Positions 1 through 64,000 of a stretch of 64,000 nucleotides of DNA are shown in pieces. This DNA comes from Terriglobia bacterium (GTDB taxonomy: Bacteria; Acidobacteriota; Terriglobia; UBA7540). Under the pieces are notes generated by a model. It was not told the origin of the DNA, searched no databases, and saw only the letters and a list, made by a program, of their open reading frames with translations. Location: positions 124,001-188,000 of the forward strand of contig DASTAW010000039.1 in NCBI GenBank assembly GCA_035712365.1. Reading direction: 5' to 3'. The position numbers and the translations under genes were made by a program. Numbering within the stretch: the first letter of the stretch is position 1; the number at the start of each line of letters is the position of its first letter.

Positions 1-1
1 T

Positions 2-175
2 GTACGTGACGCGAATAAAGCTCTGGAATTTGCCGAAGCGGCCTGGCAGCGCCTTCAGGACACGTCCGGTTCCCACGCCTGGCTGGGGCGTCTCGCGCAC
101 CGGCGCGAAAGGTTGCTGAGAAAGGCGCAAAAGGAACGTGTTCCCGGCGAGTCCCAGCCTCGGCTGTCTCACTAG
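2..175 (+). CDS. C-terminal fragment of an unknown protein (cut by window edge)
   Basis: Frame 2 is open from the first base to a TAG at 173-175 and encodes 57 residues rich in Ala, Leu, Arg and Gln (ALEFAEAAWQRL, then a basic tail ending in LSH). The composition suggests helices, perhaps the end of a TPR-like protein, but no family can be named. The reading frame is judged real only because it is open, has coding-like codon use, and ends just before the next gene, which faces it. The start lies outside the window. Confidence 0.4.
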   Translation, partial: VRDANKALEFAEAAWQRLQDTSGSHAWLGRLAHRRERLLRKAQKERVPGESQPRLSH

Positions 176-183
176 CCTCAGAG

Positions 184-705
184 TCATGGTCCTTCGCTGG
201 TCTTCCCTTTGTACTTAAAGACCTCTTGCTGCCGTTCAACGGTTTCCTGATTGGTCACAGAATTTGTCTTGATGGTTTGCAACTCACCCACAAGCTCCAG
301 GTAGTCGGGACCGTCCTTCTTGCTCCCTTTTCCGCGCTGAGCGATCCCTGAAAAGCGGTAGTACATCTCGTGGATCTTGCGGGTCCGGAACTCAACATGA
401 TCGCCGTTGCGCTCGCCGATGGTTATGGGATAGCTCAAAATAGCGTCAGACTCCGATTGCCCCTGGAGCACGTCAATGTATCCTTTGAGCATCTGGTCTT
501 CCTGCAAAATCGCCAGCGTGTTATAGGGTTGCAGGAATTCGTAATCGCCCGTGATGTCGCTTACCTGGCTTGCCGCCGTTTGGGCCTTCAGGCTACACGA
601 CGCAGCAAGAGCCATAAGAGAGACGGCCAACCAGGCAGTTTTCTGCACCAGATTCAGCGTCGGCTGGTGGTCCTTCCGCCCCGTTTTACAGTAGAACCTG
701 CCCAC
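184..705 (-). CDS. Secreted protein of unknown function
   Basis: A protein of about 173 residues with a basic N-terminus, a hydrophobic stretch (TAWLAVSLMALAAS) and a likely signal peptidase site near LKAQ, so probably exported. The mature part alternates polar and hydrophobic residues (GDYEFLQPYNTLAILQ, GDHVEFRTRK, MYYRFSGIAQRG), as in a small beta-barrel or beta-sandwich. I chose the GTG at 705 because AGGAG lies about nine bases upstream; a TTG two codons earlier (711) sits too close to it. It converges with the fragment at the window edge. I do not recognise the family. Confidence 0.6.
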   Translation of the reverse strand: MGRFYCKTGRKDHQPTLNLVQKTAWLAVSLMALAASCSLKAQTAASQVSDITGDYEFLQPYNTLAILQEDQMLKGYIDVLQGQSESDAILSYPITIGERNGDHVEFRTRKIHEMYYRFSGIAQRGKGSKKDGPDYLELVGELQTIKTNSVTNQETVERQQEVFKYKGKTSEGP

Positions 706-861
706 TTGCAATCGCTCCTGTCCTGACTGTTTCCTTCCGTGTTTTGCCAGGAAGAAAGTTTAGTCCCGCTTCGTTTACCGGGCAAGCCACAAGCCTCTGC
801 CGGCGCGTAGGCTGCCAGGTTCACACAAAATATCGTATGGTTCCCAGGCGCCCGCCACTGG

Positions 862-3084
862 CTACTGTTTGCTGACTTCGAGGAGCAGATGGTTCGTAAA
901 ACGCGTGGTGAGCGTAGGGTCCTGGCCGGTCACGGTTCCCAGGTCCTTATCGTGTTCGTAATCGAAAACTTTGTAGCTGCTGTTCTTATCAAGTCCGCGC
1001 AATTCGATCTTACCTTGCCACGGGACTGCGGGATCAGGAGCATAAAAGGCATAGTACATTTCGCCGTCCTTGCTGATGGCGTAGGCTTCCGGGAAGTCAT
1101 ACCCATAGGTGTAGAGGTTCAGGAAAGTGCCGTTTGAAAGCATCTTCTGGTTGTAGATCGAGGTCCATTTCTTCCAGATCGCTTCCTTTTCGGGCGTCAG
1201 ATAAACTTCCTTGAAGTGCGGGCCGGGATTGGGCCAAACAAATTTGGTGCCGACCACCCCGCCGGGTCCAACGGTCGAAGCAAAATCCTTTCCCTTGTCG
1301 ATTTCATCGCCGCCCTTGAAAACGATATCGGTCAATTCAACGTGATCTCCGTAAACGGCAGCCTGCGGGCCAAGAAGGGCCTTATACATCTTGATTCGCC
1401 GCCGCACCTGGACGGAACCTACGGGGTCCGCAGTTACCGCCTGGTCCATATAAGGCAGCCAGGCGAAATTCGGCGGAGTTCCGCAGGAGCAGCTTTGGGT
1501 CACGCTGTCGGGTTTGAGTGCCCGGGTAGCCTCAAAAATCTGTTTGTATATTTCCGCCATCGCGCGGATGGAGTCCTGCGGGGATTTGTGATGGTGCTTG
1601 GGGTTGTAGCACGCCGGGATTGTGTAAACGTTGTCCAGCTTGCTGCCGTCGAATCCCCAATCGCGAATGAATTTTTCCGTCAGTTTCTTGTAGTATTCCT
1701 GGACCGCGGGCACAGCCGGGCAGAGCGCGCCCAGGCCGCGAACCATTTTTGCGGGCTTGCCATTCTTGTCGAGGATCAGCCAGTCAGGATGCTCTTTTAC
1801 GACCTCGGCTGTCTTGTAATGGTGAGACTCGTAACCGCCGGACCCGTCCTCTACGGCAATCGGCAGCCACCAGATCTGCACTGAAATCCCCTGTTGATGA
1901 AACGCACTCACCATCTTCTTGATGGAATCGCCCGGGAAAGTGTCTGGACGCGGGTCCCAGTCGCCATAAGTGTCAAACCAGCGATCGTCCAGCGTGGCCC
2001 AGCGGATGTGCATTTCGTTGAGCTTGGGAATAGTGCCCAGCATCTGTTTGGGAGTCACCTCGGATTCGTAGCCCCAGCCGCACCAACTGATCTGATAATC
2101 AGCGTCGCTGGGTTTGGGCAGGTCCCAGCCCTCGCGCTGCAGCGCCTCGGAATAAAGACGCAACGGCTCGTAGAAATCCCCAGAGTAGACCGCGACAAAC
2201 CCGTGCGGCGTGGAATAAGTGTCTCCAGGCTGGAGGGTTGTGCCCGGCTCCAGCACCATGGAGGCGCTCACGCGATCGTTGGCGCTGACGCCAACCGGAA
2301 GCGAGAGGACCCATGGGATCGTTTCAATATGCCCGATGGCCTCGCCCACCTTGTCCGTCCAGAACGCCACCACTGGAATGCCGCCGCCCTCGCCCCTGCG
2401 CTGCATGCCGCCCATCAGGTTCTGCTGGGAGAAGTGGTCCGAGATCTCGACGACGTTGTCCTTGCCCCACTTCTCGCTCGAGCCCTGGTATGACCACATC
2501 TGGTAGGGCGGCACGGAGGAATCGGCGAGGGAGGCGTTCAACTGGTGGCTGTCAACAACAACTTTGTCCAGGCTGACCGGCTTGTTGGCGAGATTCTTGT
2601 AGGACGTGGAAGTTATCAGAAGGCGGGGAAAGTCATCGTAAGCTTCGAAAACGACGGACTCCTGGATGGCTGCTCCGTTTTCCGCTTTGCTCGTGCCGGT
2701 GATTTCAACCCGCTTGCCCAGTTCACCGAGCTTGCCGCGCGCGTCGGTGACCTTAACGTGATCAAAGTCGAGAGTGAAATCCGCGATCTCTTTTGCATCG
2801 ACCGTTACCGAGTTTAAGGACCCGGGCCCGGATGAGTTGGGGTCATCCAAGGTAAGCCTCTTGCCTTGCTTCAGAAGGTACGCCCGTACGTATCCGGACG
2901 GCAACACCTCAAACTCGGCTGAAGAGGTTTTAATGGTGACCGGCCCGCCGGAGTTGGCCGTAACAGCAATCTTTGACGCTCCCGCGGTGGTGGGCGATGA
3001 ACTGTTCTGGCAGGAGATCATTGCCAGTAAGCCTGCCAAAGCCAGACATTGCAGCGCTGTAATGGGACGTAATGGTCGGCGCAT
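862..3084 (-). CDS. GH36/GH31-clan alpha-galactosidase-like lipoprotein
   Basis: A 740-residue exported glycoside hydrolase. The N-terminus has a hydrophobic stretch and a lipobox-like LLAMISC (Cys25), so it is probably a lipoprotein. Residues about 50-320 look like the beta-sandwich that precedes GH36 barrels. The barrel follows: RWATLDDRWFDTYGDW, then SVQIWWLP, then FDGSKLDNVY, where Asp484 sits at the position of the GH36/GH27 nucleophile (usually KxD). A second acidic cluster, MDQAVTADPVGS (Asp547/Asp553), fits the acid/base region. The pattern resembles raffinose-synthase-like GH36 proteins. GGAGGAT precedes the ATG. The likely role is removal of alpha-linked galactose or a related sugar outside the inner membrane; the substrate is not determined by sequence. 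Confidence 0.78.
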   Translation of the reverse strand: MRRPLRPITALQCLALAGLLAMISCQNSSSPTTAGASKIAVTANSGGPVTIKTSSAEFEVLPSGYVRAYLLKQGKRLTLDDPNSSGPGSLNSVTVDAKEIADFTLDFDHVKVTDARGKLGELGKRVEITGTSKAENGAAIQESVVFEAYDDFPRLLITSTSYKNLANKPVSLDKVVVDSHQLNASLADSSVPPYQMWSYQGSSEKWGKDNVVEISDHFSQQNLMGGMQRRGEGGGIPVVAFWTDKVGEAIGHIETIPWVLSLPVGVSANDRVSASMVLEPGTTLQPGDTYSTPHGFVAVYSGDFYEPLRLYSEALQREGWDLPKPSDADYQISWCGWGYESEVTPKQMLGTIPKLNEMHIRWATLDDRWFDTYGDWDPRPDTFPGDSIKKMVSAFHQQGISVQIWWLPIAVEDGSGGYESHHYKTAEVVKEHPDWLILDKNGKPAKMVRGLGALCPAVPAVQEYYKKLTEKFIRDWGFDGSKLDNVYTIPACYNPKHHHKSPQDSIRAMAEIYKQIFEATRALKPDSVTQSCSCGTPPNFAWLPYMDQAVTADPVGSVQVRRRIKMYKALLGPQAAVYGDHVELTDIVFKGGDEIDKGKDFASTVGPGGVVGTKFVWPNPGPHFKEVYLTPEKEAIWKKWTSIYNQKMLSNGTFLNLYTYGYDFPEAYAISKDGEMYYAFYAPDPAVPWQGKIELRGLDKNSSYKVFDYEHDKDLGTVTGQDPTLTTRFTNHLLLEVSKQ

Positions 3085-3260
3085 AGACCTATCCTCCCCG
3101 GGGAAATTCGCGTGAAATTCTGTCGCGGTTCAAGAGGCGATTATACTTCAGGCCAAACTGGGCTGTCATGCAGTTGAGTCTATGGATGCCGCAGCAGCGA
3201 AGGCAGCCGTGTCCAGAGCGCGACGCGGGAAGAAATCAAGGGGAGAGGTCCTCGCAGGCG

Positions 3261-4088
3261 CTATGGCCTGGCGCTTTCATAGCAGCCGAGGACGCGAAGG
3301 AAATTCGTGACTTCTTCCAGGTGCTCCAGCGCTTTCTTGCAGCGCTCTTCTTTGATGTTGCCGGCGAAATCAAGATAGAAGAAGTATTCCCACGGACGGC
3401 CGCTCACAGGCCTCGACTCCATTTTGGAGAGGTCGATATCGCGCAGAGCGAAAACGCTAAGGCACTTATAAAGCGCCCCCGGAACGTTCCGAGTTGAAAA
3501 AACGATGGAAACCTTGTTGGCCCGCGGCGAAACAATGGGCCTGGGCGATAGAAGCAGAAACCGGGTGAAGTTTTCGCTGTGATCTTCAAGATGGGTCTTC
3601 AGAATGCGCGCTCGATAAAAGGAGGCGGCAACCCGGCTTGCGATGGCGGCGGAACCGATGGGACGTTCAGCCGCCAGCATCTTGACGCTCCCAGCCGTGT
3701 CATAGAATGGAACTCGATCGACCTTGGGATGGCTCGAAAAGAATTTGTTGCACTGGGCCAGGGCCACTGGATGGGAATAGACGCGTTGAAGGTTGCGCAG
3801 CGTGGTTCCCGGAAACGCAATCAGATTGTGAACAATTCGCAGCTTAGCTTCGGCCACGATGTGCAGGTCATTCTTCAGCAGGAGATCGTAGTTTTCATAA
3901 ACCGAACCGGCCAAAGTGTTTTCAATGGGCGCCAGGCAACGGGACGCTTTGCCTTTTGCCACGCTGGCGAACAGAGCTTCGAAAGTTGGACAGGGAAGCA
4001 CCTGAATGTTGCGGCCCAGCAGCTTGTAGGCTGCTTCTTCGCTGAATGCTCCGCGCTCACCCTGGAATGCGATCGTCTCTTTTTTCAT
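3261..4088 (-). CDS. pheA: Prephenate dehydratase
   Basis: Converts prephenate to phenylpyruvate, the committed step to phenylalanine. The 275-residue protein is the monofunctional form without a chorismate mutase domain. The catalytic PDT domain covers about residues 4-180, with FQGERGAFSEEAA at the start, APIENTLAGSVYENY, and the ENFTRFLLL motif carrying the Thr-Arg-Phe triad. The C-terminal ACT domain (about 190-270) includes the KMESRPVSGRPWEYFFY segment that forms the Phe-binding ESRP motif, so feedback inhibition by Phe is expected. Length is normal for the family. It is followed 113 bases away by the TetR gene on the same strand, upstream of it in transcription. Confidence 0.95.
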   Translation of the reverse strand: MKKETIAFQGERGAFSEEAAYKLLGRNIQVLPCPTFEALFASVAKGKASRCLAPIENTLAGSVYENYDLLLKNDLHIVAEAKLRIVHNLIAFPGTTLRNLQRVYSHPVALAQCNKFFSSHPKVDRVPFYDTAGSVKMLAAERPIGSAAIASRVAASFYRARILKTHLEDHSENFTRFLLLSPRPIVSPRANKVSIVFSTRNVPGALYKCLSVFALRDIDLSKMESRPVSGRPWEYFFYLDFAGNIKEERCKKALEHLEEVTNFLRVLGCYESARP

Positions 4089-4201
4089 GCCGGGAGACCT
4101 GCGCCTTTTTCATTTGACAAGGACGAGATGCTATCACGACGACCTACGATGAACAACGGACGCTGTTTGAGTGCCCCGTACGGAGACGTGACGGTCCGCT
4201 A

Positions 4202-4843
4202 TTAGATAAACGGGTTATGATCTTCCGGCCGGGAGGAGAGAGAAGCGCCGCCGTCGCCCAGCAGTCCTCTGAAAAAGAAATCGACGCATCCGCTCGTGAG
4301 CTCTTCCTGCGAAATAGGGCCTTCGGGATGGTACCACTGATAGAGCCAGTTGATGATGCCGAGAAGATTGAAGGCGGCGAGCGCGGGCGATATCAGGTGC
4401 TCATGGCCAGACTGGTCCTGGACCTGGACGATCAACTCCTCCAGATAACGGATGTAAGCCTTCTTTCGCGCATTGATCTTCTGGCGCAGCTCGCCTTTCA
4501 GTGACCGGTTTTCGTGCAGGATCACGGTGATCTCCATGTCGCGCGCGCGCACGACAAGGTCAATGTGTCCGATGATCGTCTGGCGAAGCTTCTCCCTGGG
4601 GTCCTGTATCGACTTCACCTTTTCGAGCACGCTCTCATCGAGAATATCCATGCCGTAGTTCATGATCTCGAATAGAAGGCGGTCTTTGCTGCCGACATGA
4701 TGGTACAGTCCAGCCTTGGTGAGGTGGACGGCCTCCGCGATGTCCTGCATGGATGCGCCGTCGTAACCCTTCTCGTAGAAGACGCGCGCAGCGGTGCGGC
4801 AAATCTCCCGAAGCTTCTGTTTGGGATCAGCGGTCTCAGTCAT
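4202..4843 (-). CDS. TetR/AcrR family transcriptional regulator
   Basis: A 213-residue one-component repressor. The N-terminal helix-turn-helix is clear: ICRTAARVFYEKGYDGAS, MQDIAEAVHLTKAGLYHHVGSKDRLL (residues about 12-60). The C-terminal ligand domain (ITVILHENRSLKGELRQKINARKKAYIRYLEELI) resembles the KstR2/FadR-like class that senses acyl-CoA compounds, but the ligand cannot be read from sequence. It lies upstream of pheA on the same strand with a 113-base gap, so co-transcription is possible though functionally unexplained. No convincing palindromic operator was found just upstream of it. Confidence 0.9.
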   Translation of the reverse strand: MTETADPKQKLREICRTAARVFYEKGYDGASMQDIAEAVHLTKAGLYHHVGSKDRLLFEIMNYGMDILDESVLEKVKSIQDPREKLRQTIIGHIDLVVRARDMEITVILHENRSLKGELRQKINARKKAYIRYLEELIVQVQDQSGHEHLISPALAAFNLLGIINWLYQWYHPEGPISQEELTSGCVDFFFRGLLGDGGASLSSRPEDHNPFI

Positions 4844-5951
4844 AGAGCAATTACGCAGAACGAATGCGCCGTCAGTCTACCACACGCGATGCGGACTTCG
4901 GGATGAAGTATGCTGTATTCGGCGCGATGAACAGAGGCTAGCGTGTAAGACGCGCGCTCGCAAACGCAAATTTTACACGCTGTGCCATACTTCAACAAAT
5001 TTTTCGTGAGCCCGAAATCTTCGCCGCGCTATCGATAAACTAATCACAATGTTTACAATAAATTAGAATTTTCGTAAAAATTTCACCAAAAATCCCAAGC
5101 GTCCCATTCAGGGGGGGCAAACGGGCAAGTATATAGCCTACGTGACTGGCATTGCGTTTCATTGCAATCGCCCCGCGCAGAACGGTCCATCGCCCTTCCA
5201 AGCACCGCGGCCGGCAGCGGGGCTTCGCCAACCTGAGTGATTTCGAGTGAGAAGAAGTTGCTGGAGAAGCTCGACTCCATGCACGCTCATCACGCGCAGC
5301 GCGGCCTGGTCAATTCCGCTGAGCAGCGGCCGCGGCGGAGTTTCCGGTTCTATTGCCGGGAGGGCGCGTCGTTGCTGTCAACGGACAGGCTTCCCTGAAA
5401 TCGCACGGCGAAGTTGTAGACCGCGTAGATCGCACACATCGCAAAGGACGCGATTCAGGCGCCAGCCGGCGTAGCGGCGGTCCCGCCGAGCGGGACCGCC
5501 ATTTGGCGAGGCCCCGTACCAGACGGTACGGGACGAGGTAAACTCGCCGCTACATTTTTTCCTAGGTGCGTCCGCCCCGAGACCAGCCGCATGGGATTTG
5601 AAATTTCAGATTTGAGATTTCAGAACGGAACCGTGACCTCAGCCTCGGAGGTCCGCGCCACCCGTCTTCAATCCACTCCCGCGGGTTCGCAGAGACAGAA
5701 ACCGCCTCTGCGCCAGCCGCGCATCATCTCATCGTTCACCATTACCCGCTTGACGCCTCGGGTTCCTAAGCGTACGATTCTCACAGACCACAGATAGACG
5801 AGGCTCAAGTTTTCATTCCTTTATTCCGCAAAGGAGCGATAGCTTGCCTGCAGCGCATCTCTTGCCGCGCAAGACTCCGGATCTGATTTGGGAGGAGCCT
5901 GCACCTCCCCACCACTCTTTCAGGGCAAAAACACCAAGACAGGAGGGAAAG
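4844..5951. other. Intergenic region without a recognisable gene
   Basis: About 1.1 kb between the divergent TetR and beta-helix genes. Open frames here are short and have no family-like sequence. It contains an AT-rich stretch near 5035-5095, the palindromic element described at 5471-5553, and a run of repeats of the type ATTTCAGATTTGAGATTTCAG near 5597-5626. Nothing points to a functional gene; it may be a decayed accessory region. Confidence 0.5.
5471..5553. repeat. Palindromic element with GTAGCGGCG/CGCCGCTAC ends
   Basis: An 83 bp unit begins GTAGCGGCG and ends CGCCGCTAC, an exact 9 bp terminal inverted repeat. Inside are two further hairpins: GGTCCCGCCGAGCGGGACC, and CCCGTACC pairing with GGTACGGG. 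A related unit with the same layout occurs at 43468-43560, and partial versions at 58290-58335 and at the window end. This fits a dispersed REP- or MITE-like family. Confidence 0.65.
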
Positions 5952-7229
5952 ATGAACAAGAGTAGTGTACGCAAGGCCGTCCTACTGTGCTCGTGGGCGG
6001 TCTTATCGATGACTTTGTGCGTCAGCGCCAGAGCCACAACCTGGCACGTGGGGCCGACCCAAACTTACAAAACGCCTTGCAGTTTAAACAACGCGGGTGT
6101 TTTGGCGGATGGCGACACGATTATGATCGACTATTCTCCATCCACGGGTCCGGGCGTGGGCTACTATGATGACACCTGCAATTGGACCCAAAACAGCCTG
6201 ACCCTGATCGGTTTGCCCGGCCCCGGCGGCGCCCGGCCTGTCCTCAACACTGCGGGGTTGACGGACAAGAACAATACCGGGCATATTTCAGGCCGAAAGG
6301 CGATCTGGGTTATTTCGGGAAACGACACGGTGATCGAGAACATGGAATTTGAGAATGCGGCGGTTTCCAATGACGACGGAGCCAATGGCGCCGGAATTCG
6401 CATGCAGGGCGGGAACCTTACCATCCTGAATTGCTATTTCCACGATAACCAGGACGGAATCCTGGGCGGCGCCGGCCCAGGCAATGTTGTGATCAAGTAC
6501 TCGGAGTTTGCTCATAATGGAGTCAGCAGCAAGGCCCTCTCCGAGGGTTACGGGTTTACCCACAACCTCTATATCGGGAATTGCGCCTCGCTGCTGTTCG
6601 CTTTTAACTATACCCACGACGCCAACGTCGGCCATCTGTTGAAGTCGCGCGCAGCGGTCAACTACATCCTCTACAATCGCATCACCGGGGAAAACGGGAC
6701 TGACAGCTACGAAATCGACCTGCCCAATGGGGGAACTTCCTACGTCATCGGGAATTTGATTCAACAGGGCCCTAATACGGGGAACAGCACGATTCTGAGT
6801 TACCTGGAGGAAGGGACCAATCCAAACAATCCCGGGCATGATCTTTACGTGGTGAACAACACCGTGGTGAATCAGTATTCTGATGGAACCTTCGTCTTTG
6901 CCAAGTCCCCGGCGGCGCCCGCTTTACTGCAAAATAATATCCTGGACGGTCCTGGCACTATCACCAATCAGGCCAACGCCATTTTTATGACCAACTTTAC
7001 CGGCGGCGAGCCGATGCTCGCGGATATCGACAATTACGACTATCACCTGCTGCAGGGCTCGCCCGCAATCGATGCCGGATCGCAACCGGCGTCGGTGAAT
7101 GACTTTTCGCTTGCGCCAAAATACGAGTACGTCCATCCAGCCTGCGGCGAGCAGCGCCACCCGATCGGCACGATTGACATCGGCGCTTACGAGTTTGGCG
7201 GGGCTGGTCCGATGTTGCAGTGCAGATGA
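5952..7229 (+). CDS. Secreted right-handed parallel beta-helix protein
   Basis: A 425-residue protein with signal peptide (MNKSSVRKAVLLCSWAVLSM, cleavage near SARA). The body has the repeating, Asn- and Gly-rich rungs of pectate-lyase-like beta-helices: DTVIENMEFENAAVSND, GNLTILNCYFHDNQDGILGGAG, HDLYVVNNTVVNQYSDG, LQNNILDGPG. The C-terminus (IDAGSQPASV, IGTIDIGAYEFGG) is the usual end of such proteins. A role in binding or cleaving acidic polysaccharide is plausible, but no catalytic triad can be assigned. The ATG at 5952 is chosen because AGGAGGG lies immediately upstream; an upstream in-frame start would bury the signal peptide. An intrinsic terminator follows the stop. A copy of the last 83 bases of this gene is found at 9478-9560. 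Confidence 0.82.
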   Translation: MNKSSVRKAVLLCSWAVLSMTLCVSARATTWHVGPTQTYKTPCSLNNAGVLADGDTIMIDYSPSTGPGVGYYDDTCNWTQNSLTLIGLPGPGGARPVLNTAGLTDKNNTGHISGRKAIWVISGNDTVIENMEFENAAVSNDDGANGAGIRMQGGNLTILNCYFHDNQDGILGGAGPGNVVIKYSEFAHNGVSSKALSEGYGFTHNLYIGNCASLLFAFNYTHDANVGHLLKSRAAVNYILYNRITGENGTDSYEIDLPNGGTSYVIGNLIQQGPNTGNSTILSYLEEGTNPNNPGHDLYVVNNTVVNQYSDGTFVFAKSPAAPALLQNNILDGPGTITNQANAIFMTNFTGGEPMLADIDNYDYHLLQGSPAIDAGSQPASVNDFSLAPKYEYVHPACGEQRHPIGTIDIGAYEFGGAGPMLQCR

Positions 7230-7246
7230 GAGTGGTTAGCGGGTAG

Positions 7247-7281
7247 CCATGGTCAGTGTTGTTCTGACCGTGGGGTTTTTA
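7247..7281 (+). terminator. Intrinsic terminator of the beta-helix gene
   Basis: CCATGGTCAG and CTGACCGTGG form a 10 bp stem (one G-T pair) around TGTTGTT, followed by GGTTTTTAT, 17 bases after the stop codon. An inverted copy of this hairpin, without the T-run, lies at 9011-9047. Confidence 0.75.
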
Positions 7282-7324
7282 TCCGCGATATCCCTTTGGC
7301 AGCCGCATGTAATCAATTTTGATC

Positions 7325-7516
7325 GCGGGTGGCGCATACGTCGCCGCCTTTGCGATGTATGCGGCTTGATGGCAGCCCAGCACGGCGCTGGTCAAACCCC
7401 TAGGAGCCAAGCAGCACATGTGTCCTCCCCGGATTATGTGGCGCCCGGCAGCGGTGCGCGGCATTTTTCAAAAAAGCCGCATACATTCCAAACACCGGAA
7501 CGTATGCGCCACCCGC
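7325..7516. repeat. ~190 bp terminal-inverted-repeat element, copy A
   Basis: Begins GCGGGTGGCGCATACG and ends CGTATGCGCCACCCGC. The inverted ends extend imperfectly over about 43 bp (36 matches), up to the TATGCGGCTT/AAGCCGCATA pair. The core is non-palindromic (CAGCACGGCGCTGGTCAAAC, then TGTCCTCCCCGGATTAT). Three further near-identical copies lie at 9290-9479, 10458-10648 and 10697-10886. The outer bases match those of the RAYT element at 9654-10340, which suggests a shared mobilising enzyme. Confidence 0.9.
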
Positions 7517-7552
7517 GTTTGAATGCCTGAGGGCCCGCGGGCAAAAGAGGAT

Positions 7553-7581
7553 TTGACATTCCGGTGCACCCTATGTAGACT
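7553..7581 (+). promoter_or_regulatory. Sigma-70-type promoter of the PadR gene
   Basis: TTGACA (7553-7558), a 17-base spacer and TAGACT (7576-7581). The PadR start codon is at 7589, about where transcription would begin, and no Shine-Dalgarno sequence is present. The mRNA is therefore predicted to be leaderless. Confidence 0.65.
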
Positions 7582-7588
7582 AACAACT

Positions 7589-7906
7589 ATGGATAAGCAC
7601 AAACCAAGAATCACGGCACAAACACTAAAGGTCATGGGCGTCCTTATGTCGTCTCTGGAAACCCAACTGTCCGGTGCTGATATTGCGCGCGCCACTAAAC
7701 TACAGTCGGGAACCCTTTACCCCATCCTGCTACGCTTGGAGCAGGCAAAGTGGCTTGAAAGCCGCTGGGAGGCTGGTAACCCCCACGACCTGGGGAGGCC
7801 AAGGCGGCGATATTACAGGCTCACCGGCCTTGGCGCCAGAAGCGCCCGCGCGGCCTTCCGAGATGTAGCCTCTTCTATCGGGATCGGGGGACTTGCATGG
7901 CAGTGA
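7589..7906 (+). CDS. PadR family transcriptional regulator
   Basis: A 105-residue winged-helix protein: KVMGVLMSSLETQLSGADIARATKLQSGTLYP-type PadR recognition helix, then ILLRLEQAKWLESRWE and the wing GRPRRRYYRLTGLGA. It lacks the long C-terminal coiled coil of large PadR proteins. It starts at the promoter's predicted +1 and has no ribosome-binding site. Its last ten bases overlap the start of the next gene, so the two are very likely translated together, and PadR may repress its own small operon. Copy A of the ~190 bp repeat ends only 36 bases upstream of the -35 box. Confidence 0.85.
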   Translation: MDKHKPRITAQTLKVMGVLMSSLETQLSGADIARATKLQSGTLYPILLRLEQAKWLESRWEAGNPHDLGRPRRRYYRLTGLGARSARAAFRDVASSIGIGGLAWQ

Positions 7907-8754
7907 TCGTGGACATTGTTGGAATAATCTGCAAAATCATCGCCGGAGCAGTCAGCCAACAGCTCACCAATGAATTCAAAGAATGGACGTGCTGGGTTAT
8001 TGAGCGCCTTGTCCAGCGGGCGGTTCAGCGACTGCCAAAGGACGAACGGGATCGGTTTGGGGAGGAATGGCGAAGTCACATTGACGAGGTTCCCGGCCAG
8101 ATCGGCAAAATTGTTGTTGCGCTGAATTTCACCAGGGCCGCGCGCAAAATTTCTGCAATGGCAAAGGCGGGGTACCGGGACGCTCTTCCGGGAGACAATC
8201 TCAAGCGCGCTGTCGACGTGGTGGCAAGCGCAGCATTCCTGGTTGCGGTTGCACCGGAACTGGGTTTGATAGCGACGATCCTACGACTGACGGGCCACGG
8301 GTCCGCTCTCGTTTGCGAGACTCGGGTAGGGCTTTGTGGTCGAAGATTTGAGATGCTGAGGTTTCGCATTGCCTCCCCTTATGAACTCCGAGGCGCTGGC
8401 TCTGGCACCCATGAGCATCGAGAGCCTTTGACCAGGCTTGGCGGTTTTCTGCGCAAGACGGGCCTCTATTTTCTGCCAGTGGCGATCAATGTATTCCGCG
8501 GGGACATGAGCCTGATCGGCCCTTTGCCGCACCCTGTAAATATCGCCGGACAAATGTCCCAATGCGTTCCTAGGTACGATGAGCGAACCAAAGTACGCCC
8601 CGGTCTCGTCAGCTTAGCGACTTTGAGAAGTTCGTGGGAGCCCCTCTCTGAGCTCGCCGACGACATTTATTACGTCCGGAATCGCAGCTTGAAACTGGAC
8701 TTCACCATCTTTTGCCAAGCGGTCAGAGATATCTGGATGAGGCGCGAGGAGTAG
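7897..8754 (+). CDS. Degenerate bacterial sugar transferase (phosphoglycosyltransferase-like)
   Basis: A 285-residue protein of two parts. Residues about 35-90 (RAVQRLPKDERDRFGEEW, then HIDEVPGQIGKIVVAL) resemble a short helical module seen in small actinobacterial and acidobacterial proteins. Residues about 100-280 match the bacterial sugar transferase family (PglC/WcaJ type): NLKRAVDVVASAAFL, FEMLRFR, LGGFLRKTGLYFLP, FRGDMSLIGPLP, KVRPGLVSL, YYVRNRSLKLDF. In active enzymes the helix reads KTSLDELP, with the Asp-Glu catalytic pair; here it reads KTGLYFLP (Tyr191, Phe192), and GPRP is GPLP. Catalysis as a phosphoglycosyltransferase is therefore unlikely. It overlaps the PadR gene by ten bases. 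Confidence 0.75.
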   Translation: MAVIVDIVGIICKIIAGAVSQQLTNEFKEWTCWVIERLVQRAVQRLPKDERDRFGEEWRSHIDEVPGQIGKIVVALNFTRAARKISAMAKAGYRDALPGDNLKRAVDVVASAAFLVAVAPELGLIATILRLTGHGSALVCETRVGLCGRRFEMLRFRIASPYELRGAGSGTHEHREPLTRLGGFLRKTGLYFLPVAINVFRGDMSLIGPLPHPVNIAGQMSQCVPRYDERTKVRPGLVSLATLRSSWEPLSELADDIYYVRNRSLKLDFTIFCQAVRDIWMRREE

Positions 8755-8760
8755 AGCACC

Positions 8761-8997
8761 GCGGGTGGCGCAGATACGCGCTTTGTCGTGTCTGCGGTCT
8801 CACGGAGCGAGAAGCTCTTGCTTGACTTGATTCGAGGCGGTCCATCATGATGATCGAGGCGTCTTCCAAGAAAGTGAATCGCCAACTCGACCACAGCCAA
8901 TCCACGTAATAACGCGGTGGTCGTGACGCCGCACCATTCTAACCCCACTCAGATCCGCTGAATGCAGGCATCGAAAATCAACGCATGCGCCACTCGC
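8761..8997. mobile_element. Internally deleted RAYT element (non-autonomous)
   Basis: The left end GCGGGTGGCGCAGATACG and the right end, with CTAACCCCACTCAG and GCGCCACTCGC, match the two ends of the intact RAYT element at 9654-10340. Between them only the last part of the transposase survives: on the minus strand it reads WSSWRFTFLEDASIIMMDRL, against WSSWRFYFLEDESIMAMDRL in the intact gene. The middle (HUH and tyrosine motifs) is missing, giving 237 bp instead of about 687 bp. Confidence 0.8.
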
Positions 8998-9010
8998 GTC
9001 CTTGCGAAGA

Positions 9011-9047
9011 ACCCACGGTCAGAACAACACTGACCGTGGCTACCCGC
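9011..9047. repeat. Inverted copy of the beta-helix gene terminator hairpin
   Basis: CCACGGTCAG, AACAACA, CTGACCGTGG followed by CTACCCGC is the reverse complement of 7239-7275 with one difference. The asymmetric CTACCCGC tail shows that it is a true inverted copy and not only a chance palindrome. Confidence 0.8.
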
Positions 9048-9062
9048 CACCGGCTTCTAGAG

Positions 9063-9224
9063 CTATCTGTGAAGATGCATGTAGGCCCAGACAATCAGGC
9101 TTACCAGTACCATGATCCAGAGCGTCACCTTTTGGTATGTGGGGGTGGGCTTGCGACGGTGTTCTTTTGCATATGTCTCATACGCAGTGATAAACTGCTT
9201 CCTTTTCTCGCGCCATCCACTCAT
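9063..9224 (-). CDS. Small single-pass membrane protein
   Basis: A 53-residue protein: a basic, hydrophilic N-terminal half (MSGWREKRKQFITAYETYAK, then EHRRKPTP) and one C-terminal membrane segment (VTLWIMVLVSLIVWAYMHLH). The ATG at 9224 is preceded by AGGGGGTGA at good spacing, which supports real translation; a longer frame exists upstream but lacks such a site. The function is unknown. The charge pattern suggests the N-terminus is cytoplasmic. It sits among RAYT-related repeats. Confidence 0.55.
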   Translation of the reverse strand: MSGWREKRKQFITAYETYAKEHRRKPTPTYQKVTLWIMVLVSLIVWAYMHLHR

Positions 9225-9289
9225 GGAGTCACCCCCTGCGATGCGCAATTCGCAGCCGAACCAATGAAAAGGCCCAACGCGGCACCACC

Positions 9290-9479
9290 GCAGGTGGCGC
9301 ATACGCCGCCGCCTTTGCGATGTAGGCGGCTTGATGGCACCCCAACACGGCGCTGGTCAAACCCCTAGGAGCCAAGCAGCACATGTGTCCTCCCCGGATT
9401 ATATGGCGGCCGGCAGCGGCGCGGCATTTTTCAAAAAAGCCGCATACATTCCAAACACCGGAACGTATGCGCCACCCGC
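9290..9479. repeat. ~190 bp terminal-inverted-repeat element, copy B
   Basis: Same element as copy A, with a one-base change in the left end (GCAGGTGG) and a short deletion near the right third (GGCAGCGGCGCGGCA). Its right end abuts exactly the duplicated tail of the beta-helix gene. Confidence 0.9.
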
Positions 9480-9560
9480 GAGCAGCGCCACCCGATCGGC
9501 ACCATTGACATCGGCGCTTACGAGTTTGGCGGGGCTGGTCCGATGTTGCAGTGCAGATGA
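9478..9560 (+). pseudogene. Duplicated 3' end of the beta-helix gene
   Basis: Eighty-three bases (from GCGAGCAGCGCCACCCGATC to TTGCAGTGCAGATGA) repeat 7147-7229 with one substitution (CACGATT to CACCATT), including the stop codon. The reading frame GTIDIGAYEFGGAGPMLQCR is intact, but there is no gene upstream of it; element copy B lies there instead. Confidence 0.9.
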
Positions 9561-9653
9561 CAGCCTGGCCGGCTACCCGCTCCGGCTCTTTCTCGCCGCG
9601 GTTGAGTTTGCGAATCGAGTCGGCGCGAATCTGCCAGACCGTGTGCTTCACGG
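9561..9653. other. Short spacer before the RAYT element
   Basis: About 90 bases between the duplicated gene tail and the RAYT element. No gene or structure is evident beyond a GGCTACCCGC that recalls the flank of the terminator repeat. Confidence 0.4.
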
Positions 9654-10340
9654 CTGGGTGGCGCAGATACGTGGTTTGTCGTGTCTGCGTTCCCGCGCAG
9701 CGGGACGTTGCTTGCTGGGTTCATGGCAAGCGATCCATGGCCATAATCGATTCGTCCTCGAGAAAATAAAATCTCCAGCTTGACCACGGCCACTCACGCG
9801 GCGAACTGACCAGCCCTCGCGTCACCGGATTGTTGTGCATATAATCCAGCTTCTCCATCTGCTTCTTCTCAGTCCAGATATTCATGTCGTAAAACCGCCG
9901 CTGCCAGACGCGGCAGCTGGCCTCATCGTGCACCGTCAAGGGCAGCGAGAACCGAGCCAGCATCCTGGCGCACCATGCGTGGCGCCGCTCCTGCCGCAGA
10001 GTCTTCAGGATCGACCGTGCCGTGCGCCCTTTCAGCCGCTGCATAATCTGAGAAGGATTGGCGCCGTCGGAAGGCCACAAGAGGAGGTGGAAATGCTCGG
10101 GCATCAGCACATAGCCGAGCAGTCGGAATCCCAGTTCGATGCGCAGTTCCGCCAGCGTAGCGACGAATTCGCGCTTGAACCTCTCGGAATTGAAAACCGG
10201 CGTGCGGCGATAGGTGCTGGTGGTCAGATAGTGAAGGTCGTTATTGCCGTAATATCGAGGCGGTTGAGACATCGCGCCATTTTAACCCCACTCAGCTTCG
10301 CTGATCGCAGATATTAAAAATCAATATCTGCGCCACCCGC
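9654..10340 (-). mobile_element. RAYT element with GGGTGGCGCAGATA terminal repeats
   Basis: The left end GGGTGGCGCAGATA and the right end TATCTGCGCCACCC are exact inverted repeats flanking the tyrosine transposase gene. A second palindromic pair lies just inside (GATATTAAAAATCAATATC on the right). The whole unit is about 687 bp. The 237 bp element at 8761-8997 is its deletion product, and the ~190 bp elements share its outermost bases. Confidence 0.8.
9721..10272 (-). CDS. REP-associated tyrosine transposase (RAYT, IS200-like Y1)
   Basis: A 183-residue single-strand DNA nicking-rejoining enzyme. The hallmark motifs are intact: the HUH motif in VLMPEHFHLLLWP (His60, His62) and the catalytic tyrosine in KLDYMHNNPV (Tyr144). 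RRFYDMNIW and WPWSSWRFYF are also typical of RAYTs. RAYTs act on palindromic REP sequences; here the gene is bordered by matching terminal repeats and surrounded by many related palindromes. The protein appears full length and may be active. The ATG at 10272 directly follows the right-end region. Confidence 0.93.
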   Translation of the reverse strand: MSQPPRYYGNNDLHYLTTSTYRRTPVFNSERFKREFVATLAELRIELGFRLLGYVLMPEHFHLLLWPSDGANPSQIMQRLKGRTARSILKTLRQERRHAWCARMLARFSLPLTVHDEASCRVWQRRFYDMNIWTEKKQMEKLDYMHNNPVTRGLVSSPREWPWSSWRFYFLEDESIMAMDRLP

Positions 10341-10457
10341 CACCGGGGCGGGCACGGCAATGGGAACCATCGTCCAGCTGGTAGTGGTGGGCGTCGGCCT
10401 GGCTCTCGGCGCAGGCCGCCTGAGGGGCCAGACGTGAGTCCGGCCGCAGGGGTGACG

Positions 10458-10648
10458 GCGGGTGGCGCATACGTCGCCGCCTTTGCGATGTATGCGGCTT
10501 GATGGCACCCCAGCACGGCGCTGGTCAAATCCCTGGGAGCCAAGCAGCACATGTGTCCTCCCCGGATTATGTGATGCCCGGCAGCGGTGCGCGGCATTTT
10601 TCAAGAAGCCGCATACATTCCAAACACCGGAACGTATGCGCCACCCGC
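10458..10648. repeat. ~190 bp terminal-inverted-repeat element, copy C
   Basis: Same element with full 16-base ends (GCGGGTGGCGCATACG and its complement) and minor internal changes (AAATCCCTGGGAG, TTTTTCAAGAAGCC). It is separated from copy D by 48 bases. Confidence 0.9.
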
Positions 10649-10696
10649 GGGTGGGGGGAGTTTTGTTCCGCAAATGCCTTCGTCGGTCTGCCATCC

Positions 10697-10886
10697 GCGG
10701 GTGGCGCATACGTCGCCGCCTCTGCGATGTATGCGGCTCGATGGCACCCCAGCACGGCGCTGGTCAAACCCCTAGGAGCCACGCAGCACATGTGTCCTCC
10801 CCGGATTATGTGATGCCCGGCAGCGGCGCGGCATTTTTCAAAAAAGCCGCATACATTCCAAACACCGGAACGTATGCGCCACCCGC
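10697..10886. repeat. ~190 bp terminal-inverted-repeat element, copy D
   Basis: Fourth copy, in the same orientation as A, B and C, ending 60 bases before the stop codon of the S9 peptidase gene, which is read toward it. It shares the GCGGCGCGGCA deletion state with copy B. Confidence 0.9.
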
Positions 10887-10946
10887 GCTCCGAATCGATC
10901 ACGGTCGCACACCGCTGGGAAGGTCGGACGAATCAGAAGTGCCGGC

Positions 10947-13022
10947 TTAGGGCTGCACGTTAGTGAAGACTTTGGCCCCGGGCGGAGGGAAATGGGCTTT
11001 GTACCAGGCAATTGAGCGCTCCAGTCGATCGATCTGATGGCCAGTTTCGCGAACGCCATGCCCTTCCCTAGGGTAAATGACCATTTTGGTTTCGACGCCG
11101 ACGTCCTTCAGCGCGATATAAAACTGTTCGGCGTCGGGAATGGGAACGTCGGGATCGTTCGCCCCGTGCATGATGAGCGTGGGCGTGTGGTCCTGGGCGA
11201 CGTAGCGGAGCGCCGAGCGCTTCCATGCCTTGTCCATCATGTCGTCCTGGGTGAAAAACTTGCCAAATTCCATCTCCTCATATTGGTTGTAATAGGTCAG
11301 GTAGTTGTAGCTGATCAGATTGGTGATGCCGGCGAAAGGAATCGCGGCTTTGAATTCGTTGGTTTGCGTAGTGAGCCAGTAGGTGAGCTGGCCGCCATAA
11401 CTGACGCCCTCGATGCCCATCCGGTCGCGATCGATCCAGGGATAGCGGTGGACTGCGGCGCTGACGGCATAGAGCACGTCCCAGCCTTCGTTGCCATCCT
11501 GATCGCCGAAGACGGCGTCGGCAAATTTCTGCCCGTAGCCGGTCGAGCCGCGGTAATTGACCTGAAGCGTGGCCCAACCCAGCCCGGCGTAGACCTGGGC
11601 GAGGAAATCGAACCCCGGGCCATTCTGTCCGTGCGGGCCGCCGTGGATGTCAACGATAAGCGGATGCTTGCCGCCGGGCGCCAAGCCGAGCGGCTCAGTG
11701 AGGAACGCCTCAATCTGGAATTTGTTGTCGTTGCTCCAGAAGGTGAAGGGAACCACGGTGGCAATTGTTTTGCCGCGGAGAACGTCGTCGTTCAAATGTG
11801 TGAGTTGATTGGTCTGGCCGCCTTCGATCAGGTAAAGTTCGGCCATGTCGCCAAGGCCCGTGTAGCTGCAAGCGATCCGCCCATCTTTGGCGATGGAGAA
11901 TGAGCCAACGCCGCCGGGCAGGTCTTCGATCCGCCGGGGAGCGCCTCCGGAAACCGGCAGACTGTAGAGATGAACGCTGCCTCGCTCCTGCACAGTGAAA
12001 TAGAGGGCGCTGCCATCAGCCGCCCAGACAGGATCGCCCTGGCGGTTGTCGATGGCGGCGCCAATCTCGCGGCGGTTGGCGCCATCGGCATTCATCACCC
12101 AGACATGGGCATCTTCCATCGTGGTTTCGCGGTCGGTAAGCCCGCGCTGGGTACCCAGGTAGGCGATCGATTTCCCGTCGGGGGACCATACAGGAACATA
12201 TTCGGTGGCTTCGCTCGAGATCAGCGGCCGGATCGAGCCGTCGGCAACGTGCAGCTCGAACAGATTGTAATGGAAAAATTCGTCCGAGTTCGCTTCGTGA
12301 TCGGAGAGGAAGAGAATTTCCCCGCCGTTGGGCGACCAGTCGATCGAATGCTCGTAATTGTCCCCGGAGGTAAGCTGCTGGACCTTCTTCGTGTCCACAT
12401 CAACGACAAAAATATGGAGACGGCGATTGTCGTTATAGGGATTGATGCCTTCCTCGGCGGTGGGCCGCCAGAGATAGCGCGTGAAGACCATCGGATCACC
12501 GGTCGCCGCTGCAACCTCCGGGCCGGGCGTTGCCGAAATGAAGGCGATGCGCTTCGAGTCGGGCGACCAGGTGATACTGTGGCCTTGATGCGGCAGCGGA
12601 GCGTTTGTATTGACAACCTCAGCGAGGCCGAGGGAACCGCCGCCGTCAGCCGCGGCGATTTTCAGCTCGCGATGAGCGTCCTGCATCCCGTAATAAGCGA
12701 TCCACCGGCCATTGGGCGACCAGACCGGGCTGCTGGTCGGTTCCCGTTCGCCGCCCAAGCGGTGGGTTTGGCGGGTTGAGATGTCCATCACCCAGATTTG
12801 GGAGGAGGGACGCCCGGGGCGGTCGTTGTAAGTGATCGAGTAGGCGAGGCGGCGCCCATCAGGCGAAAACGCGACCGTCCCAACCGATTGAAAACGCGAA
12901 AGGTCACTGGGTTGAAAGCCGGTCGCTTTGATTGGATTTTGCGCAGAAACCGGTCCTGCACAGAGCATTGCCGTGGATAACAGCATGAGAAATGTTGCCA
13001 CAGAAATCCGCTTCTTCCCCAT
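10947..13022 (-). CDS. S9 family peptidase (prolyl oligopeptidase type)
   Basis: A 691-residue exported serine peptidase that probably cleaves short peptides, like dipeptidyl- or acylaminoacyl-peptidases. It has a signal peptide (ISVATFLMLLSTAMLCAGPVSAQ) and an N-terminal TolB-like beta-propeller with repeated SPDGRRLAY, SPNGRWIAYYG, SPDSKRIAFIS and SPNGGEILFLSD blades. The C-terminal alpha/beta-hydrolase domain carries the triad Ser541 (GVSYGGQ), Asp623 (HGANDPDVP) and His655 (REGHGV), with DIHGGPHGQ forming the oxyanion region. The start at 13022 is preceded by GGAGGTGA; the in-frame codon 13 residues earlier has no such site and would displace the signal peptide. Confidence 0.93.
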   Translation of the reverse strand: MGKKRISVATFLMLLSTAMLCAGPVSAQNPIKATGFQPSDLSRFQSVGTVAFSPDGRRLAYSITYNDRPGRPSSQIWVMDISTRQTHRLGGEREPTSSPVWSPNGRWIAYYGMQDAHRELKIAAADGGGSLGLAEVVNTNAPLPHQGHSITWSPDSKRIAFISATPGPEVAAATGDPMVFTRYLWRPTAEEGINPYNDNRRLHIFVVDVDTKKVQQLTSGDNYEHSIDWSPNGGEILFLSDHEANSDEFFHYNLFELHVADGSIRPLISSEATEYVPVWSPDGKSIAYLGTQRGLTDRETTMEDAHVWVMNADGANRREIGAAIDNRQGDPVWAADGSALYFTVQERGSVHLYSLPVSGGAPRRIEDLPGGVGSFSIAKDGRIACSYTGLGDMAELYLIEGGQTNQLTHLNDDVLRGKTIATVVPFTFWSNDNKFQIEAFLTEPLGLAPGGKHPLIVDIHGGPHGQNGPGFDFLAQVYAGLGWATLQVNYRGSTGYGQKFADAVFGDQDGNEGWDVLYAVSAAVHRYPWIDRDRMGIEGVSYGGQLTYWLTTQTNEFKAAIPFAGITNLISYNYLTYYNQYEEMEFGKFFTQDDMMDKAWKRSALRYVAQDHTPTLIMHGANDPDVPIPDAEQFYIALKDVGVETKMVIYPREGHGVRETGHQIDRLERSIAWYKAHFPPPGAKVFTNVQP

Positions 13023-13335
13023 CGCGTTCACCTCCGAAGGATGCGTCTCGCTCCACGTCAAGAAGTGCAGATGGTTCTCGCAGTAATCGTGTTTCTGCCG
13101 AGGCGCGGCGCCATTCTACATTATTCCCATGTGTCGCATACATTCCAAAATTCCGAACGCAGGCGAGCGCGGGAAGCTGCTCTAGCTGTGGCACAGGCGC
13201 TCTCGCCTGTGTTTTAATCCCGTTCTCACAGCCAGGAGTGGCTGTGCTACTCGCGCTTGCTTCGACGGGGAACGAGGTATATCCTCTAGCGTTTCGCGGC
13301 AGGCGGGGCGCCGCATAGCTTCCAAGGTTAACACT
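13023..13335. other. Divergent intergenic region with hairpin repeats
   Basis: About 310 bases between the divergent peptidase and GH42-like genes, so it must hold both promoters. It contains GTCGCATACATTCCAAAATTC (13134-13154), a remnant resembling the inner part of the ~190 bp element, and two hairpins at 13187-13252: GCACAGGCG/CGCCTGTG and CACAGCCA/TGGCTGTG. Confidence 0.55.
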
Positions 13336-16300
13336 ATGAAAATGTCGAGATCAGTTATTCGCAGTGCTCGAATTGCAGCCAGCGTGTTTCTGACGGCGTG
13401 TTGCATCTGGGTTACCGCGCGCAGCGTGAGTTCAGCCGCGGATGCGCAGCCGAAATCCGAAAAGCGCATTGACGCCCCCTTCACCATGGACGTGAAGACG
13501 CCGCATGTTGCCTGGGCGCAGCCGTGGGCCGGAAACCCGGTCCACGCCCTGGTGGTGCCCAGCGTCAGCGAAGGACGAACGCTGGCGGAGCTGGCGGAAC
13601 GCTTTCCCATTACCTATGACACGGTAATGATTGACACCGCCTGGGACGTGAATACCTGGACAGTGGGCACAGGCAAGAATTACGAAGCGCGGAATTACAA
13701 GCTGACCTATCAATATCTTTCCGAAGACCTTGCCAGCAGCGCGCATTACGACGTGATTGTCTTGCCCAGCCTGTTCGGATGGAACCGGCTGCCGCAGGAG
13801 GCTCGCGACGCGATTCTGAAGCGCGTTCAGGAAGGCGCGGGACTGGTCCTGATCCACCCCACCACCGGAGTTCCCGCGCCCGGCGAGCCGCCGGTAGAGC
13901 AAGCGATGAACATCCATGCGCCGGAGGTTGCGGTGGCGCCCGGCGGAAAGCTTTGGGAGGTGTCGCCGCTGATCGATTGCCTGTCCGATCAATTGGACAG
14001 CAGCGGACACTTGCACGTTCTTCCCAATGCCGTCAACGGCGGGGCATGGAAGGCGGTGGCGGAGAGTTTTATCACGGATAACGTCCCGTTCGATTCGTTT
14101 CCCGCCGAATACCTGAAGCATTACAAGTATCGCCTGGGACCGGAGGCGAAGCTGCTGGTGGAAGGGCCCGAGGGCGAGCCCATCGTAGCCACCAAAATGT
14201 TCGGGAAGGGCAGGGTGGTGGCGCTCGGCTATGTGAACCACGGCCTCTCGCCGGACATCGACTGGAATTTTCTCGGCAAGCAGGACGACCACTGGTGGGA
14301 GTATTTTTATTCGCTGCTCGGCCGGTCGATCATGTGGGCAGGCGGCGAGGACCCGCAGGTCCGCCTGCTTCCGCTGCGCGTGGAGAGCCGCGCTGCCGGC
14401 GCAAAGACTCTTACCGTTGCTCTCGAGAACCGCGCGCCCATCAGGAGGGGCGAGCTTTCGGTGAAGCTTGTCAACCAGTGGGGCGCGGAGCAGGGAAGCG
14501 TCACAAAACCTGTGCGGCTGAAGCGCGGCAGCAACAGAATCGTGCTGGACCTGCCCGGCGCGGCCTCTGCCGGGCGTAATGACGTTGACGTTATTTTATC
14601 CTCGGACGGCAAGCGCTACGCCTGGGGGTCGGTGTCTTTTGCGGTCCGGCAGCCGGTCAGGATCGTTTCCATCATCACGGACAAAAAGTTCTACGGGCTC
14701 GGCGACCGGATGCAGGTGACGGTGAGGATAGATCGCAGCGGAGCCGCCACCACGGGCGGGGCGCCCGTGCCACGCAAAGAGAACTTGAGCGGGCCGGCAA
14801 AAGTTCGCGTGGACCTGCTTGACAATCGCCAGCGCCTCGTTGGCACGGTGACGGAAGCGGCCCCTGCGGCCCGCGAGGGCGTTATCCACGCTGCGCTTCC
14901 GGTGGGAAATTACACCACCAACATCGGCTGGGTGCGCGCGGCGCTGCTGGGCGGCGACGCGGCGGGCGAGAACATCATCGATCAATCGCAGACGCGGGTT
15001 GAATTCGTCAGCCTCGACCGGAAGTTCGGAGCTTATGAGCTGATTCTGCCCTGGTACGGTCCGCCGTCCTACGAACCTTGGGAGCCCACGCTCGAAGAGC
15101 AATTCCGAAAGATCGGCGTGACGGTGGTGGGGCGTCCGCAGAACAACTTCAAGCTGATCGCGGAGGTCAACTCGCCCGGCTTTGGCGTTTACTGGTACCG
15201 GCGCAAGCCTTACCTGGAGCAGAAGGCCCAGTATCTCAAGACCCACGACACCAAATATCTCATTCGTGAGCCGGACCTTTCGAGCCCCGAATGGCTCGAC
15301 AAACTGCGGGCCGCCATCGTTGATTCGATGAAAGAGGACGAGCCCTACGCGCCGCTTGCTTATTATCTCGCGGATGAATCTTCGCTGACCTCCTATGGCG
15401 ATCCGCTGGATTTTTCGTGGTCCAAGCCGACCCTGGCGGCCCTCAGGGTCTGGCTTCGCGGCCAGTATTCAAGCCTGGAGGCGCTGAACACGGAGTGGGA
15501 GACGGACTACAAGGCCTGGGACGACGTCATGCCGCTCACCACCCGCGAGGCGCAGGCCAAAGGAAATTATGCCGGCTGGATGGACCATCGCACCTTCATG
15601 GAACAGGCGTTCGCGCGCGCCCTCGAGGTGGCGGCGGAAACGGTGAAGGCTCAGGACCCTGGCGGCCTGCCCAGCATCTCCGGCACGCAGGCGCCTGGGC
15701 CGTCGAATGCGGTCAACTGGTACCTGCTGGACCACGTGGTCGGGTATCTGCAGCCTTATTCGGAGGACGATCAGGATGACCTGCACCGCTCGATCCACGC
15801 AGGCCAGATTCTGACGGGCTTCACCGGCTATGAGCGATTCGGCGCGGAATTGCGCCACGAGCTCTGGCACCGGCTGCTGGCAGGACAGACGGGAGCGTCG
15901 CTCTTCTGGCACTACACGGCGCTGAATGCCGACCTGACGCTCACCCAGCAGGGGCGCGATCTCGCTGCGCTGACCAACGAATTCCGCAATGAGGGCTTGG
16001 CGCTGCTGCTGCGCGGCGCCGAGCGTGAGAATTGCGGCATTGCCGTCCACTACTCGCTGCTGAGTGTTCGCGGCCACTGGATTACCGACGGCCATATTGC
16101 TCCGGACGAGGTGAGCGATGGTGACAAAACTTCCGCGAACCTCAAGCGGTTCCATCAGGACCGCACCAACTGGCTCGAGGCGCTGCGCGATGCCGGATAC
16201 TCATATGATTTTGTGACCACCGAGCAGATCGACAAGGGCAGCCTGGCAAGCTACAAGGTGCTGGTGCTGCCGGATTCCATCGCGCTCTCGAAAGCGGAGG

Positions 16301-17301
16301 TGACCGCCATCCGCGAATTCGTGCGGCGTGGCGGCCTGCTGATCGCCGATGCGCAGACTGGCCTGATGGACGGCCATGCGCGCTGGGCAACCGGCGGGCT
16401 GCTCGATGATGTGCTGGGCGTCGAGCACACGAACGCGCGCGCGGAAGCGAAGGACGCCGGACCGCTTACGCTGCATGCGTCGTGGGATGGGCAGGGAATG
16501 CCGGCGATGGTTACTCCCGCCGAGGCGGAGCTGAAAGTTACTTCCGGCAAGGCCGGCTTCAGCGAAGGGGGCACGCCCTTCCTGATTGAGAATTCTTTCG
16601 GCGCGGGACGGGCGGTAACGCTGAATTTCTGGATGAGCAATTATCACAAGCTGCGGGATGCCGGGAAGAATGGCCCCATGCTGAAGCTGCTGGAGCATTA
16701 CCTGCGTGAGGACGGAGCGCAGCCCGTCGCAGACATCAGCAATGCTAATGGGCAGCGGATTGGCTGCTCGGAAATTGTGGGGTACAGGAAAGGCGAAGTC
16801 CGCTACCTGGCGGTGCTTCCGGGCGTTGGCTGCCGGGACGCGGGGCCGGTGACCCTGCGCCTTCCGTCCCAGCGATATGTCTACAATTTGAGAGAGCATC
16901 GCCTGCTGGGTAAGGTTTCAGATGTGCAAGAGACGCTCACAGAGGGCGAGCCGCTGTTCCTGGCGCTCTCTCTGGAACCCCTTGGCAGCCTGAGAGTTAC
17001 CGCACTGGGCGCGGGCGCCGGCGGGAGCCTGAGGGTAAAGGAGGGAGGCGCGGCCGCTTTCCGCATTCAACTCTCGATGCCTGGCGGGCAGAGCGATTTT
17101 CCGGAGGCCGTCCATGTGGATGTTCGCAACCCGGATGGGAAAGTCCTTTCATATTACGGCAGAAACCTTTCTCTTGAGGATGGCGAGGCACGGTTCAGCG
17201 TGGCGCTGGCGCTCGATGACCGGCCTGGAGAATGGCAGGTGACGGTGCGCGGACCGTATGCCCACCAGACCTCTTCCGCCAGTTTTCAGGTGGTAAACTA
17301 G
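13336..17301 (+). CDS. Large secreted GH42-like beta-galactosidase-fold protein
   Basis: A 1321-residue exported multidomain protein. It has a signal peptide (SARIAASVFLTACCIWVTA); residues about 45-330 resemble a ThuA/class-I glutamine-amidotransferase fold (YDVIVLPSLFGWNRLP, GAGLVLIHPTTG). A linker beta-domain follows. A GH42-like barrel at about 550-930 includes LAYYLADESSLTSYG, where Glu is the candidate acid/base, then LRVWLRGQYSSLEALNTEW and GASLFWHYTALN. A beta-galactosidase trimerisation-like domain follows (VLVLPDSIALS, FVRRGGLLIADAQTG), and an Ig-like C-terminal domain. It is roughly twice the size of typical GH42 enzymes. The ATG has a weak AAGG upstream. Probably a periplasmic or outer-membrane glycan enzyme; the substrate is unknown. 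Confidence 0.75.
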   Translation: MKMSRSVIRSARIAASVFLTACCIWVTARSVSSAADAQPKSEKRIDAPFTMDVKTPHVAWAQPWAGNPVHALVVPSVSEGRTLAELAERFPITYDTVMIDTAWDVNTWTVGTGKNYEARNYKLTYQYLSEDLASSAHYDVIVLPSLFGWNRLPQEARDAILKRVQEGAGLVLIHPTTGVPAPGEPPVEQAMNIHAPEVAVAPGGKLWEVSPLIDCLSDQLDSSGHLHVLPNAVNGGAWKAVAESFITDNVPFDSFPAEYLKHYKYRLGPEAKLLVEGPEGEPIVATKMFGKGRVVALGYVNHGLSPDIDWNFLGKQDDHWWEYFYSLLGRSIMWAGGEDPQVRLLPLRVESRAAGAKTLTVALENRAPIRRGELSVKLVNQWGAEQGSVTKPVRLKRGSNRIVLDLPGAASAGRNDVDVILSSDGKRYAWGSVSFAVRQPVRIVSIITDKKFYGLGDRMQVTVRIDRSGAATTGGAPVPRKENLSGPAKVRVDLLDNRQRLVGTVTEAAPAAREGVIHAALPVGNYTTNIGWVRAALLGGDAAGENIIDQSQTRVEFVSLDRKFGAYELILPWYGPPSYEPWEPTLEEQFRKIGVTVVGRPQNNFKLIAEVNSPGFGVYWYRRKPYLEQKAQYLKTHDTKYLIREPDLSSPEWLDKLRAAIVDSMKEDEPYAPLAYYLADESSLTSYGDPLDFSWSKPTLAALRVWLRGQYSSLEALNTEWETDYKAWDDVMPLTTREAQAKGNYAGWMDHRTFMEQAFARALEVAAETVKAQDPGGLPSISGTQAPGPSNAVNWYLLDHVVGYLQPYSEDDQDDLHRSIHAGQILTGFTGYERFGAELRHELWHRLLAGQTGASLFWHYTALNADLTLTQQGRDLAALTNEFRNEGLALLLRGAERENCGIAVHYSLLSVRGHWITDGHIAPDEVSDGDKTSANLKRFHQDRTNWLEALRDAGYSYDFVTTEQIDKGSLASYKVLVLPDSIALSKAEVTAIREFVRRGGLLIADAQTGLMDGHARWATGGLLDDVLGVEHTNARAEAKDAGPLTLHASWDGQGMPAMVTPAEAELKVTSGKAGFSEGGTPFLIENSFGAGRAVTLNFWMSNYHKLRDAGKNGPMLKLLEHYLREDGAQPVADISNANGQRIGCSEIVGYRKGEVRYLAVLPGVGCRDAGPVTLRLPSQRYVYNLREHRLLGKVSDVQETLTEGEPLFLALSLEPLGSLRVTALGAGAGGSLRVKEGGAAAFRIQLSMPGGQSDFPEAVHVDVRNPDGKVLSYYGRNLSLEDGEARFSVALALDDRPGEWQVTVRGPYAHQTSSASFQVVN

Positions 17302-17705
17302 GCTAGAGCAGGAGCCATGCAGCGCCGGTCACGCTGGGGCGAGCTCGGCACATGCCGGCCTGAAGACCGGTGCTACAGGGGGCAAAATCTTTCGAATTCT
17401 CTCGGTTGCTTTCCAAATTTCAAAATAGTATTGACATTTTAATTCCGTTGTAGGATATTTTGGGTGGGATAAGTCACTGATATTACGTCGGGCGCTGGGT
17501 AGCGCGCGATTGCTCATGCCAGACTTAATGATCTTCGCATCCTGCGGTGCGCTGGTGCGAAAACTTTGACGGGACACAAGTCAGGCTTCCGAAGGCACTT
17601 GCTAGCAAAGCGAGCTTGTTTCCTCTTGCGTAGGGTGGGTCGAAATCCAAGTGAGGCGAGTTCTGCGAACCACAGAGGGAACTCTGTGCGTTAAGGAGGA
17701 ATTCC
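17302..17705. other. Leader region of the TonB receptor gene
   Basis: About 400 bases. It holds a small palindrome (GGCCTGAAGACCGGTGCTACA, near 17358-17378), the AT-rich promoter at 17431-17459 and then about 245 bases of leader before the start codon. No known riboswitch was recognised. Confidence 0.5.
17431..17459 (+). promoter_or_regulatory. Putative promoter of the TonB-dependent receptor
   Basis: TTGACA (17431-17436), a 17-base spacer and GATATT (17454-17459), set in the most AT-rich part of the region. The -35 is perfect and the -10 is weak. The start codon is about 245 bases downstream, leaving room for a regulated leader. Confidence 0.45.
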
Positions 17706-20700
17706 ATGCGTTCGCTACTGAAAGTATTGTGCTTGGTTCTGGTGCTTGCCTTCGGAGCAATGCAGCAAAAAGCATGGGCGCAGGGCGCTGTGGGCACGCT
17801 CAACGGTACCGTCATGGATCCATCGGGCGCGGTTGTGCCTGGCGCCACGGTCATTGCGACCAATACCGCCACTGGCGTGGCATCAAAAACCACCACCACC
17901 TCAGCGGGCGCTTACACCTTGCCCTACCTTCCCTACGGGACCTACTCGATTCGGGCGTCCGCCCCGGGCTTTCAAACCGCCGAAAACTCGAACATCATCC
18001 TGCGCGTTGCACAGGTCCTCACGGTGAACATGAGGCTTAGTGTGGGCCAAGTCACGCAGCAGGTGGAGGTCAGTTCCACGCCCGAACTCCTCGAAACGGG
18101 CTCGGCCGAAATTGGCCGCTACATTACGGCCCAGGAGTACAAGGCCTGGCCCATCATGGTTGATGACGGCCAGCGGCAGATTCAGGAATTCATCTTCGAC
18201 AGTCTGCCCGGCACGCAAGGGAGCACCTTTGCGGGAACGATTAACGGCGGACAGGCATACTCTCACGAGATTTTGATTGACGGCATTCCGGTCGGCCGCT
18301 CCGATCTCTCCGGGGGCAACAACAACGAATTCAGCCCCTCCGCGGAAGCCATCGGCGAGTTCAAGCTGCAGGAAGGCGCCATGAGCGCCCAATATAACGG
18401 CGGACAGACTGCCGTGGCAAATTTCACCATCAAGTCCGGAACCAACGCCCTGCACGGATCTGCTTTCTATTACAACCAGAACGAAGCGCTGGGTGCGCTC
18501 GATCTCCAGACCAAGACGGCGGGTGGGAAGAAAAGCAAGAATCGCCTGAACAATTATGGTTATTCCTTGGGCGGGCCCGTGGTCATTCCCAAGATTTACA
18601 ATGGCCACGACAAGACCTTCTTCTTTACGAATTTTGAACATGACTCAGTTAACAGTCTGGGAGCGCGGGGTTTCGGGACCCTGGCCGCGACGGAATATAG
18701 AGCAGGCGATTTTTCAGGCCTCCTGGATCCGAACTGGACGGGCCAGTCCAAGCCGTGCGCGACATCGGGCCAGCAAGTTTGTACCATTGATCCTGTCACT
18801 GGCGCCAAAACCTATGCCTTTGATGCATTGGGGCGGCCCATCATCTTTGGACAGATCTACGATCCCAGAACCACCAGGACGGTGAACGGCCAGGCAGTCC
18901 GCGATCCCTTCCCGGGCAACATTATCGATCCTTCAGCGTTTGACCCGGCGGCCGCGAACATTGTCAACAAGGTCGGCATCGTCAACCCGCAGTATGACAA
19001 AATGATTAACAACATCACCAGGATTGGCGGATCTCCGTTTTTCGATGAGCACATCATCGGCATCAAAATTGATCACACCATCAATGAGAAGAACCGCCTT
19101 TCCGGCTACTGGAACCGCAGCTACCGGAACCGGCAAAACAATGGCGGCACGCCGTTTCTGCCTTTTCCCGGTCCGCTCACCCAAAGTTGGCAGCAGCAAA
19201 CCACGCCGGGATACATGGGCAGATTTTCATGGACTACCACTATTACGCCTTCCCTCCTGAACCGGGCCGCGCTGGGCTACAATGGGTTCACGAACAACAA
19301 TGGCGCGCTCCCATCCACCGTGAATAATGGCTGCGCAGCGACGGAGGGACTCCAAAACCTGCCCGACACCATGTGCCCCGTCTTCAGATTTTCTGGCGCA
19401 GAATACCAGGGTGGGACAATTGCCCGTATGGGTGTTGGTTTCGTGGATTTCAGCGAAAACGGCAGCGAGGTCTTGGCGGACGATGCCACCTGGATCAAAG
19501 GCGCCCACACCTTCAAATTCGGGTACCAGTACTCCCGCTATTTTTATAACGACAACTCGCTCTCCGATGCCGGCAGCTTTACTTTCACCCCGCGAGCCAC
19601 TGACGCACCGGGCTTCGACGCTTCCACCGGGCATGCATTTGCGAGCTTCTTGCTCGGTGGGGCCAATAACGCCAGCCACGGAATCTCCGGTATCAGTTCG
19701 GCGTTCCGTCAGCCTTACCATGAGCTCTATTTTTCCGATGACTGGAGAGCGACCCCGAGGCTGTCGCTCAATTTCGGCCTGAGGTGGGGAATTATTCCGT
19801 CGTTCTTCGAACGCACCGGCCGTATGTCCGAGGTTGATTTGACAGCCCCCAACCCGGGAGCGGACAACCGCAAGGGCGCGCTGGTGTTTGAAAGCCGAGT
19901 CAACGACACCTACTATGGATTGATCGGTCCGCGCTTCGGTCTTGCATACCAACTCAGCAACAAGATCGTAATTCGTACCGGTTACGCCATAACCAACACG
20001 CCGCCCATTGCCAACGGCTGGGGCTATTCGGGTTTCCTGAACGGATTCAATGGCACAAACAACGTGGTGGGGGGCACAAGCCCAACGGGATTCGTGGATG
20101 ATCCCGCAATTTACCTGGGCAATCCGTACCCCAGTTTTACGGGCACGCTTCCCAACACGGACCCGACCCAGTTGAACTACCAAAGCAATGTAATAACCAC
20201 CGCAAAAGACGCTAACCGCCCGACCTACGTGCAGAACTGGGAGTTCACGGTGCAATACCTGTTGCCCAAGGAGACGGTGCTGGAAGTGGCCTATGTCGGC
20301 AACAAAGGAACTCGGGACTGGGGGGGCCAGTCCTTTGAATCTTATACCGGACTTGGTTGGAGCGAATACGACGGCCTGCCCTCGAGCCTGCTTTCCATGG
20401 GGGATATCCTCACTGAACAGGTCGGCGCGCACCCGCAGTTCCTGCCGTATGCCAGCTTCCCCACCAACCTGACTGTGGCCCAGGCAATGAGACCCTATCC
20501 CCAGTACTTTGGGGTGGACGAGAATTTCCCCTACAATACCAACTCCAATTACCACTCCTTGCAAATAACAGCGACGAAACACCTGACCAAGGGGTTGGGC
20601 TTCCTGGCCGCTTACACCTGGTCCAAGGCGATTGGCTATGTGGATGCCAACGGCCCTGGGGCCTACTACGCGACCATGCAGGACTATAAAAACCGCTCGT

Positions 20701-21308
20701 TGGAGAGGTCTGTTACTGCGTTCAACATTCCCTCGGATTTCAAGTTGACCTGGGTGTACCAGACCCCGGTAGGTAAAGGCAGAGAGTTCGACTTGCACTG
20801 GGCCAACCCAATCCTAGGAGGGTGGCAGTTGTCGGCCATCCAACACTATTCCTCTGGAAGTTCGGTCCAGGTCTCAGAGGGTAATCTGTTGATTCCTGAT
20901 GGGATCGCTGGCGGGATTCGGCCGGATGTGACGGGCCAGAAATTGACCCTTGGGGGCGCCGCAAGCAACGTCGACGTGAACAACCCGACGCCGTACATCA
21001 ATCCGGCGGCATTCTCCCTTGTTCCGCAAACGGGAAATGGAGTGCCTTTGCGCGTGGGTTCAGCTCCCAGATTCCTTACGAACCTACGAGGCCCGGCTAG
21101 CCCGGGCGAAACCTTCCGCTTGGAAAAGAAGTTTCCATTCACCAAACGGGAGGGGACGTTCTTCGGCCTTGGCATGACCATGACCAATCCCTTCAACCGC
21201 CATAACGCCTACATCTCTTCCACCGATGTCACTTCCTCACAGTTTGGCGGGTTGTTAGCAGGTGGCGGTGGGCGGACCGTCCAATTAGACGGCCGCATCG
21301 AATTTTAG
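17706..21308 (+). CDS. TonB-dependent receptor with carboxypeptidase-regulatory domain
   Basis: A 1200-residue outer-membrane transporter or Oar-like protein. The signal peptide ends at KAWAQ. Residues about 30-115 form a carboxypeptidase-regulatory-like beta-sandwich (GTLNGTVMDPSGAVVPGATV, then GAYTLPYLPYGTYSIRA). A plug domain follows (LPGTQGSTFAGTINGGQAYS, EILIDGIPVGR), then a long beta-barrel with aromatic-rich strands (HTFKFGYQYSRYFYN, TPRLSLNFGLRWG) and a C-terminal Phe. This architecture is greatly expanded in Acidobacteriota and usually imports oligosaccharides or large substrates. AAGGAGG gives a strong ribosome-binding site. The sulfatase/TPR operon begins 75 bases later on the same strand. 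Confidence 0.93.
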   Translation: MRSLLKVLCLVLVLAFGAMQQKAWAQGAVGTLNGTVMDPSGAVVPGATVIATNTATGVASKTTTTSAGAYTLPYLPYGTYSIRASAPGFQTAENSNIILRVAQVLTVNMRLSVGQVTQQVEVSSTPELLETGSAEIGRYITAQEYKAWPIMVDDGQRQIQEFIFDSLPGTQGSTFAGTINGGQAYSHEILIDGIPVGRSDLSGGNNNEFSPSAEAIGEFKLQEGAMSAQYNGGQTAVANFTIKSGTNALHGSAFYYNQNEALGALDLQTKTAGGKKSKNRLNNYGYSLGGPVVIPKIYNGHDKTFFFTNFEHDSVNSLGARGFGTLAATEYRAGDFSGLLDPNWTGQSKPCATSGQQVCTIDPVTGAKTYAFDALGRPIIFGQIYDPRTTRTVNGQAVRDPFPGNIIDPSAFDPAAANIVNKVGIVNPQYDKMINNITRIGGSPFFDEHIIGIKIDHTINEKNRLSGYWNRSYRNRQNNGGTPFLPFPGPLTQSWQQQTTPGYMGRFSWTTTITPSLLNRAALGYNGFTNNNGALPSTVNNGCAATEGLQNLPDTMCPVFRFSGAEYQGGTIARMGVGFVDFSENGSEVLADDATWIKGAHTFKFGYQYSRYFYNDNSLSDAGSFTFTPRATDAPGFDASTGHAFASFLLGGANNASHGISGISSAFRQPYHELYFSDDWRATPRLSLNFGLRWGIIPSFFERTGRMSEVDLTAPNPGADNRKGALVFESRVNDTYYGLIGPRFGLAYQLSNKIVIRTGYAITNTPPIANGWGYSGFLNGFNGTNNVVGGTSPTGFVDDPAIYLGNPYPSFTGTLPNTDPTQLNYQSNVITTAKDANRPTYVQNWEFTVQYLLPKETVLEVAYVGNKGTRDWGGQSFESYTGLGWSEYDGLPSSLLSMGDILTEQVGAHPQFLPYASFPTNLTVAQAMRPYPQYFGVDENFPYNTNSNYHSLQITATKHLTKGLGFLAAYTWSKAIGYVDANGPGAYYATMQDYKNRSLERSVTAFNIPSDFKLTWVYQTPVGKGREFDLHWANPILGGWQLSAIQHYSSGSSVQVSEGNLLIPDGIAGGIRPDVTGQKLTLGGAASNVDVNNPTPYINPAAFSLVPQTGNGVPLRVGSAPRFLTNLRGPASPGETFRLEKKFPFTKREGTFFGLGMTMTNPFNRHNAYISSTDVTSSQFGGLLAGGGGRTVQLDGRIEF

Positions 21309-21383
21309 TTCGCCTGCGGGCCGTTCGATTCTTTCCGCGGGGCGGGTGTTACCTACCCGCTCCGCGTGCTATCATACAGGGTC

Positions 21384-23498
21384 ATGACGCGCCGGTTGAT
21401 CATCCCTCTCGGCGCAGGGCTGTGGCTTAAGGCTGACTCCCGGCATGGCCGGACCGGCTGGCGGATTGCGCCCCTGTGCGCGGGTTTTTGTTTCCTGGGC
21501 CTGCTGGCGTTTACCTCCTGCAACTCCTCGCATAAAACTCAGAGCGAAGCGCCAGTCAAGTTGCGGCCGCTCAATGTGGTGGTGGTCACCATCGACACTC
21601 TGCGGCCAGACCATCTGCACTGTTATGGATACCAGGATATCAAAACGCCGACGCTCGACGCGCTGGCTGAGCGCGGGGTGCTGTTTGAGCAGGCTGTGGC
21701 GCAGGCCCCGCTGACCCTGCCGTCCCATGCCAGCATCTTCACGGGCGAGTATCCCACCCGGCACCACGTTCGTGACACGGGCGGTTTCGTGCTCCCGGCG
21801 TCCTCCGTTACCCTGGCGAAAATCCTGCAGCAGCAGGGATGGGACACGGCGGCGTTTGTGGGCTCAGCCGTCCTCAAGAAGAGGTTTGGATTCAATCTGG
21901 GTTTTGATGTTTACGACGACCAGATGCCCACGCCGGGGCCTTCCCAGCAATTTCTGGAAGACCCGGAGCGGCGTGCCGGGGTGGTTGTTGACCACGCCAT
22001 TCACTGGCTGAACTCGCAGTCGGGAAAGCCGTTTTTCCTCTGGATACACGTGTACGATCCGCATCTTCCCTACGAACCGCCCAGCCCTTTCCGGGAACAG
22101 TATCGGGCGCATCCCTATGACGGCGAGATCGCCTATGTGGACCAGCAGCTTGGCCGGTTGATCGACGTTCTGGGAAAGAAGGACCCCCGTAACACGATCA
22201 TTGCCGTTCTCTCCGATCATGGAGAAAGCCTAGGCGACCACGGCGAGTACACGCACGGGGTTTTTGTTTACGATTCAACCTTGCGGATCGTCTTTATGAT
22301 GTCGGGACCAGGAATCCCCGCCGGAATGCGCATCAAGCAGCAGGTGAGAAGCATCGATTTTCTGCCCACGTTGCTCGAGCTGATGGGCGGGAAAGCGCCG
22401 GACCGGGTGCAGGGCACAAGCCTGGCGCCGGCATTCTCGGGCAAGCTGGTTTCCACTGGGATTTCCTACGCGGAGACGCTTTATCCCAAAATCAATATGG
22501 GCTGGGCGGAGCTTCGCGCGATTCGAACAGACCACTGGAAGTACATCCGCGCCCCGAAGCCGGAGCTCTATGATCTGTCCCGCGATCCCGGCGAGACGAC
22601 AAATGTGCTTCAGCAGCATCCGGTGCAGGTTGCAAGGTTCCAATCGATTTTGAATGGAGTGATCTCAGCCGAAGGCCACGGGACGACGGAAAAAGTGGAA
22701 ATGAAGTTGATTAACAAGCAGACGGAGGAGGAACTGTTCTCGCTGGGGTATCTTTCGGGATACTCACCCAGAACGTATGAGTTGACGAGCCAGGGCATTG
22801 ATCCCAAGGACCGAACGCACGTTCTGAAACTGATTTACGAGGCCGAGAACCCGACGTCAAACACGCCCGAGGCGCGCCGCCTCGAACTGGAACGCCAGGC
22901 GCTCGCTGAGGACCCCACGAATCCCTCGATCTACTACCAGCTTGGAGGGCGATACCAGAAGGAGGGCCGGCCCAAGGATGCGTTGAAAGTCTACGAGACG
23001 GCGCTCGCGAAGGGCATTGAGAGCGGGCAACTGCACTCACACATCGCCACCTTGCTGCTTCGCGAAGGGAAGAAGGACGCAGCCATCGTCGAATATCAGA
23101 AAGCAACGAAATACAATCCCGCCGACACGGAGAGCCTGGCCAACCTGGCCACAGCCTACCTGCAATCGGGCAGGCTTGATGACGCTGAGCGCGCGTTCAA
23201 AGGACTTCTGACAATCGATGCCGACAATGCCACGGGGCAAAATGGCCTGGGCCTGATCGCCATTCAACGCCGGGAGCCTCAAGCGGCGCGCGGGTATTTC
23301 GAGCGCGCTGTCCAGCTTGACCCTGACCTGCTGGAGGCGCAGGTGAACCTGGGCCTGATTTACGAGATGCAGGGCGATCGCAAGCGGGCGCGGGCGTGCT
23401 TTGAAGCCTTCCTCGCCAAAGCCTCACCCGCGCAGTACGCCAGCGTGATCCCGAAGGTGCGCCACGAGCTGGCGTCCCTTGGGCAAAAGGAGCCATGA
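21384..23498 (+). CDS. Sulfatase-superfamily hydrolase fused to TPR repeats
   Basis: A 704-residue membrane-anchored or lipidated protein. Near the N-terminus LLAFTSC46 is a possible lipobox. Residues about 60-440 are an alkaline phosphatase/sulfatase fold: VVVVTIDTLRPDHL (metal-binding Asp71), ILSDHGESLGDHGEYTHG (metal site) and RTDHWKYI. At the nucleophile, where sulfatases carry C/S-x-P-x-R, it has Thr111-L-P-S-His115, so formylglycine cannot form. A Thr nucleophile is known in phosphoethanolamine transferases of the same superfamily. Residues about 510-700 hold four to five TPRs. The ATG at 21384 is preferred over a GTG six codons upstream. The stop overlaps the next start (ATGA). Confidence 0.82.
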   Translation: MTRRLIIPLGAGLWLKADSRHGRTGWRIAPLCAGFCFLGLLAFTSCNSSHKTQSEAPVKLRPLNVVVVTIDTLRPDHLHCYGYQDIKTPTLDALAERGVLFEQAVAQAPLTLPSHASIFTGEYPTRHHVRDTGGFVLPASSVTLAKILQQQGWDTAAFVGSAVLKKRFGFNLGFDVYDDQMPTPGPSQQFLEDPERRAGVVVDHAIHWLNSQSGKPFFLWIHVYDPHLPYEPPSPFREQYRAHPYDGEIAYVDQQLGRLIDVLGKKDPRNTIIAVLSDHGESLGDHGEYTHGVFVYDSTLRIVFMMSGPGIPAGMRIKQQVRSIDFLPTLLELMGGKAPDRVQGTSLAPAFSGKLVSTGISYAETLYPKINMGWAELRAIRTDHWKYIRAPKPELYDLSRDPGETTNVLQQHPVQVARFQSILNGVISAEGHGTTEKVEMKLINKQTEEELFSLGYLSGYSPRTYELTSQGIDPKDRTHVLKLIYEAENPTSNTPEARRLELERQALAEDPTNPSIYYQLGGRYQKEGRPKDALKVYETALAKGIESGQLHSHIATLLLREGKKDAAIVEYQKATKYNPADTESLANLATAYLQSGRLDDAERAFKGLLTIDADNATGQNGLGLIAIQRREPQAARGYFERAVQLDPDLLEAQVNLGLIYEMQGDRKRARACFEAFLAKASPAQYASVIPKVRHELASLGQKEP

Positions 23499-24538
23499 AT
23501 TATCTCCTGCTCATCCTGCTGTTGCAGGCTGCGGCCCCCGGACCCACAACGGGACAGCTCAATCTGGACACCACCTGCGACACTGTCCACAGCCTGGCGC
23601 TCCGGCAAAGCGCGCAAGCCGCTCTCGACAAAAATCAGTATGAAATCGCGGCGCGGGATTTTTCCGAGGCGCTTCGTGAGTGTCCCGCGCAGCCCGAGAT
23701 TGTCATCGAGCTCTCGCAGGCGCAAGCGCATCTGCGGCAGTTTGACGTGGCAATCAGCTCGCTCGAGGCCTATCTGAAGCAGCAGCCGGGATCGGTTCCC
23801 GCCCAGGTCGCGCTGGCCAACGTATATTTCATGGCGCAACGCCTCGCAGAGGCGAAACGGGAAGCGGAAGGCGTGCTAAGCAAAGATCCCCGGAACCTCG
23901 CCGCGATGGAAATCGAAGCCAATGCAGAATATCTTCTCGGCAATGTGCCTGCCGCGGAGAATCGCCTGATCGATCTGCTCGACCGGTACCCCAACGATGA
24001 GGATGGCGCCTACATGCTGGGCCGGATTTATTATCAGGAAGGCCGGCTGGACCAGGCCGTCGGCCTGTTCGAGCGGGTGCTGAAGGTCAATCCGCGGTCG
24101 TATAAGGCCTATGACAACCTCGGCCTGTGCTATGAGGCCAGCGGGCAGGATGAGAAAGCCGAGCGCTACTTTTGGGCGGCCATCAAGCTCGTGGATGAGC
24201 AACACTTGAACGATGATTGGCTCCTGGGGAACCTGGCCGAGCTTTACCTGAAACAAGGCGACGCCCAGAAGGCCTTTGCGCTGGCCTCCCAAGCGGCTGA
24301 CCGCAACCCTTACTCGGCCCGCAACTTCTATCTGGGCGGAAAAGCGCTTTGCGATCTCGGCAAAACGGACTTGTGTCTCAACTGGCTGCAGCGCTCTTCG
24401 GCGCTTGATCCAAACTATCCGGAACCGCTCTTCCTGCTGGCCCACGTTTATGAAAAACTGGGTCAAGAGGTGAAAGCGAAGGAGAGCCTGGAAAAGTTCC
24501 GCGAGGCAAAGGCTAAGCAGCCGAGCCAGCGCAAATAG
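23495..24538 (+). CDS. Secreted tetratricopeptide-repeat protein
   Basis: A 347-residue protein with a short signal-like N-terminus (MNYLLLILLLQAAAPG) and about eight TPR units (AQAALDKNQYEIAARDFSEA, GRIYYQEGRLDQAVGLFERV, YDNLGLCYEASGQDEKAERY). Such repeats bind proteins; no catalytic motif is present. Its start overlaps the stop of the sulfatase-TPR gene by four bases (ATGA), so the two are translationally coupled and probably act together at the cell envelope. Confidence 0.85.
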   Translation: MNYLLLILLLQAAAPGPTTGQLNLDTTCDTVHSLALRQSAQAALDKNQYEIAARDFSEALRECPAQPEIVIELSQAQAHLRQFDVAISSLEAYLKQQPGSVPAQVALANVYFMAQRLAEAKREAEGVLSKDPRNLAAMEIEANAEYLLGNVPAAENRLIDLLDRYPNDEDGAYMLGRIYYQEGRLDQAVGLFERVLKVNPRSYKAYDNLGLCYEASGQDEKAERYFWAAIKLVDEQHLNDDWLLGNLAELYLKQGDAQKAFALASQAADRNPYSARNFYLGGKALCDLGKTDLCLNWLQRSSALDPNYPEPLFLLAHVYEKLGQEVKAKESLEKFREAKAKQPSQRK

Positions 24539-24540
24539 GC

Positions 24541-25743
24541 ATGATGTCCGAAATCAATTCCTCCTCGGGCCGGGCCCGGCGTCTCACGCGAATGGCCACA
24601 TTTTCCTGGCGGGTCTGCGCAGGATTACTGTGCGCGGCAACCCTCTGGGCCCAGGTTGCTCCGCCTCCGGAGGCATTAAGCCGCGCAAGAGACTTGGTGA
24701 TTGCAGGAAAACCCGAGCAGGCCGCGGCCATCTATCAGGAACTGGTTCGAAAGTTTCCCAACCATCCGGGCCTTCGCGTTGACCTTTGCGTCGCCCAGTA
24801 CAAGGCCGGGCGCTACAAGGATTCGGCGGAGGAGGCAAAGGCAGCGCTCAAGCTTCGGCCGAAATTGCCCGCCGCCAATCTGTTTCTGGGCGCCAGTTAT
24901 CTCCAACTGGGTGAATTCGCCTCTGCCATCCCGCCCCTTCAGAAGGCGTTGGCAGAGCAACCCGCTGACCGCAATGCGCGGCTCGCACTGGCAGAAGCGC
25001 TCTCGGGCGCGCGGCGGTACGAAGAGGCCGCCGAACAGTTCCAGAGACTTGCCGAAATCATTCCCGACAATCCCAGGGTCTGGTATGGCCTGGGCCAGTG
25101 CTACGAAAAGCTTTCCGAGCAGACGAACGGACAGAGCGAACATTACCGGGAATTGGCCCGGCAGGCTTACAACCGGCTGGAACAACTGCCTCGCTCGCCC
25201 GAAATGTATATCCACGCTGCTGAATTGCGCGAGAAGAACTCGGAGTGGGTGGAAGCGGCAACACAGTGGCGCGAGGCGCTGGCGCTCGAGCCGCACGATG
25301 AGCGGGCGCGGGCGGGCCTGGCCTGGGCGCTCTTTCGAGCGCGTGACTACGCATCGGCGCTGGAGGTGATTGCAGAAATGCGGAAGGACGGCATCGATTC
25401 CGCCGTGTTGAACTTTCTAACGGGAGGATGCTGGCTTAACTTGCAGCAGCCGGAGAAAAGCATTCCATATCTGGAGAAAGCCATCGCCGCCGACTCCGGT
25501 TTCCTGCCTGCCAAGGCCGCGCTCGGCCAGGCGCTGCTGCAGACCGGCAAAGCCCGGGAGGCGATTCCGTTGCTTCGAGCCGCGCTTTCCGCCGACGACG
25601 ATGGGACCATCCACTTCCAGCTTTACCGCGCTTACGCGATGGCGGGCGAGGCCGGGGCAGCGAAGCAGGCACTTTCGGATTACGAGGAGTTTAAGAAAGG
25701 GCCGTCCCAGGCCTCGACTGTGAGTGGCGGCCCCTACCGTTGA
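24541..25743 (+). CDS. Secreted tetratricopeptide-repeat protein
   Basis: A 400-residue TPR protein. After a Ser/Arg-rich start there is a hydrophobic segment (FSWRVCAGLLCAATLWAQ) that looks like a signal peptide. About nine TPR-like units follow (ARDLVIAGKPEQAAAIYQEL, CVAQYKAGRYKDSAEEAKAA, AEALSGARRYEEAAEQFQRL). It begins two bases after the previous stop; the ATG at 24544 is an equally possible start. It is the third member of the sulfatase-TPR-TPR operon and faces the CRTAC1 gene, whose stop is 20 bases away. Confidence 0.85.
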   Translation: MMSEINSSSGRARRLTRMATFSWRVCAGLLCAATLWAQVAPPPEALSRARDLVIAGKPEQAAAIYQELVRKFPNHPGLRVDLCVAQYKAGRYKDSAEEAKAALKLRPKLPAANLFLGASYLQLGEFASAIPPLQKALAEQPADRNARLALAEALSGARRYEEAAEQFQRLAEIIPDNPRVWYGLGQCYEKLSEQTNGQSEHYRELARQAYNRLEQLPRSPEMYIHAAELREKNSEWVEAATQWREALALEPHDERARAGLAWALFRARDYASALEVIAEMRKDGIDSAVLNFLTGGCWLNLQQPEKSIPYLEKAIAADSGFLPAKAALGQALLQTGKAREAIPLLRAALSADDDGTIHFQLYRAYAMAGEAGAAKQALSDYEEFKKGPSQASTVSGGPYR

Positions 25744-25762
25744 GGCAACTGCGAATTCGCGT

Positions 25763-27463
25763 TCAGCGCAACGACGGTTCGCGAACGCGCAGCACCTGAT
25801 TCGTAGGAACATTGGTGAGCACCTGCCTCGTCCCGCTGGGCCACCGAATTTCGATTTTCTTCGCGCCTTTCAGCTTACCGGTCCCAAAATGGACGCCGAA
25901 GTTGCTGGAAGATGCATAGCTCATGGCGGAGGTCATGTGATTGAACTGGCCGTCCACATGGATTTCCGCGCCGATTCCGTCGCGATTACTCCGGACGCCC
26001 TCGAGCTTCAAGATCAGCCAGGAATTTTCACCGGGCGTAACGTTTTTCCATAACTCGGGGGCCTCGCCCAACGAGGTGACGACGGCGTCAATCCTGCCAT
26101 CATTGTTGAAATCGGCAAAGGCGGCGCCCCGGTGCGCCCGCGGCGTGAGGAAATCCGGTCCGGCGGTCTGGGAAGCGTCCTGAAAAGTTCCGTCGCCCCG
26201 GTTCAGGAAGATGGCGTTGTGCAGCTTGTATTGGGTCGCTTCGTAGAGCTCCACCCGATCGTTCACGTGAGCGTTGGCGGTGAAAAGGTCTTTCCAGCCG
26301 TCATTGTTAAAATCAAACATCCCAAGTCCAAACCCGCTGTAAACCCTGCTGGCCAGCGCCATGCTACTCGAGTAGGTCACATCTTCGAACGCTCCGTGCC
26401 CCAGATTTCGGTAGAGAGGGAAGGTCTCGCCTGCAAGCGCCGAGAAAGCAATGTCCGGCAGCCCGTCGTTATCGTAGTCCCGGAAATCCGCGCCCATCCC
26501 TGACACGGGATTGCCGGTGTCAAGCAAAGCAACGCCCGCCTGCATACCCACCTCTTCAAACTTGCCGTGCCCGAGGTTGTGGAAAAGGAAATTCCGCATC
26601 TTGTCGTTGGTGACGAAAATGTCCATGAGACCGTCACCATCATAGTCGCCAATGGCGACGCCCATTCCCTTGCCGATATACGCAGCGATGCCGGACTCCT
26701 GCGAAACGTCCTTGAACTTCCCATTTCCCTCATTGTGGTAAAGGGTATTGGAGAGGCCTTCGAAGGCGCGAGGGTGGCAGTAGACGCGCAGTTGGCGGGA
26801 CGCATCGCCGCAGAAGGGTTCTGACGCCGGCGACCATTTCAGGTAACTGACCACGAAGAGGTCCAATCGCCCGTCATTATCGTAGTCAAACCAGGCGGCG
26901 CCAATCGACCAGGGACTGCTTTTGATTCCCGCCTGTGCGGTCACGTCTTCGAACGTCCCGTCACCGCGATTGTGATAAAGAATGTTCCTGCCGACCCCCG
27001 TCACGAAGAGATCGACATGGCCGTCGTTGTCGTAATCGGCCGCGGCGGCGCCCATGGAGTATCCTGCGCCGGCGACTCCCGCCTTTTCAGTCACATCTTG
27101 AAAATGAAACCCACCCAGGTTCCGGTATAGCCGGTTCCAGTATTTGGGCGAAGTCTTCTCGAGAGACGGCCAAGCCGCCCCGTTGGTGAAGTAGATATCC
27201 GTCAGCCCGTCGCCGTCGTAATCGAACGCCGCCACGCCCCCAGCCATGGTTTCGACCAGGTGCTTGCTCGGAGTCGGATTGTTTTCCAGCACGAATTGCA
27301 CGCCCGACGCGGCCGTAACATTCTGGAAACGAACAGGCGCGGGAGCAGTTTCTTGCCTGTCCATTGCAGGCTTTTCGTGAGCAGTAGCTCCATGCGCCGC
27401 CGCTGCTACCGCTGGCACAAGCAGGCCGGTCTTTAACAAATCACGGCGTGTCCAGCTTTTCAT
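25763..27463 (-). CDS. CRTAC1 family FG-GAP/VCBS repeat protein with ASPIC/UnbV domain
   Basis: A 566-residue exported protein. The N-terminus (KSWTRRDLLKTGLLVPAVAAAA) is a twin-arginine-type signal. Seven to eight FG-GAP blades with calcium-binding DxDxDG loops follow (FDYDGDGLTDIYFTN, ADYDNDGHVDLFVTG, GDYDGDGLMDIFVTN, FADFNNDGRIDAVVTS), giving an integrin-like beta-propeller. The C-terminal ASPIC/UnbV domain has EIRWPSGTRQVLTNV. GGAGGT precedes the start. Such genes commonly accompany sulfatase/TPR and TonB-receptor genes in Acidobacteriota; adhesion or carbohydrate binding is likely, not catalysis. Confidence 0.9.
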   Translation of the reverse strand: MKSWTRRDLLKTGLLVPAVAAAAHGATAHEKPAMDRQETAPAPVRFQNVTAASGVQFVLENNPTPSKHLVETMAGGVAAFDYDGDGLTDIYFTNGAAWPSLEKTSPKYWNRLYRNLGGFHFQDVTEKAGVAGAGYSMGAAAADYDNDGHVDLFVTGVGRNILYHNRGDGTFEDVTAQAGIKSSPWSIGAAWFDYDNDGRLDLFVVSYLKWSPASEPFCGDASRQLRVYCHPRAFEGLSNTLYHNEGNGKFKDVSQESGIAAYIGKGMGVAIGDYDGDGLMDIFVTNDKMRNFLFHNLGHGKFEEVGMQAGVALLDTGNPVSGMGADFRDYDNDGLPDIAFSALAGETFPLYRNLGHGAFEDVTYSSSMALASRVYSGFGLGMFDFNNDGWKDLFTANAHVNDRVELYEATQYKLHNAIFLNRGDGTFQDASQTAGPDFLTPRAHRGAAFADFNNDGRIDAVVTSLGEAPELWKNVTPGENSWLILKLEGVRSNRDGIGAEIHVDGQFNHMTSAMSYASSSNFGVHFGTGKLKGAKKIEIRWPSGTRQVLTNVPTNQVLRVREPSLR

Positions 27464-27653
27464 CTCAGACCTCCAATCGAGAGGTCAGTATCATAATCCG
27501 CAAACTTTCAAGGAACAACCTGGAGACTTGCAAAATACGGTCCTCCAGGTTTGCGGCTACGACTTCCCTCGCAAGTGGGGCGGTGCGGGGTCTGCGGACT
27601 CGGCATTCACGAATTCACGCGGCGAGGTATGGATAAGCCTTTCTCCGAGGCAA

Positions 27654-29366
27654 CTAAGGTTGGGAGGCGGCGGTCAGGAGATCGGATTCGATCTTCCGGA
27701 ACGCGGCCGCATCACGAACGTAGTCCGTAAAGGATGACATGGCGGTCGATGCCAGGCGATTGGCTTCAGAAGGATTTGTGGCCTTCAGTTGCTGCAGCAA
27801 TTCGTAGTCTTCGATTCCGGCCAGGAAGCTTTCCATGCGGATTGAGCTGTCAAAGGTCAACTGCTTCCGGTTGGGATAGTAAATAAACGCATCGCCGGAG
27901 GGCAGCAGTTCGGTGTTGTTGTCAATCACGGGCTGCGTGTCAAGAATGGGGTCGGGGGTCCAGTAATTTCCCCCCCAGTGCAGGAAGCCCGTGAAGTTGT
28001 AGCGAAAGTCGAGCCAGGGCAGCAGCCGCGTTTTAATCAGCGGGAAATCCATCAGGCGGTTGGTGTACCTTCCCCGTGGGTAAAGGCAGGTGTAATACCA
28101 GACGGGATGCCCGCTCTTGATCCTCTGTTCCAGCAGGTCCACGGCGTTGTCAAATCTGCCCAGTTGCGGCACCCAGATGTCGCAATCGCTGCGGACGATT
28201 TCCGGAATCTGCTGGGCATCGATGGCGTCAATGGTCTCGACTCCGGGCAGGTAGCGCCGAACGAGCGTCGCGATCTTGCCGTAATAAGGAATCTCGTCGC
28301 CGTGGGCTTCGTCCAGCACGTGCTGCAGGTAAATTGTTTTCCAACCTTTGCTCTCCAGGTGTTTATCGAGCGCGGTGAGAAAGTCCGCAAGGAAGCGGCG
28401 GACTTCAGGCGAGTCCGGCGGAAGCGTTTTGGTGACGATTTTGCCGCCTTCGTATGCGAAAACCTCGACGCCGAGCGGCGCCGTGTAGTAGGGCCGGGTC
28501 AGCAGGTGGCTGCCTTCGATGTATCGCAGAGCGCCCGCGGACTGGAAGGTTTCCACCCAGCGATCAAAGTTGCTGAAGTCGTAATTCATTTTCCCGCGCG
28601 CCCATTTGGGCTGCACCAGCACCATCAGCGGAGTAATCACCACATTCTGGCGATGCTCCGCAAACACCTGGGCCACATTGCCCACCAGCTTCCACCAGCC
28701 GTCAGAAAAAGCGGGCACGCCGAAGAACTGCTGGGTGCTCTGGCCGTCGAGTGTGAACCAGTTGGTGACGTTAAGCGTCTGCTTTTGGGGAACGGTTGCC
28801 GCCACGACCTTCAGATGGAAGGGGAGGTGCGCCAGGGCCGCCTGGCCGGCGCTGAGATCGATGGCGCCGCGGTAATCGCCCGCCGGGGTATCGGGCGGTA
28901 CGTGAATTTCGACCCAGATGGAATGAGTACGGTCCGCTTCAAGGTTAAGCGGAAGCGCGAGCAGTGGATCGGGATACCAGCCGGGCGCCGTGCCCACCAG
29001 TTCATCGGCGGGCGGGCCCTGGGTGTGAGAGCCGACCACCACGTAACCAACCTGCCGCAGGCTGAAGTTGGACGCGGCAATCGCGTGGCCTGTTGTGTCC
29101 TCGGGCGGATCGAGGCTCGCTGTCAGGCCGGTGAACGCCCTCGTCGAACGAAGCGCAATCTGGATGTTGATGTGCTGATTGCGGGCCGCCATGAATTCTG
29201 CCGATGCCAGTTGGCTGGCGCCAACAGCGTCGCCTGGAAATATCTTGACCAGTGAGTCCACAAACCAGGCTTTGAGGCCATGCGAGCCCGTCCCCGGGCC
29301 ACAGGAAAGCAGGAGTAAAACCGCTGCAAAGCTGAAGAGAAAAATTGCGCGCGATCGTGACGTCAT
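27654..29366 (-). CDS. DUF4091 (GH123-like) lipoprotein
   Basis: A 570-residue protein with a lipobox (AAVLLLLSC) and a beta-sandwich N-terminal domain (about 30-200, ending at HLPFHLKVVAATVP), followed by a TIM-barrel-like domain (NWFTLDGQSTQQFF, IYLQHVLDEAHGDEI, GFLHWGGNYWTPDP, SSIRMESFLAGIEDYELL). This is the layout of DUF4091 proteins related to GH123 N-acetyl-galactosaminidases; the Asp-Glu of LDEAHGDE corresponds to the catalytic pair in GH123. Secreted amino-sugar hydrolysis is plausible but unproven. Confidence 0.82.
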   Translation of the reverse strand: MTSRSRAIFLFSFAAVLLLLSCGPGTGSHGLKAWFVDSLVKIFPGDAVGASQLASAEFMAARNQHINIQIALRSTRAFTGLTASLDPPEDTTGHAIAASNFSLRQVGYVVVGSHTQGPPADELVGTAPGWYPDPLLALPLNLEADRTHSIWVEIHVPPDTPAGDYRGAIDLSAGQAALAHLPFHLKVVAATVPQKQTLNVTNWFTLDGQSTQQFFGVPAFSDGWWKLVGNVAQVFAEHRQNVVITPLMVLVQPKWARGKMNYDFSNFDRWVETFQSAGALRYIEGSHLLTRPYYTAPLGVEVFAYEGGKIVTKTLPPDSPEVRRFLADFLTALDKHLESKGWKTIYLQHVLDEAHGDEIPYYGKIATLVRRYLPGVETIDAIDAQQIPEIVRSDCDIWVPQLGRFDNAVDLLEQRIKSGHPVWYYTCLYPRGRYTNRLMDFPLIKTRLLPWLDFRYNFTGFLHWGGNYWTPDPILDTQPVIDNNTELLPSGDAFIYYPNRKQLTFDSSIRMESFLAGIEDYELLQQLKATNPSEANRLASTAMSSFTDYVRDAAAFRKIESDLLTAASQP

Positions 29367-29941
29367 TGGGACCTTCCGCTGATCGGGATTCAGTGCGCAG
29401 CCATACTAGCAAACGACGGTTGGGAACTCAATGCCCTATGCAGATTACCGCCCACCGCCATCTGCGAGAGTGGAACGAGCTGGCTTCGGTAACCGGCGCC
29501 GTCAACAAGCTGGGAAAAGATCATGCGAATGCGGGCCCTCCATCCTGCTATCATGGACTTTACATTCCATCTCCGGTAGGGTATAAAACTGGACTCACAA
29601 TTGGCCTGGTACATCTGCATGGAAGCAACAGTCGGCCTGTTCGCAATCTTTAATCCTCAGGCACGCTTAACTCCGGTGTGATTTTAGTCATACGCTGTTC
29701 GGTGGAGCAGGAAGTAGTTTCGCGGGAAGGCACAATGCGCCAGGATCGGATGCCGCAGGGAAATTGTGAACCTGTTGAGAGTCTGATGCTCCAGATTCGC
29801 AATCGGCTGATGTCTCGAAGAGATTACAAAAAATCGACACTTTGCCTGCTTATTGAATTCATCGGCAGCAGATAATAGAGGCTGAAAAGGAAAGGCTGAC
29901 AATTTGCCGGGTGACGCTCCCGGCGAGGCCGGCGCTCAAGG
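29367..29941. other. Intergenic region upstream of the respiratory operon
   Basis: About 575 bases between divergent genes. It contains the good promoter at 29559-29587 and no convincing gene. The stretch from there to 29941 would be a long leader of about 345 bases. Confidence 0.5.
29559..29587 (+). promoter_or_regulatory. Putative promoter of the ACIII-like operon
   Basis: TTTACA (29559-29564), a 17-base spacer and TATAAA (29582-29587). This is the best promoter-like match in the intergenic region and it points toward the cytochrome operon. The leader to the first start codon would be about 345 bases. Confidence 0.5.
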
Positions 29942-30571
29942 ATGAGTCGACTGCTCGAGATGGCAACTTTCAGGGGGTGGAACAGGATTGGATTTGGCCT
30001 GATCGCAGCCGGCCTCTTTGCAGCTTGTGTTTCCTGCTCGAGTGGGAATCGGCCGCAGGAGAAACATCCTTCATACACGACCTCGGGGCAGTTCACCGTT
30101 GCTCACCCCAACATGCAGTCAGCGGCCAGGGACTACTTTGACCAATATCCGACGCACGTCGAGCAGCCAATCGCCTTCACTCACAAGGTGCATCTGAAGA
30201 ATGGCATGCAGTGTACAGACTGCCACAAGGGCGTGGCTGACGGCCCGGACGCCACCATCCCCAATGTTCAGCTCTGCATGACCTGCCACCAGGTGATTGC
30301 AACTGACAAGCCGGAAATCAAGAAAGTGGCCGCCTATCAGAAAAAGGGTGAGCTGATTCCCTGGCAGCGCGTTTTCTGGTTCTACCCGTCGGTACATGTG
30401 AAGTTCCGGCACGCGCCCCACATCCGCGCGGGCGTTGATTGCGCAACGTGTCACGGCGACATGAGGCAGGAAACCGTCGCCGTACGCAAGGCAGGATTGA
30501 ACATGGGTTTCTGCGTAAGCTGCCATCGGATGCGCAAGGCGCCGACGGATTGCACGACTTGTCATTTTTAG
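29942..30571 (+). CDS. Pentaheme cytochrome c (ActA-like)
   Basis: A 209-residue periplasmic electron carrier with a hydrophobic N-terminal segment ending near AACVSCSSG (signal or lipobox). Five CxxCH haem motifs are present: CTDCH, CMTCH, CATCH, CVSCH and CTTCH, the last at the extreme C-terminus. The five-haem count equals that of ActA of alternative complex III, and His-rich spacing (FTHKVHLKN, FRHAPHIRAG) fits bis-His coordination as in cytochrome c7-like proteins. It heads a six-gene operon and is expected to pass electrons between the iron-sulfur module and the periplasm. Confidence 0.88.
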   Translation: MSRLLEMATFRGWNRIGFGLIAAGLFAACVSCSSGNRPQEKHPSYTTSGQFTVAHPNMQSAARDYFDQYPTHVEQPIAFTHKVHLKNGMQCTDCHKGVADGPDATIPNVQLCMTCHQVIATDKPEIKKVAAYQKKGELIPWQRVFWFYPSVHVKFRHAPHIRAGVDCATCHGDMRQETVAVRKAGLNMGFCVSCHRMRKAPTDCTTCHF

Positions 30572-30632
30572 GCGTTTCGGCTTCGCGCGAAAACGGGCGG
30601 AAACCTGCGCAGCACATTAGTTGAAGGGCATT

Positions 30633-32897
30633 ATGGACCGTCGCAATTTTCTTAAAATCTCGGCAGTGGGCAGCGCTACAGCGGCGCTCGATGCCTGCGG
30701 CAAACCGGAGCGCCAGCTCATTCGCTTTATCCCGGAAGAGGAGCTGATTCCAGGAGTTGCCCAGTGGAAGCCCGGGGTCTGCACGCAATGCGCAGCCGGA
30801 TGCGGCCTTCAGGTGCGCGTGATGGAGGGCGAGGCTGAAGTAACCCGCAAGGGGCAGATCGGCCTGATGAGCATGGGGCTGGCCAAGAAGCTGGAAGGCA
30901 ATGCCGCGCATCCTGTCAACCGGGGCAAGTTGTGCGCCTGGGGGCAGGCAGGCTTACAGGTGACTTACAATCCTGACCGCATACGATTTCCGTTGCGGCG
31001 CTCCGGGGCGCGCGGCTCGGGCGAATACCAGGAAATCAGTTGGGAAGAGGGAATCAAGGAACTGGCCTCGCACCTGCCGCAGCCGAAGACGGCGGGCAAG
31101 CCGTCGGCGGTTGCCTTCCTCACCGCGCCGCTTTCCGGTCACCGCTCGGTGCTGATTGAGAAGTTCCTTGCCGCGATCGGCGCCCCGCCGGCAGTCGAGT
31201 TTGAATTCTTCGAGCAGACGGTCCTGCGCCGTGCCAATGAATTGAGTTTCGGCCATCATCAGTTGCCGACCGCTGACCTCGCCAACGCAAATTACCTGCT
31301 CTCCTTTGGCGCGGATTTTCTCGGAACGTGGAATTCTCCCGTTGCGCAGAATGTGGGTTATGGGACTATGCGCCAGGGCCGGCCCGGGCAGCGCGGCAAG
31401 TTTGTGCAGGTGGAAGCGCGAATGTCGCAGACCGGCGCAAACGCTGACGAGTGGGTTTACGCGAAGCCGGGAACGGAAGGTCTGCTGGCCCTTGGCATCG
31501 CGCACGTGATTTTGAAAGAGAACCTGCGGCCCGCCGGAAGCGCCGGCGAAGCAGGAGGGCAGATCGATGGCTGGTCGAAAGGACTGCCGGACTATCCGCC
31601 CGAGTCCGTCGCAAAACTGACCGGGGTGGAAGCGGCGAGAATCGAGCGGCTGGCGCGTGAGCTGGCAGCGCATCCGCCGGCTGTTGTCCTGATTGGCGGC
31701 GCGCCGCTGGCCCAGACGAATGGCCTGGCCAGTGCGCTGGCGGCCAACGCGCTCAACGCGCTGCTGGGAAGCGTTGGTAAACCAGGGGGAGTATTCTTTA
31801 CGCCACAGCCACCCATGCCGGACGTCGCGAGCCGCAAGGAGGGAGCAACTGTCGCAGCCCTCTGCGAAGGCATTCTGAAAGGGTCTTCGCCTGTTGAGAC
31901 CCTGCTGGTCTCGAACGCCAATCCGGTTTTTGCCAGCCCGCCGGCGTGGCGAGTGCGGGAGGCGCTGGAGAAGGTTTCATTCATCGCAAGCTTTGGAAGC
32001 TTTGTAGATGAGACCAGCATTCTGGCGGATCTGGTCCTGCCGGACCATTCTTATCTTGAATCGTGGGTGGACAGCATTCCCGAATCGGGAACGACGCAGG
32101 CGGTCGCCAGCCTGGCGCCGCCGACGATGCATCCGCTGCACCACACGCGCGCCATGCCGGACGTTTTGCTGGACGTGGCGCAGCAACTGGGCGGGAATGC
32201 GGCCAAAGCATTGCCGTGGAAGACCTATCAGGAGATGCTCCAGGCGGCGTTCGGCGCGCTTCGCAGCCATCCGGGATCGATTACCGCAAAATCCGCCGAC
32301 GACTTCTGGAGTGAGGTCCAGGAGAAGGGCGGCTGGTGGGGCGCAGGTTCGCCATCAGCACCGCGCGCGACGAGGAAACCGTCTGTGGCGGTTAAGCTGT
32401 CAGGGCCGCAGTTTGACGGCGACGCCCAGGAGTATCCTTTTAATTTTCTGCCCTACGCTTCCATGCAGTTTGGCGACGGTCGCCACGCAAACCTGCCGTG
32501 GATGCAGGAGATGCCGGACGCGATCTCGACCGCCATGTGGAGCGCCTGGGTGGAGATCAATCCGCAGACCGCTGAGCGGATAGGCATCCGGCAGGGCGAA
32601 CTGCTGGAAGTGGCCTCGCAGCACGGCAAATTGCAGGCGCCGGCCCTGATCGCACCCGGGATTGCCCCCGACGTGGTGGCAATGCCGGTGGGCCAGGGGC
32701 ATGAGAACTATGGCCGCTACGCCAGTGGCCGGGGCGCAAATCCTGTAAAAATTCTGGCCCCGGTGGCCCAGGCCGAAACGGGCGCGCTGGCATGGGCGTC
32801 AACGCGGGTGAAAATCGCGCGCATCGGCAAGCCGGGCAAGCTGGTCCTGTTTGGCAGCGGGCTGCGCGAGTGGCCGCGCGAAGACCGCCGGCGCTAG
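30633..32897 (+). CDS. Molybdopterin oxidoreductase-type subunit (ActB1-like)
   Basis: A 754-residue protein of the complex iron-sulfur molybdoenzyme superfamily. A Tat-like N-terminus (MDRRNFLKISAVGSATAA) is followed by a Cys motif, Cys50-TQ-Cys53-AAG-Cys57 with Cys101, fit for one [4Fe-4S] cluster. Molybdopterin-type domains follow (YLLSFGADFLGTW, FVQVEARMSQTGANADEW, VLPDHSYLESWVDSIPES) and a C-terminal MopB-like fold (WVEINPQTAERIGIRQGEL). In characterised alternative complex III, ActB lacks the molybdenum cofactor and is fused to the ferredoxin part; here the two are separate genes and the N-terminal cluster motif is kept. Whether a molybdopterin is bound cannot be told. The ATG at 30633 follows GAAGGG. 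Confidence 0.85.
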   Translation: MDRRNFLKISAVGSATAALDACGKPERQLIRFIPEEELIPGVAQWKPGVCTQCAAGCGLQVRVMEGEAEVTRKGQIGLMSMGLAKKLEGNAAHPVNRGKLCAWGQAGLQVTYNPDRIRFPLRRSGARGSGEYQEISWEEGIKELASHLPQPKTAGKPSAVAFLTAPLSGHRSVLIEKFLAAIGAPPAVEFEFFEQTVLRRANELSFGHHQLPTADLANANYLLSFGADFLGTWNSPVAQNVGYGTMRQGRPGQRGKFVQVEARMSQTGANADEWVYAKPGTEGLLALGIAHVILKENLRPAGSAGEAGGQIDGWSKGLPDYPPESVAKLTGVEAARIERLARELAAHPPAVVLIGGAPLAQTNGLASALAANALNALLGSVGKPGGVFFTPQPPMPDVASRKEGATVAALCEGILKGSSPVETLLVSNANPVFASPPAWRVREALEKVSFIASFGSFVDETSILADLVLPDHSYLESWVDSIPESGTTQAVASLAPPTMHPLHHTRAMPDVLLDVAQQLGGNAAKALPWKTYQEMLQAAFGALRSHPGSITAKSADDFWSEVQEKGGWWGAGSPSAPRATRKPSVAVKLSGPQFDGDAQEYPFNFLPYASMQFGDGRHANLPWMQEMPDAISTAMWSAWVEINPQTAERIGIRQGELLEVASQHGKLQAPALIAPGIAPDVVAMPVGQGHENYGRYASGRGANPVKILAPVAQAETGALAWASTRVKIARIGKPGKLVLFGSGLREWPREDRRR

Positions 32898-32948
32898 ACA
32901 GAAGCGGCGCGGATTAACCAGCAAGAAGGCTGGAAGGTGAAAATCTCT

Positions 32949-33656
32949 ATGGGACATCGATGGGGCATGGTGATCGACGAAGACCGATGCACGGGGTGCG
33001 AGGCCTGCGTGGCGGCGTGCCATGCCGAAAACAATATTGCGACTGTGGGTGACGACGAGGCGGCGCGCGGGCGCGCCCTGCACTGGATACGGGTGGAACG
33101 GTATTACGAGGGCGATTTTCCGGACATCAGGGTGAAGTACCGGCCTGTGCTCTGCCAGCAATGCAGTGATGCGCCTTGCGAGCCCGTGTGCCCCACCTAC
33201 GCCAGCTATCAGAACAACGAAGGCTTGAACGCCCAGATTTACAACCGATGCATCGGCACGCGCTATTGCGCAAACGCCTGCCCTTACATGGTGCGCTTCT
33301 TCAATTTCTACAACCCGGTGTGGGACAAGCCGCTTGATCTGCAGTTCAATCCTGACGTTTCTCTTCGGTCCGTAGGGATCATGGAGAAATGCACATTCTG
33401 CATCCAGCGCATCAAGGCTGCGGAAATCAACGCGAAAGCGGAGAAGCGCCCGTTGAAAGATGGCGAATTCAATCCCGCCTGCGTGCAGTCCTGCCCCGCG
33501 GGCGCAATGATTTTTGGCGACCTGAATGACCCGGAGAGCAGAGTTTCGCGGCTCTCGAAGTCGAATCGTGGCACAACGTTTCTGGAAGAACTGGGAACTC
33601 ATCCCAAGGTGGTTTATCTCAAACGCGACACCTGGCACGATGAACAAAACGCCTGA
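32949..33656 (+). CDS. Four-cluster [4Fe-4S] ferredoxin subunit (ActB2/PsrB-like)
   Basis: A 235-residue electron-transfer subunit. Four cysteine groups are visible: CTGCEACVAAC, CQQCSDAPCEPVC, CIGTRYCANACP, and CTFC with CVQSCP, as in DmsB/PsrB/NrfC proteins that wire a molybdoenzyme-type subunit to an NrfD membrane partner. The ATG at 32949 is chosen because GGAAGGTGA ends eight bases before it; an in-frame GTG lies inside that site. Its end overlaps the NrfD gene by 17 bases, indicating tight coupling. Confidence 0.93.
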   Translation: MGHRWGMVIDEDRCTGCEACVAACHAENNIATVGDDEAARGRALHWIRVERYYEGDFPDIRVKYRPVLCQQCSDAPCEPVCPTYASYQNNEGLNAQIYNRCIGTRYCANACPYMVRFFNFYNPVWDKPLDLQFNPDVSLRSVGIMEKCTFCIQRIKAAEINAKAEKRPLKDGEFNPACVQSCPAGAMIFGDLNDPESRVSRLSKSNRGTTFLEELGTHPKVVYLKRDTWHDEQNA

Positions 33657-34998
33657 ACAGATCAACCAGGATTTACTGCGGCCGATTTACCACGCCACGT
33701 GGCGTTTCTATGTGACGGCTGCAGTGCTGGCCGCTCTGGTGGCGGCGGCGTTGTTCGCCTGGGGTTATCAGATGTACTACGGCCTCGGGGTTTCCGGCCT
33801 GAACCGGCCGGTATTCTGGGCTGTTTACATCACCAATTTTGTTTTCTGGATTGGCATCAGCCACGCCGGAACGCTGATCTCCGCCATCCTGCGCGTGTGC
33901 AACGCCGGCTGGAGGCGGCCGGTGACCCGCTGCGCGGAAGCCATCACGGTTTTTTCTCTTTCGATTGCGGGATTGTTCCCGCTGATTCACCTGGGACGGC
34001 CGTGGCTGTTTTTCTGGCTGATTCCTTATCCCAGCGAGCGTGGCATCTGGCCGCAGTTCCGCTCGCCGCTGCTGTGGGACTTTTTCGCCATCAACACCTA
34101 CCTGATCGGCAGCGTGACGTTCCTCCTGCTCCCCAGTTTTCCGGACTTTGCGCTGATCCGCGACCGGGCGAGCGGCTGGCGAAAAAAGGTCTACGGCATC
34201 ATATCGCTCGGCTGGCGGGGCACGCCCAAGCAGTGGCATCGCCTCGAGATGGCCATGCGCATCATGGCGGTGGCCATCATTCCGGTAGCCGTGTCAGTCC
34301 ACACCATCGTTTCATGGGATTTCGCCATGGCGCCGGTGCCCGGATGGCATTCCACCATCTTTGGCCCGTACTTCGTGGCCGGTGCGATCTTCAGCGGCAT
34401 CGCCGCCCTGATTGTTGCCATGGCCCTGCTGCGCAAGCTGCTGCACCTGGAGGAATACCTCAGGCCCATCCATTTTGATAATCTGGGCAAGCTGCTGCTG
34501 GTGATGAGCCTGCTGTGGTTTTACTTTGTTTTTGCCGAGCGGCTGACCACCTGGTATGGCAATTTCCCCGGCGAAATGTCTGTGTTCTGGGCGACGCAGG
34601 TTGGAAGTTTCGGTCCTCTGTTCTGGACCATGGTCTTCTGCAATTTCATTATTCCGGCGCCCATTCTGGCCATCAAGAGCCTGCGGAACAAGATCGGCTG
34701 GACCGTGGCGGCTTCCATCCCGATTATTATTGGAATGTGGCTCGAACGCTTCCTGATCATTGTTCCATCGCTTTCCTACAAGTATCTGCCCTACAACTTC
34801 GGGACGTATCGGCCGAGCTGGGTGGAAATCATCATCACAATCGGGACATTTGCCGCTATCGGCCTGCTGTACCTGATCTTTTCCAGGGTGTTCCCGATTA
34901 TCTCGATTTGGGAACTGAAGCTGGGCCTGCCGAAAAAAGAAGAGGCGCCGGAGCTGGCGCAGCAGGAAGCCGCTGCCGGGCAGGCCCAGGTTGGGTGA
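33640..34998 (+). CDS. NrfD/PsrC-type quinol-interacting membrane subunit (ActC-like)
   Basis: A 452-residue integral membrane protein with about nine to ten membrane helices (TAAVLAALVAAALFAWGY, VFWAVYITNFVFWIGI, MAVAIIPVAVSVHTIVSW, FVAGAIFSGIAALIVAMA). The ISHAGTLISAILR helix with its His is typical of the ActC/PsrC quinone site. The start at 33640 lies inside the end of the ferredoxin gene (17-base overlap); the longer frame upstream is only that gene read in another frame. It is followed directly by the DUF3341 gene. It should oxidise or reduce membrane quinol and pass electrons to the iron-sulfur subunit. Confidence 0.93.
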   Translation: MNKTPEQINQDLLRPIYHATWRFYVTAAVLAALVAAALFAWGYQMYYGLGVSGLNRPVFWAVYITNFVFWIGISHAGTLISAILRVCNAGWRRPVTRCAEAITVFSLSIAGLFPLIHLGRPWLFFWLIPYPSERGIWPQFRSPLLWDFFAINTYLIGSVTFLLLPSFPDFALIRDRASGWRKKVYGIISLGWRGTPKQWHRLEMAMRIMAVAIIPVAVSVHTIVSWDFAMAPVPGWHSTIFGPYFVAGAIFSGIAALIVAMALLRKLLHLEEYLRPIHFDNLGKLLLVMSLLWFYFVFAERLTTWYGNFPGEMSVFWATQVGSFGPLFWTMVFCNFIIPAPILAIKSLRNKIGWTVAASIPIIIGMWLERFLIIVPSLSYKYLPYNFGTYRPSWVEIIITIGTFAAIGLLYLIFSRVFPIISIWELKLGLPKKEEAPELAQQEAAAGQAQVG

Positions 34999-35538
34999 AT
35001 GGAGACGAACCCGATGAACGCCATCTACGGACTTTATCCTGATCCCGGATCAGCGCAGCGTGCGTTCAACGTGCTGGAGCGCGCCGAGAGCGAGTTGGGC
35101 TTCAGCGACAGGGATATCGCGGTGCTCTCTGGGGAGCCGTATGAGGGGTACGGATTTGGCCAGCGCGACAACGTGACACGGATGCCGTGGATTGCCGCGC
35201 TCGGCGCGTTGGTGGGCGGCCTCAGCGGCTGGGTATTCGTTGTCTTTACCCAGAAGGACTACCCGATGATTTCAGGCGGCATGCAACTGGTGACCAAGTG
35301 GCCGAACGGCATCATCACCTATGAGCTAACCATGCTGGGAGCCATCCTGACAACCTTGTTTGTGCTGTTGATCGCGGCGCGAATTCCGGACTGGAGCGGT
35401 CGCAAGCTGTACGATCCCGCCATCAGCAATGGCAAAATCCTGATTGGAGTCGTCAACCCGCCGGAGACCGCGCGCGCAGCGCTTGGGACCCTGTTGCGGG
35501 CCGCGGGTGCGGAAGCTGTGAAAGAGTTCGGGAACTAA
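34999..35538 (+). CDS. DUF3341 membrane protein (ActD-like)
   Basis: A 179-residue protein with two membrane helices (WIAALGALVGGLSGWVFVVF and MLGAILTTLFVLLIAARIP) between a globular N-terminal domain (IYGLYPDPGSAQRAFNVL) and a C-terminal ferredoxin-like segment (KILIGVVNPPETARAALGTLL). This is the layout of ActD, a structural subunit of alternative complex III. It starts on the base after the stop of the NrfD gene, so translation is coupled. Confidence 0.9.
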   Translation: METNPMNAIYGLYPDPGSAQRAFNVLERAESELGFSDRDIAVLSGEPYEGYGFGQRDNVTRMPWIAALGALVGGLSGWVFVVFTQKDYPMISGGMQLVTKWPNGIITYELTMLGAILTTLFVLLIAARIPDWSGRKLYDPAISNGKILIGVVNPPETARAALGTLLRAAGAEAVKEFGN

Positions 35539-35553
35539 AACTGAGGAGGCACG

Positions 35554-35934
35554 ATGCGACGAAGAGTGTTGAAAGCCGTCAGAGGGTTTGGTGTGGCGGC
35601 GCTGGCGCTGGCCCTGCCGGCGTCTACTGTCTCGTGGGCGCAAGGCAAATCAGAATTATCTCCGGCGGCGAAGGCGGGCCAGCAGATATTCGAGCAGCAA
35701 TGCGCGTTGTGCCACTACTCCGACCAGGCGAAGAACAAGATCGGCCCGGGGCTGAAGGGAATATTGAAAAACAAACAGCTTCCTTTTTCTCACAAACCCG
35801 CTACGGTTGCCAACGTCCGCGAGCAGATCGAGAAGGGCAACCCGCAGGGCAAACCCATGCCAATGCCGCCCTTTGCGGGCAAGCTCTCAGCGAAAGACAT
35901 CAGCAGCCTGATCGACTACCTGAAGACCTTGTGA
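35554..35934 (+). CDS. Monoheme cytochrome c (ActE-like)
   Basis: A 126-residue class I cytochrome c with signal peptide (GVAALALALPASTVSWAQ), one haem motif (CALCH) and a likely Met ligand in KPMPMPPFAGKLS. It ends with ISSLIDYLKTL, the typical last helix. GAGGAGG precedes the ATG. As the last gene of the operon it corresponds to ActE, the small cytochrome that can deliver electrons to a terminal oxidase; no oxidase genes follow in this window. Confidence 0.92.
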   Translation: MRRRVLKAVRGFGVAALALALPASTVSWAQGKSELSPAAKAGQQIFEQQCALCHYSDQAKNKIGPGLKGILKNKQLPFSHKPATVANVREQIEKGNPQGKPMPMPPFAGKLSAKDISSLIDYLKTL

Positions 35935-36124
35935 CGCCGCCGGCCTCGATGCCAGCATGGCGAGGCCGTGCCTGAGAGCCCTTCCCGCCGTGGTGCTCAG
36001 GACCGGTAGAACGGCAACGGGTTGGGGCCACTCAAACATCTTTCCAGAAATCCTGAAGGGGCGTATTCTACCTCACACTGCCTGTTGGCTCTGGCAGGCC
36101 CAGGCTCATCGGAGGTCGAAGAAG

Positions 36125-36997
36125 ATGAAGAGTCTCGCGTTCGCATTCCTGCTGGTCATTGTGCCATGCGCTTTCGGCGCGGAAAGGACGGTCGCCCCCA
36201 CCTGGCTCCATCGGAAACTGGCGGACGCTCCCGAAAAACCCACAGACATCAGCACGCCGAGCTGCCACTACAAAGCTATTTTTGGCGCAGGCGATTCTGA
36301 AACCAGGATCGTCCGCAGCGTTGCCCGCTTCGGCGAAGTCATCATTGATCCCCAAGGCCAGTGCAAGGATGTCTCCTACCCGGGCGAAGAACAGATTTAC
36401 TACGTTCTCGCGGGCGGCGGGACCCTCAGCTACGGAGGACAGAAGGCCTCCGTTAAGAAAGACGATTTCATGTACCTTCCACCGCAGGTCCGCCACGGCA
36501 TGGCAAACCCATCGAACTCGCCGCTCCGCTTTGTGGTGATGGGATTCAACATTCCGCGAAGCACGTCCATACCAGCGCCACCCTCTCAACTCCAGATCGC
36601 GAACGCCAACGACGTCAAGCTGCAAGCGGTGTCAGGACATCCGGAATCAACCCAATACCGATTGCTTCTGGGAGGCAGGCATGGGACCAGGGACAAGCTC
36701 GATTGCGGAATTGTGGTGACCAGCTTGTTTCTGATGGAGTTTGCCCCGGACGGGACCAACTTTCCTCATCACCACGAGATGGCGGAAGAGATTTACCTGG
36801 TCCTCGACGGGCACGGCGACATGGTGGCCGGAGGAGGCAATAACGGCGTCGAGGGTCTCCATCCCAGCAGCGCCGGCGATGCCTACTTTTTCCGGCTGAA
36901 CTCCACGGTCGGTTTCTATAACCGGGGGAAAACCAAGGCGCATATTCTGGCGGTGCGATCATGGTATCCATTTCCTAATCGCGACTTCCAGAACTAG
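36125..36997 (+). CDS. Secreted bicupin protein
   Basis: A 290-residue protein with a signal peptide (MKSLAFAFLLVIVPCAFGAE) and two cupin beta-barrels. The first has GEEQIYYVLAGGGTLSYGG and LPPQVRHGMAN but only one of the usual His ligands. The second has NFPHHHEMAEEIYLVLDGHG, which supplies His-His and Glu metal ligands, so metal-dependent chemistry is more likely there. The ATG at 36125 follows GGAGGT; upstream in-frame starts would hide the signal peptide. The substrate is unknown; sugar- or phenol-type compounds are common in secreted cupins. Confidence 0.8.
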   Translation: MKSLAFAFLLVIVPCAFGAERTVAPTWLHRKLADAPEKPTDISTPSCHYKAIFGAGDSETRIVRSVARFGEVIIDPQGQCKDVSYPGEEQIYYVLAGGGTLSYGGQKASVKKDDFMYLPPQVRHGMANPSNSPLRFVVMGFNIPRSTSIPAPPSQLQIANANDVKLQAVSGHPESTQYRLLLGGRHGTRDKLDCGIVVTSLFLMEFAPDGTNFPHHHEMAEEIYLVLDGHGDMVAGGGNNGVEGLHPSSAGDAYFFRLNSTVGFYNRGKTKAHILAVRSWYPFPNRDFQN

Positions 36998-37214
36998 CGT
37001 CCCGCGCCTGGCAGCCTTTGCCACCTCCAGCAACCGTACAGGCCGCTGCCAATTGTTTCTCACAAACTGAACTTGCGAGTGTTGCCTCTGCGCGGACAGG
37101 ATTACAATACTTGCGTTTGTGGCGGCTGAGAACCGGTGGCCGGAAGAATCCGTTCGTCAGCCGAAATAACGGGTATACGCTCGCTGAGATTATCATTTGC
37201 GGGGTGCGACAGAA

Positions 37215-38750
37215 TTGAGCAAGCAAGAAGCTGATGATCTAGCAGGAACAACATCCAGCCGGCGTGATTTTTTGAAGAAGTCATTTGCCGCCGCTGCGTC
37301 GGCTCCTCTTTCGGCAGGGGGCGCAGCGGCGCAGGGCGCTGACGGGCAGCCTCGGGAATCTCCGAACCTGAAACCGCACAATATTGTCATCATCATTGCT
37401 GACCAGTTTCGGGGGGATTTTATTGGCGCGAATGGCCGCAACCCGATGGGCGTGACGCCAAACCTCGACGCAATGGCCGAACGCGGCGTCACGATGCTGA
37501 ACGCGGTGACCAATCAGCCCTTGTGCTCTCCTTCGCGGGCGTGCCTTTTTACCGGCCGCTACGCCACCGAAACCGGAATGTGGAAATTGCCGCCCGGAGT
37601 TGAATTGGACCGCAGCCTGCCAACCCTGGCCAGCATTCTGCGAAGTCACGGATACACAGCCAACTACGTCGGCAAATGGCACCTGGCGCCGATCAGTGCG
37701 GACGGCAAGACAGGTCTGGGATTCGTTGAGCCACAGGATCGCGGTGGTTTCCTCGACCTGTGGCAAGCGTCCAACGTTATTGAATTAACTTCGCATCCTT
37801 ATGAAGGCACTATATGGGACGGCGATGGCAAGCCGATGCATTTCAAGGACGTTTACCGGGTGGACTATCTGACCGACCTGGCGGTGCGCTTCCTGAAGCA
37901 GCGCCATCAGAAGCCGTTTCTGCTGGTCCTTTCGCAGCTCGAGCCGCATTTTCAGAACGAGGTCAACGCTTTCGTGCCGCCCAGGGGATATACGGAGCGC
38001 TACCAGAATCCCTTCGCGCCCGAAGACCTGCGCTTCTTTCCCGGTGACTGGCAGGCGCAGCTTCCGGGCTACTACGGCGACATCAAGCGCATTGATGAAT
38101 CGGTTGGGACCGTGCTGAAAACTCTGGCGGAGGAAAACCTGGAGGAGAACACGATCGTTTTGTTCATCAGCGACCATGGTTGCCATTTCCGCACCCGGAA
38201 CACCGAATACAAGCGAAGCCCGCACGATAGTTCCATCCGCATTCCGCTCATCATGCAAGGGCCAGGGCTGAACCTGTCGCGGAGAGTAAGCGAAGTGGTC
38301 AGCATGGTGGACGTGACCCCTGCTTTGCTGGATGCCGCGGGCATTCCGGTCCCTGCCTCGATGAAAGGCCGAAGCTTCCTGCCGCTGCTCAACCAGCCGA
38401 AAGGCCGGGCAAACTGGCGGAGCGAAGCGTTCATTCAAATCAGCGCGTCGATGGTGGCCCGGGCGCTGCGGACCGATCAGTGGACCTACTGCGTTCTCGA
38501 TCCCAACGGCAACGGAGACCGCGATCCCCACAGCATGCACTACCAGGAATATCAGATGTACAACCTTGGTGCCGATCCGCACCAGTTGCTGAATCTGGCC
38601 GGCCGCAAAGACCCGCCGCACCTGGTCCATTATGAGGGTGACCGGCCGCTGCCCGAAATTGCTGCGTACCTGCGTGAAAGGCTGATGGCGCGGATGGTTG
38701 ATGCCGGTGAGGAAGCGCCGCAAATCGATCCAGCCCGCTTCTATCCCTGA
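37215..38750 (+). CDS. Sulfatase (formylglycine-dependent, Tat-exported)
   Basis: A 511-residue sulfatase. The N-terminus carries a twin-arginine signal (SSRRDFLKKSFAAAASA). The metal site begins with IIIADQFRGD; the canonical Cys104-S-P-S-R108 motif is intact, so the Cys can be converted to formylglycine by a maturase (not seen in this window). GKWHLAPI and FISDHGCHFRTRN are further family motifs. The start is a TTG: the one at 37215 follows GGGGTG at good spacing, while a TTG six codons earlier has no such site. Removal of sulfate from polysaccharide is the likely role. It stands alone between a bicupin and an unknown secreted protein. Confidence 0.88.
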   Translation: MSKQEADDLAGTTSSRRDFLKKSFAAAASAPLSAGGAAAQGADGQPRESPNLKPHNIVIIIADQFRGDFIGANGRNPMGVTPNLDAMAERGVTMLNAVTNQPLCSPSRACLFTGRYATETGMWKLPPGVELDRSLPTLASILRSHGYTANYVGKWHLAPISADGKTGLGFVEPQDRGGFLDLWQASNVIELTSHPYEGTIWDGDGKPMHFKDVYRVDYLTDLAVRFLKQRHQKPFLLVLSQLEPHFQNEVNAFVPPRGYTERYQNPFAPEDLRFFPGDWQAQLPGYYGDIKRIDESVGTVLKTLAEENLEENTIVLFISDHGCHFRTRNTEYKRSPHDSSIRIPLIMQGPGLNLSRRVSEVVSMVDVTPALLDAAGIPVPASMKGRSFLPLLNQPKGRANWRSEAFIQISASMVARALRTDQWTYCVLDPNGNGDRDPHSMHYQEYQMYNLGADPHQLLNLAGRKDPPHLVHYEGDRPLPEIAAYLRERLMARMVDAGEEAPQIDPARFYP

Positions 38751-38862
38751 GGACCTCTGCCGTCGCCGCGGTCGTCCTTTATCAGCGCGCTCTTCAGAGG
38801 CAGCGGAGGAGACGCGCGCCAGCCGCAGTTGGGTCCCTCCGACCTTCGTCTATCGCGCGCCT

Positions 38863-39780
38863 TTAACGGGCTTCGGCCTGGGCAGTCGTCGCCGTGTCCT
38901 GGCTTTTGTTGCACGCCACCGGGCTATGTTCGAGCATGCTCACCGCGCCGGCCACAGTGCCCGGATCGTCGAGTCTGACAAACGACTCGGAAACGTCTTT
39001 GAAATGCACGTGGATTCGTCCCAGCACCAATTTGCTGCCATCAAGGTCTACTTTGAGGAATGTTTGTTTCCAACTTCCGCCCGGAACAATTGACTGTTGC
39101 ATCGTGAAATGACCTCCCTGTTTAAGGCTCGCCAGAAATCCCCACCCAAAATTCACGTCCTCGAATAAGGTGCCTTCGATTTTGGCCAGGCGGTGACTTG
39201 CGGGGTCCACCCAGAGAGTGCCTCGCATGCCCTTGAGCAAGGAAGCTTCATGCGACTGTGGCTGAAATCCTGGATTGGGACGAAACTTGATGACAATCCA
39301 TTGGCCGCTTTGCTGCTCTCCCTGATATTTAAAAATGAAAGCGTCCGGGACCGCCGCCATCAACGTATCAATCCGGTCCGATTGTTCTTTTTCGTCCCGT
39401 GCCTGGCGCTGCTGAAGTTTTGCGTCCGAGGCAAGTTTCTTCAAAGAATCAGAGTCTTTGCGGCATTGCGCTTGTGAAGGCGGTTTCCCGTTGACAGAAA
39501 CCACCTCTCCAATTTCTCCGTTCGGGGTTTCTATTCTGATGCTTGTTTGTGTGCCGTCGGGGCTTTTCTCTTCCTGAACAAATTTGTAATAATTCTGCGG
39601 ATTCTTGCGAGCGAATTGTTCCTTGCGGGTAACATCCTTGACGAGGTCGCGGGCGCTGAGATGAGCCGGTTGCTTGCCCTTGGCTGAGGCGCAGAAAAGA
39701 GCTCCTGGCCCGTTGAGCAACAGGCCCAGAATTACTATCGAACATCCCCACCGTTCGACCCACTCCACCGTGGGCGTCAT
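38863..39780 (-). CDS. Secreted protein, LolA-like fold suspected
   Basis: A 305-residue protein with a hydrophobic N-terminal segment (CSIVILGLLLNGPGALFCASA). The rest is hydrophilic, with antiparallel beta-rich patches (IVIKFRPNPGFQP, GTLWVDPASHRLAKIEGTLF, HFTMQQSIVPGG) like those of LolA/outer-membrane lipoprotein-sorting folds found in many acidobacterial proteins. A coiled segment near 110-145 (KKLASDAKLQQRQARDEKEQ) is notable. The ATG at 39780 is preferred: it places the signal segment near the N-terminus and follows AAAGG. No known function. Confidence 0.7.
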   Translation of the reverse strand: MTPTVEWVERWGCSIVILGLLLNGPGALFCASAKGKQPAHLSARDLVKDVTRKEQFARKNPQNYYKFVQEEKSPDGTQTSIRIETPNGEIGEVVSVNGKPPSQAQCRKDSDSLKKLASDAKLQQRQARDEKEQSDRIDTLMAAVPDAFIFKYQGEQQSGQWIVIKFRPNPGFQPQSHEASLLKGMRGTLWVDPASHRLAKIEGTLFEDVNFGWGFLASLKQGGHFTMQQSIVPGGSWKQTFLKVDLDGSKLVLGRIHVHFKDVSESFVRLDDPGTVAGAVSMLEHSPVACNKSQDTATTAQAEAR

Positions 39781-40371
39781 CGGGCCTTTGTGCCGTATCT
39801 CGAACTGGGACCTGATTTGCAGTGGAACCGTGGCTGTTGCATTGTACTGTTGTTCATGCAATCTCACGTGGTTCTTCTTCCGGTCCCTCGCCACCGTGCG
39901 GGCTCGCCTGCGCAGCCATGGCGCTTTCCAGGTTCAGCAAGACCCTCAACTGTTCCGGTCCGCGGCCGCAGACGATGCTGTTGAACACAGCTAGCAGCTA
40001 TCCCTCTTTTACATGAGCAACTCCAGTTCCGTTCTCTGCAATTCTCAAAGTCATTGAATGCCGGAGGGTTAACGGACGTGGCGCGGGGCCCGCCTGCCTT
40101 TTCAATGATGCACAAAGTTCTTCCCGGTGGAATTCTTGGCGGCCATGGAACGTGGCTGCATTCGTCGCGATAAATACCGATCCAAATTACTCACTTCCGT
40201 GATACTTGAAGTTTTAGTGGTTTGATGGCGGGTCCCGCAGCTAATCACGGCGCGCGGCGGCTGAGATTTGGGTGATGGCAAAAATGCAGGCGCATGGAAA
40301 TGGAAGCATGGAGTTGGATCTGACCTGTGCAGACAATCTCGATAGTGGCGGACCGTTTTTCCTGAACGCCG
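39781..40371. other. Intergenic region without a recognisable gene
   Basis: About 590 bases. Small frames occur but none resembles a family or has a good ribosome-binding site. No repeat of the families seen elsewhere was found here. Confidence 0.5.
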
Positions 40372-41031
40372 CTAAGTCCCGATCAGTTTATTTCGCACGG
40401 CGAAGATGACCAGGTCACTTAACGTGTTGGCATGCAACCGGCTCATAATCTGATAACGGTGCGCCTCAACCGTACGGTTGCTGATGCCCAGGATGTTTGC
40501 CACTTCTTTGTTACTGTTTCCGCGGGCCACCAGTCTCAGGACCTCCAACTGGCGAGGTGTGAGGACCTTAGGGTCCTGCGGTCCAGGCTGCCGGTCATGA
40601 TAATCCTCAATGCAGCTTTTCAGAACGGTCTGAGTAATGCCGGGGCTGAAGAATTCCCGATTTTCGCATAAAGCTTCCACGGCCTCGATCAGCCGGCCGT
40701 CGAGGTCTGACTTCAGCACGTAGGCGTGGGCCCCTGCCTCCATCGCCCCCCGGAACATTGACTCGGTGTCGTGGATCGTCAGCGTGAGAATGCCGACGTT
40801 CGGGTCGATCTCATGGATTTTCCGGATCGCTTCAAAGCCCCGCATTCCAGGCATGGAAATGTCCATGATCAAAATGTCGGGCTTCAGCGTCTTGACCCGC
40901 TCCAAAGCCTCCTCGCCTGTGCGAGCTTCTCCGCAGACTGACCATCCATCGCGAGTTTCCAGCAGCGTCCGCACCCCTCGCCGGACCACCGGATGATCGT
41001 CTGCAATCAATATGCGAATGGCATTCATCAT
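40372..41031 (-). CDS. NarL/FixJ family response regulator
   Basis: A 219-residue DNA-binding response regulator. The receiver domain has the acidic pair (IADDH), phospho-acceptor Asp57 (DILIMDISMPG), the Thr switch (ILTLTIH) and Lys (YVLKSD). The C-terminal LuxR helix-turn-helix is complete (LTPRQLEVLRLVARGNSNKE, VANILGISNRTVEAHR). The start at 41031 (ATGATG) follows AAAGGAGG. It lies on the same strand as the receiver-only protein and the histidine kinase and is their likely output partner. Confidence 0.93.
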   Translation of the reverse strand: MMNAIRILIADDHPVVRRGVRTLLETRDGWSVCGEARTGEEALERVKTLKPDILIMDISMPGMRGFEAIRKIHEIDPNVGILTLTIHDTESMFRGAMEAGAHAYVLKSDLDGRLIEAVEALCENREFFSPGITQTVLKSCIEDYHDRQPGPQDPKVLTPRQLEVLRLVARGNSNKEVANILGISNRTVEAHRYQIMSRLHANTLSDLVIFAVRNKLIGT

Positions 41032-41643
41032 ATAAGGGCCTCCTTTCTCCCCGTTGACTTTCACGAAGGGACCCTCGGTGCTACCGTATCCTTGGGAAAT
41101 CGAAAACGCTCCTGGGACACGGCCAAACCCAGCGCGGAGGCCGCCAGGTCTTACCACGCCTCTCGCCCTCGAGGAGCGCGACGCGAATCCGGAGTATTAC
41201 CCGGCCGTGTGAGTCAGCGGTCGTAGTATCTCCGGCGCGCGCAACCCAAAGCGCTGGACTGCTGCTCTATCAGATTTTTCTTGATTTACCTTTTTCGGAG
41301 GGCGTCGAGACGAGACGTGTAAAACAAAACACCCCACAAGGCCCCCCCCGCAAAAAATCAAGAACACCAGTCCCTTCGCAACGCAGAAAAAGATTGCGGC
41401 AACGTCTCAACCGACTAGCGGTATTCAAATGCTCCTGATGGCCGTACACTACACCTCAATGACTCAAAAAGCAACAGAGAATTCTGATGCCCCTTTAGGC
41501 TTCTTCCAACCCGCCGCACGTGACTTCTTACGGCGTGGCGGTGACCCGCACGCGGGGCGGCGGGGTTTCCCAGCACGCAGGCCATAGGCCGAAATCAGTT
41601 GGCGAAATTACCACCAGACCGCGCGAGATGTAACATGTCCCCG
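41032..41643. other. Intergenic region without a recognisable gene
   Basis: About 610 bases between two response-regulator genes of the same strand. It has a C-run (near 41342-41350) and low coding potential in all frames. No remnant of a LuxR helix-turn-helix is visible behind the receiver-only gene, so a simple frameshift does not explain its missing output domain. Confidence 0.5.
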
Positions 41644-42183
41644 TCAGGTTGAAAGTCCTTTCCCCGGCCACAACCAGCGAAATTTTTCGATGCTCCTTTT
41701 CGGGGGAGCAATCGCCCCCCGAGCGCCCAGGTCCTCGCAGAGTATGGGCCCTCCCCCTGAGGATGTCTTCCCGTCAGGGTCGCCGCTGGCCTCAGGAGCG
41801 CCGAAAAATGTGCCACCTGCCATGATGCGATCAATTGCCAGAATCAGGTGATGCGCAGCCTGGGACTTTAACACGTACCCATGTGCTCCGGCTTCCCGCG
41901 CCGCTTCTGCCAGCCTGCTCGATTCGTACATCGTAAACAAAAGGACGCGACACGCAACATGAGACCTTGCAAGCTGAGATGCTGCCTCGATGCCACTCAT
42001 GCCGGGCATTGCGATGTCCAGAATGACAACGTCAGGGCTTAATGTCTTGCCCATCTCCACGGCATCGGCGCCGTTGCCGGCTTCGCCACACACTTTCCAT
42101 TCGGGCCTGAACTGCCGGATCATATCGCGAATACCCTTGCGCACGATCTCATGGTCATCCGCGATAAGGACCGTCCACTCCAT
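41644..42183 (-). CDS. Receiver-only response regulator
   Basis: A 179-residue protein whose first 120 residues form a NarL-type receiver: IADDHEIVRKGIRDMIR, Asp56 in DVVILDIAMPGMSG, LFTMYESS, and HGYVLKSQA with the conserved Lys. The remaining residues (GGTFFGAPEASGDPDGKTSS onwards) are Gly/Ser/Pro-rich and carry no helix-turn-helix. It may act as a phosphate sink or modulate the kinase next door (42308-43429), which is transcribed in the same direction 124 bases upstream of it. The translated tail is odd for the family. Confidence 0.88.
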   Translation of the reverse strand: MEWTVLIADDHEIVRKGIRDMIRQFRPEWKVCGEAGNGADAVEMGKTLSPDVVILDIAMPGMSGIEAASQLARSHVACRVLLFTMYESSRLAEAAREAGAHGYVLKSQAAHHLILAIDRIMAGGTFFGAPEASGDPDGKTSSGGGPILCEDLGARGAIAPPKRSIEKFRWLWPGKGLST

Positions 42184-42307
42184 TGCTAACCTTTCCGGCG
42201 CGTAATCTCCGCGCCAAGCCTGACCTCCTGACCCGAAATCATGCCGCGAGATCCCTGGCAGGCCGTTAAAAAGCCGGTCCCGTGGCAGAGGGAGTTTTCA
42301 ACAACTT

Positions 42308-43429
42308 CTAAACCGGGAGCCTGGCGCCGATGATGGTTCCCTGCCCATCGGAATTCAGTGTCAGTTCGCCACCAAGGTGATAGACGCGCTCCTTGATGCT
42401 TCGCAACCCCACGCCGAGCTTGCCCGGAGAATCATGACGAAAAGCCTCCAGAACGTCCTGGGGGATGCCTCTGCCCTGATCTCTGACCTCCATCCACATC
42501 GAGCCATCCTTCTTCCGTAAGCTAACGCAAACTGTCTTGCTCCCGGAGTGCCGCCCAACATTGGCCAGACATTCCTGAAGGATTCGATAAATCACGACTT
42601 CAACGCTGCGCGGCAGCCTGTCGAAACCGGATAAGTCGTAAGTCGTGGCGATCCCGCTACGGTCCATGAATCCGTCCAGGAGCCACGGGATGGCGAGCGC
42701 CAATCCACACTCTTCCAGCATCGGAGGAGACAATTGATAGGAGGTGGCCCTTATTTCTTTCAAGGCTTCTTCCGCCAATTGGACAAGGTCAGGGAGCCTT
42801 TGTTGGACCGTCTCGATGGGGACCCGCCCGGATTTCAGCGATTCCAGATGCATTTTCAGCATGGCCAGATACTGGCCGGCGCCATCGTGCAGGTCCCTGC
42901 CAATTCGCTGCCGTTCTTCGTCCTGGGCGCGAAGGATCTGGGCAGAAAGCTCGCGCAAACTTTGCTGAGATGCCTGGAGCGCGCGCTCTTTTTGCACGCG
43001 GTCAGTGAGGTCCCGCGTGATCTTCAGAAATGCTATCAGGCGTGACTGGGGGTCCGTCAGGGCGGTGATCACCACATCAGCCCAGAAACGCGAGCCATCC
43101 TTGCGGAGCCGCCAGCCTTCCCTTTCAAAGCGGCCGTCTCTGGCGGCGATGCGGAGCACTTCTTCCGGCACGCCGGATTTTATATCTTCCGGTGTGTAGA
43201 AAACGGAGAAGTGGCGGCCGATAATCTCACTGGCTTGATACCCTTTGATCCTTTCCGCGCCCTGGTTCCAGCTCACGATGTTTCCCCGCGTATCCAGCAT
43301 GAAAATCGCGTAGTCCTTGACCGATTCCACCACCAGGCGGAACTGCTCCTCGACGTGCCATCGTGTGTCATGGCCTCGCTCGTCGAGAATGCCAGATGGT
43401 TGCCCAATCCGAGAGGGAGATTCAATCAC
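42308..43429 (-). CDS. PAS-domain sensor histidine kinase (NarX/UhpB type)
   Basis: A 373-residue cytoplasmic kinase without membrane helices. A PAS domain at about 28-145 (YAIFMLDTRGNIVSWNQGAE, IIGRHFSVFYTPEDI, GWRLRKDGSRFWADVVITAL) probably senses a small ligand or redox state. The HisKA_3 dimerisation box has His181 (ERQRIGRDLHDGAGQYLAML). The ATPase domain has the N-box (ILQECLANVGRHSG), G1 (VRDQGRGIP) and G2 (GKLGVGLRSIKERV). This subclass pairs with NarL-type regulators; the one at 40372-41031 is the natural candidate. Confidence 0.93.
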   Translation of the reverse strand: MIESPSRIGQPSGILDERGHDTRWHVEEQFRLVVESVKDYAIFMLDTRGNIVSWNQGAERIKGYQASEIIGRHFSVFYTPEDIKSGVPEEVLRIAARDGRFEREGWRLRKDGSRFWADVVITALTDPQSRLIAFLKITRDLTDRVQKERALQASQQSLRELSAQILRAQDEERQRIGRDLHDGAGQYLAMLKMHLESLKSGRVPIETVQQRLPDLVQLAEEALKEIRATSYQLSPPMLEECGLALAIPWLLDGFMDRSGIATTYDLSGFDRLPRSVEVVIYRILQECLANVGRHSGSKTVCVSLRKKDGSMWMEVRDQGRGIPQDVLEAFRHDSPGKLGVGLRSIKERVYHLGGELTLNSDGQGTIIGARLPV

Positions 43430-43986
43430 GTCTCACCCAGGCCCTTGTTTTTGAGGATTTCAAAATATAGTGACGTTTTCGCGTAGCGCCGGTCCCGCCA
43501 AGCGGGACCGGCCTCGATAAAAGCTGCCGAGACGGCGGCGCTACAAAAACGACGTCACTAGATTATGCAATCTTCCCTAGATTGCCCTGCCCTGTATGCT
43601 GTTTCGCCAGCCCCGGTCGGGATTCCGTGAATTTTCAAGCTAACACGGCCGGTCCCCTGCCGAAAGCACATTATTCAGGCCCGCTGCTCACCACAACATC
43701 AGTCATCCGGCTTAACGGGAATGCCGGCCATGTGAATGCGGGAAGAGGTCCGACGGGCCGGTCAAAAAAGCCTCCGGGCGGCGGGAGGCTGCCAGGATGT
43801 TGGAGCTTATGATTTTTAAATCGAGGACTCAACACTGTGACTTAACGTTGGGGTCCATCCTCGCCCTCATGCCTCGGCTGGGCCTCGGTTGGACCCGCAC
43901 CATCCTGGAACGCACGCTCTTTTCGTGCCGGCGCTGGTTGACGCCTGTGATTACAGTGAACGAAAACGGCGTCCTCGAACGCCTAC
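43430..43986. other. Intergenic region with a palindromic element
   Basis: About 560 bases. It contains the 93 bp element at 43468-43560; the rest shows no gene. It must also carry the promoter of the histidine kinase (leftward). Confidence 0.5.
43468..43560. repeat. Palindromic element with TAGTGACGT/ACGTCACTA ends
   Basis: A 93 bp unit begins TAGTGACGTTTT and ends AACGACGTCACTA. Just inside lie GTAGCGCC and GGCGCTAC, and at the centre GGTCCCGCCAAGCGGGACC. The centre and the GTAGCGC/GCGCTAC pair match the element at 5471-5553. The outer TAGTGACGT arms, seen only here, may be target or extended terminal repeats. Confidence 0.7.
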
Positions 43987-44337
43987 CTAATTCAGGCTCC
44001 CTACCGAAGGCGCAAGACCAGCGGCTTCTCCCATGCGATTGATCACGAAGAAAGGAGTGCCCTGGTTGGCTTCGGCGATAAATTCAGCCGCCGTCCGCCA
44101 GCTTGGGCTGTGAGTTTCACCCTCGAGGATGATGACCAGGTGAAAGATCTCATGTTCAAGATAGAGGAGCATTTCAACAAAATTGCTGCATACCTTCACC
44201 GCACAACCGGTAGACGTAAGCAATTTGCTCCACCTTTCGGCTTCCGCGGAATCTTCGCACATGAACAGTACCGTGGGTTCCTTGACTGGCTTTTGGGCCT
44301 GAGTCAAAACCCTTCCATATTCGAATGATGTTGGCAT
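43987..44337 (-). CDS. Degenerate receiver-domain protein
   Basis: A 116-residue protein that aligns in outline with a response-regulator receiver (PTVLFMCEDSAEAERWSKLL, AVKVCSNFVEMLLYL, HLVIILEGETHSPS) and ends with a beta-strand and Arg-rich loop (GTPFFVINRMG). At the phospho-acceptor position it has Glu72 after HLVIIL, and the acidic pair is reduced to CEDS. It may mimic a constitutively phosphorylated receiver or bind a kinase without accepting phosphate. The ATG at 44337 follows GGGAGGT. It lies 52 bases downstream of the next receiver-like gene on the same strand. Confidence 0.65.
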   Translation of the reverse strand: MPTSFEYGRVLTQAQKPVKEPTVLFMCEDSAEAERWSKLLTSTGCAVKVCSNFVEMLLYLEHEIFHLVIILEGETHSPSWRTAAEFIAEANQGTPFFVINRMGEAAGLAPSVGSLN

Positions 44338-44389
44338 ACTGATTGACCTCCCTGTGGCCGGCAATTGGCGATTTCGGCCCTGGTCGCCG

Positions 44390-44803
44390 TTACTGCACCT
44401 CTTCACAGACCAGGTGGAACGCATGCGCGAAATCTTTAGAATCCGCCGGGTGGTGCAGATACTCCGCAGCTCCCAGCGCAAGCGCTTCGCGGCGAAAGAG
44501 TGGATCGGGTTGCTCCGCAATCACCAGGGCCAGGGCGTGCGGCTGAGCACTCTGGACGCGTTTCAGGATGTTGCGGTCTGCCTCGATCCCGCTGCTCTGG
44601 TCCACGACCACGAATGCGACGACCATCAACCGCAGAATGGCCAACGCCGCTTCGACGGTGGCCGCTGTAATGGGAACGAACCCCAGAGACAGGAAAACTC
44701 CACGATAGTGTTCGAGAAAATCGCGGTCAGTGCTGAAGACAAGAACCACACATCCTTCGGCGCTCTCTGACCTGGCCGAAGACTCCGATACTTGCGGGCC
44801 CAT
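44390..44803 (-). CDS. Receiver-like protein
   Basis: A 137-residue protein with a receiver-type alternation (VVLVFSTDRDFLEHYRGVFL, ALAILRLMVVAFVVVDQSSG, ALALVIAEQPDPLFRREALA, GAAEYLHHP). Asp68 in VVVDQSS may be the phospho-acceptor, and the conserved Lys is replaced by His in YLHHP. The ATG at 44803 is preceded by GGAGGT at five bases. It is probably co-transcribed with the degenerate receiver downstream. Confidence 0.65.
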   Translation of the reverse strand: MGPQVSESSARSESAEGCVVLVFSTDRDFLEHYRGVFLSLGFVPITAATVEAALAILRLMVVAFVVVDQSSGIEADRNILKRVQSAQPHALALVIAEQPDPLFRREALALGAAEYLHHPADSKDFAHAFHLVCEEVQ

Positions 44804-45776
44804 AATGCACCTCCGTGCTAGTTGCCTGATCTCTCTGTGCGCGGCATGAAGACATTCCGGACGGTCCAAAGCTTTGGCAATCATGCCACTGCCGTTACGG
44901 ACAGTCGCACTCTCCGCGAGCGGGCATCATCCGCAGCCGTAGTAACGATATGGGCTAGCGGCCCTCCTTCAAAGGGAGGAAGAATGAAGTCAAATGCACG
45001 CCCTCCTCCGTGGACGATGTTTGGATTCGCTCCGCCTTGGAAGGCTTAATGTATCTTGCAGGGCTGCTTTTGTTCAATTCGGAAGTGTACGTACCGCCGT
45101 GCTAAGTACATTTACGCATGGGTCCAGCATGGAAGCAAAGCTGAGAGAACCACTTTCAATTTGAGCGCGTGCGGGCTGTTTCGCGGCAGGCGGCCAGGCG
45201 GCCCTCCCCCAGTCGCACCGTCCCACTGGTGTGCGCCCCAACGGCACGATGAGTGACGCAATGGTCGCACCAACCTTATATCAAGTCTTACACCCGCTCA
45301 CGCAAGGGGTATTCCTGCAGTGCAACATCTGGCGTTGCAAATCCCTTGCCGACGAAGGGTCCCCGCCCATGCGGTTCGGCCAACGGAAAGGATATGAGGG
45401 ACTTCCGGCAACAAAACGTCCATGAATTGCTGCACTGCCGGCCATTATTGTGAAAATTCTTCCATGTGCGTCAATTCCCGCTTGTCAACTGCATTCGATT
45501 TGGGCCTGTCGTTTCAGTGGTTTCACATCGCGTGCCTTTTGGCCCGCTGATTGCGCGCTGCAAGGCGTGCGGCGCCGGACGCACCTCCGTTGCGGGTCGA
45601 GGCAATTCTGAACTTTCTGGGCAATGGCACGCGGGCCAAAGCCAAGCCATTGGTGTGTGGCGAGCGTGACGTGACTGCTGGCCATCGCACAGGCGACTGC
45701 GGGCCGTCTGCGGCACTCGATAGGTATCGGTCCGGCCTGCTGAAGCGGTCTGAAACCTTTGGAAGCGAGGCATGTT
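44804..45776. other. Intergenic region without a recognisable gene
   Basis: Almost 1 kb between divergent genes. Short frames exist but show no family resemblance, signal peptide or good ribosome-binding site. I see no repeat or clear structured RNA here. Confidence 0.5.
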
Positions 45777-45983
45777 ATGAACTGGCATCAAATCGAAGGC
45801 AGTTGGAGACAATTTAAGACGCCGGTCAGGCAAAGGTGGGGCAGATTGACGGAGTCTGATCTGGAAACGATCGGTGGTCGAAAAGATGTCCTTGTCGGGA
45901 AAATCCGCGAAAGATATGGAGTGCCCAAAGAGGCTGCTGAGCGCCAGGTCTACACCTGGTTTAAGGTCGTTATGAAAGGATGA
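45777..45983 (+). CDS. CsbD family stress-response protein
   Basis: A 68-residue protein matching the CsbD pattern: MNWHQIEGSWRQFKTPVRQR, then WGRLTESDLETIGGRKDVLV, then GKIRERYGVPKEAAERQV. Members are small, abundant, sigma-B- or stress-induced proteins of unknown mechanism. The ATG at 45777 follows GAGG. The next gene starts one base after its stop, so the two may form a stress operon. Confidence 0.93.
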   Translation: MNWHQIEGSWRQFKTPVRQRWGRLTESDLETIGGRKDVLVGKIRERYGVPKEAAERQVYTWFKVVMKG

Positions 45984-45984
45984 C

Positions 45985-46764
45985 ATGACAGCATGGGGCG
46001 TGCAGACGGCAGATGCTATTAACATTCGCTTGGATGGAGAGATTGCAGGGTCCGATGGGGAAATCGCTGCCGAAGTCGCCCAGACATGCAAGGCACCGGC
46101 CAATCATGGAGGCTTCAGAGGGCCGTGGAACTGGTCTGCGAGGCCGCATCGGTTGCACGAACTTGTATCCAACCTTTTTTCATTTGTAAGCCGCTTCGGC
46201 GGACTTGGCCTGTTTGCGCTGACCCTCCTCGATGCTTCTTTCCTGTTTATCCCCTTTGGACCAGATTTTCTGCTCGTTGCCATGGTGGCTCGAGAACATA
46301 CGATGGCGCCTTTTTATGCTCTACTGGCGGCCGCAGGATCTGTGGCGGGATGCGCGATCATAGACCCCTTGAGCCGGAAAGAAGGAGAGAAGGGCCTGGA
46401 AAGGCTGCTATCGCGGCATCGGGTCCAATCCGTCACCAAACGAGTGAGGAAAAGCGCTCCCTGGGCCCTGTCGGTTGCATCGCTGATGCCGCCTCCCTTT
46501 CCATTCACTCCCATCATCATCGCGGCTTCGGCACTGCAATACCCTCGGAGAAAGCTGTTGACAGTTGTCGGCATCGCTCGCCTCGCACGATACATGACGG
46601 AGGCGCTGTTGGCGCTCTATTTCGGCCACCAGTTGATGGAAATTTCCAGGTCGAAGGGCGTGGAACTGGCGGTAATCATCCTCATAGTCATCTCTCTGGC
46701 GGGAAGCGTCTTAACAGCCTACAAATGGGTCGAGAAGCGAAAGAAACACGAAAAGCCGGCTTGA
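45985..46764 (+). CDS. VTT/DedA-like membrane protein
   Basis: A 259-residue protein with a soluble N-terminal ~55 residues, then five to six membrane segments (FGGLGLFALTLLDASFLFIP, MAPFYALLAAAGSVAGCAII, ALSVASLMPPPFPFTPIIIA, AVIILIVISLAGSVLTAYKW). The LDASFLFIPFGPDFLL and MPPPFPFTPIIIAAS re-entrant-type motifs with conserved prolines are typical of the VTT (SNARE-associated) family related to YqaA/DedA, which flips or transports lipids. It is encoded one base behind csbD. Confidence 0.8.
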   Translation: MTAWGVQTADAINIRLDGEIAGSDGEIAAEVAQTCKAPANHGGFRGPWNWSARPHRLHELVSNLFSFVSRFGGLGLFALTLLDASFLFIPFGPDFLLVAMVAREHTMAPFYALLAAAGSVAGCAIIDPLSRKEGEKGLERLLSRHRVQSVTKRVRKSAPWALSVASLMPPPFPFTPIIIAASALQYPRRKLLTVVGIARLARYMTEALLALYFGHQLMEISRSKGVELAVIILIVISLAGSVLTAYKWVEKRKKHEKPA

Positions 46765-46946
46765 CCCGAAACGCGGGTGAGTTCTGAGACCACTTGTGTG
46801 AACGTGGAGGTCACGCGGTCTTGGAGAATCTCGGAAGCGAATCCGTTACAATGGGCCAGCCTGGCCGCAATGTGCGCTCGAGAGAAGTTAGCAGATAGTC
46901 CTTGATTTGCATCCCTGACAAGGACATCGAAATTGCGAACAGCGTC

Positions 46947-48779
46947 ATGGAAAAAGGCGACAGAAAATCCGCCCACAGGTTTCGCATCTGGGACCTGCTC
47001 AAGCCACACTCGAAAGCTTTTGCAATCGGATTGCTTGCAGCGGTCGGCGAAAGTGCCGCCGGACTGCTCGAGCCGTGGCCACTGAAGATCGTAATCGATA
47101 ACGTGCTCCGGTCGAAATCCGGGCACGGATGGTTGAACGAATGGATTTTTTCCACTATCGGAACGGACAAGACCGCCATTCTGGAATTCGCCGTCGGCTC
47201 CCTCGCCCTTATTGCTCTTCTGGACGCCCTCTGCTCGTACGAAGAAAGCTTTCTAATGGCCAGTGTCGGCCAGTGGGTCATGCACGATCTGCGCCGGATG
47301 CTCTACTCGCACATCCACCGGCTCTCTCTTGCTTACTATGACCAGAAGCAAACTGGCGATCTGATCAGCCGGATCACCGGCGACATCGATGCCATCCGAA
47401 GTTTCATCACCACCGCCGCGCTTGGATCTTTGGTCGACGGAATAACGCTCTTCGGCATGCTCGGCGTGATGTTGTACCTGGACTGGCGATTTACCCTTAT
47501 CGCCCTTTCAATTTCACCTGTCCTCTTTGTCATTGTTTATTCGTATACACGCCGGATCAAGAAAGCGTCACGGCAGGTACGCAAGAAGGAGGGTGAGATC
47601 ACCTCCATCGTGCAGGAAGTCCTTTCCTCGATGCGAGTGGTCAAGGCGTTTGCACGTGAGGATTATGAGGAGCGCCGATTTGAAGCAGAAAGCCTCGAAA
47701 GTGTCGAAGCAGGATTGTGCGCGCGTAATCTGAAAGCCAGGCTTACGCCTCTGGTGGGCATCGTAGTGGCCACCGGCACGTGCCTGGTCCTATGGTTCGG
47801 AGCGCAGGCAGTCATGAGCAACAGGCTCTCGGTAGGTTCACTCATCGTTTTCATTCTGTACCTCGGCAAAATGTACAAGCCGATGCAAAACCTCTCAAAA
47901 ATGACGGACACGTATTCGAGAGCTGCCGTTGGCTACGAACGCATTCGCGAAGTCCTCGAAACGGACCCCTTGATCAGGGACGTTCGCAAAGCGCGCTCTG
48001 CTCCGCGCTTCAAAGGCAAAATTGAATTTGAGGACGTCAGCTTCAATTATGTCAATGGCCCGCCGGTGCTGAAAGATCTCAGCCTTCAGATTGGACCTGG
48101 ACAGGTGGCCGCTCTGGTAGGCCCGACGGGCGCTGGGAAGACCACCATCATCAGCCTTGTTGCCCGTTTTTATGAACCGGTCTCGGGAAATGTAAAGATC
48201 GATGGCCACAATATTCGGACCTTCCGCGTGAAGTCTCTGCGGAGTCAGATCAGTTTTGTTCTGCAGGAAACTCTGCTTTTTCGAGCTACGGTCTGGCAGA
48301 ACATCGCTTACGGGAAGCCGGAAGCCAGGCGGGCTGAAATCCTCCGGGCTGCCGAATTGGCAAACGCGCACGAGTTTATTGAGAAACTGCCCGAAGGTTA
48401 CGATACATTGATTGGCGAGCGCGGGGTGACGCTCTCGGGCGGCCAGCGTCAGCGTATTGCCATCGCGCGCGCCATTATCCGCGACACTCCGATTCTCCTT
48501 CTGGATGAGGCAAGCTCAGGGCTTGATGCAAATTCAGAGAAGCTGGTGTTCGAAGCATTAGACCGCCTGATGGAGGGGAAGACCTGTGTCGTTATCGCGC
48601 ACCGGCTCTCAACCGTCCGCCGCGCTGACATTATTTATGTGGTGGACAATGGGACCATTGCAGAAAGTGGAAAACACCAGGAGCTATTGGACGCCCGCGG
48701 CCTCTACGCGAAGCTCTACGAGATCCAATTCCGCGGGGACCTGGCGGAGCCGGAGACTTCACGAAGAGGCGCACCGTAA
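46947..48779 (+). CDS. ABC exporter with fused membrane and ATPase domains (MsbA/ABCB type)
   Basis: A half-transporter of about 610 residues. Six membrane helices lie in the first 330 residues (AFAIGLLAAVGESAAGLLEP, FAVGSLALIALLDALCS, TLFGMLGVMLYLDWRFTL, GIVVATGTCLVLWFGAQ). The ATPase domain has Walker A GPTGAGKTT (about 391-399), the signature LSGGQRQR (about 496), Walker B PILLLDEASSGLD and the H-loop VIAHRLST, so it appears active. It would work as a homodimer to export a lipid, peptide or drug. The frame begins with a TTG at 46902; the ATG at 46947 is chosen, but neither has a strong ribosome-binding site. Confidence 0.93.
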   Translation: MEKGDRKSAHRFRIWDLLKPHSKAFAIGLLAAVGESAAGLLEPWPLKIVIDNVLRSKSGHGWLNEWIFSTIGTDKTAILEFAVGSLALIALLDALCSYEESFLMASVGQWVMHDLRRMLYSHIHRLSLAYYDQKQTGDLISRITGDIDAIRSFITTAALGSLVDGITLFGMLGVMLYLDWRFTLIALSISPVLFVIVYSYTRRIKKASRQVRKKEGEITSIVQEVLSSMRVVKAFAREDYEERRFEAESLESVEAGLCARNLKARLTPLVGIVVATGTCLVLWFGAQAVMSNRLSVGSLIVFILYLGKMYKPMQNLSKMTDTYSRAAVGYERIREVLETDPLIRDVRKARSAPRFKGKIEFEDVSFNYVNGPPVLKDLSLQIGPGQVAALVGPTGAGKTTIISLVARFYEPVSGNVKIDGHNIRTFRVKSLRSQISFVLQETLLFRATVWQNIAYGKPEARRAEILRAAELANAHEFIEKLPEGYDTLIGERGVTLSGGQRQRIAIARAIIRDTPILLLDEASSGLDANSEKLVFEALDRLMEGKTCVVIAHRLSTVRRADIIYVVDNGTIAESGKHQELLDARGLYAKLYEIQFRGDLAEPETSRRGAP

Positions 48780-48795
48780 ACTTCTGGAATTCCGG

Positions 48796-49869
48796 TCACT
48801 GGTCATTAAGCTCTGCGATTCTCTCGAGGACAACCTTGGAATACCCTTCCACTTCTTCTGGCGTATATCCGGCGGCCCGGAATGCGTCGTCAATCTGCTC
48901 AGGCGACAACTGTGCCAGAAGATGCCCGATCCACTGGACGTCTTCTCGGGGAACATTTTTGCAAACCTGTCCCATCTGCAGCCGGACGATGTACTCCGGC
49001 AGGTTCAGGAAGAACAGGAGAGGTGGCTTTGCGGGAAGATTAAAGTCGACATAATCGGACCCAGCTTTTCCGATGAATTTTGAGCCTCTGTAGGCTTTGA
49101 GACTGCCTGCTGACTTCGTATGCATCCAGCCGCGCCCTCCGGAGCCAAAACTATCTCCCACGTCGCTGACGAGGTAGACAAGGCGACGCCCGCTATCTGA
49201 AGTTTCCGAGAGTGAATCCTCATCATAAATGGCGTTATTCTGGTTTTTCACGTCCCAGTTGTTGACGAAGGCCATCATGACTCGCAGCCCATTCAGTTGG
49301 CGGGTCCCGCTGAAGGGGTTTGACTCCCAGTTCCACTGTCCCACTTTTTTCTGGCCCTTCAAATATCGTTCCAAGCGCCCACCGCGGACCTCGCCTCCCG
49401 GTCCGATCCACTCCTGCCCCCTATGGAGATGTTCGGGCATTCCCTTTACATGGAATAGCGGCAGAAAGTAATCCTCGTCAGCCTGGTAACCAACCGCCCA
49501 GATCAGGCGTGTAGCTACGGTTTCCGGCTGGGCCTCTGGCCCCAGCTTGACCTTCCACTTTGTGCCGTCCCGGCCCCGAACAATAAATTTAGGGCTTGTC
49601 CCGTCGAGGTCTTCCTTAATAAAAGTGAAAGCGGTGTCGGGCTGGTGCTCCTTGCCGCCGGGTCCGAAAAATAGATTTCGGCGCCGAATATCTGTTGGAG
49701 GAGACCAAAGAAGGACATTTACATGCCCGGAAATAGCTTGTCCTGGCCGGGTCGCTCCCTTTCCTTTTTTCAGGGCAGCATGTAAATTTGAAACAACTGC
49801 CACGATGGCAAGAAGATAGATTAGCCGCCTTAAACCCCTCAATATCGGGACTCTGCGGATGTGAGACAT
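48796..49869 (-). CDS. Membrane-anchored protein with kinase-like motifs
   Basis: A 357-residue protein with an N-terminal membrane or signal segment (LRRLIYLLAIVAVVSNLHAA). It is not a known family to me, but motifs occur in protein-kinase order: FIVRGRDGTKWKVKLG with Lys106/Lys108 as an ATP-lysine candidate, Glu116 in a following helix, NNWDVKNQNNAIY with Asp206-x-Lys208-x-x-Asn211 like the catalytic loop HRDLKxxN, and YLVSDVGDSFG with Asp236 like DFG. A helical C-terminus ends LSPEQIDDAFRAAGYTPEEV. The topology would put the domain in the periplasm. The start follows GAGGAG at about 14 bases. Kinase activity is a hypothesis only. Confidence 0.6.
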   Translation of the reverse strand: MSHIRRVPILRGLRRLIYLLAIVAVVSNLHAALKKGKGATRPGQAISGHVNVLLWSPPTDIRRRNLFFGPGGKEHQPDTAFTFIKEDLDGTSPKFIVRGRDGTKWKVKLGPEAQPETVATRLIWAVGYQADEDYFLPLFHVKGMPEHLHRGQEWIGPGGEVRGGRLERYLKGQKKVGQWNWESNPFSGTRQLNGLRVMMAFVNNWDVKNQNNAIYDEDSLSETSDSGRRLVYLVSDVGDSFGSGGRGWMHTKSAGSLKAYRGSKFIGKAGSDYVDFNLPAKPPLLFFLNLPEYIVRLQMGQVCKNVPREDVQWIGHLLAQLSPEQIDDAFRAAGYTPEEVEGYSKVVLERIAELNDQ

Positions 49870-50152
49870 TAGCACAGCACTCTCCTCGCGGACATGTCTC
49901 CCCTGACCTTTCGGGCAATCGCGATGCCAAAGCAAGCGAATGGCATCCCAATTGCTAAAGTAAGGGATTGCGGAAGCTTGCAAAACGGACAGACGCGGTA
50001 TATGCAACTTACGATGAAACTGCCGCCGGAACATAGTAAGCAACGCACTGCTTGTGTTGAACCGACTCAGCATGCGAAGCTGACCTGGATACACGCTCGA
50101 TGCATCATCTCTGAGTTCTAGTCCTCAAGGCGGATGATGCAGAGGATTTGCC

Positions 50153-51238
50153 ATGATGCTGGTCGTACAGCCCGATGACGGGGTCAATGAGCTGATTAAG
50201 GGAATTGATTCCGCCAAAACGACCATAGAAATTACGATTTTCCGCTTTGACCATCGGAAGATCGAGAGTGCCTTGACTCACGCGGCAAAGCGAGGAGTCT
50301 TTGTTCACGCGCTGATCGCATCCGTCAGCAGCGGAGGCGAGAAATATCTGCGCAAGCTTGAGATGCGTCTGCTGGACCAGGGCATCACTGTGGGTCGAAC
50401 TGACAACAATCTGGCGCGCTATCATAGCAAGCTGATGATTATTGACCGCCAGGTGCTCTACCTGATGGGCTTCAACGCCACCTATCTGGACATCGCCCGC
50501 AGCCGCAGCTTTGGGATTATCACGAAGAGCAAACCAATCGTTCAGGAAAGCGTCAAACTGTTTGAAGCGGATGCAAACAGACGGTCTTATGTGGCCGGAC
50601 TCGAAACGCTGGTGGTGAGCCCGGCGAACGCCAGAAAGCAGCTTACTGTTTTCCTTCGCGGAGCCCGAAAGCAACTGCTGATCTACGATCCGAAAATCAG
50701 CGATATTCCCATGATCCACCTGCTCCAGCAGCGTGCGCGCGCAGGAGTGGAAGTGAAAATTATCGGAAAGGTGACTCATCACCACGAAGAGTTAACGGTC
50801 CGGAAGCTGCCAAGCATAAGGCTGCACACACGCACGATCATTCGCGATGGGCAACGGGCCTTCATCGGAAGCCAGAGTTTGCGTGGAATTGAGCTGGATG
50901 GGCGCAGGGAAGCCGGATTGATCTTCGAGGATGCCAAGGTGATTGGCGTCCTCCTCAAGACCTTTGAGAAGGACTGGGCAATGGCAACCATGGGCGCCCT
51001 TTCGAAGGAGCAGAGGAGCGTGTCCACAAGCAAGACTGCAAAACACCTGGTTAAGGTGGTTACCCAGGAGAACGCCTCCCTGGCCGAAATCATTAAAGGG
51101 TCCCTCGAAGAAGCCGTGGGCACAAATGGCGATGTTAAAGTCAAGCATAAGAAAGTCGAACGGGAAGTCAAAAAGGCAGTCAAGGCAGTAATTGATGAAA
51201 CTCTTACCGACGCCATGAAGGACGTAAAGCGAAATTGA
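50153..51238 (+). CDS. Phospholipase D-like protein (two HKD half-sites)
   Basis: A 361-residue protein. The first half has His91-x-Lys93-x4-Asp98 (RYHSKLMIIDRQ), the second His225-x-Arg227-x4-Asp232 (RLHTRTIIRDGQRAFIGSQS), where the usual Lys is Arg. GFNAT after the first and GSQS after the second are family features. There is no signal peptide, so a cytoplasmic phosphodiesterase or nuclease-like role is possible. A C-terminal extension of about 60 charged residues (KVKHKKVEREVKKAVKAVID) is helical. AGAGG precedes ATGATG; 50156 is an alternative start. Confidence 0.85.
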   Translation: MMLVVQPDDGVNELIKGIDSAKTTIEITIFRFDHRKIESALTHAAKRGVFVHALIASVSSGGEKYLRKLEMRLLDQGITVGRTDNNLARYHSKLMIIDRQVLYLMGFNATYLDIARSRSFGIITKSKPIVQESVKLFEADANRRSYVAGLETLVVSPANARKQLTVFLRGARKQLLIYDPKISDIPMIHLLQQRARAGVEVKIIGKVTHHHEELTVRKLPSIRLHTRTIIRDGQRAFIGSQSLRGIELDGRREAGLIFEDAKVIGVLLKTFEKDWAMATMGALSKEQRSVSTSKTAKHLVKVVTQENASLAEIIKGSLEEAVGTNGDVKVKHKKVEREVKKAVKAVIDETLTDAMKDVKRN

Positions 51239-51454
51239 GTGGAAACCGGTCTGCCCCGGAGAGCGTAAAATTAGCCCTGAATGAGATTATCTTCCAGTTG
51301 GCCCGCGCCGGCCAATACTCTCTTCTTCAGGTCCATGCTTTTTCCGATCCGGCAAAACCGCATGTTTTGCAAATGTTATGGCAATTGCCGGGCCGGGATC
51401 CTCGGTTGTGTCCAACTACTGGAAAGCTAATTGCTGAACATTGTGTGAAGGTGC

Positions 51455-52042
51455 ATGTCTATGCGAGGGCGAAACCGGGTCGCAGTGACGTTGGGAGCCA
51501 TATTGGTTCCGGCTGTCCTGGCAACGGGTGCGGCCGCCTCCGGCCAGCATCAGCGCGTCAATCAGCAATCCGCGATCGTCGCCGACTTCCAAAAGCGAAT
51601 TGAGAGCTACATGAAGCTGCATAAAGCGGCCGCGGGGCAACTGCCGGCACTTAAGTCAACAGCTTCCCAGGCGAAAATACTGGACTACCAGCATGCCCTT
51701 GCAGCCAGGATTGTAGCTGCCCGGCCCCACGCCACTCGGGGCGAAATCTTCACTCAGCCCGTCGCGGCAGAGTTCCGCCGCCTGATCCGTACTACCATGA
51801 CTGGCTCGCGCGCGGGGCGGATTCGTTCCAGCCTGCAGCGTGGAGCGCCCGTCAAGTCGAACATTGAAGTCAATCATCCGTATCCTGCCGCGACTCCTGT
51901 GGAAACAACTCCTCCTTCGCTTTTGCTGAATCTGCCAAAACTTCCCACGGAATTGGAGTACCGCGTAGTTAACCACGACCTGGTTCTCCATGACGTTAAA
52001 GCAGACCTCGTGGTCGATTTTGTCCCCGAAGCGGTCCCGTAG
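51455..52042 (+). CDS. Secreted protein of unknown function
   Basis: A 195-residue protein with a signal peptide (NRVAVTLGAILVPAVLATGAAASG). The mature part has a helical first half (IVADFQKRIESYMKLHKAAA, ILDYQHALAARIVAARPHAT, FTQPVAAEFRRLIRTTM) and a Pro-rich second half ending YRVVNHDLVLHDVKADLVVD. This resembles small acidobacterial secreted proteins with no assigned role. The ATG at 51455 follows GAAGGTG. It precedes the metallophosphoesterase on the same strand by 22 bases, so co-expression is likely. Confidence 0.75.
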   Translation: MSMRGRNRVAVTLGAILVPAVLATGAAASGQHQRVNQQSAIVADFQKRIESYMKLHKAAAGQLPALKSTASQAKILDYQHALAARIVAARPHATRGEIFTQPVAAEFRRLIRTTMTGSRAGRIRSSLQRGAPVKSNIEVNHPYPAATPVETTPPSLLLNLPKLPTELEYRVVNHDLVLHDVKADLVVDFVPEAVP

Positions 52043-52064
52043 TTCTTCAAGTTTGAGGTACTTC

Positions 52065-52994
52065 ATGCGATTTCGTGCCTTGCTTTTGCTTATTGGCGCA
52101 CTGTCTCTTAGCCGCTGCGGCATCCCGGGAGCATCTCCGAACATGCTGTCTCCCTCGGCAGAGAAGGCCGCAGGTGAGCTGGGGAGCAATCCACCAGCGC
52201 TCGCCTTTCCGCTCAAAAAGAACTCCGTCCGGTTTGCCGTCATCGGCGACAACGGGACCGGCGGACCCGACGAATACACTGTCGCCCGGGAGATGGACCG
52301 CTACCATGAATCGTTTCCATTCGATTTTGTGATCATGCTCGGGGACAACATTTACGGCGGCCACAGTCCTGCGGATCTGGAACGGAAGTTTGAGGGGCCG
52401 TACAAGCCGCTGCTGGACCAGGGAGTGAAGTTCTATGCGTCGCTGGGCAATCACGATTGGCGCAATGAACGATTTTATAAACCATTCAACATGGACGGCC
52501 GGAGCTATTATACCTTTAATAAAGGCAACGCCCGCTTTTTCGCGCTCGACAGCAATTATATGAACCCCGAGCAACTCGATTGGCTCAAACAGCAACTTCA
52601 GGCTTCATCCGCGAAATGGAAGATATGTTTCTTTCACCATCCTTTGTACTCTGACGCCAAGTATCATGGGCCCGACCTCGACTTGCGGGCCCAACTGGCG
52701 CCAATTTTTGAAAAGTATGGAGTGAATGTGGTCTTTTCAGGCCATGACCACGTCTACGAGAGGATCAAACCTCAGAACGGCACCTACTATTTTGTGGAGG
52801 GCAGCGCCGGCCAACTGCGTTACCACAACTTGCGGAGACCGTCGCCTGAAATGGCAGCCGGTTTTGATACAGATCGCACATTTATGATCGTACAGATTGC
52901 CGGCAGCGATCTTTTCCTTCAGACTATCTCACGGACAGGTAAAATAGTGGACCACGCTGAAATCACCCTGAACACCAATCTTTCCAGTCGTTAA
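52065..52994 (+). CDS. Metallophosphoesterase (purple acid phosphatase-like lipoprotein)
   Basis: A 309-residue calcineurin-like enzyme with a lipobox-like LSLSRC. All five metal-site motifs are present: FAVIGDNGTGG, FVIMLGDNIYGG, YASLGNHDW, CFFHHPLY and FSGHDHVYER. The last, with Glu-Arg after HDHVY, is characteristic of the acid phosphatase branch. It would hydrolyse phosphate esters at the outer face of the membrane. The ATG at 52065 follows GAGG; upstream frames belong to the preceding gene's region. Confidence 0.9.
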   Translation: MRFRALLLLIGALSLSRCGIPGASPNMLSPSAEKAAGELGSNPPALAFPLKKNSVRFAVIGDNGTGGPDEYTVAREMDRYHESFPFDFVIMLGDNIYGGHSPADLERKFEGPYKPLLDQGVKFYASLGNHDWRNERFYKPFNMDGRSYYTFNKGNARFFALDSNYMNPEQLDWLKQQLQASSAKWKICFFHHPLYSDAKYHGPDLDLRAQLAPIFEKYGVNVVFSGHDHVYERIKPQNGTYYFVEGSAGQLRYHNLRRPSPEMAAGFDTDRTFMIVQIAGSDLFLQTISRTGKIVDHAEITLNTNLSSR

Positions 52995-53109
52995 CCTGAC
53001 ATCCTCAGTCCGCGGTGGCCAATCAGGGGTTAGGAAGGCGTATGCTGGAGTGTGCTTCGGGAAGCGCGGCGCCGTACCGGAAGTTCCAGCAGAAGATAAA
53101 TTGGGGTGA

Positions 53110-53185
<76 letters not shown>

Positions 53186-53774
53186 CGAACTGCTGCGTGG
53201 GCTGTCACATCCTTGATTACGAGGCCCGCACCGGGTACAAGCATTGCCCGACAATCGGCCGTATCAAGGGCTTGCTTTCCAAAAAGCTAGATAGGGCGCC
53301 TTCAACTCACCAACTGACGGGACCTTGCGCGCCTCGAGCTTTTGGAAGAGATCAGTCCAACCAGTCTTATCAGCCTCCCTGGTTATCCTACCCGACACGC
53401 CACAGAACGTTCAAGTGTCGTCGAAGGCCCCACGTCCTCTCCGCAGTACGCCGGGCATTCCGGGGAGGAGAATGGTGGCGCCATAAGCAAAAACGCTCAC
53501 CCGACAACAGGGCCTTTGATCCCTGGATCCGCGGGTGAGCATTTTTGTTGAGAGGAGAATAGAACGGCAGACGCGCTCCGCCATCTAAACTCGGTTGGAG
53601 TGTAATTAAAATCGGCCAGTCATGTCAAGCAATATTTCGGAAAATATTTTGACAATAAGCCTAACTATTGCCATAACTTACAGCAGCAACACTTTCGCCG
53701 AAAACCCTGAAAAATTTCCTGAATTCTGCCGCAAAACTGCCATTGTCGGCGTTAAGTCCAGTTCCTGGTTTGGG
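53186..53774. other. Intergenic region with one strong hairpin
   Basis: About 590 bases between the tRNA and the next leftward gene. Apart from the hairpin at 53487-53548, no gene is evident. AT-rich stretches near 53600-53740 show no family-like coding. Confidence 0.5.
53487..53548. terminator. Bidirectional intrinsic terminator with inner hairpin
   Basis: AAAAACGCTCACCCG pairs with CGGGTGAGCATTTTT over 15 bp (one wobble), with A- and T-tracts on either side, so it can stop transcription in both directions. The loop holds a smaller hairpin (AGGGCC/TCCCT region). It lies 226 bases past the stop of the leftward gene at 53775-54854 and shields the tRNA from read-through. Confidence 0.65.
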
Positions 53775-54854
53775 TTACTGCTCTTTCAGGTTCAGCCTGA
53801 TGATGGAGTCTTCATAGCCGCGGGCCCAATCCGAGTGCGGGAACCAGCGCGCTGCGATTCGGCGCGAGGCGAAAAGCAGGATCCCCGCGAGCACCGCCAT
53901 GCCGACCAGAAGAAGAACCAGAAAGATGTTGCCAAGAATCAGTTTGAACATCTGCACCGCCACGGGCGTGCCCGGAGGTTTCTGGTCCCAGCTCACCTCT
54001 TCCTTGATGTTCAGCCGACCCATGAGCCGACTTGCAACCTGTTCAGACTGTGCATTCTCTACCAGCAGGACGTAGCTTGCTTCAACCTTTCCGAAGATCG
54101 CGCCCGCCCCGTTTTTCTGATTCACGCCCAGTCTCTTCTGCAATGCAGCGAATTGCGCACGGGCGATGGACCTCGTGGGGTAGCTGATGAAAAGCAGCCG
54201 GGCGGGTTGGCCCTCGGTCCGGTAGTCGGCCGCCTGCAACTCCGCCCCCATCCGGAATCCCACCAGGTCCGGGGGAACCGATGGAACAGCCCGTTGCATA
54301 GCCACGGGCCCCAGGACGTACTTGTGCGTGCCTGAAATGACCCCTTGCGCAGGCAGTGACGGCGGCAGCAGCGCATTTGTGTTGGAGGGGGCCGCTCCGG
54401 CGATCGCCACCAGCGCAGAGCGGAAATTCTCTTCCGGCATTTTGGCAGGGCGCCTGATGCGGATAAAAAAAGTGTCGCGAGCCATCAGGGCCTGCTCCGG
54501 CCCAATGACGGCAAGCTTCATGCCGGTTGCCGCCTTCATCGATTCGGTCTGGTAGAACGTGAGCAATCCGTATGCGGAGGAGGGATCCGGCGTTGTCTCG
54601 ACCATGGCCTGGAGTGTCTGTTGGGCCCTTCCGTAGGTGCGAATTTCCACCTTTGTGACGCCGTATTCACGATCGACGAGCGGCTGCACTCCCCAGTCGC
54701 GCACATCGTTCAGGCTGACGTTCCGGCCCTCCTTGACCTGCCATTCCGGCAGAGAAGCCAGATTGAGCATGGTGGTGTGCTGGGCGCCTGCCAGAGCAGG
54801 AACCAGCGCCACAAAGGCCCAGAATGCCACGCTGAGGCGAGTGCCTGACTTCAT
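53775..54854 (-). CDS. DUF6599-like secreted or membrane protein
   Basis: A 359-residue protein with signal peptide (LSVAFWAFVALVPALAGAQH) and one C-terminal membrane helix (LILGNIFLVLLLVGMAVLAGILLFA region, about 310-335) followed by a basic tail (RRIAARWFPHSDW). The lumenal part has VEIRTYGRAQQTLQAMVETT, DPSSAYGLLTFYQTESM and ARLLFISYPTRSIARAQF. This resembles the acidobacterial DUF6599 proteins, but the assignment is from memory and not certain. Function unknown. Confidence 0.65.
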   Translation of the reverse strand: MKSGTRLSVAFWAFVALVPALAGAQHTTMLNLASLPEWQVKEGRNVSLNDVRDWGVQPLVDREYGVTKVEIRTYGRAQQTLQAMVETTPDPSSAYGLLTFYQTESMKAATGMKLAVIGPEQALMARDTFFIRIRRPAKMPEENFRSALVAIAGAAPSNTNALLPPSLPAQGVISGTHKYVLGPVAMQRAVPSVPPDLVGFRMGAELQAADYRTEGQPARLLFISYPTRSIARAQFAALQKRLGVNQKNGAGAIFGKVEASYVLLVENAQSEQVASRLMGRLNIKEEVSWDQKPPGTPVAVQMFKLILGNIFLVLLLVGMAVLAGILLFASRRIAARWFPHSDWARGYEDSIIRLNLKEQ

Positions 54855-54957
54855 CAGTCCTTAGCATATCAGATATTGATTTCGACAGTGTGACGGCCTG
54901 GCGCGCGACGCCGCCCTCGCCTTCCCAGCAAACGTCCGGCATGCCGTAGCGATGTTC

Positions 54958-57201
54958 TCAGTGTGTGCTCTGGGCCATCCGGACGCTTCCCAGGTTGCCG
55001 ATATAGTTCTCGATGCCGTTGAAAAGTGCCTTGGCGATCTGCTCGCGATAGGCGGAACTCTTTAGCAGGCGCTCGGAATGGGGGCTCGAGAGGAAAGAGA
55101 TTTCTGTGAGTATGGAGGGCATGTTGGCGCCGATGAGGACCACAAAGGGGGCCTTGCGCACGCCGCGGTTGTGAATGCCGCGCGAAACCTTGGACATGCG
55201 CTTGTAGAGGACCGTCTGGATGTTGCGAGCAAGCTCCTGCGATTCCTCAATCTTGTTGTTCAGAGCGATCTTCTGGATCAGGTCCTGCAACTGGTGTACA
55301 GATTCCTGCGAAGTTGCGTTTTCACGCGCGGCCAGTTGAAGGGCGTCGGGGTCGCTCGTAAAGTTCAGGAAGTAGGTTTCAATGCCGCGGACCCGGTGGT
55401 CGCTGCTGGCGTTTGCATGGATTGAAATAAACAAGTCCGCGCCGTCCTCGTTGGCGATGGCCGTTCTTTCTTCCAGCGGGATAAACTTGTCGGTGCTGCG
55501 CGTCATAAAGACTTCGCTGTTGGTCTCGGTCTCAATCAGCTTGCGCAGCCTGAGCCCGACATCGAGTACAAGGTCCTTTTCTTCCAGCCCGGAGGGGCCG
55601 ATCGTGCCCGTATCAAAACCCCCGTGGCCCGGATCAATCACAATGCGCGCAACCTTCAGCCCCAGGGCGCGCGTGAGAGTCTGCGAGCCGCTGAGAGTGG
55701 GAGATGCCGGCTTGGCGGAGAGCGGCGCATCGTCGTGTGCGGCCCCGCGGGACGCAGCTTCCCCTGTCTTTTTCGATACCGCTGAAGCGTGCGCAGCGGG
55801 CGGCCCGTCATTCTTGGCGCTCGCAGCCATGCTGTCGTCCCGGCTGGGCCCGGCCTTCGGAATCGCAGGATGTTCGGCGCGACCTCGGAAGGCAGTCTCC
55901 GCTTCCGATTTTGCGGTTGTCTGGGCCTGATTCCCGGTGGCGGGTCCCGCGGTTGGTTTTGCCGCCGCAGACTGGCGCTCGGACACAAGCTTGATGTTCG
56001 GTTTCGCGGCCGCTTGGGCGACAGGCCCCGAGGAAGACATCGCCTTATCCATCACGGCCTGCTGGTCGTCGAACTCAATGGCGCTCGTGCTCTTCGGAGG
56101 GGCTTGCAAATCCGCTTGCCTGTCCGCGTTCACTTCCTGCCTTCCGGTAAGCGCGGTGGCCGTTTGCTTTGGATCGCCGCTTTTCTGTTCCGCCCGTGCC
56201 TTTGCAACTCGTCCTGATCCGGTGGCGGCAGGAGCGGTTTTCACCGGTCCCGGGCCGGCCTCCGCCATCTCAGGACCTGATCCGTGAATGTCAATGATCA
56301 GCCGGAAGGGGTTCGGTACCGGGAAGGCGGAAAAATTGCCGATGTCCTTGACGTCCAGCACCACCCGAGTGACATCGGGCTTGAACTGGCCCACACGGAT
56401 GTCGCGCAGAAATGCTCCATTGATGGGAAGGCTTTTCTTCATCAGGTCGTGGCTCAGGTGGGTGTTAGGGAGATCGAAAACGATGCGGTCCGGGTTGGAA
56501 AGCCGCAGCGTGGTGTACTGGAACTGGCCCCGCGCCTCAATCACCACCCGGGTGTAATTTGGGCCAACCCAATTGTGAATATCGGTTACTTCAACCGGAC
56601 CGCCCGAGGCATCATGGCCGGTTGTGCCGGAGGTCTCATCGCTGACGGGGCCGCCAGCCGAAGCGTCACTGGCAGACCCTTTCTGTTCCCGCGCAGACTG
56701 CGCATCGGCAATTTCCTTCAGTTTTTCCTTCGCTTCGCCTGAGTTCGAAGAGCTGGGATACTTCCCGAGGAACGCCCGGTAGGCGTCGGCCGCCTGTTCG
56801 GGACCATCGAGGCCATCGAGATAGACGTTTCCTACGGCCAGCGCGGATTCGCGCGCCATGCTGGTGCCCGGATATTGCGATGCCGTGTATTGATAGGACT
56901 TGATGGCGGAACGGAAATAATCGGGATTGTGAAACTGACGGCCCATTTCCACGTAGAGATCGCCCATGGCCTGCGCCGCCACCGGGGCCTTGGCGTAGGC
57001 GAAATCGTAAAGATAAACGTTCCGGTATTCGCGGATGATGCGCTCGTATTCCGCCGCGGTGCGCTGGCCGGCAGGTTTGGCCTGGAGCTTTTGCTGGAGT
57101 TCCACGGCGTGCAGGTAAGCCTTTTCTGCAAGCACAGTATGACGCGTGACGGCAAAGCCGGGTGCAATCCCAAGAACCAGAATCCAGGCTGACGCCACCA
57201 C
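54958..57201 (-). CDS. N-acetylmuramoyl-L-alanine amidase with AMIN domain (AmiC-like)
   Basis: A 747-residue periplasmic cell-wall hydrolase. After a signal-like N-terminus, residues about 25-165 hold TPR-like repeats (YFRSAIKSYQYTASQYPG, QAADAYRAFLGKYPSS). An AMIN domain at about 203-307 targets it to peptidoglycan or the septum (YTRVVIEARGQFQYTTLRL). A long low-complexity linker follows to about 515. The amidase_3 domain ends the protein, with zinc ligands in IDPGHGGFDTG, EEKDLVLDVG and ISIHANAS, and the catalytic Glu in LTEISFLSSPH. It cleaves the amide between muramic acid and the stem peptide. The start is GTG at 57201. The extra N-terminal TPR part is unusual for AmiC. Confidence 0.92.
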   Translation of the reverse strand: MVASAWILVLGIAPGFAVTRHTVLAEKAYLHAVELQQKLQAKPAGQRTAAEYERIIREYRNVYLYDFAYAKAPVAAQAMGDLYVEMGRQFHNPDYFRSAIKSYQYTASQYPGTSMARESALAVGNVYLDGLDGPEQAADAYRAFLGKYPSSSNSGEAKEKLKEIADAQSAREQKGSASDASAGGPVSDETSGTTGHDASGGPVEVTDIHNWVGPNYTRVVIEARGQFQYTTLRLSNPDRIVFDLPNTHLSHDLMKKSLPINGAFLRDIRVGQFKPDVTRVVLDVKDIGNFSAFPVPNPFRLIIDIHGSGPEMAEAGPGPVKTAPAATGSGRVAKARAEQKSGDPKQTATALTGRQEVNADRQADLQAPPKSTSAIEFDDQQAVMDKAMSSSGPVAQAAAKPNIKLVSERQSAAAKPTAGPATGNQAQTTAKSEAETAFRGRAEHPAIPKAGPSRDDSMAASAKNDGPPAAHASAVSKKTGEAASRGAAHDDAPLSAKPASPTLSGSQTLTRALGLKVARIVIDPGHGGFDTGTIGPSGLEEKDLVLDVGLRLRKLIETETNSEVFMTRSTDKFIPLEERTAIANEDGADLFISIHANASSDHRVRGIETYFLNFTSDPDALQLAARENATSQESVHQLQDLIQKIALNNKIEESQELARNIQTVLYKRMSKVSRGIHNRGVRKAPFVVLIGANMPSILTEISFLSSPHSERLLKSSAYREQIAKALFNGIENYIGNLGSVRMAQSTH

Positions 57202-57326
57202 GACAAGCCTGAAATCAAACGCTTCTCCGGTCGCTCTTCGCTTCGGTCCGTTTTTAGCTTCCGTTGTGTCCCCCCAGGAGGGCTGAGCTGGCCGCCAGGC
57301 CGCGCCAGGCGGCGAACCCCGCCCGG

Positions 57327-58010
57327 CTACTCAGAATTGGTAAAGTGGATGACGCCTTGTGAATCCACATAGCGGACGATGGGCGCCATACGCGCTGCCT
57401 GCGCCGCCGTGGCCGCAGGGCCAGCGTCCTGCGACGAGTAGAGGCGCGTAATCGCCCGCACATAATGCTCGGTTTCGGGAATGGCCGGTACGCCGCCGGA
57501 CCGGATGACGCGCTCCTCGCCCGCGTTGTACGCCGCCAGCGAGAGCGGCAGATTGCCCCCAAAAAGGTGCAGAAGATACTTCAGATAGCTGACGCCTCCC
57601 AGGATGTTCTGGCTGGGATCGAAAGGATTGCGCACGCCAAAGCGCTGCGCGGTGGCGGGAATCAACTGCATCAGACCCATGGCGCCTTTGGAAGAAACCG
57701 CCGAGGGGTCATAGTTGGATTCAACCCGGATCATGGCGTGGACCAGCCTGGGGTCCACCTGATAATGGCTCGAGACGCGGTCAATGATGGAGTCGATTTC
57801 TGCCGGCCTGGCGAGAAGAGGTTCGGCCGGCGTGAAAGCAGGCTGCGTGTTCTCAGGAGTTCCGTTGACGTAAACGGCCTGGCCGTCCTGGCCGGCGATG
57901 GCGGCAATCTGTCCTGCCTCGAGGGAAGCCGAACTGATCAGGAATGCAGCAAGGAGTACGCCACAGGCCGCAGCAAAGGCAGGGGTTTCGGACTTTAACC
58001 AGATTCGCAT
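57327..58010 (-). CDS. Lytic transglycosylase (SLT domain)
   Basis: A 227-residue periplasmic peptidoglycan lyase. Signal peptide AAACGVLLAAFLISSASLEAG. The SLT domain (about 70-195) has catalytic Glu97 (MIRVESNYDPSAVSSKGAMG), LMQLIPATAQRFGV, GVSYLKYLLHLFGG and LAAYNAGEERV. A C-terminal segment (IVRYVDSQGVIHFTN) resembles a short beta-hairpin tail. The ATG at 58010 follows AGGA. It is 125 bases upstream of the amidase on the same strand, so the two are likely co-expressed in cell-wall turnover. Confidence 0.93.
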   Translation of the reverse strand: MRIWLKSETPAFAAACGVLLAAFLISSASLEAGQIAAIAGQDGQAVYVNGTPENTQPAFTPAEPLLARPAEIDSIIDRVSSHYQVDPRLVHAMIRVESNYDPSAVSSKGAMGLMQLIPATAQRFGVRNPFDPSQNILGGVSYLKYLLHLFGGNLPLSLAAYNAGEERVIRSGGVPAIPETEHYVRAITRLYSSQDAGPAATAAQAARMAPIVRYVDSQGVIHFTNSE

Positions 58011-58901
58011 AGAGATCCTGCCTCCACACCATCGTGGAAGAGCGGAACTCATCCCCCCGCTAACCCGCTGGCACCCAGCCAGACTCTAGCTCGCTTTCCA
58101 ATTTGCGGGGACGGCCTGGCACTCCACCCGCCATCTAAGCTTGACGGGCAGAACCGTCCAAAACGATTGAATTATAACGTGCTTTTGCCGCGTCAACAAG
58201 AAAAAACGGACTTTTCCGCTTTCCTAAATATCGGTACCAGGCGAAGCGCTTTCCCAATGCCCACACGCGGTTCCCACATGCAGGGCCGCCGAGCCCGCCG
58301 ACGGAGCGGCTACAGAAAGGACCCGAATATCTCCGGCCCATATTCGAGTCCGCTTTTTGGCCTTCTAGTGTTTTCAACAAGATCGGTAGCTTTGTTTTTA
58401 GGTTCGTTCCGGTTCGTTTTTTCCACAGGCACGTGTTTTCAATAACTTCTCCGCTTTGTTTTCCGGTTTGTTCCGGTTTGTTTTTCGGCCATTTCTCTTT
58501 CTTTTCAACAACCTCTCCGGTTTGTTTTTCAAAAAACGTGTTTTTTTGTCCCATTTTGTCTCTTTTGGTCCCGGAAAACTCGCGGCTTGCGGGGCGTTAA
58601 GGAAGACTACCATGCTAGGCCAGTGTTTGTCAAGCAAAATCGGCGAGAGAGGCAAGAAGGCAGGAGTCAGGAGCCAGAAGTCAGCAGTCAGGGGCCAGAA
58701 GTCAGGAGCGGCGGCAGGTCAGTGACATAGAATTGCCCGATGATCGCTTCAGCGGCTGAAGCCGGCTGGATGGAGGCGCGACGAACGTCAGAGCTTAAGC
58801 ACCCACCTGCTGAGGAGCCGTAACAGCAGATTCCTCTCCCGCTTTGCGGGATCGGAATGACGGGGAGCGGTACAGTTGCCCGGCCTGCGAATCGACACTC
58901 T
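58011..58901. other. Intergenic region with degenerate tandem repeats
   Basis: About 890 bases between the lytic transglycosylase gene and alaS. Positions 58340-58560 are a degenerate tandem array. A palindrome remnant (GCCGACGGAGCGGCTAC, 58296-58312) resembles the GTAGCGG family. No gene is supported: the frames across the array are repeats of the same short sequence. Confidence 0.6.
58340..58560. repeat. Degenerate ~60 bp tandem array, A/G-rich on the minus strand
   Basis: On the minus strand three degenerate units follow one another, each with AAACAAACCGGA or AACGAACCGGA, then a G-rich part and TTGTTGAAAA or TTATTGAAAA. The plus strand reads as repeated CCGGTTTGTTTTTC. It lies in the leader region of the lytic transglycosylase gene. 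Confidence 0.6.
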
Positions 58902-61754
58902 TCAAAGCATCTTTTCCACGATGCCCGGCACCGCCTGGACAGATTCATCCAACCGGTCGGGGTTCTTGCCGCCGGCTTCGGCCAGGTCTTTGCGGCCGCC
59001 GCCGGAACCTTCCATCAGCGCCGCGGCCTGGCGCACAATCTTTCCGGCGTCGAGCCGGGCCGTTAAATCCTGGGTCACGCCCACGATGAGCGCCGCCTTG
59101 CCGTCTGCCACCGCGCCCAGAGCGATCACTCCGGAACCCAGCCTGGCGCGCAATTGGTCCACCATCTGCCGGATGGCGGGACGCGAAACGCCTTCCACGC
59201 GGGCGTAAACCACCCGCACACCCTTGATGTCGCGCGCCTGGTCCAGCAGGTCGCCAGCCTCAGCCGCCGCGCGCTTCATCTGCTGGGCGTCCAGTTGCTT
59301 GCGCAGTTTCTTTTCGGCCTCCGCGAGCTTTTGCGCCGCTTCCAGAACCTCATCAGGTCTGGCGCGCAGAGTTTCGCCCACCATCCCCAGCGTCTCATCG
59401 GCCTTACGAATGTGCTCGAGTACGCCCAGGCCGGTGATGGCCTCAATGCGGCGCGTGCCTGCTGCCACGCTGCCCTCCGAAACAATTTTGAACAGGCCGA
59501 TATCGCCCGTGCGGCTGACATGCGTGCCGCCGCAAAGCTCGCGAGAAAAGCCGCCGTCGGCAATCGAGAGCACCCGCACGCGGTCGCCATACTTTTCGCC
59601 GAAAAGCGCCATGGCGCCGGTGGCCAGCGCCTGGTCAATGTCCATCAGGTCGGTGCGGACTTCCTCGTTCTTCAGGATGTGCTGGTTCACGAGGTCTTCG
59701 ATGTCCAGCAGGTCCTGCTCGCCCAATTCGGCGTAGTGCGAAAAATCAAAGCGCAAGCGGTCCGGCGCTACGAGCGATCCTGCCTGCTTGACGTGCGTGC
59801 CCAGCGTGGTCCGCAGGGCCGCGTGCAGCAGGTGTGTGGCCGTGTGATTGCGACGGATGGCGTCGCGGCGCTCGACATCCACCACCGCCGTCACCACGTC
59901 GCCCACGCGCAGCGTATCGCGCGCGGTGGCCTTGTGGGCCGTCACACCGCTGACCGGACGGTAAGTGTCCGTGATGTGGGCCACTTCATGGTCGCTGTCT
60001 GAGGCAAAAAAACGCCCCGTGTCCCCCACCTGTCCGCCCGCTTCGGCATAGAAAGGCGTCTTATCTAAGATGATTTCGCCCTCGTCGCCTTTACGAAGTT
60101 CGTATTTGCTTTCACCGTTTTGAACTATGCCATAGATTTTGCAACCGGTTGACTTTGTCTGGTCGTAGCCAAGAAATTTAGAATGCAGGGCCGGCTGAAT
60201 CTTGACGCCTCCTCCCGGAAGCGGATAGCTAAACATCCCGGCAGCGACCTTCTGGTACGCTGGGTCCGCGATTTGCTTGGCTGCACCTTTCCACGATGCC
60301 CGCGCCCGCTCGCGCTGCTTCTCCATTTCGGCTTCGTAGCCCTTCCAGTCGACCGTGCCCCCGGAGTCCCTGACGAGATCCTGGACGAAGTCTGGACGCA
60401 GCCCGAACGTGTCATGAACCCTGAAGAGAACGTCTCCTGGGACTACATTGCGAAACCTGAACCGTACCCCTCCTAGGATCTTCTTGTACTCCACTGCCTT
60501 CTGCCTACCTCCCGGAGCCGTCGCGCGGATCTCTTGTCCCGTATCAAGGCCGCTCGGTTCCACCTCCCAGCCCGGCATACCTTCGAGGAGCCTCCTCAGC
60601 TCCTCGATTCCGAAACCTGTCGTCTGCGCATACCGCTCCTCTTCAATCTTGATGGCCTTTGCCACGTGGTGCGCGGTTTCGGCGAGTTCGGGGTAGGCGT
60701 CCTTCATCATATCGACCACACGACTCGACATTTTATAAAGGAAGGGCTCGTTCATACCGAGTGTCTGGCCGTGGTAGAGGGCGCGGCGCATGATGAGGCG
60801 CAGGACGTAGCCGCGCCCTTCATTTGAGGGCAGCACGCCGTCAGAAATCAGGAACGTCGAAGCGCGCGCATGGTCGGCGATGATGCGCAGCGAGACGTCG
60901 GTATCGTGATTGGCCCCATATTCGATCCCGCCTTGCGGGACCAGCGCGGCGGCTTCGTCAATCAGCGGCCTGAAAACGTCAGTGTCAAAATTCGAGAGCT
61001 TGCCCTGCAGCACGGCCGTCATGCGTTCAAGCCCCGCGCCGGTGTCGATGGAAGGGCGGGGGAGCGGCGTCATCCGGCCCTGGTCATCGCGGTTGAATTG
61101 CATAAAGACCAGGTTCCAGATTTCCACGTAGCGGCCGCAATCGTCGGGGCAGGGAAATGTGCAATTTTTGTGGCCCTGATCGCTGGCCTCGGGGCCCATG
61201 TCGTAATGGATCTCGGAGCAGGGGCCGCAAGGGCCGGTCTCGCCCATCTGCCAGAAATTTTCCGTGCCATCGCGGCGGAAGATGCGCTCGCGCGGAACAA
61301 TCTTCGCCCAGAGTTCTTCCGCTTCGGTGTCACTCGGGATATCGAGGTAAGGGGCGGTTTGCCCTTCGAACACTGTGACGTACAACTTCTCCTTCGGGAT
61401 GGCAAATTCTTTGGTCACCAGCTCCCACGCCCAGGGAATCGCCTCGGCCTTGAAGTAGTCGCCAAAGCTGAAATTGCCCAGCATCTCGAAGAAAGTGTGG
61501 TGACGGCGGGTGCGGCCCACCTGTTCAAGGTCATTGTGCTTGCCGCCCGCGCGCACGCACTTCTGCGACGAGCAGGCGCGCAAGTAATCACGCTTCTCGC
61601 GGCCCAGGAAGACGTCCTTGAACTGGTTCATCCCGGCGTTGGTGAACAGCAGCGTGGGATCGTTTGCCGGCACCAGCGAGGAGGAGCGCACAATCCTGTG
61701 GCCGCGGCCCTCAAAGAATTTCAAAAATCGTACTCTAATTTCGTTGGAAGTCAT
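58902..61754 (-). CDS. alaS: Alanyl-tRNA synthetase
   Basis: A 950-residue class II synthetase that charges tRNA-Ala. The catalytic domain has motif-2/3 features (RSSSLVPANDPTLLFTNAGM, RTRRHHTFFEMLGNFSFGDY). The editing domain carries the zinc ligands HTATHLLHAAL and ELCGGTH. A DHHA1 domain ends the protein (GSGVIALGAVADGKAALIVG). It is about 75 residues longer than E. coli AlaS; most of the extra lies between the catalytic part and the VHDTFGL motif (near bases 60440-60580). The ATG at 61754 has no clear ribosome-binding site; a GTG one codon earlier is possible. Confidence 0.97.
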   Translation of the reverse strand: MTSNEIRVRFLKFFEGRGHRIVRSSSLVPANDPTLLFTNAGMNQFKDVFLGREKRDYLRACSSQKCVRAGGKHNDLEQVGRTRRHHTFFEMLGNFSFGDYFKAEAIPWAWELVTKEFAIPKEKLYVTVFEGQTAPYLDIPSDTEAEELWAKIVPRERIFRRDGTENFWQMGETGPCGPCSEIHYDMGPEASDQGHKNCTFPCPDDCGRYVEIWNLVFMQFNRDDQGRMTPLPRPSIDTGAGLERMTAVLQGKLSNFDTDVFRPLIDEAAALVPQGGIEYGANHDTDVSLRIIADHARASTFLISDGVLPSNEGRGYVLRLIMRRALYHGQTLGMNEPFLYKMSSRVVDMMKDAYPELAETAHHVAKAIKIEEERYAQTTGFGIEELRRLLEGMPGWEVEPSGLDTGQEIRATAPGGRQKAVEYKKILGGVRFRFRNVVPGDVLFRVHDTFGLRPDFVQDLVRDSGGTVDWKGYEAEMEKQRERARASWKGAAKQIADPAYQKVAAGMFSYPLPGGGVKIQPALHSKFLGYDQTKSTGCKIYGIVQNGESKYELRKGDEGEIILDKTPFYAEAGGQVGDTGRFFASDSDHEVAHITDTYRPVSGVTAHKATARDTLRVGDVVTAVVDVERRDAIRRNHTATHLLHAALRTTLGTHVKQAGSLVAPDRLRFDFSHYAELGEQDLLDIEDLVNQHILKNEEVRTDLMDIDQALATGAMALFGEKYGDRVRVLSIADGGFSRELCGGTHVSRTGDIGLFKIVSEGSVAAGTRRIEAITGLGVLEHIRKADETLGMVGETLRARPDEVLEAAQKLAEAEKKLRKQLDAQQMKRAAAEAGDLLDQARDIKGVRVVYARVEGVSRPAIRQMVDQLRARLGSGVIALGAVADGKAALIVGVTQDLTARLDAGKIVRQAAALMEGSGGGRKDLAEAGGKNPDRLDESVQAVPGIVEKML

Positions 61755-61790
61755 CACAATAGTTTTGAGTTCAGAGGTCTGAGTTTCAGC

Positions 61791-61820
61791 TTGAATTATG
61801 AATTATAAATTATGAATTAT
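61791..61820. repeat. AT-rich flanking repeat of the IVS cassette (alaS side)
   Basis: TTGAATTATGAATTATAAAT, then TATGAATTAT: iterated AATTATGAATT. A matching array lies on the other side of the four-helix-bundle gene at 62246-62275. The stop codon of that gene (61810-61812) is inside the repeat. Confidence 0.8.
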
Positions 61821-62208
61821 CGCGTTCTTTCCGAGCCGAGCTTTTGCGCTTGGTGTTGAGAATGATGGAGGTGATCACATTCAGCAGTTCCTCTGTCTCC
61901 CGCGTTAGCGGCTCGATTCGCTCAAGCGGAACGATTTCGGACGCCGCCATCACGCGGAGCCAGTATAGACTCTCCCTTGTCTCTTTTTGAGCGATTCCCA
62001 GCTTGTGAATGAAATCCGCCCGGCTCTCAGCCGCTTGTGCCTCTTCTACGTTTGCGCCAACCGAACTCGCCGCGCGTAGGTATTGCCTTCCTAAAATCCA
62101 GCCGGCGCCTTTCCGTTGTTCCTGTAGATATTGGTATAGCTTTACCGCGCGCAAGGTGTAGGCAAACGAGCGCTTTCGAATGTCCTTTGAGCTATTCGCG
62201 ATGGCCAT
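61810..62208 (-). CDS. Four-helix-bundle protein (23S rRNA IVS-type)
   Basis: A 132-residue all-helical protein with the family pattern: RSFAYTLRAVKLYQYLQE, QYLRAASSVGANVEEAQAAE, SRADFIHKLGIAQKETRESL, YWLRVMAAS and a C-terminal basic tail (NTKRKSSARKERDN). Such genes are found inside intervening sequences of 23S rRNA and in scattered genomic cassettes; the function is unknown. Here the gene stands between alaS and recX, and AT-rich repeats lie on both sides, suggesting insertion as a unit. Confidence 0.92.
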   Translation of the reverse strand: MAIANSSKDIRKRSFAYTLRAVKLYQYLQEQRKGAGWILGRQYLRAASSVGANVEEAQAAESRADFIHKLGIAQKETRESLYWLRVMAASEIVPLERIEPLTRETEELLNVITSIILNTKRKSSARKERDNS

Positions 62209-62245
62209 TCAATGATTCGGGTGAAATAACGGGCTACCTTGCCTT

Positions 62246-62275
62246 TCATAATTCATAATTCAGAATTCATAATTT
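62246..62275. repeat. AT-rich flanking repeat of the IVS cassette (recX side)
   Basis: TCATAATTCATAATTCAGAA, then TTCATAATTT. This is the AATTATGAATT motif in opposite orientation to the array at 61791-61820. It contains the recX stop codon (62267-62269). Confidence 0.8.
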
Positions 62276-62797
62276 CTCAGCTTCGTCCCTGTCTTCAATA
62301 ATGGCGTTTTCCGCCACAGGCGTCAGTTCGGGGCGCGAGCGGACCGCTTTCATAATATCATCCGCTCGGAAGCCGCGGCGGATGAGGCTCTGGCAGAGGG
62401 AGGCGAGTCTGGCGCGGGTGATGGGCTTGCGCAGCGCGTGGACTTTCTTATCGACGGCGCGCTCCAGCAGTTCGCGTTCGTTGACCGGGGTGAAGGCGTT
62501 ATCCACCGCACGGTCGATCACGCGGTAATCCACCAGCTTGCTTTTCAGTTCGCGGCGGACGCGATGCCGGCCGTAGTTACGCACGCGAGCGAGCGAAGCG
62601 GCGTAAGCGTCGGCAAACTTCGCGTCATCGAGATATCCGAGCTGGCGCAGCCGCGCCAGAACGCCGGGCACGTCGGCTGAATCGGGAAATTTCCTTTCCA
62701 GAGCGCGGCGCAGTTCGGCCACTGAATAGGGTCGCCGTGAAAGCATGCCCACGGCAGTGTCAAAGGGAGTTTTCGGGGGTGCGGTCTTACCTGGCAA
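62267..62797 (-). CDS. recX: RecX regulatory protein
   Basis: A 176-residue helical protein that modulates RecA filaments. It has the RecX pattern of repeated three-helix units (FDTAVGMLSRRPYSVAELRR, LRQLGYLDDAKFADAYAASL, RVRRELKSKLVDYRVIDRAV, KPITRARLASLCQSLIRRGF). The start is a TTG at 62797, overlapping the end of pilT by 11 bases; the ATG at 62746 is an alternative. The stop TGA lies inside the AT-rich repeat, so the last residues may be altered from the ancestral protein. No recA gene is in the window. Confidence 0.93.
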   Translation of the reverse strand: MPGKTAPPKTPFDTAVGMLSRRPYSVAELRRALERKFPDSADVPGVLARLRQLGYLDDAKFADAYAASLARVRNYGRHRVRRELKSKLVDYRVIDRAVDNAFTPVNERELLERAVDKKVHALRKPITRARLASLCQSLIRRGFRADDIMKAVRSRPELTPVAENAIIEDRDEAEKL

Positions 62798-63920
62798 AGC
62801 GGTCCACCTGGCTTGCTCTCTCCATTTCGTCTCGCGCGGCGTCCGTCGTGGACCTGATTCCCTGGATGCGCAGCTTGAATTCGTCGGCGTTGGACGCGTA
62901 GAGCAGCGCTTCCTCCAGCGAGATCAGCCCCTTAGTGTACAGATCGTAGATGGACTGGTCAAAGGTCTGCATGCCGTATTGCGAGACGCCTGAAGCAATG
63001 GCTTCGCGAATCAGGCGGGTCTTTTCCGGATTGATGATGCAGTCGCGGATGTATTCCGTAGCGATCATGATCTCGGCGGCAGGCACGCGGCCGATGCCGT
63101 CGGACTTGCGGACCAGCCGCTGCGACACGATGGCGCGCAGCGTGCCGGCCAGAAGAAGGCGAATCTGCTTCTGTTCGGGCGGGGGAAAGACGGTGATGAT
63201 GCGCTGGATGGTTTCCGTGGCGTCGAGCGTGTGGAGCGTGGAGAGCACCAGATGGCCGGTTTCGGCGGCCAGCAGGGCGGTGTGGATGGTCTCAAGATCG
63301 CGCATTTCGCCCACCAGAATAACGTCAGGATCCTGCCGAAGGGCGGCGCGCAGCGCGACGCCAAAACCGGAAGTGTCCACTTCCACCTCGCGCTGGTTCA
63401 CAAATCCCTTCTTGTCGCGGTGCAGAAACTCGATGGGGTCTTCGATGGTGATCACATGCTCGGTGCGCGTGGAATTGATGCGGTCAACCATGGCGGCCAG
63501 CGTGGTGGTTTTGCCGCTTCCGGTGGTGCCCGTCACCAGAATCAGACCGCGCGTTTCTTCGCAGATCCTGTCCAGCACCTGTGGAAGCGCAAGCTCCTCA
63601 AGCGTGCGGATCCTGGTGGGAATCACTCGCAGCACCATGCCAATGTTGCCGCGCTGCTGGAAAAGGTTGACGCGGAACCGGCCCAGGCCCGCCACGCCGT
63701 ACGCCATATCGAGTTCCGTGTGCTCTTTGAATTTCTGCTTCTGGCGGTCGGTCATCATGCTGAAGGCCATGTTGACCATCTCCTCAGCGGAGACGCGGGA
63801 ATACTGGGTTAGCGACCGGAGTTCCCCATCCACGCGGATGTAGGGATAGTTGCCCACCTTCAGATGAAGGTCGGAGGCCTTGCTCTCGCACGCCGTTCGC
63901 AACAACTCATCAATGGTCAC
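62787..63920 (-). CDS. pilT: Type IV pilus retraction ATPase
   Basis: A 377-residue hexameric ATPase for pilus retraction and twitching. Walker A GTTGSGKTTT (131-140), Asp box VITIEDPIEFLHRDKKG, Walker B DPDVILVGEMRDLET, His box AETGHLVLSTLHTLDA and the C-terminal region KTRLIREAIASG that corresponds to AIRNLIRE. Length is typical. The start is GTG at 63920 without a strong ribosome-binding site. recX begins in its last codons, so the two are coupled. Confidence 0.96.
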   Translation of the reverse strand: MTIDELLRTACESKASDLHLKVGNYPYIRVDGELRSLTQYSRVSAEEMVNMAFSMMTDRQKQKFKEHTELDMAYGVAGLGRFRVNLFQQRGNIGMVLRVIPTRIRTLEELALPQVLDRICEETRGLILVTGTTGSGKTTTLAAMVDRINSTRTEHVITIEDPIEFLHRDKKGFVNQREVEVDTSGFGVALRAALRQDPDVILVGEMRDLETIHTALLAAETGHLVLSTLHTLDATETIQRIITVFPPPEQKQIRLLLAGTLRAIVSQRLVRKSDGIGRVPAAEIMIATEYIRDCIINPEKTRLIREAIASGVSQYGMQTFDQSIYDLYTKGLISLEEALLYASNADEFKLRIQGIRSTTDAARDEMERASQVDRFAR

Positions 63921-64000
63921 AGCAGGTTCCGCCAGAGTGATTCCTTGCGACGATGTAATGGCACACCGCCATCAGCGGACGGCGGCGCTACAAAACTTTA
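63921..64000. other. Upstream region of pilT with palindrome remnant
   Basis: ACACCGCCATCAGCGGACGG followed by CGGCGCTACAAAA (63962 onwards) repeats the right end of the element at 43468-43560 (GACGGCGGCGCTACAAAA). The rest of the unit would lie beyond the window. Confidence 0.5.

Follow-up and report, generated by a model that had tools for sequence, protein, structure and literature searches.

The product of the gene P0001, on the minus strand of the 64,000-nucleotide stretch analyzed here (the window), belongs, with a probability of about three in four, to a family of exported enzymes that has no name as yet and has a kinase fold of the HipA/CtkA/PI3K type. It would phosphorylate a target in the cell envelope, with exported phosphatases as its counterparts. 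The observations behind this reading are the conservation of the active-site motifs, export signals that recur throughout the family, a remote similarity to HipA-type kinases and a conserved gene linkage. The family as a whole is best read as new extracytoplasmic HipA/CtkA-like kinases within a phosphate-handling module. To our knowledge, few bacterial enzymes of this sort have been described, and kinases dedicated to work outside the cytoplasm are little known.

The open reading frame is real, and every residue named in the preliminary description (K106, K108, E116, D206, K208, N211, D236 and G238) is found at the position given there. The gene and its parts are as follows.

48796–49869, minus strand: P0001, predicted extracytoplasmic kinase-fold protein of 357 aa from the ATG (open reading frame and translation, 69-member alignment, HipA profile match)
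49762–49869, minus strand: signal peptide or membrane anchor, approximately residues 1–36, MSHIRRVPILRGLRRLIYLLAIVAVVSNLHAALKKG (from the sequence; a hydrophobic N-terminus is common to the family)
49522–49566, minus strand: N-lobe motif, residues 102–116, GTKWKVKLGPEAQPE, with K108 as the equivalent of the beta-3 lysine, the invariant E112, and E116 as the equivalent of the alpha-C glutamate
49234–49263, minus strand: catalytic-loop motif, residues 203–212, NNWDVKNQNN, with D206, K208 and N211, aligned with the N-x-D-x-H-x-x-N loop of HipA
49144–49167, minus strand: metal-binding motif, residues 235–242, SDVGDSFG, with D236 and G238, aligned with the aspartate of the HipA YD-[FL] motif

A GTG codon is located two codons 5' of the ATG, and a GAGGAG sequence precedes it by 6 nt, a better spacing; translation may start there and give a protein of 359 aa. 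A scan for promoters and terminators gave no excess over shuffled sequences.

Conservation among homologues shows that the motif is more than chance. The alignment holds 69 domain sequences from many families; 58 of them, with P0001 in their number, belong to subfamily I and 11 to the distant subfamily II. Nine positions are invariant in all 69 (G69, K108, E112, G127, W179, L195, D206, D236 and G238, in P0001 numbering). E116 is retained in 68 of the 69; position 211 is Asn in 60 and Gln in 9; K208 is lysine in 59 and substituted in the other 10. Thus the proposed kinase-order motif stands as part of the conserved core once K106, which varies among the aligned members, is dropped from it, while E112, missing from the original list, proves invariant. 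The residues that match kinases rank with the family's best-conserved positions and are kept even in subfamily II, and their order is that of the PKL superfamily (beta-3 Lys and alpha-C Glu, then the catalytic Asp, then the Asn and Asp that bind metal).

Such a complete catalytic set argues for genuine phosphotransfer. A kinase fold with another transferase activity or none, as in an AMPylating enzyme, a nucleotide sensor or a binding pseudokinase, would also explain the motifs. ATP, the presumed donor, is considered scarce beyond the cytoplasm, the periplasm included, which counts against a kinase reading of P0001 and in favor of such a protein. AMPylation and glutamylation by kinase-fold families give it a precedent (PMC10870513). 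We regard this alternative as unlikely, as the phosphotransfer residues are kept in nearly all members, unlike in typical pseudokinases.

Signal-like N-termini, which recur throughout the family, support the prediction that the protein faces the periplasm. The N-terminal segment of P0001 is a genuine hydrophobic stretch, and in a crude scan a strongly hydrophobic N-terminus recurs in 59 of the 69 members, some of the misses probably being due to the trimming rule of the scan; AxA-like sites are present in 49 and lipobox-like ends in a few. Two members are fused to other domains within a single open reading frame: L129 includes an Omp85 barrel, and L109 a PAP2 phosphatase. Subfamily II has seven invariant cysteines that subfamily I lacks, as expected for an oxidizing compartment. 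Export of the family, which would place the catalytic domain outside the cytoplasm, is supported at the level of sequence. At the N-terminus of P0001 an anchor and a signal that is cleaved off look alike; the segment may be a cleaved signal instead of the anchor first proposed.

Profile comparison places the family nearest to HipA. In HHalign, the family profile scores 33.9 against the HipA proteins that occur in the phylum, with a pairwise E of 0.001 and a probability of 20%. One hundred column-shuffled family profiles give a mean of 14.5 (sd 2.6, maximum 23.3), the reversed profile gives 15.1, and seven unrelated neighbor families, used as decoys, score 10.9–25.9 against the family profile. 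Two pairs of kinase-fold families reach 35.9 (FAM20/PI4K-like to HipA) and 39.1 (CotH to HipA) in the same test. The register is correct. The HipA lysine pairs with K108 and its N-lobe glutamate with E116; D206 and N211 lie within the N-x-D-x-H-x-x-N loop, and the aspartate of YD[FL] pairs with D236. At the head of this alignment stands the HipA protein L052, for which the PDB contains matching HipT structures.

CotH scores 30.1 against the family (null 15.3), above all shuffles, over a short stretch around the catalytic loop. CotH and FAM20-like proteins were considered as closer relatives and set aside, as their profile scores are weaker than that of HipA. CotH (PF08757) and FAM20C are likewise kinase-fold enzymes, with proteins of surfaces or secretory compartments as their targets, and neither the CotH nor the Fam20C Pfam profile matches the P0001 family. 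CotH-profile proteins form a separate family, present in 8 of 80 genomes of the phylum (L032–L042) and absent from that of P0001; several kinase-fold families therefore coexist in the phylum. Another exported-looking family, PI4K/FAM20-like (L043–L051, about 290 aa, weak PF00454 matches), carries the motifs NxDRNxGN and IDHxRAF and in one protein (L046) lies fused behind a metallophosphoesterase-like domain. Its score of 21.9 against the P0001 family is about that of the highest shuffle (21.8), and we treat it as separate.

As judged by sequence, then, the nearest kinases are of the HipA/CtkA type. HipA/HipT (PF07804) and CtkA of Helicobacter pylori share with the family the order and register of the catalytic K, E, D, N and D. 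There are differences as well. The family lacks a match to the PF07804 (HipA_C) profile, its similarity to HipA being remote with the active site in register, and its catalytic loop reads NNWDxKxxNN where HipA has NxDxHxxN. HipA and HipT are cytoplasmic, whereas the P0001 family appears signal-bearing, from its signal-like N-termini and the Omp85 fusion; CtkA is linked to a T4SS (PMC5536186), and the P0001 family carries signals instead. No HipB- or HipS-like partner was noted among the recurrent neighbors, which are PLD, phosphatase, ABC and PPK1 genes. As for the type of kinase, the HipA-type match holds, all five catalytic residues being in register, and a classical HRD/DFG protein kinase does not: the classical Ser/Thr kinase family (PF00069) gives no Pfam match, NWD replaces HRD, and no GxGxxG precedes K108. 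By profile the family lies outside the HipA, CotH, FAM20 and classical kinase families, and its active-site anatomy suggests that it would act like the HipA/CtkA group.

Structure prediction and a fold search for kinase lobes gave a mixed answer. AlphaFold models of P0001 and of its relative L001 were each built from two-sequence input. The P0001 model (pLDDT 36.5) has weak globin matches and no kinase match. The L001 model, also of low confidence (pLDDT 45.6, pTM 0.47), has CtkA as its best structural match (3akk/3akl; Z 7.4 over 202 residues, rmsd 6.5), followed by HipT (8ezr/8ezs/7vkb; Z 5.3 and 5.2), HipA (3dnt; Z 4.7) and PI3K chains. A Z below 8, where the CtkA match falls, can reflect merely a common arrangement, and we therefore take the L001 model as corroboration and not as proof. 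Foldseek returned no match for this model at E≤0.001; its top rows are mostly kinases, with probabilities near 0.1. The poor P0001 model and the lack of any library profile that matches the protein are what would be expected if the K..E..D..N..D..G order were a coincidence in an unrelated exported family. This we hold to be very improbable: the matching residues are among the family's most conserved, the HipA score exceeds all shuffles and decoys with the register correct, and the better of the two models, that of L001, ranks HipA-type kinases first.

Of 297 genomes from the phylum, 37 have homologues, many of these genomes with more than one paralogue, and in a maximum-likelihood tree subfamilies I and II split with full support. 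The C-terminal region is the family's own and is conserved, with the motif Q-x-x-DAFRAA. A scan of genome contigs yielded one relative, L001; tblastn against plasmids and a scan of viral contigs found none. P0001 has no match in Pfam (E≤1) or NCBIfam and no meaningful one in PADLOC, and the family profile matches no PDB sequence. When 31 members were scanned singly against the profile libraries, only scattered weak matches appeared, HipA_C not among them. A search of the accessible literature found no paper on such a family, which other databases may contain. By comparison with Pfam, NCBIfam and the PDB, the family appears to be unnamed.

Several genes around P0001 are predicted to handle phosphate. 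The PLD-like and metallophosphoesterase genes described earlier across a divergent junction are indeed there, and the phosphate-related neighborhood noted in the window is conserved well beyond this genome.

46902–48779, plus strand: MsbA-like ABC exporter (PF00664/PF00005, MsbA-type models), convergent with P0001; a conserved neighbor
50153–51238, plus strand: PLD-superfamily protein with no signal peptide (PF13091, E=1e-26), divergent from P0001; a conserved neighbor
51455–52042, plus strand: small exported protein of 195 aa between the PLD and phosphoesterase genes, conserved in alignment
51990–52994, plus strand: calcineurin-like metallophosphoesterase, probably exported (PF00149, E=7e-21); the likely true start is at about 52065, MRFRALLLL

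The survey covered 65 family loci, mostly within about 6 kb. The family member had the PLD-like gene nearby in 21 and the metallophosphoesterase in 18; the gene for the small exported protein was close by in 9, one for a PTP-type phosphatase that is exported in 10, and PPK1 in 4, where it directly adjoins the member (L086, L131, L138 and L139). Among genomes that bear the PLD gene, 28 of 29 also have the kinase-like gene, with 3.6 expected (hypergeometric probability about 2e-30, uncorrected for relatedness), as do 23 of the 30 that bear the phosphoesterase. In two loci (L120 and L126) one strand carries the kinase-like gene and then, in succession, those of the PLD protein, the small exported protein and the phosphoesterase, an operon-like arrangement. 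In two others (L142 and L144) the trio of PLD, exported protein and phosphoesterase occurs with no kinase-like gene nearby; the kinase-like gene is therefore a frequent and non-obligatory partner of the trio.

This neighborhood also bears on the main rival of our reading, in which P0001, though exported and a kinase, would act on a lipid or a small molecule (LPS, lipid A, a phospholipid or an inositol phosphate) and not on proteins. The MsbA-like exporter, the PLD protein, the PAP2 fusion and a Siw14-like phosphatase would then serve one chemistry, that of lipids or of inositol phosphates. In 12 loci, the one in the window and 11 others, the family adjoins this ABC exporter or a close homologue; the neighboring PTP-type phosphatase gives Y_phosphatase2 and PTPlike_phytase matches; and these features, the PAP2 fusion of L109 and the PI3K chains among the structural matches of L001 are consistent with such a substrate. 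However, most family loci have no exporter, the PLD protein lacks a signal peptide and so would work in another compartment, and no lipid-binding element was identified. A lipid or small-molecule substrate is the less likely reading.

Returning to an exported kinase of the HipA/CtkA type, the full set of kinase residues, the conserved phosphate-handling cluster and the evidence for export together indicate that P0001 probably phosphorylates something outside the cytoplasm. Weighing on the other side are the missing Pfam, NCBIfam and PDB sequence matches, the HHalign probability of 20%, the low confidence of both models, the substitutions at K208 and the loci in which the PLD and metallophosphoesterase genes occur with no kinase-like gene nearby. 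We infer the fold of P0001, its catalysis, its substrate, its phosphate donor and the relationship of kinase to phosphatase along the following lines. P0001 would be made with a signal peptide or anchor that places its catalytic domain outside the cytoplasm. There K108 and E116 would hold the phosphates of the nucleotide, D206 of the NNWDxKxxNN loop would act as catalytic base, and N211 and D236 would bind the metal. The phosphate would go to a component of the envelope, in all likelihood a protein, and the co-encoded exported phosphatases (the metallophosphoesterase here, the PTP-type enzyme in other genomes) would take it off or recycle it. With ATP in short supply there, the donor might be an unusual one, for instance polyphosphate or nucleotides that are exported, and the PPK1-linked members hint at this; the linkage in four loci may point to a connection with polyphosphate. 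A broader proposal, that the family is the kinase half of an envelope phosphorylation system widespread in the phylum, reversed by the co-encoded exported phosphatases and perhaps fed by polyphosphate or exported nucleotides, is highly speculative and decidedly unlikely as it stands.

The family is conserved and testable, with intact predicted active sites and adjoining exported phosphatases, and it is nameless in Pfam and NCBIfam. If active, it would point to reversible phosphorylation of the cell envelope across a large phylum, and it raises the general question of how extracytoplasmic kinases are supplied with a phosphate donor.

Some features of the neighboring genes deserve mention in their own right. 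In the PLD-like protein the first HKD motif is intact and the second reads HxRx4D, with Arg in place of Lys, as it does in the relatives examined. PADLOC matches would identify this protein as DrmC, which we rejected since they look like generic PLD similarity. The small exported protein at 51455–52042 has no Pfam family at a meaningful E-value, and its C-terminal end is conserved as LPxLPxELEYRxVxxDLxLxDVxAxLxVDF. At four loci (L090, L091, L134 and L136) the family has another neighbor, which in L136 carries MshEN, DUF3616 and FHA domains, the last of these being binders of phosphothreonine.
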